DNA from: a virus
Virus record (IMG/VR): IMGVR_UViG_3300031351_000007
Location: 1-34,491 of that record
DNA: 34,491 nucleotides
Reading direction: 5' to 3' (one strand)
The position numbers and the translations under genes are program-made. Numbering within the stretch: the stretch's first letter is position 1; every line of letters begins with the position of its first letter. The notes below the pieces were generated by a model. It worked only from the letters and a program-made list of their open reading frames with translations. It did no database searches and was not told where the DNA came from. Shown here piece by piece: positions 1-34,491 of the stretch.

Positions 1-25
1 CATAAGTAATATCTGGGTCTAACAT
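1..25 (-). CDS. Start of a gene running off the left edge
   Basis: Only the first eight codons (MLDPDITY) are inside the window. An AAAGGAG ribosome binding site lies eight bases before the ATG, and the start overlaps the TAG stop of the preceding small gene, so the start is credible. Bases 1-13 match bases 2648-2660 exactly, in the reading frame of a remnant that continues ITYELLEEVENG. This gene may therefore have had a second partial copy near 2650. Function unknown. Confidence 0.55.
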
Positions 26-156
26 TTTATACACTCCTTTACATAATATCTTTTTCTTTTTATATAAATTATTAAAAAATGAGTTTCTACATCACAAATT
101 AATCTCTTTTTTTCTTGTGGTGATCCATTAAAAAATTGTTGAAATAGATGTATCAT
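19..156 (-). CDS. Small basic protein, 45 aa, unknown
   Basis: The ATG overlaps the TGA of the upstream gene (ATGA) and the TAG overlaps the ATG of the next gene, so the frame fills the gap exactly. The product starts MIHLFQQFFNGS and ends in a Lys/Arg/Tyr-rich stretch with two Cys (KECIKC). No family is recognised. The ATGA coupling is the main evidence that it is real; it has no clear ribosome binding site of its own. Confidence 0.5.
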   Translation of the reverse strand: MIHLFQQFFNGSPQEKKRLICDVETHFLIIYIKRKRYYVKECIKC

Positions 157-371
157 CCTTCAATCTCCTTGATTTTATCTTGAACATCTTCATATTGGCT
201 ATCTCTTGAATCTGGGACTCCAAGATTTTTTTTGATTTTCTTTACTCCTTTGATTTTTTTCTCTAAACAGTCATTCAACTCCTCAACACCGAATTTGCGT
301 TTGGTGTAGCCTTTTTCTTGGATAAGTTTGCCTAACTCTTTAGGAGTCCTATAGTTTGCCCTACTTATCAT
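153..371 (-). CDS. Small protein with KGYTKxKFGVE motif, 72 aa
   Basis: The start is taken as ATG at 371, 11 bases after GGAGG; an in-frame TTG at 389 is less likely. The protein is charged and probably helical. It carries GYTKRKFGVEEL near the middle, a motif also present in the 101-aa gene at 2298-2603. The two genes share a 31-base stretch with one mismatch over this motif (281-311 and 2447-2477), so they are recent paralogues or a shared exchanged module. Function unknown. It is coupled by ATGA to the gene at 19-156. Confidence 0.65.
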   Translation of the reverse strand: MISRANYRTPKELGKLIQEKGYTKRKFGVEELNDCLEKKIKGVKKIKKNLGVPDSRDSQYEDVQDKIKEIEG

Positions 372-376
372 TATAA

Positions 377-574
377 TTAATTCCTCCAATTCCTTCTCTT
401 TCTTTCCATTTTATCTTCTCCTTCATTTTGACTCCTTTTTAATTTATGCGACAAAAACCAAAGACCTGTTAATATAAAGCAAGATATACTAAGTATATTA
501 GGTATGGCTGGATGCAACAGGATTAAAATCCCAATTATCAAATTCGCAAAAGCAAATATTAAATTAAACATCAT
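377..574 (-). CDS. Small membrane protein with two predicted spans
   Basis: The 65-aa product has two hydrophobic stretches (about residues 3-21 and 25-42) followed by a basic, Arg/Lys-rich tail, which by the positive-inside rule would lie in the cytoplasm. A strong GGGAGGG ribosome binding site precedes two adjacent ATGs. The leader carries a sequence block (571-600) repeated before two other genes, near 2929-2947 and 4091-4115. No family is recognised. Small membrane proteins of this kind are common in accessory phage regions, for example in lysis or exclusion, but nothing here decides the role. Confidence 0.6.
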   Translation of the reverse strand: MMFNLIFAFANLIIGILILLHPAIPNILSISCFILTGLWFLSHKLKRSQNEGEDKMERKRRNWRN

Positions 575-616
575 TTCCCTCCCTAAGGGTTAAGGTTTAT
601 ACTGTGTTCCAATCCG

Positions 617-697
617 CTATCCGTAAAGATATAATACGCCTACTGCAAATGCTATCAAGAGAATATGATATAGAATTAACAACCATAGAGTTTTCAT
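617..697 (-). CDS. Very small membrane peptide, 26 aa
   Basis: The ATG overlaps the TGA of the methyltransferase gene (ATGA) and AAGGG lies just upstream. The product is almost entirely one hydrophobic helix (WLLILYHILLIAFAVGVLYLY). The length makes it uncertain, but the coupling and a composition typical of a single membrane span support it. Function unknown. Confidence 0.4.
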   Translation of the reverse strand: MKTLWLLILYHILLIAFAVGVLYLYG

Positions 698-1182
698 CCC
701 TTACATACTTTTCCAATTTGTAATTTTACTATTAATGTTTGTACTGGTAAAAACTTATGAAAATATATATCAGTTGCTCTTGGAAAAAGATTAGTAATCC
801 AATCAAAAATGAATCTGAGCGGCAAACCTTTAAAACATTTAAATCTTCTTTCGAGTATATTAAAACCAGTATCTTCAAAAGTGAAATAGCTACAATAGAA
901 ACAATGTTCGATATGTCTGTATGCAGTGTAAGAACTGAAATGTGGAACGATTATGTCTATTGTCGTACCATTTTTACCTATTCTTTGTAACTCTTTTAAT
1001 AATTGCCCCCTTTTATGGATATGCTCAAACACATTATCCATGAGAATATAGTCAAAAGTATTGTCTTCGAACGGTAATATTGTTTCTAAATCCCAGACAA
1101 CCACACCTTCCCCCGGTACAATATCTACATTCACAAAATCCTTTAAAATCTTTTTACCGCAACCGAGATTAAGTTTTTTCAT
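694..1182 (-). CDS. SAM-dependent methyltransferase, class I, 162 aa
   Basis: The N-terminus LNLGCGKKIL (residues 4-13) is the glycine-rich SAM-binding motif I. NVDIVPGEG follows with the acidic residue that usually binds the ribose. The central DYILMDNVFEHI matches the motif IV/post-IV pattern of small-molecule methyltransferases of the Methyltransf_11 type. No DPPY box is present, so it is not a DNA amino-methylase. It overlaps the glycosyltransferase gene by 14 bases; such pairs in phages often modify glycans or hypermodified bases. Substrate unknown. Confidence 0.8.
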   Translation of the reverse strand: MKKLNLGCGKKILKDFVNVDIVPGEGVVVWDLETILPFEDNTFDYILMDNVFEHIHKRGQLLKELQRIGKNGTTIDIIVPHFSSYTAYRHIEHCFYCSYFTFEDTGFNILERRFKCFKGLPLRFIFDWITNLFPRATDIYFHKFLPVQTLIVKLQIGKVCKG

Positions 1183-2176
1183 TGTACCCGACTTTTTTAT
1201 AAACTTCTAAAGTTTCAAGAGCCGCCTTATGCCAACTAAATTTCTCCGCTTGAATCAAGCCTTTCTCTATTAAGCTATCTTGTAAACTTTTACTATTCAA
1301 TATTCGTCCCATCCATTCAGAGATATTTTCCACATTATAAGGACTCATTAAAAAACCTCCTCTCCCAACAACTTCGGGTAGAGATGTTTGATTGGAAGCG
1401 ATAATCGGCACGCCGGATGCCATCGCTTCAAGGGCTGGAAGCCCGAAACTCTCCCATAGTGAGGGGAATACGAATAAATCAGAAGCGTTATAATAATGGG
1501 GCATATCCGCTCTGGGTACATATTCAATAAACTTTACCTTATCTTCGATTCCCAATTTTCTAACAAGGCGTTTATTATCCCTTCTGGATTTTCCGATTTT
1601 AACTAAAAGGGTATTCCGGAGTCTTTCGTTTAGAATCGCAAAAGCATTTATCAGTGTAGATATATTCTTTCTCTTTCCCTTTGCGGCTACACCCAGAACA
1701 ATCTTTTTATTCTGTGGCAATCCAGTTATTATTCTTGACGCGTGTTTGTTTCTGGGTTTAAAATTGTCGTTTTTCCCGCAATGAATCCATGTTATTTTAT
1801 TTTCTGGAAAATTGTAAGCTTTCAAGGTATCCCGATAGGAAGAATAAGAAATGCAGATTATATGTTCAGCATATTTAAGCCAGGAATATAGAAATTTCCT
1901 GCCATAGTAACCGATCGGATTCTCAAAGTACTTCTTGTATGGGAAATCGTGGTAAGTGATTATCGCCTTCCTGCCTTTAGCGAGAAAGGATAGATTGTGA
2001 TTGGCGATATGACATAAATCATACCCACTAAGATATCTGTTCCATTTCAATGAATCAGAGTGCTTCAGAAATATGTAATCTATATCGCACAAATCTTTCA
2101 GATGTTCATACAATTGTGTTGCATATTCTCCCATTCCACTATGTTCCGGCTGGTCGTTTATAAAGGCTATTTTCAT
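1169..2176 (-). CDS. Glycosyltransferase, GT4 / GT-B fold, 335 aa
   Basis: The start is ATG at 2176 (MKIAFINDQ), which overlaps the stop of the preceding small gene (ATGA) behind a GAGGAAG site; a start six codons upstream is possible. The C-terminal half has the family hallmarks KIVLGVAAKGKRKN, a nucleotide-binding beta strand, then DLFVFPSLWESFGLPALEAM with the E-x7-E pair and SGVPIIASN, which define GT4 retaining transferases. The N-terminal half contains HSGMGEYATQL typical of the acceptor domain. It likely transfers a sugar from a nucleotide donor. The acceptor (host surface glycan, virion protein or DNA base) cannot be read from sequence. DNA here looks richer in GC than the replication block, which hints at separate acquisition. 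Confidence 0.88.
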   Translation of the reverse strand: MKIAFINDQPEHSGMGEYATQLYEHLKDLCDIDYIFLKHSDSLKWNRYLSGYDLCHIANHNLSFLAKGRKAIITYHDFPYKKYFENPIGYYGRKFLYSWLKYAEHIICISYSSYRDTLKAYNFPENKITWIHCGKNDNFKPRNKHASRIITGLPQNKKIVLGVAAKGKRKNISTLINAFAILNERLRNTLLVKIGKSRRDNKRLVRKLGIEDKVKFIEYVPRADMPHYYNASDLFVFPSLWESFGLPALEAMASGVPIIASNQTSLPEVVGRGGFLMSPYNVENISEWMGRILNSKSLQDSLIEKGLIQAEKFSWHKAALETLEVYKKVGYNEKT

Positions 2177-2301
2177 TCTTCCTCTACGAACCATTTTATC
2201 CCTTCATATTCCCGTTCTATCCACTCGCCCGGCAAGACGATTGACAAGAATTGCAGAACCCTATAAGCAATAGATATTGCAATGGCTAATAATATAATCA
2301 T
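2173..2301 (-). CDS. Small membrane-anchored peptide, 42 aa
   Basis: The frame starts with ATGA overlap to the 101-aa gene and ends with ATGA overlap to the glycosyltransferase, exactly bridging the two. The first 24 residues are hydrophobic (MIILLAIAISIAYRVLQFLS) and the tail is acidic (EWIEREYEGIKWFVEEE). A membrane tether or anchor for the following glycosyltransferase is possible but is inference only. Confidence 0.5.
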   Translation of the reverse strand: MIILLAIAISIAYRVLQFLSIVLPGEWIEREYEGIKWFVEEE

Positions 2302-2603
2302 TCCTTAGTCTCAATCTCCTTGATTTCATTAACGACATAATCCCCTTGCATTCTCCTAAGTTTTTCAAGTATCCCTCTTCTGGAAATCTCATATCCGTTT
2401 ATTTCTCTAATCAATTTATCTATCTCATCTCTTAATATTTTTGTAGCCTCAACACCGAATTTGCTTTTGGTGTAGCCGAGCTTTTGTATTCTTCTAACTA
2501 TCTTATCCAATGAAAAATGGTTATATGGCGTTCCAAAATATCCAGTATCCAGAACATCTTTAATTTCATTAAATTCTGGGTCTTTTTGTTCTTTATTGGT
2601 CAT
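2298..2603 (-). CDS. Charged helical protein with KLGYTKSKFGVE motif, 101 aa
   Basis: It starts at ATG behind GAAGGAGAAGGAAGA. The product is hydrophilic, predicted mostly helical, with no Cys and no membrane segment. It shares GYTKSKFGVEA with the 72-aa gene at 153-371, and the DNA of that motif is nearly identical in both. The ends also match: both finish in IKEIE-type tails. Function unknown. The motif might be a small DNA- or protein-binding unit duplicated in this phage. Confidence 0.65.
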   Translation of the reverse strand: MTNKEQKDPEFNEIKDVLDTGYFGTPYNHFSLDKIVRRIQKLGYTKSKFGVEATKILRDEIDKLIREINGYEISRRGILEKLRRMQGDYVVNEIKEIETKE

Positions 2604-2690
2604 TCTTCCTTCTCCTTCTCATCCATTTTCAACCTCCTCTAATAATTCATAAGTAATATCGAATATATCTGGTTTACAAGGAACTCAAAA

Positions 2691-2918
2691 TCAAGTTTCA
2701 TCCGAGGACTTCTTTGATATAATCCCAGCTTTTCTAAAGCAAGCTTTGCAATCCTGTCCTTTTTGATATTCTTCGGTTCCCTTTACATCTTCGCATTGGT
2801 CTTTGTCCACAAAAAGTATTGCTACTTTACCGCATAAAGAACGATGATCTTTACCGAAAATATGCCATATTTTCATATTGTACGGTTTAGCAAGGAATAA
2901 ATCTTTCTTTTTATCCAT
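2691..2918 (-). CDS. Small Cys-containing protein, 75 aa, unknown
   Basis: A TTAGGAGGG site lies six bases before the ATG, within the repeated leader block. The product has an early KIWHIFGKDHRSLCG segment and a later CEDVKG...DCKACFRKAG segment. The His and Cys residues could together bind one zinc. The pattern resembles small phage zinc proteins of unknown role. No family name can be given. Confidence 0.6.
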   Translation of the reverse strand: MDKKKDLFLAKPYNMKIWHIFGKDHRSLCGKVAILFVDKDQCEDVKGTEEYQKGQDCKACFRKAGIISKKSSDET

Positions 2919-2927
2919 ATTTCCCTC

Positions 2928-3131
2928 CTAACTGTAAGGTTTGTGTTGAATGGTCATCTCTTTAATTTCTAAGTCTTCTGGGAACGCATTGCAAATACCA
3001 CATGCCTCCTCAATACTGCATCCTTTATTATTTTCTATCATAGAAATTTTCCTAACAGATAGTTCTACTTTTTCTGCAAATTGTTTTTGAGATAAACCTT
3101 TTTCTGCCCTAAATTCTTTAATAAAACTCAT
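2928..3131 (-). CDS. XRE/Cro-type helix-turn-helix protein, 67 aa
   Basis: Residues 5-60 match the HTH_3 (Cro/C1) fold: IKEFRAEKGLSQKQFAEKVE is helices 1-2 and SVRKISMIENNKG is the recognition helix region, followed by a helix with EEACGICNAF. There is no extra dimerisation or protease domain, so it is a Cro-sized DNA-binding protein. An AAAAGGAGG site precedes the ATG. It lies among small accessory genes and probably regulates a local promoter. No operator can be pinned to it. Its last residues MTIQHKP resemble the MTIKYKP peptide at 4103-4153, part of the repeated cassette. Confidence 0.85.
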   Translation of the reverse strand: MSFIKEFRAEKGLSQKQFAEKVELSVRKISMIENNKGCSIEEACGICNAFPEDLEIKEMTIQHKPYS

Positions 3132-3153
3132 TAAACCTCCTTTTTCTTATACT

Positions 3154-3924
3154 TCATTTTGATTCCTTGAGTTTTTTCTGCGCTTCCTTTAATTCTTCTT
3201 TGCATTCCACTACCTTTCTTCTATATTCTTCTTTTTGTTTGTCCTTATATTTTTTGATATAATTTTTATCAATCCTAAGATTGTATTCTTTAGCGCATTC
3301 AATAATATACCGAGCTGATGTATCATCTGTTTCTATTTCCGCATCGATATATTTCTGCAATTCTTGTCTTGCTTCTTCAAACGAAGAACATGGAACTGCT
3401 GTTTTCCAAGACCCGGAACCATCCTTGTATTCGTTTATACGCCATTCTAAATCACCTTTACTCTTTCCAAATAAGGTTAAAAGTTTCAGTATATAAGGGC
3501 TGTTTCCTGTATGATCCTCTTTGCAAACAAATTCGTCAAAAGTTACTATTCTACGCTCCCATTTCAACAAAGCGAAATGAGTTATTTCGCCATCAATAAA
3601 CATATTTAGGTTTTTCAATTCGGAGAACTTATTGAATTTTTTCATTTTATTTTTATTTTCTTCTGTCGCTTTTTCTATTTCTGCTTGGAGTTTTTCTTTT
3701 TGTTTATGTAATTCGTTAACTTTTTCTTCCAGTCTGTTAACTTCAATCGTATATTTTAATTCAGGGGCTTTATCAAATACCTTTTCTATAAAGTATGTTT
3801 TAGAATCATCCACATATTCGTTTTCATATTCGTCTTCTGAATAGAAAACATCTTGTACTAAAAAACCATCTTTTATCTTTTTAATGACTTCAACTTCTTG
3901 ACCGTCTCTTAAATATTTTCTCAT
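3154..3924 (-). CDS. Coiled-coil protein, 256 aa, unknown
   Basis: ATG at 3924 is chosen because GGAGGAGAA sits right before it and it overlaps the preceding frame by ATGA; an upstream in-frame start at 3963 lacks a site. Residues about 1-60 form a small beta-rich region with EVEVIKKIKDGFLVQDVF. Residues about 65-105 are a strongly charged coiled coil (EEKVNELHKQKEKLQAEIEK). A middle domain contains LLKWERRIVTFDEF and GSWKTAVPCSSFEEA. The C-terminus is again Lys/Glu coiled coil. No enzyme motif is visible and the family is not recognised. Confidence 0.7.
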   Translation of the reverse strand: MRKYLRDGQEVEVIKKIKDGFLVQDVFYSEDEYENEYVDDSKTYFIEKVFDKAPELKYTIEVNRLEEKVNELHKQKEKLQAEIEKATEENKNKMKKFNKFSELKNLNMFIDGEITHFALLKWERRIVTFDEFVCKEDHTGNSPYILKLLTLFGKSKGDLEWRINEYKDGSGSWKTAVPCSSFEEARQELQKYIDAEIETDDTSARYIIECAKEYNLRIDKNYIKKYKDKQKEEYRRKVVECKEELKEAQKKLKESK

Positions 3925-4087
3925 TTCTCCTCCAATGTTAAATGCCCTTCTTTCACAGCCCACAACAGAAGCTCACCTGCGACTTCTTGGGGTTGTTTAT
4001 GTCGTTCTTCATGTAATAAATTGCTGCATGAATCATAAATCCCTATTCGAACAACAGTATAAGTATTATAAATGTTATCTCGTTCAT
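3921..4087 (-). pseudogene. Small gene with apparent frameshift near its start
   Basis: A GGAGGAGAT site precedes ATG at 4087, but that frame (MNEITFIILILLFE) stops after 14 codons. A different frame is open across the whole interval. It reads protein-like (for example HKQPQEVAGELLLWAVKEGH) and ends in TGA overlapping the ATG of the coiled-coil gene, as real neighbours do here. No ATG, GTG or TTG starts that frame in a sensible place. A single-base shift after the third codon would join start and body into about 55 residues. It is either a decayed gene, a sequencing error, or a gene using an unusual start. Confidence 0.4.
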
Positions 4088-4102
4088 ATCTCCTCCTAAC
4101 GG

Positions 4103-4153
4103 TTAAGGTTTGTATTTAATTGTCATCCCTCCAATTTTAAATACCTTATTCAT
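4103..4153 (-). CDS. Tiny frame MNKVFKIGGMTIKYKP, doubtful
   Basis: This 16-codon frame starts by ATGA overlap with the helicase stop and ends inside the repeated leader block. Its end resembles the end of the XRE protein at 2928-3131 (MTIQHKP). It is probably the residue of a copied gene end that carries the next ribosome binding site rather than a functional peptide. Confidence 0.2.
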   Translation of the reverse strand: MNKVFKIGGMTIKYKP

Positions 4154-7100
4154 TTTTGCTCCAAATAAGACACTGCTTCTTCAAATAGATCAATCTTTTC
4201 ATCTACTTCCTTAGCCTCAGTAATAGATTCAATAATTTGCATCTTCTTCAATATGGTCTGTATAAAAAAATAATCTATACTATCTTTGACCGCAATCCAA
4301 TATGAATTAACACAGTTCTTCTGCCCAATTCTATGAATTCTGTCCTCTGCCTGTCTCATACGAGCAGGAGTCCAATCATATTCAGCGAATACAACATTGG
4401 ATGCGGCTGTCAAAGTTATACCCTCTGAACTTGCTCTAATAGATCCCACAAAAATTTTAATATCATCACAATCCTGAAATTTATCTATAGCTTCCTGCTT
4501 CTTTTCCGCATTATATCCACCTTTAATACCTACAGCTATCTTATTATATTTAAGCATTAGCCTATCAAAAATATCTCTATGATAAACAAAGACAACTACT
4601 TTATTACCTTGTTCAACAATAGAATCAATATGTTCTTCCACAAAAGGCAATTTCTCCAACGCAACTATTTGCCTGTATTTTTCTATAAGTTCCAAAGTGT
4701 AAGAGCTAGCAGAAGCTACTTCTTCATAAATCTCAGTCAATTCTTTATCTGATTTACGTTTAGCCTTTCTCTTCAATGAAATAACAGAACTCATACTCCG
4801 TTGTATCTCTTGTTCCAGAACACTCATATCAAATGAATCAATATCAACCTCAATAACTGTACGAACTTTATCCGGGAGCTCACTTAAAACCTCACTTTTC
4901 TTCCGGCGGATCATAACAGAAGTCCTTAATAGTTGACCAAGTTCTTCCGTATTACTGGATCCCTTAACATCCCAAATATATCTTCCACCATCACGAGTAG
5001 GTATCCAAGTCTTGTGAGCATTACAATATCTATAAACATAATTATACCAAGAAGCAAAAATAGTCGGGTTTAACATGTTCAACATAGTAAAGGCCTCAAC
5101 CGGTCTATTCAACACTGGGGTACCAGTTAAACACAAAACAGCCTCTATACTATCTTTCTTAGATAATTTTACAACCGCAGAAGTTCTCTTAGCTCTAAAA
5201 TTTTTTACGTAGTGAGAATTTGAAACTAAAACTCCACAAGCAAAATAATTATGATTGTCTTCCACTTCTATGTTATAAACTTTTTTATGTCTTGAATAAC
5301 CCCATCCAAATCTCTTAACACTTCTTCGTTCCAAAATCTCAACACTTTCCACCCGTGAAAACTCAACACCTTTTCCTTTCTCGCATCTATCCATTTCCAT
5401 TTTTGTGTTCTGTGAGTTTTCCCATCTACTTCTATTGCAATTTTTGACGGTAAGTGAACAATATCTATCTGATAATAATTTGGAAGATGTTGTGTCAATT
5501 TGCTCCCTTTCAAACTTTCTTTTGCTTTCTCCCCCACTATCACTTTGAATTCCATCCATTCCTTTGGAAACCCCAATGCTTCTAAAAGAATTTTCTGTGG
5601 AACAGTTATCTTGGGTTTCCCCCCTCTTCTGATAAAAGATGGGTTGTTTTTGTGATATCTCCGAGATGCTTCTCTTGACCTCTTTCTGAAATCCGGATCT
5701 TGATTTAATTTCGTCCAAAATCTTGATGCCCCCATGTTCGGTATACCTTTTTTTACCTTGGATAGTTTTCGATTTCGTTCTTCTGTAAATATCTTTTTTC
5801 TTATTTCTGGTTGTTCCATTCTCCATATTGCCGAACAACTCGTGGAACAAAATCTTTGTTTTTTGGATGGAATTACAACAAAAAATTTCCCACATTTTTC
5901 GCATTTTCTTTTCACTCTTTTCCTCAATTTTCTCGAAATTTTTCTCCTTATTTCTGGTTGTTGACCTTTCCATTTGGCAGAACAACTCACAGAACAAAAT
6001 CTTTGTTTTTTGTGTGAAGTTTTGAATTCTTTTCCACAAACATTGCAATATATAGTGTATTTTTCTTTTATCTTTTGATAAACTGCTTTGTAATAACAAC
6101 CTCTTGAACAATACTTCTGGTTTGATACTTTTGGAATAAAAATTTTCTTGCAAATACAACATTCTTTGATCTCTTTCCAATTCTTTCGCTCTGACATATC
6201 CTTTCTCCTTTGTATATATTTTATGGTTTTCTGTGCAGACAAACTTCCCTTTAGAATGAATAATTTCAACCATTCTACTTGTTTGAATAAAAGATTTCCA
6301 ATATTCAATTTTTTTAAATTCCAATTTCTTTTGAACTAAATTATAGGATAACACTTTAATAGATAATTTATTTTCCACTAAAAAACCTATAGACAACAAA
6401 CCATATTCTGTAATAACAGGCGTTTCATAATAAAAACATTCATCTATAATCAACGTTTTAAAATCAATTTCTTTCAAAGCATTTAAATAACGATCTTTAT
6501 ATATAATATCATAATTAATAACAATAAAATCACCGTCTCCTCTAAATTCATCATTACTTGATACCACTTCACATGAATTATTTCTCAATACCCATTTCTT
6601 TATCTCTTTATACCAATTATATTTCACAGTAGCCGGAGTGATTACCAATACTGGTCTATATTCTGGGTGACAATTAAGATAACCTAAAGAAGTAATAGTT
6701 TTTCCAAGTCCCATATCGTCAGCCAACAACACCCTTCCATTAGCTATATCTTCTATAAATTCAATACCAGCAATTTGGAATGGATAATATACGAGATCCG
6801 CTGGAACAGGTACAATAAGATCAGAATGTTTTTTAAAAGAAGCTTCCATCCTTTCCTTTAACATCTCATACTTTATTTTAACCTCCTCCATAACCCCCGA
6901 TTGAATATCAAGTTGTTGACCTTCTCCAGCATTCTCTTTAAGTAAATCTATATAATCATAGAAACGTTGTACATCCTTTTCAGTCATTATCTTCACTTTC
7001 CAAACTTTACGAGATTTAATATATTTTCGGACTGAAAATTCTTTCACCCGGGTTACAAGTTCCTGATCATAAGGAAAATCAAAGACAATAAAATCTTCTT

Positions 7101-7170
7101 CCTTTGTTAAAGTGGCATATATTGACATTAAAGAAACCGTGTTATCATCCTTTATCTTTATTCTTTTCAT
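4150..7170 (-). CDS. SNF2-family helicase interrupted by an intein
   Basis: The 1006-aa precursor joins a superfamily 2 helicase of about 599 aa with a 407-aa intein. N-terminal residues 1-75 resemble the small HARP-like region. YYPFQIAGIEFIED is the Q-like region, DDMGLGKT (151-158) is Walker A, and LVITPATVKYNW is motif Ia. After splicing, motif II reads DESH. SLTGTP-type motif III (CLTGTPVLNRP) follows, then DRIHRIGQK motif VI, diagnostic of SNF2 proteins such as SMARCAL1-like annealing helicases. In phages these may act like T4 UvsW in fork remodelling or recombination. That role is inference. It overlaps both neighbours by ATGA. Confidence 0.9.
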   Translation of the reverse strand: MKRIKIKDDNTVSLMSIYATLTKEEDFIVFDFPYDQELVTRVKEFSVRKYIKSRKVWKVKIMTEKDVQRFYDYIDLLKENAGEGQQLDIQSGVMEEVKIKYEMLKERMEASFKKHSDLIVPVPADLVYYPFQIAGIEFIEDIANGRVLLADDMGLGKTITSLGYLNCHPEYRPVLVITPATVKYNWYKEIKKWVLRNNSCEVVSSNDEFRGDGDFIVINYDIIYKDRYLNALKEIDFKTLIIDECFYYETPVITEYGLLSIGFLVENKLSIKVLSYNLVQKKLEFKKIEYWKSFIQTSRMVEIIHSKGKFVCTENHKIYTKEKGYVRAKELERDQRMLYLQENFYSKSIKPEVLFKRLLLQSSLSKDKRKIHYILQCLWKRIQNFTQKTKILFCELFCQMERSTTRNKEKNFEKIEEKSEKKMRKMWEIFCCNSIQKTKILFHELFGNMENGTTRNKKKDIYRRTKSKTIQGKKRYTEHGGIKILDEIKSRSGFQKEVKRSISEISQKQPIFYQKRGETQDNCSTENSFRSIGVSKGMDGIQSDSGGESKRKFEREQIDTTSSKLLSDRYCSLTVKNCNRSRWENSQNTKMEMDRCEKGKGVEFSRVESVEILERRSVKRFGWGYSRHKKVYNIEVEDNHNYFACGVLVSNSHYVKNFRAKRTSAVVKLSKKDSIEAVLCLTGTPVLNRPVEAFTMLNMLNPTIFASWYNYVYRYCNAHKTWIPTRDGGRYIWDVKGSSNTEELGQLLRTSVMIRRKKSEVLSELPDKVRTVIEVDIDSFDMSVLEQEIQRSMSSVISLKRKAKRKSDKELTEIYEEVASASSYTLELIEKYRQIVALEKLPFVEEHIDSIVEQGNKVVVFVYHRDIFDRLMLKYNKIAVGIKGGYNAEKKQEAIDKFQDCDDIKIFVGSIRASSEGITLTAASNVVFAEYDWTPARMRQAEDRIHRIGQKNCVNSYWIAVKDSIDYFFIQTILKKMQIIESITEAKEVDEKIDLFEEAVSYLEQK
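5268..6197 (-). CDS. Out-of-frame homing endonuclease nested in the intein (309 aa)
   Basis: The ATG at 6197 lies behind AAAGGAGAAAGGAT, a strong site inside the intein coding sequence; the frame is shifted by one relative to the helicase/intein frame. The N-terminal half carries three Cys-pair zinc units (CCICKK...YCSRGC, YCNVCG...FCSVSC, KCEKCG...FCSTSC). A helical NUMOD-like region with RRYHKNNPSFIRRG follows. The C-terminus has IDIVHLPSKIAIEVDGKTH and a later DARKEKVLSFHGWKVLRFWNEE, the VSR/DUF559-like PD-(D/E)XK nuclease fold seen in homing endonucleases. The likely role is cleavage of intein-less helicase genes. It stops 50 bases before the intein end. Confidence 0.85.
   Translation of the reverse strand: MSERKNWKEIKECCICKKIFIPKVSNQKYCSRGCYYKAVYQKIKEKYTIYCNVCGKEFKTSHKKQRFCSVSCSAKWKGQQPEIRRKISRKLRKRVKRKCEKCGKFFVVIPSKKQRFCSTSCSAIWRMEQPEIRKKIFTEERNRKLSKVKKGIPNMGASRFWTKLNQDPDFRKRSREASRRYHKNNPSFIRRGGKPKITVPQKILLEALGFPKEWMEFKVIVGEKAKESLKGSKLTQHLPNYYQIDIVHLPSKIAIEVDGKTHRTQKWKWIDARKEKVLSFHGWKVLRFWNEEVLRDLDGVIQDIKKFIT
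5801..6013 (-). repeat. Two direct copies of a 66-nt zinc-finger unit
   Basis: Bases 5801-5866 and 5948-6013 are closely similar, 147 bases apart. They encode KKQRFCS(V/T)SCSA(K/I)W and the following PEIR(R/K)K of the nested endonuclease. In the intein frame the same DNA gives a repeated TKILF(C/H)ELF sequence. This is an internal duplication of a zinc-binding DNA-recognition unit. Confidence 0.75.
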
Positions 7171-7361
7171 TTCACCTTATATACCCATTTAACATATAAC
7201 TGATTATCTTTCACCACTCTTCTACCATCCATAAGGTTTCCCTCGTTATCGTCTTTAGGATCTAACACCACAGGTTGCCTTTTCAACTTACCACCACTTC
7301 CATCCGGAAGTTCCATTACAACTGTCTGACCTCTCAATATCTTTTTTTCTATGAGTTTCAT
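7167..7361 (-). CDS. Small protein, 64 aa, unknown
   Basis: The product starts MKLIEKKILRGQTVVMELPDG and ends in VVKDNQLYVKWVYKVK, suggesting a small all-beta domain. It overlaps the helicase start by ATGA and the upstream zinc-ribbon gene by ATGA, so it is translated with them. No Cys, no membrane segment, no recognised family. Confidence 0.6.
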   Translation of the reverse strand: MKLIEKKILRGQTVVMELPDGSGGKLKRQPVVLDPKDDNEGNLMDGRRVVKDNQLYVKWVYKVK

Positions 7362-7543
7362 AAATCCTTCTCAACCTCAATAGATATAGACTCTAAATAT
7401 TTATCACATTCATCATTAAGACATCTTCCACTCACTATTATATCTTTACTTAAAGTATAAATAGCTGAAATATCTATCTTATTAGATTTACAATAAGGAC
7501 AACATACCTTTCGTAACATATTCATAACTTTATCTTTCAACAT
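7358..7543 (-). CDS. Small zinc-ribbon protein, 61 aa
   Basis: It starts behind AAAGGAGTG. Two Cys pairs, CPYCKSNK at about 15-22 and CLNDEC at about 41-46, separated by a beta-like stretch, fit a zinc ribbon. Such small ribbons are frequent in phages as transcription or nucleic-acid adaptors. The function here is not determined. It is ATGA-coupled to the next gene. Confidence 0.65.
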   Translation of the reverse strand: MLKDKVMNMLRKVCCPYCKSNKIDISAIYTLSKDIIVSGRCLNDECDKYLESISIEVEKDL

Positions 7544-7556
7544 AATTCACACTCCT

Positions 7557-7739
7557 TTACTCTAACTTCGCCAACTTCGCCATTCTAGCATCAACCCAAG
7601 AATATATACCTTTTCCTCTTTTAACCGGAGATCCACATTCAGGACAAATATAATCTCTTATATAACAACCACCAGCTTTCCTACCTACTTCTGCTATCCC
7701 CTCCCATTCACATTTAGTACAAACTGCTTTTATCGTCAT
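7557..7739 (-). CDS. Small zinc-ribbon protein, 60 aa
   Basis: It starts behind AAGGAGA. CTKCEWEG near the N-terminus and CPECGSPVKRG near residue 33 form a classic rubredoxin-knuckle zinc ribbon. Basic residues follow the second knuckle (KRGKG). It is probably a nucleic-acid or protein contact module. It sits next to a second unrelated zinc ribbon, upstream of the SNF2 helicase. Confidence 0.7.
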   Translation of the reverse strand: MTIKAVCTKCEWEGIAEVGRKAGGCYIRDYICPECGSPVKRGKGIYSWVDARMAKLAKLE

Positions 7740-7754
7740 AAGGTCTCCTTATAT

Positions 7755-8138
7755 CTACACTAAAATCATATAATAAGGCATATCACCAGGCATAGCACTC
7801 CATACTTCTCTTGGAAATATACTCTTAACTTTACCTATTGCCATTCCTAGACAAAACAATTGTTCCATAATCTGATGCTCTCCGGTCCATTGTTTACCTT
7901 CTTTATCTACACAAGCATTAAGAAAAGACCAACCTCCACCTTTTTCCTTTCTAAATTCCTCTGGCAACTCCGATAATAATACTATTATCTCTTCCTTATG
8001 TTTTTTAATCTTTTCAGGTACAAAACCAAATTTCGCTACTATACCTTCTATCACAATCAATTCATCTATATTCACATCTTCTGTCTCAGGTAAACAATCC
8101 AAAAAAATTTCACTAACTTTTTTTGCTTCTAATTTCAT
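7755..8138 (-). CDS. Conserved-looking phage protein, 127 aa, unknown
   Basis: It starts behind AAAGGAGAAAAGAA. The N-terminal half is charged and helical. The C-terminal half has GGGWSFLNACVDKEGKQWTG followed by EHQIMEQLFCLGMAIGKV and a PREVWSAMPGDMPYY tail. That C-terminal pattern looks like a small conserved phage family, but no function is known to me. It is the first protein gene downstream of the tRNA-like element. Confidence 0.65.
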   Translation of the reverse strand: MKLEAKKVSEIFLDCLPETEDVNIDELIVIEGIVAKFGFVPEKIKKHKEEIIVLLSELPEEFRKEKGGGWSFLNACVDKEGKQWTGEHQIMEQLFCLGMAIGKVKSIFPREVWSAMPGDMPYYMILV

Positions 8139-8163
8139 TTCTTTTCTCCTTTTATATTTTAAG

Positions 8164-8268
8164 GGTACAGGGTAGGATTTGAACCTACAATCGTGACCGG
8201 GAAAACAAGCCTCACGCAGCTTTTTGGGCGCCTACCCCGGGGCATTACCAGATTCTGCCACCTGTACC
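8164..8268 (-). tRNA. tRNA-like gene with oversized anticodon region
   Basis: The acceptor 7-bp stem (8261-8267 with 8165-8171), D arm (stem GCA/TGC, loop with GGTAA) and T arm (GTAGG-TTCAAAT-CCTAC) are all canonical. There is an extra G-C pair at the -1/73 position as in tRNA-His. No CCA is encoded. The centre is wrong: 53 nt lie between D and T arms, against about 23 in a normal class I tRNA. CCGGG and CCCGG can pair, but they leave a 34-nt loop that itself forms an AAGC/GCTT hairpin with GTG in its loop. No standard 7-nt anticodon loop with U33 is found. It may be an intron-bearing, decayed or specialised tRNA. Confidence 0.6.
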
Positions 8269-8280
8269 ATATTTATAGGG

Positions 8281-8315
8281 GGTGTCCATGTTTGGCCAAT
8301 TCACGACCTACCCCC
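8281..8315 (-). other. Short hairpin between tRNA-like gene and large RNA
   Basis: GGGGGT at 8310-8315 can pair with ACACCCC at 8278-8284 on the minus-strand transcript, with an inner GTC/GAC pairing around a TTGGCCAA palindrome. There is no U-run after it, so it is not a normal terminator. It may be the 3' end of the ornate RNA or a processing signal before the tRNA-like element. Confidence 0.35.
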
Positions 8316-8325
8316 ACTATTTATA

Positions 8326-8790
8326 ACACGGAGTAGAGTGTAAGTGGTTCTCCTCAATATAATCTTCATCGCTTCTAAGCTTTCGCTCCACTCCAATTAT
8401 ATTGATGTGTGTCTCTATGCTAACGTCACCAACCCTACATCCGTGTAATTTATGATATAGAGGCAAAGGACTCTCACCCTTGCACGAATCAGCCTTTTTG
8501 CCACAACACACTTAGAGTCTCAAGAATCACCTTTCGGTTATAATCCCGAATAGGCTGTGTGTGGTGTGAGCAGCTACTATTCACATCTCACGGTATTATT
8601 GCGTCTGTGTCCGCCACTCTATATCATATTCAGTGGTGTAAGTGTAGGATCTTCCCCTACGGATAGATATGTGCGTTAGGAGGCCAATCCTAAGTTCTGC
8701 GGTTTACAGATGCTAACCTGAGACCCGGCACAAGGGGTGCTTCTATCTTACCCCGGCTCGTCAGCTGATCTATTCAGCCTACTCACACCA
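8326..8790 (-). ncRNA. Large ornate structured RNA, ROOL/GOLLD-like candidate
   Basis: This stretch is richer in GC than its surroundings, has no credible gene, and is dense in perfect helices. They are: 8562-8570/8782-8790 (9 bp, closing the 5' domain), 8676-8681/8688-8693, 8644-8648/8656-8660, 8614-8618/8632-8636, 8533-8537/8546-8550, 8354-8363/8396-8405 (10 bp, enclosing AGC-GAAA-GCT), 8326-8332/8440-8446 and 8413-8418/8457-8462. Helices 8462-8467/8497-8502 and 8469-8474/8514-8519 interleave as a pseudoknot; 8326-8332/8440-8446 and 8413-8418/8457-8462 form another. Size, phage origin and a tRNA-like neighbour match the known habits of ROOL and GOLLD RNAs. Class identity is inference. Confidence 0.75.
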
Positions 8791-8842
8791 TATTAAATTA
8801 TAAAAGAACAATACTAAAATACTTTTAAAAACAGTTTAAAAC

Positions 8843-8907
8843 CTTGCGGGCTTACGGTATCCCAACCTTTTAAGGGCGATAAACCCTACTATTTTTACAC
8901 CCGCAAG
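8843..8907 (-). ncRNA. Compact three-way-junction RNA, tRNA-like
   Basis: A perfect 8-bp stem (8843-8850 with 8900-8907) closes two smaller hairpins: AGGG-TTTATCG-CCCT, which has a 7-nt loop, and GGT-TGGGAT-ACC. The total is 65 nt, shaped like a truncated tRNA without a D arm and without a consensus T loop. It lies between the Cys-rich gene and the ornate RNA. It could be the 5' domain of that RNA, a processing signal, or a relic tRNA. Confidence 0.45.
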
Positions 8908-8924
8908 AGAAACAAGCCTAATTG

Positions 8925-9140
8925 TTATTTGATTTTTGTAGGGTCGAACAGATAAGTTGTATTATCTCCATAAGTATAAGCGTTATAAATAGGGCATTCC
9001 TCTGTTGATTTTCCATTAAAACATTTTTCTCCATCAATTTCATGATTTTTACACAAAGCACAAGGCAATATTATATGTTCTCCTGTTTGTTCTATTTCTA
9101 ATGCCTTGAGTACTTCTTCTCTTTTCTTACTCTTTTTCAT
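8925..9140 (-). CDS. Small four-Cys protein, 71 aa
   Basis: A strong AAAGGAGGAG site precedes the ATG and a consensus promoter lies 35 bases further upstream, so this is the first gene of a transcription unit that continues into the structured RNAs. The Cys spacing, CALCKNHEIDGEKC then ECPIY, allows one zinc site. The N-terminus is basic (MKKSKKREEVLKALE). Family not recognised. Its position makes a link to the RNA worth considering, but no direct evidence exists. Confidence 0.65.
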   Translation of the reverse strand: MKKSKKREEVLKALEIEQTGEHIILPCALCKNHEIDGEKCFNGKSTEECPIYNAYTYGDNTTYLFDPTKIK

Positions 9141-9175
9141 ATCACTCCTCCTTTTGGCTTTTTATCTATATCTAT

Positions 9176-9203
9176 ATTATAATCATTTTTTGCGATTTGT
9201 CAA
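9176..9203 (-). promoter_or_regulatory. Consensus sigma-70-type promoter upstream of the RNA cassette
   Basis: On the minus strand TTGACA (9198-9203) and TATAAT (9176-9181) are both perfect and separated by 16 bases. It would drive the 71-aa gene, the structured RNAs and the tRNA-like gene. It is the strongest promoter by consensus in the window. Confidence 0.85.
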
Positions 9204-9219
9204 GGGGGCAATTCACTTT

Positions 9220-9810
9220 TTACTCTTTAAAAAGTCTTTGCGATTCCATTTTTCTATTCTCCAAACCATATAAACCGACACTCAAAGCATCAGCGGTATC
9301 ACTAATATCTCCCTTATATTTCCGATGATAAACATCTCCCTCTTTTTTATTCTTCTTATCCGGAAGTTTTTCAAATATATCAGGAAATCTTCTCAACATT
9401 TCTTTTTCTACCATTGCTTTCTTGTCTACATTTCTCTTTTGACTGCCAACAATATTTGTTTTAACCATCGACTGATTCAAAAATTTAGGAATAACTTCAA
9501 AAGTATCATAAAGCAAATATGCAAAACCCCCCAACACAAAAAATAAATCAACTATTGTAATTTGATTTGGTCCCTTTTTTAAAGGTTCTTCTATATAAAT
9601 TTCACTCACCAAAATTGGATTCATTATCTTAAAACTTTTAACCGTGAACTTTATATCAACAATAAAATTCTCAATATTAATATAACAATACTTTTGTTCA
9701 TCGTCTTTAAAAACAACCACATCAATGGGGTTGTTATTTTTCCACAAAACAGCTGCACCATGTCTCATTGAACAATCTACTGACAAAAAATAAAAATCCT
9801 TTTCTATCAT
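9220..9810 (-). CDS. RuvC-like Holliday junction resolvase, 196 aa
   Basis: It has an RNase H fold with the expected acidic residues: Asp12 in FLSVDCSMR (first strand), Glu74/75 in IYIEEP, and Asp171/Asp174 in ISDTADALSVGL, the D-x-x-D-A ending typical of phage RuvC proteins. Length fits the family. It would cut branched DNA during recombination or before packaging, which fits its place directly after the large terminase (ATGA overlap). It is the last gene before the promoter of the RNA cassette. Confidence 0.85.
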   Translation of the reverse strand: MIEKDFYFLSVDCSMRHGAAVLWKNNNPIDVVVFKDDEQKYCYINIENFIVDIKFTVKSFKIMNPILVSEIYIEEPLKKGPNQITIVDLFFVLGGFAYLLYDTFEVIPKFLNQSMVKTNIVGSQKRNVDKKAMVEKEMLRRFPDIFEKLPDKKNKKEGDVYHRKYKGDISDTADALSVGLYGLENRKMESQRLFKE

Positions 9811-12800
9811 TTACTTAAATCCTTCACCCTACGTTCTAAAGCTATGGGAGTCACACCACCAGCCACTCCCGGAACACTTCCTTTGGATCTACGACCATAG
9901 TTCAAAACACTACCCACCGCAAAATTCTTAGATCCAACACCAGGTCCAGAAACATTCTTTCCCCTAACAGTTTTCTGAAAAGAACCCATTCTATCTATTC
10001 TTTCTTTCTCCAAATGTTGTCTTGCTTCTGGTCCTGATAAATTCATCATCCTATTAGAAAGTATCGTACCAACCCCCAGATTGCTTTGATCTAACATATC
10101 ATCAACCCACAGTTCATCCACCAACTGTACAAAACAATCAACAATATCCTGATAACCATAAATTACTAAAGGTTTAGTATTAGTCCCCGTAGTGCTATTG
10201 AGAGCTCTTAATTGAGATTCTAATTCCCTAACCATATCCGGTTGATTGGGAAGTTGAAAATCTCCATAGAGTATAAGACTCTTTGTTTTATCATAACATT
10301 CTTTCCGGGGCCCTTTCACACTCACAGTTATAAACTGTTTTTCAAACTGTTGTTTAATACGAACAGCATTCCAATGATCCATTCTGACAACAGAAACAGA
10401 ACCAAGTTGACGCACCATATCATCCAAAAACATAGCTAGATTATCATTATCTACAATCAAACCCTTCTCAACATCTGTATCATATAAGTATATACCATCA
10501 ACACAAATAATCTTACGAGGTTCACCCTCTGTCATCTCCTCAGAAAAAATAGTCTCTCTATGCCCAATCATAACCACGCACTTACAGTTCGATTCCGCTT
10601 GATCTATTACAACCACAGAGCTACCATTTATAGTATAATTCTTATTCGTGATCTCTTTATTAATATATTCTTTATTGTTAATTGTATGAAATTTAGTAAC
10701 CACCTCAAAAATAGGTCTATTATTCGAAGGCGCCAATGAAAAGTCAATACCTTGCAAAAATCTACCGGCAATAGCTGACGGTATCGCCATATAACGAGCA
10801 ACAGAATCTGAAGGGTATTTAATAAATCTATCTTTATATTCCACTGGAACCATAGAAGTTTTTTCCACTCGTTGACCTTTCTCATCATAAGTTGTAAAAG
10901 TAAAAGAGAACCTTTCTCCAGAATAAAATTTCTCTGGTTTTATCTCCCATGTTTTCTTTTGGGTTCCAATAACAGAATCCGAAATTTCGCTCTCTTTTAA
11001 TTTAAGATAAGTCCAATCATGTTTACTATCCAAACGAGGAAAAGAAAAAATCAAACCAACATAATGCCATTCTCTAGAAGAAGTCGTTAACGTATCATAT
11101 ATCTTATCCGCATTATGACGACCTTTATCAGATATAAAACCGCTCGATTCGTCCATAACAAAAAATATAACATTCTTACCCTCAAAACTTTCATTCTTAG
11201 CGTTAACAGAATAAGACGTAAGGAGATAAGGAAAATCTATTCTCGTTGTTTGTATATCAATTCGGCCATCAGATTGAGATAAAGAGTTTTGAGAACTATT
11301 TGATTCATATACATCATAATTGTCCATGAAATACATTGAATGTTTTAAACATTCGGTCATTCTACTAAAATATTCTTCCTTAGCTTGTGGTCCAGTAGTT
11401 GCCGCATTCACCAAAGATAATTTATCATCATTAGGAATTCCAAACAGTTCATGAGGATCCAAAATTCTATCGTTTTCCAATAAAGTATATATGACATACA
11501 ATTCAAGGTAAAAACCTAATGTGGATTTTCCAGAATTGTGATTTAACACCCCGCTTGCATCTACATAATTATGCGTTTCTTTAACTTCTAAATCATAAAC
11601 ATCATCAATTCCATCATATTCTATACTTTTGATAGATTCAAAAAATATATTCGGAGGATCTTCTCTTCTAATTTTTTTGGTCGACCATATTCCTTTATCT
11701 TCCCATCCCAAATATTTTAATAATTTTTTGCCCTCATATGATCTTCTAACTCTAACTTCATAACATATACCATATCTAGAATTAAAATTAGAAGAATTAA
11801 TTGGTTTTATCCTCAATCTACTCTTTATACCTAAACTACTATATAATCTCTTCAAATCAAAAGCCAATTCCTTAGAGACTGTCGCATATCCAATCTCTGT
11901 TACTTTATTACCCCCAGCATTTTGATGATATATCCACCCATCACTTTCGATCAAACCCCTCAAAAACTCTATTCGACTTTTTTTAGAGAAAGTAAATATT
12001 TTTCTAGGTATAAATTTATTATAACAATTATGACCAAATAAACCATAAGAAATCAATAATCTTCTAAAATAATTATTCTTTGGTAAAACAGAATTAATTC
12101 TAAAAGTTGAACAATTATCTCTTTTTTCAATTTCTCTTAAAACCGCTTTTTTATTATCAACCACATTCTTCATTTTTTCTATTATAGTCTCATCTCCTGA
12201 TATAAAACCAACGGACCCATCTCTACTAGAAATCATACCATCCCCAATCATAATTCCAAGAAACCACATATCATCTAAATCTGATTCGACCCCCGTTTCA
12301 TATTCATAAGTAGAAGTTACAATATAATCACCTTCTTTTAAATCTTTTAACTCAACCCACTCCGCTCCAAATCTATAATTATATCCCCATTTTCTTTTTA
12401 AAAATTTGTGTGTTTCATTGACCTTTAATTCAGACCCATCAGCCAAAATTACCTTGTATATTTTATCTTTTTTTACTTTCCAAGGAATCGATGTCTTTTT
12501 CTTATTTAAATTACAAATAAGTTTCTGATTTCCATGAGGACCTTTCCATTTTGAACTAAAAGATAATACATTAATTTCTTTTCTATCTTCCGTAAACTCT
12601 TTAATTGTTTTTATTTCACCATTTTTCAAATCCAGCAACAAACTATCTCCACATTTACAACCTTTTCCCCACAACCCCACATATTCTTTAACAATTCTTT
12701 TTTTGTCAAAAATAGAATACGGATCCTCTCCTATAAGTTTATATACCTCATCATACATAAATTTTGTTCTGTGAGGTTTTCCCAAATAATTAGGACTTTC

Positions 12801-12908
12801 TACAAAAGTATGAAATTGTACTAAACTCTCTTTATTTAATTGTTTTTCAACTTTTTGAAAATTGTTTAACTTTTTCTCCCACGAATACAAATTATCCTCC
12901 TCCCTCAT
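9807..12908 (-). CDS. terL: Terminase large subunit interrupted by an intein
   Basis: The 1033-aa precursor contains about 658 residues of terminase. After removal of the intein, GLWGKGSGKST forms Walker A. VIFFVMDES (about 580-588) is Walker B with the catalytic Glu, and a FSFPR stretch is the coupling motif. The C-terminal RNase H-type nuclease shows VVVIDQAES, ICVDGIYLYDTD and YQDIVDCFVQLVDELW with the acidic residues. The product powers genome packaging at the portal and cuts concatemers. A TTG at 12890 directly behind GGAGGAGGATAA is an alternative start with a much better ribosome site. It overlaps the upstream helix-turn-helix gene. Confidence 0.92.
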   Translation of the reverse strand: MREEDNLYSWEKKLNNFQKVEKQLNKESLVQFHTFVESPNYLGKPHRTKFMYDEVYKLIGEDPYSIFDKKRIVKEYVGLWGKGCKCGDSLLLDLKNGEIKTIKEFTEDRKEINVLSFSSKWKGPHGNQKLICNLNKKKTSIPWKVKKDKIYKVILADGSELKVNETHKFLKRKWGYNYRFGAEWVELKDLKEGDYIVTSTYEYETGVESDLDDMWFLGIMIGDGMISSRDGSVGFISGDETIIEKMKNVVDNKKAVLREIEKRDNCSTFRINSVLPKNNYFRRLLISYGLFGHNCYNKFIPRKIFTFSKKSRIEFLRGLIESDGWIYHQNAGGNKVTEIGYATVSKELAFDLKRLYSSLGIKSRLRIKPINSSNFNSRYGICYEVRVRRSYEGKKLLKYLGWEDKGIWSTKKIRREDPPNIFFESIKSIEYDGIDDVYDLEVKETHNYVDASGVLNHNSGKSTLGFYLELYVIYTLLENDRILDPHELFGIPNDDKLSLVNAATTGPQAKEEYFSRMTECLKHSMYFMDNYDVYESNSSQNSLSQSDGRIDIQTTRIDFPYLLTSYSVNAKNESFEGKNVIFFVMDESSGFISDKGRHNADKIYDTLTTSSREWHYVGLIFSFPRLDSKHDWTYLKLKESEISDSVIGTQKKTWEIKPEKFYSGERFSFTFTTYDEKGQRVEKTSMVPVEYKDRFIKYPSDSVARYMAIPSAIAGRFLQGIDFSLAPSNNRPIFEVVTKFHTINNKEYINKEITNKNYTINGSSVVVIDQAESNCKCVVMIGHRETIFSEEMTEGEPRKIICVDGIYLYDTDVEKGLIVDNDNLAMFLDDMVRQLGSVSVVRMDHWNAVRIKQQFEKQFITVSVKGPRKECYDKTKSLILYGDFQLPNQPDMVRELESQLRALNSTTGTNTKPLVIYGYQDIVDCFVQLVDELWVDDMLDQSNLGVGTILSNRMMNLSGPEARQHLEKERIDRMGSFQKTVRGKNVSGPGVGSKNFAVGSVLNYGRRSKGSVPGVAGGVTPIALERRVKDLSK
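11535..12659 (-). mobile_element. Intein with LAGLIDADG endonuclease in the terminase P-loop (375 aa)
   Basis: It starts at Cys84 (CKCGDSLLLDLKNGE) after GKG of Walker A and ends GVLNHN before SGKST. Block B is VNETHKFLK and block F is VYDLEVKETHNYV. Two LAGLIDADG-type motifs, FLGIMIGDGM and FLRGLIESDGW, show an in-frame homing endonuclease. All blocks look intact, so splicing is expected and would restore the ATPase site. Confidence 0.93.
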
Positions 12909-13431
12909 TCAAACCATATTTACGTATTCTCTTATTAATACACCAAACAGAACAACCAAATATAGCAGCTATTGCTTTCTTAGACATACCAGATTCTAAT
13001 AAACCACTCAATTTTTCTTTCGGGATATTATATTTCTCAGGTGGTTTTTTATCTTTATACGCATCACACTTATACACTAGATCTCTAATCTTATATACAC
13101 TACAATTCAATTCCAGTGACATCTCTTTATATGTTAATCCCTGTTCAATATTCATTCTTCTTATAATATCACAACTAATATCATCAAGATTCCTGACAAA
13201 ATCAGTCATACGATTAACAAGTCGTCTTATAATATCATAAACTCTATTACCCTCCGGAGTGGAGACAATCATAGAATTCAACTCGTCTCTAAATTTAAAC
13301 AAAGTATTTGATCTATTCAACAAAGAAAAAATTTCATCCCCTATCTCATCTATAATATCTAACAACTTACCATTGTTATAAACTAATTTATTTTGATTAT
13401 CTTCTCTTTGACCTTTATTTATATATTGCAT
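12892..13431 (-). CDS. Helix-turn-helix protein, candidate small terminase, 179 aa
   Basis: Two helix-turn-helix units are visible: QGLTYKEMSLELNCSVYKIRD near the middle and SGMSKKAIAAIFGCSVWCINKRI near the C-terminus. The N-terminal part is helical and charged. It lies directly before and overlapping terL, the usual place of a small terminase subunit, which recognises the genome for packaging. Function is inferred from position and DNA-binding signature only. A homing-associated or regulatory DNA-binding protein is the alternative. Confidence 0.6.
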   Translation of the reverse strand: MQYINKGQREDNQNKLVYNNGKLLDIIDEIGDEIFSLLNRSNTLFKFRDELNSMIVSTPEGNRVYDIIRRLVNRMTDFVRNLDDISCDIIRRMNIEQGLTYKEMSLELNCSVYKIRDLVYKCDAYKDKKPPEKYNIPKEKLSGLLESGMSKKAIAAIFGCSVWCINKRIRKYGLNEGGG

Positions 13432-14113
13432 TTTTCAAAGACTTATGTTTCTTCTGTACTATTTGTTTCCATTTAAAATAATCTACCTTTCCCTTCCCGG
13501 ATATACCTGTTGATTTCAAAACTGCTATAAACAACTTTTCATTGATATATTTACCTATATGTCCTTTCCTAGCCAAAGTTAACCAGAAATCCCAATCCTG
13601 CAACCTTTCAACGTTTACATCTAGTGGAACACCTCTATTAGCAATAGAAGTTTTTACCAAAGATACAAAACTAATATAATTTTCTGCATATAATCGCTTC
13701 AGGTCCCATTCCATTGCCTTCATATAAATCATACTACCATTCTCACCACTCCACACAAAATCAGAATAAACCAAATCACTATCATATTTTTTTATGGTCA
13801 ACATCATCTTATCAATTCCATGAGGATAAAAAAAAATATCTGCATCACAAAAAATAACATAATCACTAGTAACTTCCCGGAAACCTTTATTCCGAGCATA
13901 ATTAGCCCCCACATGAATAGAGAATTTTTTATATACATCTATTTTATCTTTCAATTCATCATATAAAGAGAGATCATCTTTATCATCCGATGCATCATCC
14001 ACCACTATAATTTGCATTTCAACATCCTGCATTTCCAAAGAAGGAAACAGATTTTCTTTCAAATATTTATAATCATTATAAACTGGAATTATCAAAGAAA
14101 CTTTATCTTTCAT
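13415..14113 (-). CDS. Glycosyltransferase, GT2 / GT-A fold, 232 aa
   Basis: VSLIIPVYND at the N-terminus, VVDDAS with Asp39-Asp40, NYARNKGF, and the metal-binding DAD (90-92, IFCDADIFF) are family 2 hallmarks. RLQDWDFWLTL supplies the late acidic motif with the presumed catalytic Asp. No membrane segment is seen, so it is a soluble cytoplasmic transferase using a nucleotide sugar. It sits unexpectedly between DNA-packaging genes, overlapping both by ATGA or a few bases. It may glycosylate virion protein or a modified DNA base; the substrate is unknown. Confidence 0.87.
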   Translation of the reverse strand: MKDKVSLIIPVYNDYKYLKENLFPSLEMQDVEMQIIVVDDASDDKDDLSLYDELKDKIDVYKKFSIHVGANYARNKGFREVTSDYVIFCDADIFFYPHGIDKMMLTIKKYDSDLVYSDFVWSGENGSMIYMKAMEWDLKRLYAENYISFVSLVKTSIANRGVPLDVNVERLQDWDFWLTLARKGHIGKYINEKLFIAVLKSTGISGKGKVDYFKWKQIVQKKHKSLKNAIYK

Positions 14114-14637
14114 CTAGGATTCTTCTTTGGTATGAAATCTTTTCTAGCTAAAAGATCCTTACCTTTTGATAAAAAAACACATCTATTAAAATAAACAATA
14201 AGCATATGCATATTTTTATCAGTAACCTTTTTCAACAATATCCTAATATATTTATTCTTAACAACAGTAACATAATAAGGTCTAATATTAAATCTTAAAG
14301 CTATCTCTCCCCGCTTTAAATATGGTTCATACCACATACACTTAAAAATTTGAGCTTCCTTTTTTAAACTATGAGGTTTCAATTTGAAATGCCCAAAATC
14401 ATTTAATATTTTTCCAATTTGATCTTCATATTGATGTCTTAAATAAATAAACACAAAATAATTTCGTATCCAACTAATCTTTCGCCATACAAAAGAGTTA
14501 CCCCTCCCAATCAACCTAGCTATAAGAATACTACCCATACCTTTCTCTAATAGATATACAATTCCCCTAACATCATGGGGAAGTTCTTCTAAATTAGAAA
14601 GAAAAAATTTGTTTAAATCATCATTTTCTTTACCCAT
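14110..14637 (-). CDS. Helical, probably DNA-binding protein, 175 aa
   Basis: The product is basic and predicted helical. It has GIVYLLEKGMGSILIARLIGRGNSFVWRK, which fits a helix-turn-helix of the resolvase/sigma type, and GEIALRFNIRPYYVTVVKNKY, which looks like a second one. There are no catalytic motifs. It lies in a run of helix-turn-helix proteins upstream of terL and may have arisen from the same stock. Family not recognised. Confidence 0.55.
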   Translation of the reverse strand: MGKENDDLNKFFLSNLEELPHDVRGIVYLLEKGMGSILIARLIGRGNSFVWRKISWIRNYFVFIYLRHQYEDQIGKILNDFGHFKLKPHSLKKEAQIFKCMWYEPYLKRGEIALRFNIRPYYVTVVKNKYIRILLKKVTDKNMHMLIVYFNRCVFLSKGKDLLARKDFIPKKNPR

Positions 14638-14641
14638 AAAA

Positions 14642-15271
14642 TCACTTCATATCTACTTTTGCCTGATCAATAATATGTCTTAATTCCAATTGAAAATCTT
14701 TCACACACATATCTTGAACATCCGCAGGTAATTTCTCAATAAATACCTTAATAACAACATCTACAATACTTTCAATCAGTTGAAGAATCTCTTCCCGCCT
14801 CCTTTCAGAATAAAAAATACTGATCAAATCTGAAAGATATTTCCTATCTAAATCTAATAAATTCCTTAAATAATCTTTGTCTTCCTTTGTTCTAGCCTTT
14901 TTCACGAGAACATCATCCAATTCCTTTTCTATCATACTAAGTCTGCTTTCATAGAAAGTCATCAAAGCAAATTTATCAGCAATCCATTCTCCCCCTTCTT
15001 CTTTGGATAATTTTTTTATCTTATTCGAAAGATATTTGCACTTATTATCAATACTCTCTGGATCTATATGATTACGACAATTCTTGGGTCCGTCCGGGCT
15101 GTACATTACATAATTCCATTTAAATCCATGTATCACTGGAAGAGAAACAGATATACCATAATTTTTTTGTAAGACCTTTTGTATCTCCTGATAAGGTCTG
15201 CCCTCAGATAACAAATTTTCAACCTTTTTGGACGCTTCAAGATTCTGGGCAATGATATCACCAGTAGGCAT
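14642..15271 (-). CDS. Helix-turn-helix plus coiled-coil protein, 209 aa
   Basis: It starts behind GAGGTGATAT. Residues about 15-50 (LLSEGRPYQEIQKVLQKNYG...LPVIHGFKW) fit a helix-turn-helix. The centre is a long charged helix (YESRLSMIEKELDDVLVKKA) and the C-terminus is helical. DNA binding plus oligomerisation by coiled coil is also the layout of small terminases, so this is a second candidate for that role. Function not proven. Confidence 0.55.
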   Translation of the reverse strand: MPTGDIIAQNLEASKKVENLLSEGRPYQEIQKVLQKNYGISVSLPVIHGFKWNYVMYSPDGPKNCRNHIDPESIDNKCKYLSNKIKKLSKEEGGEWIADKFALMTFYESRLSMIEKELDDVLVKKARTKEDKDYLRNLLDLDRKYLSDLISIFYSERRREEILQLIESIVDVVIKVFIEKLPADVQDMCVKDFQLELRHIIDQAKVDMK

Positions 15272-15274
15272 ATA

Positions 15275-15823
15275 TCACCTCAAATCCACATATTCTACAC
15301 TGTCTCTTAAGAGTCTCCACTTATTATTGGGAGCCAGATCAAATAAACAAACCCACACTTCTTTATCATTAACTTCTAAAACTCTACCTTCATAACCTTC
15401 AATATGAGAAGGATAAAGCACTTTAATAATATCATCCTTTTCTATTCTTCTAACTCCTTCTTTCTTGCTCATACATTCACTGCAATTTTTCATAAACTTT
15501 TTCATCTCATAGTCTTTTATACGATAAGTCTCCGGCTCTAAACTATACTTAAATTTAGAATTATAAACAAAATAAATATAAGGCTCCACCATAACCCAGT
15601 TCACCATTTTTGATGTACTAAAATCAGAGAATTCAACAAAAAACAAAGTAGGAAAAAGCAACTTCTTCATCTTTACCGACTCATCAGCTCGGCTGCCAAC
15701 GAAATAATAAGGATAATAAAAAGTAAGAATATCCCGATCAATAGATAATTTTTCTTCCTTAATCCTATGCATTATCCTCATCTGAGAAAACGATTTCACC
15801 TTAAGTGATATCCACATTTGCAT
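15275..15823 (-). CDS. KOW-domain protein, possibly NusG-like, 182 aa
   Basis: It starts behind AGGAGTATTAA. The C-terminal residues RIEKDDIIKVLYPSHIEGYE then GRVLEVNDKEVWVCLFDLA fit a KOW motif in a small beta barrel. The N-terminal half, with VEPYIYFVYNSKF, could be a diverged NGN domain. If so, it would bind RNA polymerase and alter elongation or termination, as NusG-type phage factors do. The N-terminal assignment is weak. A Cys pair (CSECMSKKEG) precedes the KOW part. It overlaps the upstream gene by 23 bases. Confidence 0.5.
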   Translation of the reverse strand: MQMWISLKVKSFSQMRIMHRIKEEKLSIDRDILTFYYPYYFVGSRADESVKMKKLLFPTLFFVEFSDFSTSKMVNWVMVEPYIYFVYNSKFKYSLEPETYRIKDYEMKKFMKNCSECMSKKEGVRRIEKDDIIKVLYPSHIEGYEGRVLEVNDKEVWVCLFDLAPNNKWRLLRDSVEYVDLR

Positions 15824-16352
15824 TTAATACTCCTTGTAAACGTTCAACATATTCATCGTCTATTAATTGTTCCATAGATTCAATTTTTCCCATATCATAT
15901 AAAATTAAGTCCTTATATAAATTCCAATATTCCTTCTTGCTTATCTTAACAGTATCACCCTTTCTTATCACCTGTACATCCGGAGTTCTCTCCGGTATAT
16001 CAAGAACATCAAAACCATGAGACAATCCTGAAATAATCAATGATTCTAATGATTCTTTTAATATCAAAGGATCTCTTCTTTTAACTACCATTCTTAAAGA
16101 TATAACCCCAATTTTAGTTATAGGAATATAAATATTCCACATAGAATATGACAATTGCAAAAGTAAATACAATATCATTGAGTTAAAATGAAGTATAGGA
16201 TCTTCCACAAAAATATTAATCATCTTGGATCTTTTTTGATGTTCATCATTATAGAAATTCAAATAGAAAGAATTAATAGTTCTATCATTAAGAACCCCAC
16301 AAACATTCAAAACAATCCTTTTTCTATTTGTAAGAGATTCAATCAACTTCAT
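15801..16352 (-). CDS. Unknown protein, 183 aa
   Basis: The start is set at MKLIESLTN (16352), which overlaps the end of the SbcC-like gene by 14 bases; starts further upstream at 16412 are possible. The product begins with beta-strand-like sequence (RKRIVLNVCGVLND), has a hydrophobic centre (MILYLLLQLSYSMWNIYIPI) and a regular C-terminal helical part (KEYWNLYKDLILYDMG). No motif or family is recognised. Its place after SbcC suggests membership of the recombination operon. Confidence 0.55.
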   Translation of the reverse strand: MKLIESLTNRKRIVLNVCGVLNDRTINSFYLNFYNDEHQKRSKMINIFVEDPILHFNSMILYLLLQLSYSMWNIYIPITKIGVISLRMVVKRRDPLILKESLESLIISGLSHGFDVLDIPERTPDVQVIRKGDTVKISKKEYWNLYKDLILYDMGKIESMEQLIDDEYVERLQGVLNANVDIT

Positions 16353-18114
16353 TTGATATACTAGAAACCCCATGTTCTTTTTTAACCACAATTCTTTTAT
16401 CAAAAAATTCACCTAAATCATGTTCATGAGTAACTACAAAAAAACTCTCCACATCAAACATCTTATCACCCAATAATTCTAGTACTCTTTCAATCCCCTT
16501 ATCGTCTAAAGGATCTAACGCCTCATCAATTATCAACAAATTAGATCCTCCCAACCGAGAACGAAGCATTCTGTTCATCGCCAACATAATAACCAAATCT
16601 ATACGTCTGCGTTCTCCGGCGCTACATCCGGTATAAGATTCAATCCAACCTTCAATATCAACAGACCATTTCTCTTTCCTGGTTCCATTTTTTAGAATCT
16701 CAAAAGGTTTAAACTCAATATGCAAACTCTCATCAAACATATAATCCACATATTCATTTATTAAATTGTTCAAAGTTGGTAAATACAATTCCAAAATGAA
16801 ATTACTTATACCCCGGGACGAGAATCCTTCTTTCCAAAACTCATACACCCCAATATTAGATTCAATCCCGAAGACTTCTTTTTGTTTATTATTTTTATTT
16901 GTCTTTTTATTTTTTATATCTTTATCAATGCCCGATAACTCTACTTTATATTTTTCCAATTCATGTGTTTTCTCAAGAACAAATTTTTGCACTTTTTCCT
17001 TCTCCTCTTTAACACTCTCTAGATTATGCAACTTTTTTCCCAACATTTCAATATCTTTAGCAGTTTCTCTCCTAATACCTTCCACCGCTGATTCAATCTT
17101 TTCAACAGACTCAACATCTTCCTCAAATTGTTCTTTTGCTCCCTTTAATTTTTCGTCCAAAGAAGCAACTTCATCCATCTTATATTCACCACTTATCACT
17201 TGACCACAAGTGGGGCATCTTCCCTCCGTCTTCAAATCTTCAATCTCTTTCTTCTTATTCTCCAATTCGCTACATACAGACTCTTGTTTTGATTTTGAGA
17301 GATCGTATTTATGTTTTAACTGCAATAATTTATCTTTCTTTTCAGTTAAGTCATCTTTCTTCTCCCGTAAATCTTTCACATCCTCTTCCAAACCACTCAA
17401 ATCAGAAGTTAATCTTTTCTCCAATTCCTGTTTCTCTTTCAGTTCATCTTCCTTAAAATCTTTAATCATATCATCCAAACTTTTCTTCTGATTTTCCAAC
17501 AATTCTATATCCTCATCTATCTGTTCTATCTTAGTAATCACTCTTAATAGATCATCTTTCAAACCAGAATGCTTTGATACTACCAACTTTCTTGCACCTT
17601 CAAACATAGATAAACCAAACATATCTGACATAATCTCTTTTTTAGATGAATCAGATGCCAGAACAAAACTCTCAAAGACCGAACCAGAAAAACATATTCC
17701 ATTTACAAATAGATTATAGGGTATAACCTCATCTATTTTTTTCTGAGTCTCATTCATATCCAAAGTTGTTTCATCCACACCATTCTTAAATAAAGAAAGA
17801 GAAGCGTTTTTACCCCTACTCCTTTCAACTCTATATTCATCTTCATTCTTTTTAAATTCGAAAAAAACAGAACAAGTGTCTTTACCTATTTTAATTACTT
17901 CGTCATATTTCAATCCCCTTAATGTTTTTCCATATAACGCAAAAGGAGGTAATTCAACAAATAGCACGCTCTTACCAGATCCATTAGAATTAGAAGAAGT
18001 TAAATTGTCCATATTTAACCCCTCGACTAAAACAGATCCACGATTTCTAAAATCAAATCCTATCTCATCAAATGACATAAAATTAGTACCACCGACTTTT
18101 CCTGCTTCAAACAT
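16339..18114 (-). CDS. SbcC/Rad50-like recombination ATPase (gp46-like), 591 aa
   Basis: Walker A is NGSGKS (44-49) after a short N-terminal lobe. Long coiled coils run from about 190 to 400 around a zinc hook CPTC (300-303). SAGERRRIDLVIMLAM is the ABC signature and LLIIDEALDPLDD is Walker B with the D-loop. The length is close to T4 gp46 (560 aa). With the SbcD partner it forms the end-processing nuclease that makes 3' tails for strand invasion. It starts behind GGAGGTGGGG and overlaps the SbcD stop. Confidence 0.93.
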   Translation of the reverse strand: MFEAGKVGGTNFMSFDEIGFDFRNRGSVLVEGLNMDNLTSSNSNGSGKSVLFVELPPFALYGKTLRGLKYDEVIKIGKDTCSVFFEFKKNEDEYRVERSRGKNASLSLFKNGVDETTLDMNETQKKIDEVIPYNLFVNGICFSGSVFESFVLASDSSKKEIMSDMFGLSMFEGARKLVVSKHSGLKDDLLRVITKIEQIDEDIELLENQKKSLDDMIKDFKEDELKEKQELEKRLTSDLSGLEEDVKDLREKKDDLTEKKDKLLQLKHKYDLSKSKQESVCSELENKKKEIEDLKTEGRCPTCGQVISGEYKMDEVASLDEKLKGAKEQFEEDVESVEKIESAVEGIRRETAKDIEMLGKKLHNLESVKEEKEKVQKFVLEKTHELEKYKVELSGIDKDIKNKKTNKNNKQKEVFGIESNIGVYEFWKEGFSSRGISNFILELYLPTLNNLINEYVDYMFDESLHIEFKPFEILKNGTRKEKWSVDIEGWIESYTGCSAGERRRIDLVIMLAMNRMLRSRLGGSNLLIIDEALDPLDDKGIERVLELLGDKMFDVESFFVVTHEHDLGEFFDKRIVVKKEHGVSSISNEVD

Positions 18115-19132
18115 TTATCCCCACCTCCTTCATAATCTCTAAACCTTTTTCTATACAAAAAGCTATCCTATCTTTATCTTCCATCTTAGCATTCACATAT
18201 TTATCAACTATCTCACCCATAGGACACTCCTCCGATATTGACAATCTAGAGGTAACTTCATATTTTTCATATTCTTTATCTAATTGCACATTTGGCGACA
18301 ATTCAAGATCACTGGTAACCAACTTATCCGGAACATTAATTTTATAATGATCTTTGGGATTCTCTCGCACTTCTGTCAAAACAAGATCTCTCTCTTTTTC
18401 GTTTGAAATCTTAATTTTCACATATTTTGGCAAACCTAAATTAATTGCTTCAACATCACTCTTCTTAGTATCCCAAATATATATATACCTGTTCCTACCC
18501 TCAGAGTCTCCAAAATCTATATGCCTAGCAGACCCCAAATTGAACAATTTATATTTCTTATTTTCTTTAACAAAAGGGGTATGATAATGTCCTGAAAAAA
18601 CCATATCATATTTTGACAACAATTTCTCGGGTATAAGATCTTCTTTAACATTAAATACTTTCTCTTCCTCCACATCTATATATTGATGCAAAAATAAAAT
18701 GTTGTTCTTTCCACTAGGAGTTTGCAAAAACTTCAGAACTTTCTTCTCCATCTTTTTTCTATAAGGTGTAAAATAACAATTAATACCATCTATCATCAAT
18801 ACCGTAGGTTCCTCTATAACCTTAATATTCTTCTTCAAATTCAAAAATTTAATTGAATTTGCACCCGATAAAAGAAACATATCATGGTTGCCAGGAATCA
18901 TATAAAAGAAATCTAAATCCTCAAGATACTCGAATCTCTCTATTTCATTCACAATAGTATACAAAAGACGATGAGGAATTTTATACCTCTTAGCAAAAAA
19001 ATCACCCAAAAAAATAATACCCCCAACTTTCTTAGACTGAAAAACTTCTAACGTCTTACTCAACCCGTCAAATCCAGATATTTCAGTTCCTAGATAACTC
19101 ATATGTAAATCTGAAAATAAACCTATCTTCAT
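18107..19132 (-). CDS. SbcD/Mre11-like nuclease (gp47-like), 341 aa
   Basis: It carries the calcineurin-type phosphoesterase motifs in order: FSDLH (7-11), GDFF, PGNHDMF, FLHQY and FSGHYHTPF, supplying the two-metal site. The length matches T4 gp47 (339 aa). The C-terminal part after about residue 220 is the capping and partner-binding region. It pairs with the SbcC-like ATPase encoded next and overlaps the upstream ATPase gene by ATGA. Confidence 0.93.
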   Translation of the reverse strand: MKIGLFSDLHMSYLGTEISGFDGLSKTLEVFQSKKVGGIIFLGDFFAKRYKIPHRLLYTIVNEIERFEYLEDLDFFYMIPGNHDMFLLSGANSIKFLNLKKNIKVIEEPTVLMIDGINCYFTPYRKKMEKKVLKFLQTPSGKNNILFLHQYIDVEEEKVFNVKEDLIPEKLLSKYDMVFSGHYHTPFVKENKKYKLFNLGSARHIDFGDSEGRNRYIYIWDTKKSDVEAINLGLPKYVKIKISNEKERDLVLTEVRENPKDHYKINVPDKLVTSDLELSPNVQLDKEYEKYEVTSRLSISEECPMGEIVDKYVNAKMEDKDRIAFCIEKGLEIMKEVGINV

Positions 19133-19839
19133 CTTTTACCCCCAATCTCTTTTTTACAAAATTTCTTTATCTTTTCTAAAGTCTCCCATACATCTAATAA
19201 CCCATTATCAAACACCAATTCCACACCAAAAACGGGGATAGTTTTACGTGATTTAATAATATCCATAATATAGTACTTCTCACACTCATCTGGATCTTCG
19301 AAACTTCTATACCTTTTTATATTAAAAATATAATCAGATAATGTGGAGAAAATATTACCCCCCCACATCTTCTCATTGGTCCTACCCACCCTTTTTTTAG
19401 AATCATACATTATTTTATTAACTACAATCAATAGCATCTTTTGACTGAATCCTTTCAGCGCCTCAAAAAAAAGGTTACGTTCATCTAAAGCTTCAAAAAC
19501 AAAAATGGGATCTATTATAACCGCAATATCACCACATTGATACAACTCTCTTAAAATACTCAACAAATTATTAAAATCACTCTCTATTTTAATGACCCGT
19601 TCCATTGAGAAAGAAAAAGCTTCATCTTGTGTTATCCATATTCTTTCATTTTTAGGATAAACTGAGGCCAAAAAATTAGCCAATATAGTCTTACCAGAAT
19701 AAGGGAGCCCAACAACTTGGACCAATCCGGTCTTTTCAATTAAACTCAACGGATGAAACAACTCATGTTTTATAGCCTTTTCAAAAGGATTCTCTTTTTG
19801 TATATGTAAAATCCTTTCCAAAACTATATCTTCACCCAT
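19129..19839 (-). CDS. RecA-like P-loop ATPase, candidate recombinase, 236 aa
   Basis: Walker A GLPYSGKT (44-51) follows a strand LVQVVG. DIAVIIDPIFVFE is a Walker B-like strand and MLLIVVNKIMYD follows at the place of L1/L2 and the sensor strand. The protein is shorter than T4 UvsX (391 aa) and lacks an obvious N-terminal polymerisation domain, resembling RadB/Sak4-type single-domain recombinases. Its place between the UvsY-like gene and SbcD supports a strand-exchange or annealing role. Confidence 0.7.
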   Translation of the reverse strand: MGEDIVLERILHIQKENPFEKAIKHELFHPLSLIEKTGLVQVVGLPYSGKTILANFLASVYPKNERIWITQDEAFSFSMERVIKIESDFNNLLSILRELYQCGDIAVIIDPIFVFEALDERNLFFEALKGFSQKMLLIVVNKIMYDSKKRVGRTNEKMWGGNIFSTLSDYIFNIKRYRSFEDPDECEKYYIMDIIKSRKTIPVFGVELVFDNGLLDVWETLEKIKKFCKKEIGGKR

Positions 19840-19842
19840 ATT

Positions 19843-20256
19843 CTACTCTATCACAGCCACATGACTTTTCATTTCTTCTCTTCGGTTTGCAGATATTGAA
19901 ATTAAACAATCTTTCCTCTGCTCATAAGCTGCAACCACACCCTTGAGTATTTTATATCGACACTTAATATCTATGATATCTCTCCTTAATTTTATCACTG
20001 CATCAGTTTTATTTATCAACTTCTCCAATTGAGATTCTGTAAGTTTCTTACCAGATTTCACAAAACAATCTCTATATTTTGAATCTTTCTTGGCAATTAA
20101 AACATCCAAATCTAACACCAACAAATCAAGTTCTCGTTTTTTCTTGACACACTGATGAGAATAATAAGCATATTCCCCGGGTTGCTTTATTATCTCATCA
20201 TTTAAATGAGATGCATCAATAACAAGCTTTTTCTTTATCTTATCAGAAAGTCCCAT
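19843..20256 (-). CDS. UvsY-like recombination mediator, 137 aa
   Basis: The length equals that of T4 UvsY (137 aa). The segment KKLVIDASHLNDEIIKQPGE followed by YAYYSHQCVKKKRELDLLVL parallels the UvsY pattern of a short Asp-containing strand and a long helix with Tyr and basic residues. The rest is helical and charged (KLTESQLEKLINKTDAVIKL). UvsY proteins load the recombinase on gp32-coated single strands. The flanking gp32-like and RecA-like genes are exactly its partners. The similarity is judged by eye. Confidence 0.65.
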   Translation of the reverse strand: MGLSDKIKKKLVIDASHLNDEIIKQPGEYAYYSHQCVKKKRELDLLVLDLDVLIAKKDSKYRDCFVKSGKKLTESQLEKLINKTDAVIKLRRDIIDIKCRYKILKGVVAAYEQRKDCLISISANRREEMKSHVAVIE

Positions 20257-20259
20257 ATA

Positions 20260-21219
20260 TCAGTCACCCGTCAATATTTTTTCCATTTCGTCATCTAAAT
20301 CTTCATCTAAATCGTCATCTAAATCTTCATCTAAATCGTCATCTAAATCGTCATCTTCTTTTTTCTGACTTTTTCTTTCTTTTTCTTTCGCTTTAGAGTC
20401 TTCAATAAAGCCCTGTTCTAACTCTCTATCATCATCCGATTCACTAGATCCTTTCTTTGTTGAAGGATGGGGCTCATCAATATCATTCTCATCTTCTTTC
20501 TGATCCCCATTTCCATCCATTGCATTGTAATACTTAGTTGATAAAGTTTTCAATTCTTCTTCACTCATAGGAGTAAAATCTAAAGGAGGCATTTTTTCAA
20601 CTAAAGCATCTAAATTCTTTTTATTAAGCTTATCATATTGTAGCAACCGAGTCTCAGGAATTAAAGGACTGACTTCATAACTAGTTCTATTACCTTTCTT
20701 TATCATAGTCAGTTCAATATCGTGACCCTTTTTTAAATCAATAAGATCTCCATATTTTTCTGGATTACTTAAAAATGTCATCAAACGCTGGGAGACAGTT
20801 TTAGAAGCATACCAAATTTTAGGAGAAGGTAAAGTATCACTATCTTTAATCATCGTTTCTTCTTTCCTATCTATAACAATCCAAGCAGCTTTCAAAGAAG
20901 CGGATATAGACTTTGCAGTTTTTATATCTTTTTCATTCCCCGTAGCTGCTAAATCATCTACCAAATCACATAAAGGACATGACTCTTCTAAAGTAATCCT
21001 GCGACATAAAAAAGCAGATCCAAAAACTTGATAATGAAAACCCACCTTAACATAAGGCAATTTATCATTACCTCTGGGGATAATTCTAAGTACATTAGAC
21101 CCCACTTCTGGCCTAAAACTATCGTACTTAGGAAACTCACCACTGTTGCTTCCACCAAATTTTTTCTCATCGGCATCTAATTTATCTTTCATCTTTTTTA
21201 AATCAAAACCTAAACCCAT
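20260..21219 (-). CDS. Single-stranded DNA-binding protein, gp32-like, 319 aa
   Basis: The N-terminal basic stretch (LKKMKDKLDADEKKFGG) would be the cooperativity segment. The OB-fold core includes VLRIIPRGNDKLPYVKVGFH and a zinc subdomain FLCRR...SCPLCDL as in T4 gp32. The C-terminus is extremely acidic, built of DLDEDLDDD repeats, like the gp32 tail that recruits partner proteins. It coats single strands in replication and recombination. It lies directly between polymerase and UvsY-like genes. Confidence 0.88.
   Translation of the reverse strand: MGLGFDLKKMKDKLDADEKKFGGSNSGEFPKYDSFRPEVGSNVLRIIPRGNDKLPYVKVGFHYQVFGSAFLCRRITLEESCPLCDLVDDLAATGNEKDIKTAKSISASLKAAWIVIDRKEETMIKDSDTLPSPKIWYASKTVSQRLMTFLSNPEKYGDLIDLKKGHDIELTMIKKGNRTSYEVSPLIPETRLLQYDKLNKKNLDALVEKMPPLDFTPMSEEELKTLSTKYYNAMDGNGDQKEDENDIDEPHPSTKKGSSESDDDRELEQGFIEDSKAKEKERKSQKKEDDDLDDDLDEDLDDDLDEDLDDEMEKILTGD
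20287..20355 (-). repeat. Short tandem repeat coding the acidic SSB tail
   Basis: Units of 12 bases (ATCTAAATCGTC / ATCTAAATCTTC on the plus strand) alternate several times and encode DLDD/DLDE. The pattern suggests growth by slippage. Copy number may vary between relatives. Confidence 0.8.
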
Positions 21220-21231
21220 AATTTCCTCCCT

Positions 21232-21393
21232 TTACTTATCTTTTGTTATCTTTTTAACTTCAACCAAAACGCCTTCTTTGATCTCCTCTTTAGCATCTTC
21301 ATCTTTGCAATTCTGCAACATTACTAAAATGTCAGTGGCATCTTTCAACAAACTAAACTTCTCCCTTACTTCTTTTACTGTGGTTTCGTCCAT
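21232..21393 (-). CDS. Small helical protein, 53 aa
   Basis: A strong AAAGGAGG site lies six bases before the ATG. The product starts MDETTVKEVREKFSLLKD and is acidic and helical, with one Cys. It fills the gap between the polymerase and SSB genes and is certainly in their operon. Possibly a small replication accessory factor; no family is recognised. Confidence 0.65.
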   Translation of the reverse strand: MDETTVKEVREKFSLLKDATDILVMLQNCKDEDAKEEIKEGVLVEVKKITKDK

Positions 21394-21412
21394 AATTTCC
21401 TCCTTTTAGACG

Positions 21413-24400
21413 TTAAAAAAGTGATTGTTGTTTACCGTTTTTAGATCCATCAATAGATTCCGGAAAACTCCATCCAAGAGCCTCATAAATCATATTGATA
21501 TTTTTCTTCAAACGGTCCTTCATAGCAGTCCAATTAACATTGTATTCCCTAACCTTCTCAATATAACCATCAATATCTCTAAACGCAAGCACATCAAAAT
21601 CTTCATCTTGAATATATAACCATTTTATCTTTTCCCCTACATTGAAATCCAAACCTATTTTCATTGAGTTCTTAATAGCTCGTATATGTATAGAATCACA
21701 TTTATAATCAGCAATAGGTTTATTAAACCCACTTACAAAAGCAATATCTTCTAAAGGAAAAGTCTCATACTCTTTCCATATCTCTTCGACCCGGTAGTCC
21801 AATTCTTCCTTACTAACATCGTACAACACCATTTTAAAAAGTTCCATTTGAATATTTTTAACTATTTCTGGGGTAGAAGATCTCCTTGTTTCGACCCCCA
21901 CATCATCTAACTTCTCCATATCTTCCCCTTCCCTCCAAGTAAGTAACCCAACATATCTCTTCTTCGTGAATATCAAGAGACTCTTGTAAAACTTCTCAAA
22001 CTTATATTCAAAAGAATGAACTTTTATATTAAACTGCTTAATCACTTCATCTAAATTTTTATTCACAAGACTTTGTATCTTTTTACCCATCTCAATATAA
22101 TCATCACACTCTTCTTTCAAAATTAAGTATAGAGCATCAGTATTGTGAACTAAAATTAAACCTTCAGAATCTACAAAGTTATGATTTCCACATACCTCAA
22201 TATCATAGACTTTATTCTTTTTAGTTCCTATTTCTTCAATTTTATTTATTTTAGCGGGTCCTATACTATCAATTTCATTTTCTAAACAAGAAGAACTAAC
22301 TGTTTTAATCTGAGTTATACTTGGTTTATCTTCCCTGTACTTATACGCAACTTCATTTATACTTTTCTTGGTTTTTTTAGTTTCACCAAAATCCATTTGT
22401 TTCAACAAAAAAGAAACCTGATTAATCAAAGAAGAACTTTTTGATGTAAAATTCACAAATCTATCATCTTTTTTCGCTGCACTATAAGAACCATCTCCAT
22501 CAAAATATCCCTGTATAAATGCCTTCTTCAATTTATTATTTCCATTTAAAATTACAAAAGGAACTTTTTTCTTGTTAGAACCAACTCCCATCTTCAATCC
22601 ATCTTGAAATAAAACAGATAAAACTTTAGAAACTATCCTATAATAATACATTTTTCTATTTGTTCTGTTATCAATACTTTCTATTATTGCATAATCTTTT
22701 TCCAATATATTATCAAAAAAGGTTTTCACTCGTATTATTAATTTTTTATTTTGAGAACCAAAAGATACCATCCATCTATTAGCAGATTCTTTAGTAGAAA
22801 CAGAACCATCTGCGCACCAATAACCCAATATCCATGCAAAATCCTCACTCAACTTCCAAAAACGAGGAATCTTACAACATCTTCTGTTTTCATCCCCTAT
22901 ATATTTATACTCAGAAGATAAATCATCCAATGAACGCTTAATATTATTGTGGGCATAACTAATATGACTGCTAAGATTCTTGTAAAATTTACTACACAAA
23001 GGACAAACTCCTTTTCGTCCACCAAAAGATACGTTCATTTTATAACCTCTCAAACAATCATGAAAAAAATCTAATTGAGAAATATCTAAAAGATTCCCTT
23101 CTTTATATAATGGTTTAGAAAAGGGTATATCTAATAAAGAAACCAAAAAATCTCCAACTTTCAAATTACTTGCATCACATAAATCAATTAAACCATTAAT
23201 ATATCTATATACAGAATGTTGAGGAGTCACTACAGTCCTACCTCTATTAGTTGTAATGCGTAACAACTTACCTTCATAATCATGAACTATACCCCTTCTT
23301 ATAGGAGAAAAAACAACTTCATGTTTTTCCTCGTTAAAACACAAAGTTTCATAATCAGAACAATCATCAAATTCTTCTACAAATCTTCCAATGGGAACAA
23401 ATTCTATCTTTTTGCTGTTTATATTTTTAATTACAATCTCTCTATCATAATCAAGACTATCTCCCATTATAACTTCTGCATATCCACCTTCTTCCAATAA
23501 TTCTTTAGTAGCTCTCTGTATCTGACGAGCAGTATACGTCACAGCCTCAAATATATCTTTAGAATAAAATCTTGAATTATTATAAGCTATATATCCTATC
23601 TGTGCATTGTTCAATGCTTTCAAAGCTCTTTGTTTCATATCATATTCAATATAAGCAGCACTCCCTTCTTTTTCTTTAAACATTTTCTCTTTCTGATCTT
23701 CTCTATTATCCTGAAACTGTTTAACCGCTCTAGGTAATAAACCAACGGGAGATCTCTTAAATCTTTTATCATCAACAATTATCTCACCATCATCCGATTG
23801 AGTTTCCGGAGATAAATTCAAGCTCCGAATAATATTAGGATATAAAGCCGTTAGATCAAGCATTATAACATTTCTGTATAACCCACTTTTCACATCAAAT
23901 ACTTCCGGCCCTTTCTTCTTCTCATTCTTCACCTTCTGTTTTGAAGGCAAAACAATCTTGTTCTCATGTGCCAATCGTAATAAGGAATTGTCCACCATAG
24001 TCGCATAAGATAATGTATCATCAAAAGTTGAGTGAGAAATCTTCCTCAAAGCATCTATATATTCAGTAATATGATATTTTGCTTCAATACCCACCATCAA
24101 CTTAACATCTTTATGATTGTACCTAACAAAAAACTCAGGATCTTCCTTCCACATTTTAGTTATTTCAAGAGGAGAAAGATTTCTTTCTTTCCCTTCACCC
24201 AATTCTGTCTTACCTATATAATCTAAAGAATAAGAACTTCTTTCCCCATGTAAAAAAGCAGATAATTTTTTATAATGAGAAAGTAAATCTGCTAAATAAA
24301 TTCCTGCCAAATTTATACCGTATCTTTCATTGTAAATACAATATTCAATCGGAGATAAAAATTTAAAACTCTCTCCTCCAATCCTATTATAAAGATAAGG

Positions 24401-24973
24401 GTAATCAAACTTATCTGCATACCAACCCCACCAAATATCTGCCACATTCTTCCTCTCCCATATCATCCATGACTCAAGCATATCTTTCTCGTTATCAAAT
24501 AAATGAATCTCCGTATCAGCTAAATCCAAAAAAAGTTTTTTAACCCTTTCATGCCAAACAAAAACATGATATTTCTCTTCAAATGAATCATAAACAGTAT
24601 TGCTCAATATAGAATCTTTAGCCTGATCTACATTCAGACCGCCACCCTCTGAACGGATTTCAATATCAAGGAATCTTTTCCGGATAGATTCACTTTCTAT
24701 TTCATCAACTTTATCTATAAGGAAACGATTAGGATAATGTACATCTGCTTCAAAATTTTTACCATAGAATTTTCTGGTCTCATAAACTTCATAAGGCTCC
24801 TCACACATAACTCGTCTAAGTTTCTCACCATAAATAGAGTTATATTCTCCTTCCGGATCAAGAACATAAAAATAAGGTCTAAAATCATCAATCTCTTTTA
24901 TCTTTAACTTTTTATCTTTCCGATAAAAACAATAAATAAAAGAACTAATAGCAGCTACATTATTTATATTCAC
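21413..24973 (-). CDS. Family B DNA polymerase interrupted by an intein
   Basis: The precursor is 1186 aa, of which about 747 are polymerase. Exonuclease motifs are FLDIEIRS (Exo I), WYADKFDYPYLYNRI (Exo II) and YNHKDVKLM (Exo III, Y-x3-D). Polymerase motif A is DLTALYPNIIRS, motif B KALNNAQIGY, and motif C reads MGDTDALY after splicing. This matches gp43-type phage replicases, though shorter than T4 gp43 (898 aa). The start is GTG at 24973, three bases after the previous stop, with only a distant GGAG. It replicates the phage genome with proofreading. Confidence 0.93.
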   Translation of the reverse strand: MNINNVAAISSFIYCFYRKDKKLKIKEIDDFRPYFYVLDPEGEYNSIYGEKLRRVMCEEPYEVYETRKFYGKNFEADVHYPNRFLIDKVDEIESESIRKRFLDIEIRSEGGGLNVDQAKDSILSNTVYDSFEEKYHVFVWHERVKKLFLDLADTEIHLFDNEKDMLESWMIWERKNVADIWWGWYADKFDYPYLYNRIGGESFKFLSPIEYCIYNERYGINLAGIYLADLLSHYKKLSAFLHGERSSYSLDYIGKTELGEGKERNLSPLEITKMWKEDPEFFVRYNHKDVKLMVGIEAKYHITEYIDALRKISHSTFDDTLSYATMVDNSLLRLAHENKIVLPSKQKVKNEKKKGPEVFDVKSGLYRNVIMLDLTALYPNIIRSLNLSPETQSDDGEIIVDDKRFKRSPVGLLPRAVKQFQDNREDQKEKMFKEKEGSAAYIEYDMKQRALKALNNAQIGYIAYNNSRFYSKDIFEAVTYTARQIQRATKELLEEGGYAEVIMGDSLDYDREIVIKNINSKKIEFVPIGRFVEEFDDCSDYETLCFNEEKHEVVFSPIRRGIVHDYEGKLLRITTNRGRTVVTPQHSVYRYINGLIDLCDASNLKVGDFLVSLLDIPFSKPLYKEGNLLDISQLDFFHDCLRGYKMNVSFGGRKGVCPLCSKFYKNLSSHISYAHNNIKRSLDDLSSEYKYIGDENRRCCKIPRFWKLSEDFAWILGYWCADGSVSTKESANRWMVSFGSQNKKLIIRVKTFFDNILEKDYAIIESIDNRTNRKMYYYRIVSKVLSVLFQDGLKMGVGSNKKKVPFVILNGNNKLKKAFIQGYFDGDGSYSAAKKDDRFVNFTSKSSSLINQVSFLLKQMDFGETKKTKKSINEVAYKYREDKPSITQIKTVSSSCLENEIDSIGPAKINKIEEIGTKKNKVYDIEVCGNHNFVDSEGLILVHNTDALYLILKEECDDYIEMGKKIQSLVNKNLDEVIKQFNIKVHSFEYKFEKFYKSLLIFTKKRYVGLLTWREGEDMEKLDDVGVETRRSSTPEIVKNIQMELFKMVLYDVSKEELDYRVEEIWKEYETFPLEDIAFVSGFNKPIADYKCDSIHIRAIKNSMKIGLDFNVGEKIKWLYIQDEDFDVLAFRDIDGYIEKVREYNVNWTAMKDRLKKNINMIYEALGWSFPESIDGSKNGKQQSLF
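22142..23458 (-). mobile_element. Intein with LAGLIDADG endonuclease in polymerase motif C (439 aa)
   Basis: It starts with Ser506 (SLDYDREIVIKN) between Asp and Thr of GD-TD and ends GLILVHN before TDALYL, so Ser1 and extein Thr+1 act in splicing. Block B is TPQHSVYRY; block F is VYDIEVCGNHNFV. The LAGLIDADG motifs are LGYWCADGS and IQGYFDGDGS. Unusually it also carries a C2H2-type finger, CPLCSKFYKNLSSHISYAH. Insertion at polymerase motif C is a known intein site in archaeal family B polymerases. Confidence 0.92.
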
Positions 24974-24976
24974 TAT

Positions 24977-25642
24977 CTATTTTTTCTCCGACTCAGTATC
25001 AAATACCATGTTATCTATAAAATCCACCAAATCAGATAATACAATCTTAAAACTAATTCGAGTTTCTTTATATTCTTTACAGGTTTTTTTTGTCTCAACC
25101 CAACGATTAATATAAGGTAAAAGGCCTCTAGAAGAATATACTGTAATCCTTCCCTCAAGATCCCGAGTAAAACTTCTTATAAGCATTTTAGGATAAGTAT
25201 TTATTTTCACACCAGAATTAGACTTCTCAATACCCCCCGTAACCCTTTCCTCAATCCTCTTCAATATTTCATCATCTTCTATTTCTTCTTCTTGGGATAA
25301 CTCCAATTTACTCATATGAAAAATTTCTTTTTCAGTGCTCTCTACAAAAAAAGCATGCGCCTCTTTACAAGCTTCTCTTATACTACAAAGAGCACAATTT
25401 TCTTTATCTTTACTATTAAAACCAATTCCAAAACATTCATTAGGATCATATCCAGTTTCCGTATCAACAACCTTCATAGGCTTGTCATTATCCAACCATT
25501 CATTCACTCTTATATCAAACTGATCTAAAGCATCGGTTCTCTCTTTCTGATTTAAAAAATCCCTTATCTTCTCATCTGTATCCCCATATTTATAATGTAT
25601 AAAATCAAGTTCTTTTTTGGACATTGACCATTTACTCGACAT
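24977..25642 (-). CDS. Protein with four-Cys cluster, 221 aa, unknown
   Basis: It starts behind GGAGGTATTAATA, overlapping the gene before it. The centre holds ECFGIGFNSKDKENCALC followed by SIREAC, a C-x10-C-x2-C-x5-C arrangement that could bind zinc or an iron-sulphur cluster. The N-terminus is acidic and helical; the C-terminus (ISFKIVLSDLVDFIDNM) is also helical. It lies immediately upstream of the polymerase gene and is probably a replication-associated accessory protein. Family not recognised. Confidence 0.6.
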   Translation of the reverse strand: MSSKWSMSKKELDFIHYKYGDTDEKIRDFLNQKERTDALDQFDIRVNEWLDNDKPMKVVDTETGYDPNECFGIGFNSKDKENCALCSIREACKEAHAFFVESTEKEIFHMSKLELSQEEEIEDDEILKRIEERVTGGIEKSNSGVKINTYPKMLIRSFTRDLEGRITVYSSRGLLPYINRWVETKKTCKEYKETRISFKIVLSDLVDFIDNMVFDTESEKK

Positions 25643-25838
25643 TATTAATACCTCCTATTTCAATATTTTCCTTTTCAGCAAAATGTATCACTCCCTGAGA
25701 TGCCATGTTCTTTATAGAATCAGCATCCATTTCTGATAAATCAAACAACTCATTAAAAGACTTCTCATATGATCCTTCGCTCAAACCTATAAATACAACT
25801 TTACCATTTATTGTTATACCGACAGTTCTACCCACCAT
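25632..25838 (-). CDS. Small protein, 68 aa, unknown
   Basis: The N-terminus TVGITINGKVVFIGL looks like a beta hairpin; the rest is acidic and helical (ELFDLSEMDADSIKNM). It overlaps both neighbours by about 11 bases, so translation is coupled. It is part of the short unknown run between primase and polymerase. Confidence 0.6.
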   Translation of the reverse strand: MVGRTVGITINGKVVFIGLSEGSYEKSFNELFDLSEMDADSIKNMASQGVIHFAEKENIEIGGINNVE

Positions 25839-26037
25839 AAGACATCTCGTCCAATATCTCTTTTACTTTAGACACAACTACCGGAACATGAGTAACAATC
25901 GCATTTAATACATCATCTCTAATAGACTCAAACTCTTCTCTATCATCGGTACGAGAGATCAATACTTTAACATTTTGATAATTTCCAAGATTAATCGTGG
26001 TAGTGACACCAAAAGTTTTATTCTTTAAATCCGCCAT
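25828..26037 (-). CDS. Small protein, 69 aa, unknown
   Basis: GGAGGTAAAAAA precedes the ATG. Beta-type sequence (TFGVTTTINLGNYQNVKVLI) is followed by a long helix (EEFESIRDDVLNAIVTHV). The fold pattern recalls small phage proteins described only as hypothetical. It is coupled to the next gene by overlap. Confidence 0.6.
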   Translation of the reverse strand: MADLKNKTFGVTTTINLGNYQNVKVLISRTDDREEFESIRDDVLNAIVTHVPVVVSKVKEILDEMSYGG

Positions 26038-26051
26038 TTTTTTACCTCCAA

Positions 26052-26360
26052 TTAGGTTATATCTTTCAAACTTTCTTTCAAAATAAGTAGATATTCATGT
26101 GACATATTGTCTCTTAAGAATTCACAAAAACCTTTCATATCTAAAACATTCAGCAAACTTCCTTGGACTAATAAATAATTAACTCCTTCAATCTGTCTAA
26201 ACACTTCATTAATTGCATCCGCAAGAATTATAATTTCATTCTTTGGCAAAAAATTAGCTGCAACAAAAACAACTAAATCCTTGTCCTTAAACTCACATAC
26301 TTGTACTTCTTTAAGATCTATCACCATCTCTCTTAAAATTTTTTTAGTTTCAACTTTCAT
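26052..26360 (-). CDS. Small protein, 102 aa, unknown; first gene after a promoter
   Basis: AAGGAG precedes the ATG and a perfect promoter lies just upstream, making this the first gene of the transcript that carries polymerase, SSB and recombination genes. The sequence alternates strands and helices (LVVFVAANFLPKNEIIILAD). No Cys cluster or catalytic motif; family not recognised. Confidence 0.6.
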   Translation of the reverse strand: MKVETKKILREMVIDLKEVQVCEFKDKDLVVFVAANFLPKNEIIILADAINEVFRQIEGVNYLLVQGSLLNVLDMKGFCEFLRDNMSHEYLLILKESLKDIT

Positions 26361-26386
26361 CTACTCTCCTTGCACATAATTAACCA

Positions 26387-26414
26387 ATTATATACAATAT
26401 TTCCTTTTTGTCAA
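26387..26414 (-). promoter_or_regulatory. Consensus promoter inside the end of the primase gene
   Basis: On the minus strand TTGACA (26409-26414) and TATAAT (26387-26392) are perfect, 16 bases apart. The -35 box overlaps the last codons of the primase gene. It would start the polymerase/SSB/recombination transcript. Confidence 0.85.
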
Positions 26415-27325
26415 GAGGTTTCCTCAATACAATCTTTTAAATATTTATTCACTTCATCTCTTCCTTTCTTTATCAACAGATCGTTCATATCCCCCTCTTT
26501 AGGAGGATCAAGAACTCGTACATCTACAATCATTCTCAATTGTTCTTTAACCATAACCATTTCTCTCTTTCCCACATCGGAATCCAACATTAAATAAATC
26601 TTTTGAATAGATGTCTGTTTTAATTGATCCACCTGTCCTTTACTTAAAAATTTTCCCATTAAAGCAATTGCATTGTGTCCCACACTCACAACATCTAGAT
26701 TTCCTTCAAACATAAAAATTTCATTATAAATTTTTGCATTATGTAGATTATATAAATAATTCTTTTTATCAGCTCCCTTAGAAAAAAAGTATTTGGGGTT
26801 CATACTCACATCTATCGCACGTCCTATATGAAATACCGGAGTCCCATGTAAATCTTTAACCGGTATAATAATACGGGAATCTTTCTCAGAAAGTCTTATA
26901 TCAAATCCAATAGAATCTTTCCGAGTAAATCCTCTACTTTGCCAATATTTTCTTGCTATCTTTCCAACAACACCCTCAACTTCATATAAACGAGGATACT
27001 TCAAAACATTATAAACATCCTCTTGATTATTTTCTTGTTTCTTTTTTGGCATAGTCTTTTCATATTGAGATAAATCCACATCAACCCTATCAGAAAATAA
27101 ATCAGTAGCATACTTTTCCCCATTGTGACCTTTCAAATAAAAGTCTCCATCTCCATTTATATATCCCGAAACCCCACATCTAAAACAATGAAAAACCTTT
27201 TTATCAATATTAACATATAAATGATATTTAAAATCCTTATCCTTTCCAAATATCATACAGAAAGGACAACAAAACCTGTTCTCCCCCTGCATACCGGCTA
27301 TACTCTTACCCAAACGAATGATCAT
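26411..27325 (-). CDS. DnaG-type primase, 304 aa
   Basis: The start is ATG at 27325, overlapping the helicase stop as TGATG. The N-terminal zinc-binding domain shows CCPFC and CFRCG about 30 residues apart. The TOPRIM fold follows with FEGNLDVVSVG (catalytic Glu) and YLMLDSDVGK (the D-x-D pair). At about 300 aa it is shorter than bacterial DnaG and similar to T4 gp61. It makes RNA primers on the lagging strand together with the adjacent helicase. Confidence 0.9.
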   Translation of the reverse strand: MIIRLGKSIAGMQGENRFCCPFCMIFGKDKDFKYHLYVNIDKKVFHCFRCGVSGYINGDGDFYLKGHNGEKYATDLFSDRVDVDLSQYEKTMPKKKQENNQEDVYNVLKYPRLYEVEGVVGKIARKYWQSRGFTRKDSIGFDIRLSEKDSRIIIPVKDLHGTPVFHIGRAIDVSMNPKYFFSKGADKKNYLYNLHNAKIYNEIFMFEGNLDVVSVGHNAIALMGKFLSKGQVDQLKQTSIQKIYLMLDSDVGKREMVMVKEQLRMIVDVRVLDPPKEGDMNDLLIKKGRDEVNKYLKDCIEETS

Positions 27326-28641
27326 CAATCTACCTCATCATCCTCAATAAAATCTGATTTATCTTTCAATCTCTGATATTGATATTCAGGTTGTATTATC
27401 ATCTTATCATTTTTAGACTTTCTACCTCGTTTACACTTCTTGGCTACTACTTTCAACAAATCAGATTGTTTAGCATAACTTAAGCTCAAAAATATATCAG
27501 CTATTTGAGCTATTCTAATACTACCCTGAGTATCTTCCGTCCCCGGTTCTCTCCCATAAGACTTTCTAATACTTTGTTGAGCAGTCCATATAGCTAAATT
27601 TTCTTGCTTGGCTATTCCACTTAAAATCTCCGCATTTCTACCCAAATGAAACCATCTTTCAGAAACATCACGATTTTTAGGGGTAGCTATAAGATCCAAA
27701 TAATCCACCAAAACTACTTTTGGTTCTAAAAGTTCACCATCTTTACCCCTTTCATTCTCTTGGAAATATTTTATATCATCATGAAGCACATCAACTGAAG
27801 CAGTATGAGGAGGTCTATAAACAACAATAATATTACCCTTCTTGTATTGATATTCCACCCTCTTTTTAAATTCTTCTCGATCTTTATAAATTTCATCTCG
27901 GTCCATCAATGACACTCTACTATCAATCCTCTTTTTCAAATTAACATCTGTAATCTCAAAACTAAAATAAATAACATCATGACCCGCCATAGCCGCAGCC
28001 ACCGCTAAATTTATAAGAAACATACTTTTTCCTATTTCAGTCTCACCAACAACAACCCCAAGTTCCTGAAGTTCTATTCCCCCTTCAAGCCAAGAATCTA
28101 ATTTTTTGAACCCAGTTGAAATTTTTGGATTTTCTTTTAAATATTCTTCTTTCTTGTAATCAACAAAATAATTTATAAATCGGAACTCATCAGCTATTGA
28201 ACTAATACGTTGTAACTTTCCCAAATATTTAGAAACATCATAAACCCCTCTATCAATATCATCCCCCAGTTCCACCCACATTTTCCGTGTTTCCTGCATT
28301 CTAATAAAATCCAACACCATATCTTCAATCTCTTCCTTATTCTCGTCATTAATATCTTCCTCAATAATCTCATCAATAGAGGATAATATTTTTTTCTTCA
28401 ACTCCGGGATCTCTTCGTTCCCCACATCAAATTGTCCCCCACAATTTCTTTGTAATGTAGCAAAAGCAGGAACTCTGTGGGTTTCATACAACCTCTTTTT
28501 TATATACCTGAAAATATGGGAATGAATATCATCATTAAAAAGATAGTCGTTCATCATCTCAATATATCTTCTCTTACGATATTTTATTATAAAAGAAATT
28601 AACTGTCTCTGAAAATCTAAATCATATTTATATTTGCTCAT
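27325..28641 (-). CDS. DnaB/gp41-like replicative helicase, 438 aa
   Basis: An N-terminal helical domain of about 150 residues is followed by a RecA-fold motor. Walker A is GETEIGKS (199-206), then HDVIYFSFEI (H1a), VVLVDYLDLI (Walker B), and WTAQQS (H3, with the DNA- and ATP-sensing Gln). DTQGSIRIAQIADIFLSL is typical of gp41/DnaB family ends. It forms a hexameric 5'-3' helicase at the fork. It is followed directly by the primase gene, the usual phage order. Confidence 0.92.
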   Translation of the reverse strand: MSKYKYDLDFQRQLISFIIKYRKRRYIEMMNDYLFNDDIHSHIFRYIKKRLYETHRVPAFATLQRNCGGQFDVGNEEIPELKKKILSSIDEIIEEDINDENKEEIEDMVLDFIRMQETRKMWVELGDDIDRGVYDVSKYLGKLQRISSIADEFRFINYFVDYKKEEYLKENPKISTGFKKLDSWLEGGIELQELGVVVGETEIGKSMFLINLAVAAAMAGHDVIYFSFEITDVNLKKRIDSRVSLMDRDEIYKDREEFKKRVEYQYKKGNIIVVYRPPHTASVDVLHDDIKYFQENERGKDGELLEPKVVLVDYLDLIATPKNRDVSERWFHLGRNAEILSGIAKQENLAIWTAQQSIRKSYGREPGTEDTQGSIRIAQIADIFLSLSYAKQSDLLKVVAKKCKRGRKSKNDKMIIQPEYQYQRLKDKSDFIEDDEVD

Positions 28642-30141
28642 CTAAAATAACTCCACCTGTACTCTGCTTGTTCTTTTTCTAGCTATTTCCACATATTCAG
28701 GATATAATTCAATGCCTATAAAATTCCTTTTTAATTTTTTACAGGCTATCGCTGTTGTACCACTGCCAATGAAGGAGTCAAGGACAAGTGCGTCTTTTAC
28801 GGTTACAAGTTTCACAAGATATTCCATTAGTTTAATTGGCTTTACTGCAGGATGATAATTCTTCGATCCATTTGTTCTTCCCGCTCCTGCTCTTGGACTT
28901 TTTAATCCTGCACTACCATTTTTTCTATCCGTACATTCTCCTGCTGTTTTTTTCTCCAATTCCTCGCATCCCATATCCCTTTCGCTTTTCGAGGCTTTCG
29001 GACAATAAAAAAAACGGGCTGCGGAACTACCATCCATATCATATCTATTCGCATTTGTCCCACCCGTTCCGAACATTGAACCTTTACCTTTTGCCTTGCC
29101 ATTTGTTGCCACACCCCAACCTTTTGAAGTATTCGGGAACACCTTCATCACCTCATCGCTGCCATCGTGGATAATATTTGCAGGGAAGCGACCTTTTGGA
29201 GATATAACTTCTGGGTTATCGCCTTTATTTTGATTCATACCCCAACCATTTTTATCATCTTTCTGAGAACGATTCATTGTCCTTAATTGTGAAGCATCTT
29301 TTATTGAATCAATCTCAACCCTACACTCATCAATATTAATTCCGCCTGTTCCCCATTTAAGCACATTCTCGGCGACTGTCTTTTCGCTTAGTGGTTTCCG
29401 TGCCATGCATACCGGCTCGTGTGCGGGTTTTAAATTTGTACCCCATCCTTCCCATTGTTTTGCTTGGGAGGTAGTGGGGGTTGTTAAATTAAATTCTTTT
29501 TTACCTGCAAAATTTGCAATACTACCTGCCGTTAATCCTGCTTTTCCTTTCCCTATAACTTCTCGTTCTGCCTCTTTTAAATTTTCAAATGGCAAATCTA
29601 AAAAATTTTTAATTTTATTATACTGTTTAATAGTAATATTCTGAGTTTTTTGTTTATTCCATAACCAACCAGTAGAATTACCATTTTTACTTGGAAATAA
29701 CATTGTTAATTCTTTTCTACTGATTTTCCTTTCATCTGCCACTTTTAAAATGTAATCAATAAACCACGATAATGATTTTCCGCCTTGTTTATCAACAGCT
29801 TTTGATATATCTAAACTTTTGGGGAATCCTTGACCATATATCCATTCAATCATATCCCGTATTTCAAACCCTGCATCCTCAATAGCACAAGCCATTCGAT
29901 GATAGGTGCGAGCCCCTCCAAAAGATAAGAGATAACCACCAGGTTTTAATACCCGTAAACATTGTTTCCATAAATCCACATTGTAAGCAATACCCGAATT
30001 ATCCCAAAGCTTATTCATAAATCCGATTTCATAGGGTGGGTCACAAATAACACTGTCTATAACATCATTAGGGATATCTTTCATTACTTTTATAGAATCA
30101 CCACATATAATCTTATTTATAAAATCAACTGGATATTTCAT
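28642..30141 (-). CDS. DNA amino-methyltransferase, beta type, 499 aa
   Basis: DPPY (34-37) in SVICDPPYEIG comes first and DSFIGSGTTAIAC (SAM motif I) is near residue 460, the beta-class order for N6-adenine or N4-cytosine enzymes. The central region holds the target-recognition part, including a helical insert DERKISRKELTMLFPSKNG and the segment ARKPLSEKTVAENVLKWGTG common in phage methylases. It likely protects phage DNA from host restriction. No cognate nuclease is beside it. The GC content looks higher than in the replication genes, suggesting separate acquisition. Confidence 0.9.
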   Translation of the reverse strand: MKYPVDFINKIICGDSIKVMKDIPNDVIDSVICDPPYEIGFMNKLWDNSGIAYNVDLWKQCLRVLKPGGYLLSFGGARTYHRMACAIEDAGFEIRDMIEWIYGQGFPKSLDISKAVDKQGGKSLSWFIDYILKVADERKISRKELTMLFPSKNGNSTGWLWNKQKTQNITIKQYNKIKNFLDLPFENLKEAEREVIGKGKAGLTAGSIANFAGKKEFNLTTPTTSQAKQWEGWGTNLKPAHEPVCMARKPLSEKTVAENVLKWGTGGINIDECRVEIDSIKDASQLRTMNRSQKDDKNGWGMNQNKGDNPEVISPKGRFPANIIHDGSDEVMKVFPNTSKGWGVATNGKAKGKGSMFGTGGTNANRYDMDGSSAARFFYCPKASKSERDMGCEELEKKTAGECTDRKNGSAGLKSPRAGAGRTNGSKNYHPAVKPIKLMEYLVKLVTVKDALVLDSFIGSGTTAIACKKLKRNFIGIELYPEYVEIARKRTSRVQVELF

Positions 30142-30731
30142 TTTAATATATCCTCTATTTTATAATCAGATATTTTTTTAAGAGAGAGTCTTGTCTTCCC
30201 ACCACCCTTCCCATTACCAGCTATAAAACCATTTTCAGGCAAGAAAAACATTGTTTGTTTTGCATCTTTGGCTTTTATATATCCTATCGTTTTTGTATCA
30301 ATAGCAACTACTGCGAATATATCAACATCATCTTTTTCATAAAATTTTCTTCCACCACTTCCACACCTTCTTATGTTTATGGTATATTTATCTGTTCTTT
30401 TTTTCCTCTGTGGAACTGGTATGGGTTTTCTTGTTGTTTTAACTTGGACTTTATAAAGTTTATCTTCAACAAAGAGAACAACATCATAATGGAGTCCTTG
30501 TTCTGATAGAAAGGCAATATATCCTTTTAATATAAGATCGGCACAAACAAGATATTCTCCAACTTTTCCTATTTGTAAATCATTTATTTTGTTCATGTAT
30601 TTTATATTACACCCTCCATGTATGTTTGTGTATGTTTGTAAAGGGTCCGTTATTATGGCATCCACTGAATTGTCATCTATCTCTTTTATGATTTCGAGAC
30701 AATCACCTTGATAAATTTTATTTATTTCCAT
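30138..30731 (-). CDS. Methyltransferase start fused to a PD-(D/E)XK-type nuclease, 197 aa
   Basis: Residues 1-31 (INKIYQGDCLEIIKEI...DAIITDP) are the start of a DNA methylase up to the first two letters of DPPY. They are followed by an unrelated domain: GKVGEYLVCADLILKGYIAF, LHYDVVLFVED and VQVKTT. That E...D...Q/K pattern matches group-I-intron-type PD-(D/E)XK endonucleases. The junction near 30600-30650 contains a duplicated 10-base unit ACAAACATAC. The nuclease part may also start at Met46 (30596). It probably invaded a methylase gene, with the intact methylase following by ATGA overlap. Confidence 0.7.
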   Translation of the reverse strand: MEINKIYQGDCLEIIKEIDDNSVDAIITDPLQTYTNIHGGCNIKYMNKINDLQIGKVGEYLVCADLILKGYIAFLSEQGLHYDVVLFVEDKLYKVQVKTTRKPIPVPQRKKRTDKYTINIRRCGSGGRKFYEKDDVDIFAVVAIDTKTIGYIKAKDAKQTMFFLPENGFIAGNGKGGGKTRLSLKKISDYKIEDILK

Positions 30732-30792
30732 TATCCATTTTCTTCTTTCCAGGAACCAAAGCCTTTACTATCATCACTTTTTTTTCAAGCAT
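30718..30792 (-). CDS. Possible peptide of 24 aa
   Basis: ATG at 30792 follows GGAGAAAA closely and the frame (MLEKKVMIVKALVPGKKKMDN) overlaps both neighbours. The peptide is basic and has no features. It may serve only to couple translation between neighbouring genes. Confidence 0.3.
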   Translation of the reverse strand: MLEKKVMIVKALVPGKKKMDNGNK

Positions 30793-31432
30793 TTTTCTCC
30801 TTTTCCTGAATAAATTTGTTCCAACCACTTTCCTCTATCGTATGCCTCAGACGATGATACTGAGATACTATCTTCCCAGATATATATACACTCTCGAAAT
30901 AGGAGCCTGTGCTAAAAGAAGAAAAAGATTTAATATTATAAAACCCATATTTCTGAAAAAACCGCATACAACTTGCAAGATAAGGAGAATTTCTTCCCTC
31001 TATAAAATATTCAATTATTTTGCTCTCGGGCCAATCCCTCATCTTTTCTATTAATTTCTCAATCAAGGTTCCTACTTTCTCGTATATCAATTTTCTCGGG
31101 AAATTGGACAACACTTGCCGGTTCAAATTTTTCCACAAAAGCATACGGGATAAGAAATAAATATCCGGAAACATTTCATTTACCTTCCAACTTGACTGAA
31201 ATGCAAAGTCCATAAAACTCCTGAGATCAAAAGAATGATTACCAACATATTCAAAAACATTCCTTGCTTTCTTTTCTGTTATAGCAGTATATAATAATAA
31301 AGAATAGATATCTTCTACATCACATAAAAATGTATCTTCAATATATTCTTGATATACTTTTATGAAATCATGAAAATTATCTAATTTTATTTCTTTTTCC
31401 GATTCAAGAGAACAAATAGTAACTTTTCTCAT
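30785..31432 (-). CDS. Unknown helical protein, 215 aa
   Basis: ATGA overlap with the upstream gene sets the start. The product is mainly helical, rich in aromatic residues (RSFMDFAFQSSW, FFQKYGFYNIKSFSSF), with no Cys cluster, no membrane span and no recognisable catalytic motif. It lies just before the methylase region. Family not recognised. Confidence 0.6.
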   Translation of the reverse strand: MRKVTICSLESEKEIKLDNFHDFIKVYQEYIEDTFLCDVEDIYSLLLYTAITEKKARNVFEYVGNHSFDLRSFMDFAFQSSWKVNEMFPDIYFLSRMLLWKNLNRQVLSNFPRKLIYEKVGTLIEKLIEKMRDWPESKIIEYFIEGRNSPYLASCMRFFQKYGFYNIKSFSSFSTGSYFESVYISGKIVSQYHRLRHTIEESGWNKFIQEKEKNA

Positions 31433-31692
31433 CTGACATTCTTCTCCCTCAACAAAATCTTTTTATACGGGTGTACCATATATAACAAACCTTCATCTTC
31501 ATAATAATGCAACATCAATAAATTTTTGTGGGTAGAAATGTTTTTAATTACTTTGAAAACTGTATTCCTCAACTTTTTATTTTTGATTTTGGTAAAAAAA
31601 CATTTATACTTCTGATAATAAAAAATACTCCAATCAAAAGACTTATTCTTTCTACAACATTTTATTATCTTCATCCCATTTAATTTTTTCAT
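31429..31692 (-). CDS. Small basic protein, 87 aa, unknown
   Basis: Very Lys-rich N-terminal half (CCRKNKSFDWSIFYYQKYK) and a beta-like C-terminal half (NLLMLHYYEDEGLLYMVHPY). The ribosome binding site is weak; the start follows the preceding frame by four bases. It is coupled to the 215-aa gene by ATGA. Perhaps a nucleic-acid-binding protein judging from charge. Confidence 0.5.
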   Translation of the reverse strand: MKKLNGMKIIKCCRKNKSFDWSIFYYQKYKCFFTKIKNKKLRNTVFKVIKNISTHKNLLMLHYYEDEGLLYMVHPYKKILLREKNVR

Positions 31693-31695
31693 CTG

Positions 31696-31974
31696 TTATT
31701 TCTGATATAAAATGTTAAGAAATTTGTTTGGATTTAAAAGGGGTGGGGAGAAGGTAAAACAAATTTCAATTTGGGGGGGTTGTGAAGTATGGAGGTTCAA
31801 ATTTGGCAGAAAGCTAAGAGCTTTCTTATTCATTATATTATTACTAGGCCCCACTAGTTTACTTATTATATATAAGCTATATAACACTATAGTATATAGT
31901 GTAGTCATTACTATCGAGGTAGTGAATGCATTACCACTGTTCATAATAGTAATGAATGCACTACCTTGTTTCAC
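31696..31974 (-). CDS. Doubtful frame of 92 aa over a palindrome cluster
   Basis: A GTG start overlaps the previous gene by 14 bases and the stop lies four bases before the next ATG, so it would pack neatly. It has a predicted membrane helix (IVMTTLYTIVLYSLYIISKLV) and a proline-rich end. Against it: no ribosome binding site, the DNA is full of inverted repeats, and C-runs are unusual for this genome. It may be a structured intergenic region rather than a gene. Confidence 0.3.
   Translation of the reverse strand: MKQGSAFITIMNSGNAFTTSIVMTTLYTIVLYSLYIISKLVGPSNNIMNKKALSFLPNLNLHTSQPPQIEICFTFSPPLLNPNKFLNILYQK
31884..31965. repeat. Cluster of inverted repeats
   Basis: An 8-bp perfect inverted repeat with a 3-base spacer (31884-31891/31895-31902, ACACTATA/TATAGTGT) adjoins a 9-bp inverted repeat (31906-31914/31946-31954, CATTACTAT/ATAGTAATG) and a 7-bp pair (31918-31924/31959-31965). 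Two similar units around GAATGCAYTACC sit within it. These could be operators or folded RNA at the end of the gene at 31961-32128. Confidence 0.6.
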
Positions 31975-32128
31975 CGTAGAAACTTATTCTCTGTTCATCC
32001 TCACTAAGTATAAGTATATCAATGTCTTTCTCCTTTATTTGATCTATTTCTTGATTTATATATCCATGATCATTAATCTCTTTAGCTACTTTTATCATAT
32101 TTCTTTTGCACACATTAAAATCTTTCAT
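31961..32128 (-). CDS. Small acidic helical protein, 55 aa
   Basis: A GGGAGG site lies about ten bases before the ATG. The product starts MKDFNVCKRNMIKVAKEIND and is helical with an acidic middle (INQEIDQIKEKDIDILILSEDE). No recognised family. It lies downstream of a 44-aa membrane protein and is probably in the same transcript. Confidence 0.55.
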   Translation of the reverse strand: MKDFNVCKRNMIKVAKEINDHGYINQEIDQIKEKDIDILILSEDEQRISFYGETR

Positions 32129-32145
32129 CTTAACTTTACCTCCCT

Positions 32146-32280
32146 TTAGTGAAATGTTTTAAAAAACATATATTTTAGTATATCATAGTTTTTAATTAAA
32201 ACACCAACAAAAAAACTCAATGCAATTCCTAAACTAATAAATAATAAATAAAGAAACTTTTCGTCATGCTTTTTACTCAT
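32146..32280 (-). CDS. Small single-span membrane protein, 44 aa
   Basis: An AAAGGAGAATTA site precedes the ATG. A charged N-terminus (MSKKHDEK) is followed by one hydrophobic span (FLYLLFISLGIALSFFVGVLI) and a short basic tail. Family unknown. Confidence 0.6.
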   Translation of the reverse strand: MSKKHDEKFLYLLFISLGIALSFFVGVLIKNYDILKYMFFKTFH

Positions 32281-32484
32281 TTAATTCTCCTTTTTCTTTT
32301 TGATCTGATCTCTATATATAAATATTTCTCTCTTGTTCCAAAGTCGAATTTTACATCTTGTTTTATAAGTTTTGATACAAATACCTGCTCGTTCCCTTTG
32401 ATTCTGATCATAAAAAGATATTATATCCCCTGGGTTTGGGGATGGTGAATTTTTTGTATCTATCTTTTTAATTTGTCTTCTCAT
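32281..32484 (-). CDS. Small basic protein, 67 aa, first gene after a promoter
   Basis: The product has PNPGDIISFYDQNQRERAGI followed by KTRCKIRLWNKREIFIYRDQ, which looks like a small SH3- or KOW-like beta barrel, basic and perhaps nucleic-acid binding. The ATG lies only 12 bases after the -10 box of a good promoter and no ribosome binding site is visible. The mRNA would be nearly leaderless, or the true start differs. It touches the next gene. Confidence 0.5.
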   Translation of the reverse strand: MRRQIKKIDTKNSPSPNPGDIISFYDQNQRERAGICIKTYKTRCKIRLWNKREIFIYRDQIKKKKEN

Positions 32485-32496
32485 AACGATTTATAC

Positions 32497-32524
32497 ACTA
32501 TAACAAATATTATCATTTTGTCAA
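32497..32524 (-). promoter_or_regulatory. Promoter, TTGACA-16-TATAGT
   Basis: On the minus strand TTGACA (32519-32524) and TATAGT (32497-32502) are separated by 16 bases, as in the promoters at 9176 and 26387. It would drive the small genes from 32484 leftward. Confidence 0.7.
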
Positions 32525-32565
32525 GAGGTAAGTTTTATAAAATCTCTTTAAACGCATTTTAAGAG

Positions 32566-32691
32566 TCATAAACGCATTCTACCATTAGAATCCATATAAG
32601 ATAGACTTAATCTCGTAGAAACAACACCTGGATTAGTTTTATATACTTTAAGATGGGTATAGAGAGTAGCTCCTATGATATGTTCATTCAC
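32566..32691 (-). CDS. Small protein with GTG start, 41 aa
   Basis: GTG at 32691 overlaps the stop of the preceding gene and AAAAGGAAAG lies just upstream. The frame reads MNEHIIGATLYTHLKVYKTN followed by a Ser/Arg/Leu strand and ends with MDSNGRMRL. It looks like a small beta-sheet protein. Overlap and composition support it; no family is recognised. Confidence 0.45.
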   Translation of the reverse strand: MNEHIIGATLYTHLKVYKTNPGVVSTRLSLSYMDSNGRMRL

Positions 32692-32866
32692 CAGAACTTT
32701 CCTTTTCTTCTATATAGAGCATAAATCTTTTATCATCTTCCTTGGTACAAAACTTTTCAAACAAATGTTTCATCGCAAGTCTCTCTGAAAAACAGAGATC
32801 TAAATTTCCGGCTTTGATCTTTTCTTTGGCCGATAAAGTACTTTCCTTTAGTGTATTATGTTCCAA
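32684..32866 (-). CDS. Small charged protein with TTG start, 60 aa
   Basis: TTG at 32866 lies six bases after AAAAGGAG, a better choice than any later ATG. The product is helical and charged (STLSAKEKIKAGNLDLCFSE, KHLFEKFCTKEDDKRF) with two Cys. Unknown function; coupled to the 41-aa gene. Confidence 0.55.
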   Translation of the reverse strand: MEHNTLKESTLSAKEKIKAGNLDLCFSERLAMKHLFEKFCTKEDDKRFMLYIEEKESSGE

Positions 32867-32979
32867 TGTTCTCCTTTTTATTTATATCTTAATTTGATAT
32901 ATTTCAAACAGGGTATCTTCCAAATATTTTTTAGTTTCAAGTTGAAATATCATTTTATCTTTATTTTTCCTATACCATT

Positions 32980-33219
32980 CTATTGTGAAATTCTTTTTTT
33001 ATTTTGAATATAATACATTTTAATTTGTTCTCTATGATTTCTACGATATTCTTTTATTTCTTTTTTATGTGTTTTACGATATTCTTCTCTATACTCTTTT
33101 GTTTCTTTTTTGTATGTTTTGCGATGTTCTTTCGCATAACAAGAAGCACATAACCCTAAAGCATTATGAGGTTTTAATTGATTGCATTTTTTACAAAGTA
33201 TTATTTTTCTTTTTCTCAT
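32980..33219 (-). CDS. Small zinc-finger protein, HNH-nuclease-like fragment, 79 aa
   Basis: N-terminal CKKCNQLKPHNALGLCASC is the zinc knuckle often found at the start of phage HNH homing endonucleases, followed by Tyr/Lys/Arg repeats (KEYREEYRKTHKKEIKEYRR). No HNH core follows. At the end lies a run of seven A; a minus-one shift there opens a further 35 residues (FTIEWYRKNKDK...) ending at 32882. This may be the worn-down N-terminus of a nuclease or a small DNA-binding protein. Confidence 0.55.
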   Translation of the reverse strand: MRKRKIILCKKCNQLKPHNALGLCASCYAKEHRKTYKKETKEYREEYRKTHKKEIKEYRRNHREQIKMYYIQNKKRISQ

Positions 33220-33235
33220 TTGACTTCTTATTTCT

Positions 33236-33263
33236 AATTTAATAATAAATTCTCTTTTGTCAA
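33236..33263 (-). promoter_or_regulatory. Possible promoter, TTGACA-16-TAAATT
   Basis: A perfect -35 box (33258-33263) and a weak -10 (33236-33241) with the same 16-base spacing as the other promoters, just upstream of the zinc-finger gene. Confidence 0.45.
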
Positions 33264-33319
33264 GTTTTGATAGTGGTTCTTTAATTGGTACTGGTTTTAT
33301 TATCTATAATTTTTTGAAA

Positions 33320-33350
33320 TAAAAAAGCCCGTCATCTCTGGCGGGCTTTC
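33320..33350 (-). terminator. Rho-independent terminator
   Basis: An 8-bp stem AAAGCCCG (33324-33331) / CGGGCTTT (33342-33349) with a 10-base loop is followed on the minus strand by a T-run (CTTTTTTATTT). It ends the transcript of the genes at 33365-33935 just before the promoter at 33236-33263. Confidence 0.85.
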
Positions 33351-33364
33351 AAGTGAAAAGACAT

Positions 33365-33559
33365 TTAATTTTTATTTATATAATCCAATGCTTTTGCGTG
33401 TGTCATAAATAACTTGTTGTCATTTTCTGTCTGATAAAATTTCCTGACTCCCCACCATGCGACTCGTAATCTCTCTATTCCCAAGTCATTATATCATTCA
33501 TAGTATTTCGTGATTGTCCAACTTCCCATCCGCATAGTACTCTTATCCGCACAATCCAT
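33365..33559 (-). pseudogene. Small gene with an in-frame TGA at codon 22
   Basis: ATG at 33559 follows GGAGGCAAAT. The frame reads 21 codons (ending SWTITKYYE), one TGA (33494-33496), then 42 codons of protein-like sequence (YNDLGIERLRVAWWGVRKFY...) to TAA, followed at once by the terminator. TGA in place of TGG (Trp) would heal it. Elsewhere TGA is a true stop and Trp is TGG, so this is a nonsense mutation, sequencing error or readthrough case. Confidence 0.6.
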
Positions 33560-33568
33560 ATTTGCCTC

Positions 33569-33835
33569 CTAAGCATTGAAAAAGTTTTCCCAATGTTCGA
33601 AGAGTTCGCCTACACCGTTTGTGATATGTTCATCTATACCGGAACCAGTAGCATTTCCGTTTTCGTCTTCTACTCCAATATACAACCTACAAATATAACT
33701 ATCTCCATTTTCAGAAAAAGAAATATAAGGTGAATGTGTTGGATTTTCAGAAAAATATATTTCATGAAAATTCCTAAAATCCTCTATAGCCTCTTTTTCT
33801 TTTTCTTCCGTCCACATTGTTTTTGTTAATTTCAT
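33569..33835 (-). CDS. Small acidic protein, 88 aa, unknown
   Basis: ATG at 33835 lies behind GGAGGGTGAA and one base after the stop of the preceding small gene. The sequence has beta strands (DSYICRLYIGVEDENGN) and an acidic/aromatic C-terminal helix (GVGELFEHWENFFNA). No recognised family. Confidence 0.6.
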   Translation of the reverse strand: MKLTKTMWTEEKEKEAIEDFRNFHEIYFSENPTHSPYISFSENGDSYICRLYIGVEDENGNATGSGIDEHITNGVGELFEHWENFFNA

Positions 33836-33836
33836 T

Positions 33837-33935
33837 TCACCCTCCAGTAATGGATTTTTCAACTCTATCAATATATCGAACTGCACATCTAATACTACTT
33901 TCTGCCTGTTCTATATCACTCTCTTCTTTTTTCAT
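33837..33935 (-). CDS. Small helical peptide, 32 aa
   Basis: A CGGAGG site lies seven bases before the ATG. The product MKKEESDIEQAESSIRCAVR and its tail form one amphipathic helix. The stop lies one base before the next ATG, so it is coupled to the 88-aa gene. Confidence 0.5.
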   Translation of the reverse strand: MKKEESDIEQAESSIRCAVRYIDRVEKSITGG

Positions 33936-34491
33936 TTTTTCCTCCGTTTAGTTTTGAGTTCCACATCTTACTTTTATTTTCTTAATCCTTCACTGAGTTT
34001 TTCAAAGAGCTACTATATATAAGTACAAGTTTTGTTCCACTTTGCACAAACACACCTCCGCAAACTCCTTATTTGCAAGTACTTTATTTTTTTCTTTTTA
34101 CTCTTTTTCATCAAAAACCCTAAAATGTAAAGAAGTCTTGATTTGTGTAAAATACTATACATCTTGATACACCATGCAATCCTTTGATTGCAAAGGTTTG
34201 AGCCAATTTTCAAATGTGTCAAGTTTTATGACACTTATAAACGCTTAATTATGGTAATATTTGCTTAAAACAACATTCTTAAGTCCTTATATTACAATAA
34301 CTTATTTTCATACGGGCTTAAATATAAGCCCATATTTACATTTATTTACGCCTTTTTACATCTTTACGGACAAAATATTGAAAACTGGAAAAATCAAGGC
34401 TCTGCAATACTTGCAATGTAAGGCTTTGAATATAGGGGAATAAGAGGTATATTGATTAAATGTTAAGTCATTGTATTGTAAGTACTTGCAG
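33936..34491. other. Gene-free region rich in palindromes
   Basis: No frame here has a ribosome binding site or protein-like composition. Perfect short hairpins are present: 34175-34181/34186-34192 (7 bp, 4-base loop), 34216-34221/34229-34234 (6 bp) and 34314-34320/34325-34331 (7 bp, loop AATA). An 11-bp inverted pair TGCAAGTACTT/AAGTACTTGCA lies at 34074-34084 and 34480-34490. The region could hold an origin, regulatory sites or a non-coding RNA. Confidence 0.5.

Follow-up and report, generated by a model that had tools for sequence, protein, structure and literature searches.

We describe a non-coding RNA of about 520 nt in a phage genome, most probably encoded on the minus strand, like the surrounding genes. 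This RNA is real and structured beyond chance. While it has no match in Rfam, it carries a conserved kink-turn hairpin, which is the most informative result of the analysis. The hairpin recurs in several phage groups, and in three of them it is linked to a tRNA or to a tRNA-like element. To our knowledge, no role is known for the large phage RNAs that are linked to tRNAs (ROOL, GOLLD, the transcripts of phages K and ICP1). A module common to otherwise different tRNA-linked phage RNAs, and whose structure has well-studied binders, gives a concrete handle on what such RNAs bind. The question of their role becomes a direct experiment, namely whether a protein holds the kink-turn and, if so, which one, and the test is feasible since some of the members come from Streptomyces phages that can be grown in the laboratory.

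A structured RNA beside a tRNA-like element

The window, i.e. the whole stretch of DNA that was analysed, is an entire IMG/VR record of 34.5 kb. Its main genes are on the minus strand and encode a SNF2 helicase, a terminase, a B-family DNA polymerase, a DnaB-like helicase, and primase-like and gp32-like proteins. The non-coding block lies between the end of a 71-aa ORF (8925) and the start of a gene of the phrog_26039 family (8138), and the G+C content of the record peaks there, with 250-nt windows of up to 0.47 versus 0.322 for the record. Read 5' to 3' on the minus strand, the block comprises a small element closed by TCTTGCGGGT/GCCCGCAAGG (8908-8842), the RNA of about 520 nt (8790-8270, with ends inferred from the outermost helices), and a tRNA-like element (8268-8163), downstream of which is the phrog_26039 gene (7755..8138, minus strand). 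The initial annotation had called this block protein-free, and there is indeed no long ORF between 8925 and 8138: each minus-strand frame has 10-18 stops in the 521 nt of the RNA, and the longest open stretch is 64 codons. It had also proposed a promoter-driven cassette, which is only partly borne out. There is a perfect sigma-70 promoter (TTGACA-16-TATAAT) on the minus strand at 9203-9176, but it is upstream of the 71-aa ORF (8925..9140, minus strand), which stands between it and the RNA and has no Pfam match above chance. Immediately before the RNA, we found only a TATAAT (8802-8797) and no -35 box passing the scan.

The RNA has many more helices than expected. Seven helices have a score of at least 22, whereas 60 dinucleotide shuffles have 1.1 such helices on average; the score of the best one was reached in 1.7% of the shuffles and that of the second-best in none of the 60. 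The minimum free energy of the minus-strand RNA has a z-score of -2.25 (4 of 100 shuffles are equally low), and 250-nt windows reach -3.4 in the 5' part and -2.7 in the 3' part. Since the plus strand has a similar value (-2.43), the fold alone cannot fix the strand, and the choice of the minus strand rests on the position of the genes, tRNA-like element, and kink-turn, which are all on it. The block also has GUAGG repeated seven times, but this was discarded, being non-significant once multiple testing was allowed for.

In the predicted structure, a 5' domain of about 225 nt (8562..8790) is closed by the helix 8790-8779/8573-8562 and contains a long arm (8727-8582) whose pair probabilities are mostly 0.84-0.97. 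A closing helix of a domain of more than 200 nt had been noticed before, but its length is 11-12 bp and not 9 bp. The 3' domain (8326..8446) is closed by two helices of 7 bp each, 8446-8440/8332-8326 and 8438-8432/8339-8333, with probabilities of 0.97-0.98. A perfect 12-bp helix (8628-8617/8462-8451) crosses the closing helix of the 5' domain, i.e. forms a predicted long-range pseudoknot. In the model, it is a much stronger one than the two small pseudoknots of the initial annotation. The complementarities of the latter are present, and one of the helices involved (8326-8332/8440-8446) is strongly predicted (p 0.97), but their 6-bp helices are individually weak, and the strand 8457-8462 of the second pseudoknot is better used in the 12-bp helix. 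Between the RNA and the tRNA-like element, a hairpin closed by GGGGGU/ACCCCC (8278..8315) has a loop (8305-8294) that can pair with 8494-8483 (12 pairs, of which 4 are G-U).

The tRNA-like element (8163..8268, minus strand) follows the RNA, has a length of about 105 nt, and shows a long insert in the anticodon arm and no encoded CCA. The default run of ARAGORN did not call it. When introns were allowed, the program reported a tRNA-Asn(GUU) with a 27-nt insert, a reading that places a U at position 37; the anticodon loop would thus not be a normal one. The tRNA-Sec model gave 20 bits for a cut-off of 47, and a reading as tmRNA was rejected. Hence, the tRNA-like gene proposed earlier can be read as a tRNA-Asn(GUU) if introns are allowed, but it is not a canonical tRNA. 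The broader proposal of a large structured phage RNA adjoining a tRNA-like element is supported.

Comparison with known RNA families

We searched the window with all 4227 families of Rfam 15 using cmscan and found no match at the gathering thresholds. Around the block, matches at E up to 10 were at chance level, and none of them was ROOL, GOLLD, OLE, or a group I intron. A separate search of the record for ROOL (RF03087), for which the control genomes provided no positive control, gave nothing, and the cmscan of all families also lacked matches to GOLLD and to ARRPOF, the latter result being valid if the release includes the ARRPOF model. Membership in ROOL or GOLLD had been put forward on the basis of phage location, length, and the adjacent tRNA-like gene; the check with the Rfam covariance models speaks against it, and against ARRPOF too, with no match beyond chance at E up to 10. 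We favour a new class over a diverged form because the sole homologous piece, the kink-turn hairpin, leads to RNAs that also lack a large-RNA family in Rfam. By the tests available, the RNA is similar in kind to ROOL and GOLLD, but it is neither.

The resemblance to ROOL lies in a large pseudoknotted phage RNA of similar length, often near tRNA islands (PMC12286853), with the qualification that the pseudoknots of the window RNA are predicted and its tRNA-like element is atypical; the difference is the lack of a covariance-model match at E up to 10. GOLLD is also a large tRNA-linked phage RNA, and its binding to ribosomes in pull-downs is mentioned in the same article (PMC12286853), but the window RNA does not match it in Rfam and is shorter than 800 nt. 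OLE is a large RNA whose function requires a bound kink-turn: YbxF/OapC binds it, and mutations of the kink-turn abolish function (PMC9723947). In contrast to the window RNA, which has no Rfam match, OLE was described from Gram-positive bacteria and not from phage tRNA arrays. RNA C of T4 (species 1 RNA) is a stable RNA of 139 nt from a phage tRNA cluster, with a T-arm-like 3' hairpin that recalls the tRNA-like element of the window, but it does not match the kink-turn hairpin, which is absent from the T4 RNA C/D region. The large non-coding RNAs of phage K and ICP1 are abundant phage transcripts of unknown role (PMC9241854, PMC7567579), and the non-coding region of about 1 kb of ICP1 differs by lacking the hairpin.

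A kink-turn hairpin found in several phage groups

The hairpin lies in the 3' domain (8354..8405, minus strand, with the core GTGGAGCGAAAGCTTAGAAGC at 8391-8371) and can be read as a GNRA-capped kink-turn of the Kt-7 type, to which a second GA step and a covarying stem are joined. In the window it reads GUGGAGC-GAAA-GCUUAGAAGC, followed by the second GA step and by the stem. The consensus of its versions is G-UGGA-GC-GNRA-GC-NNN-GAAG-C, with a stem on either side. All the versions that we read have, by sequence, the standard elements of a kink-turn: the C-stem, a 3-nt bulge (UUA, AUA, AGA, AUC, AUU, or GUC), the G.A and A.G pairs, and the NC-stem. The 3b,3n position is A.G, as in Kt-7 of H. 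marismortui, and is followed by G.U and G-C. The kink-turn rules (3-nt bulge, G.A/A.G pairs, 3b,3n = A.G of Kt-7), as well as the binding of L24 to Kt-7, are given in PMC5061560. Bulge, G.A and A.G pairs, and 3b,3n = A.G are thus common to Kt-7 and the phage hairpin, whereas the C-stem of the latter is very short and GNRA-capped and, in the double version, the second GA step follows at once. This second step (5' GA; 3' NNN-GA) is present in the window, in the IMG/VR phage L210, and in Streptomyces phages; the versions of Rhizobium phages lack it. The 3' flank GCGAUGAAG presumably resembles the Kt-7 region of bacterial 23S rRNA; a pattern test for this resemblance gave nothing in three genomes, and we did not use it as evidence.

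Single-sequence protein searches from the neighbours of the RNA gave no relatives. Profiles of the terminase identified relatives at 25-34% identity, none of which has the RNA. Among the IMG/VR records open to the search there was no close relative of the phage, the best one (L093) being 33% identical, and both L093 and another relative (L096) are syntenic with the window over several replication genes. The RNA is absent at the equivalent place in both, as is any tRNA in L093, and it is therefore dispensable for the lineage. Apparent gaps in L013 and L016 were discarded, being ORFs that run off the locus. Another terminase, about 34% identical to that of the window, was found in a Candidatus Pacebacteria contig (L167, CALIVE010000028.1) from a Patescibacteria MAG; it might be a hint of the host or reflect a misbinned phage.

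Searches with the RNA itself gave several candidates that we rejected. Covariance models built from single sequences of the 5' arm and of the 3' domain had, in 1.5 Mb, a chance hit within an ORF of L154 as their sole other match. The pattern GCAATAATACCGTGAG had 19 matches, about as many as chance would give, of which the one that extended best is inside a 350-aa ORF of L173, and none of the 16 matches of TTCTTGAGACTCTAAG could be extended. The pattern CGAAAGCTTAGAAGCGA, one of three tried, matched exactly one contig, that of the IMG/VR phage L189/L210. The window and this contig are identical at 34 of 35 nt, with an E of 1e-6 both by BLAST (within the hit loci) and with the covariance model R1. 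In L210, the hairpin belongs to a non-coding stretch, where UGUGGGCUA/UAGCCCACA can close a domain around it, and it immediately follows a tRNA that has a long insert. Other stretches shared by L210 and the window are ACGkUAGCAU-AGA and AGAACCAC, with shuffle fractions of 0.086 and 0.069. No homologues were found for the remaining 400 nt or so of the window RNA, which comprise all the pseudoknots. The L210 tRNA (2018-2130) and the tRNA-like element of the window (8163-8268) both have long inserts in the anticodon arm.

A 61-nt query retrieved the core in non-coding DNA of Streptomyces phages at an E of about 5, and a query from phage Jay2Jay retrieved the hairpin in about 44 records of Streptomyces phages. 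In those that we examined, it is placed within the tRNA array, between a CDS and a tRNA-Met and directly upstream of the latter. The single-turn hairpin is present in non-coding gaps of Rhizobium phages (the N28_1 group and RHph_X2_24), where no tRNA is annotated next to it. Individual 21-nt BLAST matches have E of about 2-5 and would not stand alone. A model (R3) trained on six hairpins finds RHph_X2_24, absent from the training set, at an E of 2.3e-4, and RHph_N28_1 at 0.12 only. As a limited control, 380 Patescibacteria genomes were scanned for the core pattern, and none contained it. At the hairpin sites of L210 and of the Streptomyces and Rhizobium phages, Rfam gave no convincing RNA family other than tRNA.

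Covariation of the hairpin

The basal stem, set off from the C-stem by two GA steps, differs between phages while remaining paired: the window has AAUAUAAUU/GAUUAUAUU, L210 has CCAA/UUGG, Jay2Jay has GGUAA/UUACC, and both Mildred21 and Anedea have GUCGA/UCGAC. Each of the five pairs tested is changed on both sides, and 97.6% of the cells are paired. Sliding the partner reduces pairing to 17-41% (33-41% by one column). The alignment comprises six hairpins, four of them from related phages, the shuffles ignore kinship, and the structure derives from the same sequences; hence, the covariation figure is supportive and should not be read as a probability. This support is confined to one helix of the window RNA, the basal stem of the kink-turn hairpin, which was not among the helices of the initial annotation. 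In the Streptomyces RNAs, a helix outside the basal stem also covaries (U-A to C-G). Other changes are consistent with the model, such as GGC/GCC in the C-stem of Lululemon and GAAA to GCGA in RHEph12.

The RNAs of Streptomyces and Rhizobium phages

The hairpin of the Streptomyces phages ends about 15-20 nt before the tRNA-Met. Around it, L207 (2308-2548) and the equivalent regions of L212, L213, and L214 have a conserved RNA of about 220 nt that is absent from Rfam, with a TTGACA-type promoter in front and the tRNA-Met directly downstream. Phages Anedea (L214 158-313) and Riptide (L217 162-314) also encode, in the tRNA array and about 1.2 kb upstream of the kink-turn RNA, a KOW-domain protein of 50 aa, annotated as uL24 in Riptide (announcement PMC12509530).

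The hairpin of the Rhizobium N28_1 group is near the 3' end of a non-coding region of about 430 nt, which appears to be a structured RNA with a single kink-turn hairpin (L215 2140-2560 in RHph_N28_1; L218 1165-1591 in RHEph12). Between these two phages, 11 of the 119 predicted pairs are changed and none is broken, and substitutions affect 12 of the 238 paired positions versus 45 of the 195 unpaired ones, counts that are favoured by the structure having been computed from the same two sequences. The kink-turn module thus seems to be present in two or more large phage RNAs of different appearance.

Possible roles of the RNA

We think it somewhat probable that the minus strand of the block encodes a single phage RNA, non-coding and about 520 nt long, in which the kink-turn of the 3' domain is a docking or bending point, and that this RNA is a scaffold made with the phage tRNAs. 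The tRNA-like element would probably help the maturation of the transcript through tRNA-processing enzymes. The kink-turn, if it folds kinked as its sequence suggests, would bend the arm of the 3' domain and provide a docking site for a small kink-turn-binding protein, which could be the host YbxF/YlxQ (L7Ae family), uL24, or a phage KOW protein; we identified no such partner in the phage of the window. Alternatively, the GAAA loop might dock on another part of the RNA. A scaffold produced together with phage tRNAs might act in translation. The binding of YbxF/OapC to OLE and of L24 to Kt-7, the KOW protein in the tRNA array, and the GOLLD pull-downs suggest by analogy a role at the translation machinery, and the KOW protein of Anedea and Riptide is, from its sequence, a candidate binder of the hairpin. 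One could go further and propose that phage RNAs of about 200-520 nt made beside phage tRNAs form a so far undescribed group. Built around a GNRA-capped double kink-turn, they would recruit uL24/KOW or YbxF/YlxQ, as a protein associated with ribosomes, and act in this way on host translation during infection, but this is speculative and rather unlikely as a whole.

The alternative that best withstands the data is convergence: stable GNRA-capped kink-turns may arise repeatedly, and the window RNA would then be specific to its lineage and unrelated to the RNAs of Streptomyces and Rhizobium phages. Outside the hairpin, only the short stretches shared with L210 (shuffle fractions of 0.086 and 0.069) were found, none of which was recognised in other phages, and the absence of the second GA step in the Rhizobium hairpins points in the same direction. 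Yet, UGGA, GC-GNRA-GC, and GAAG are as well conserved as the GA pairs required for a kink-turn, the window and L210 have 34 of 35 nt in common, the double GA step occurs in three phage groups, and the 380 genomes lack the core. We therefore regard convergence as unlikely, though a serious contender; least of all can it be set aside for the Rhizobium hairpins.

The RNA could instead be of the ROOL/GOLLD kind and self-assemble into a cage or oligomer without protein, the kink-turn only shaping the monomer. Its length, its predicted pseudoknots, the phage setting, and the tRNA neighbourhood are all similar (PMC12286853), and the possible loop-loop pairing 8494-8483/8305-8294 would fit such an assembly. 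This explanation has to accommodate the lack of a sequence match to ROOL or GOLLD and the length of the Streptomyces RNAs, which have the same hairpin in only about 220 nt, and we find it doubtful. A cis-acting leader, where the hairpin controls the processing or expression of the following tRNA or gene, seems more doubtful still. The short distance to the tRNA-Met in Streptomyces phages is what one would expect from it, but in L210 the tRNA-like element is upstream of the hairpin, the Rhizobium hairpins have no tRNA annotated beside them, and 520 nt is unusual for a leader.

Two further explanations have very little in their favour. Chance folding of non-functional intergenic DNA would be in line with the moderate z-score of the whole RNA, but it is highly improbable given the excess of helices, the G+C peak, and the conserved hairpin, for which it is contradicted by the covariation. 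A degenerate group I intron beside the tRNA is the least credible reading: GAGACUCUAA ... GAGAGUCC presumably resembles a P7 helix, which is no more than a lead, but there is no convincing P4-P6 domain, and RF00028 has no match on the record at E up to 10, while the same search gives hits in 8 of 14 control genomes.

Other features of the record

Besides the promoter of the 71-aa ORF, the minus strand of the window has near-perfect sigma-70 promoters at 26414-26387 (12/12) and 32524-32497 (11/12). Inteins were identified in the SNF2 helicase (4150-7170), the terminase (9807-12908), and the B-family polymerase (21413-24973), the terminase and the polymerase also having LAGLIDADG domains. The folding z-score reaches its strongest value in the record (-5.3) at 31751-32000, a region of ordinary G+C content near the ORF 31696-31974.
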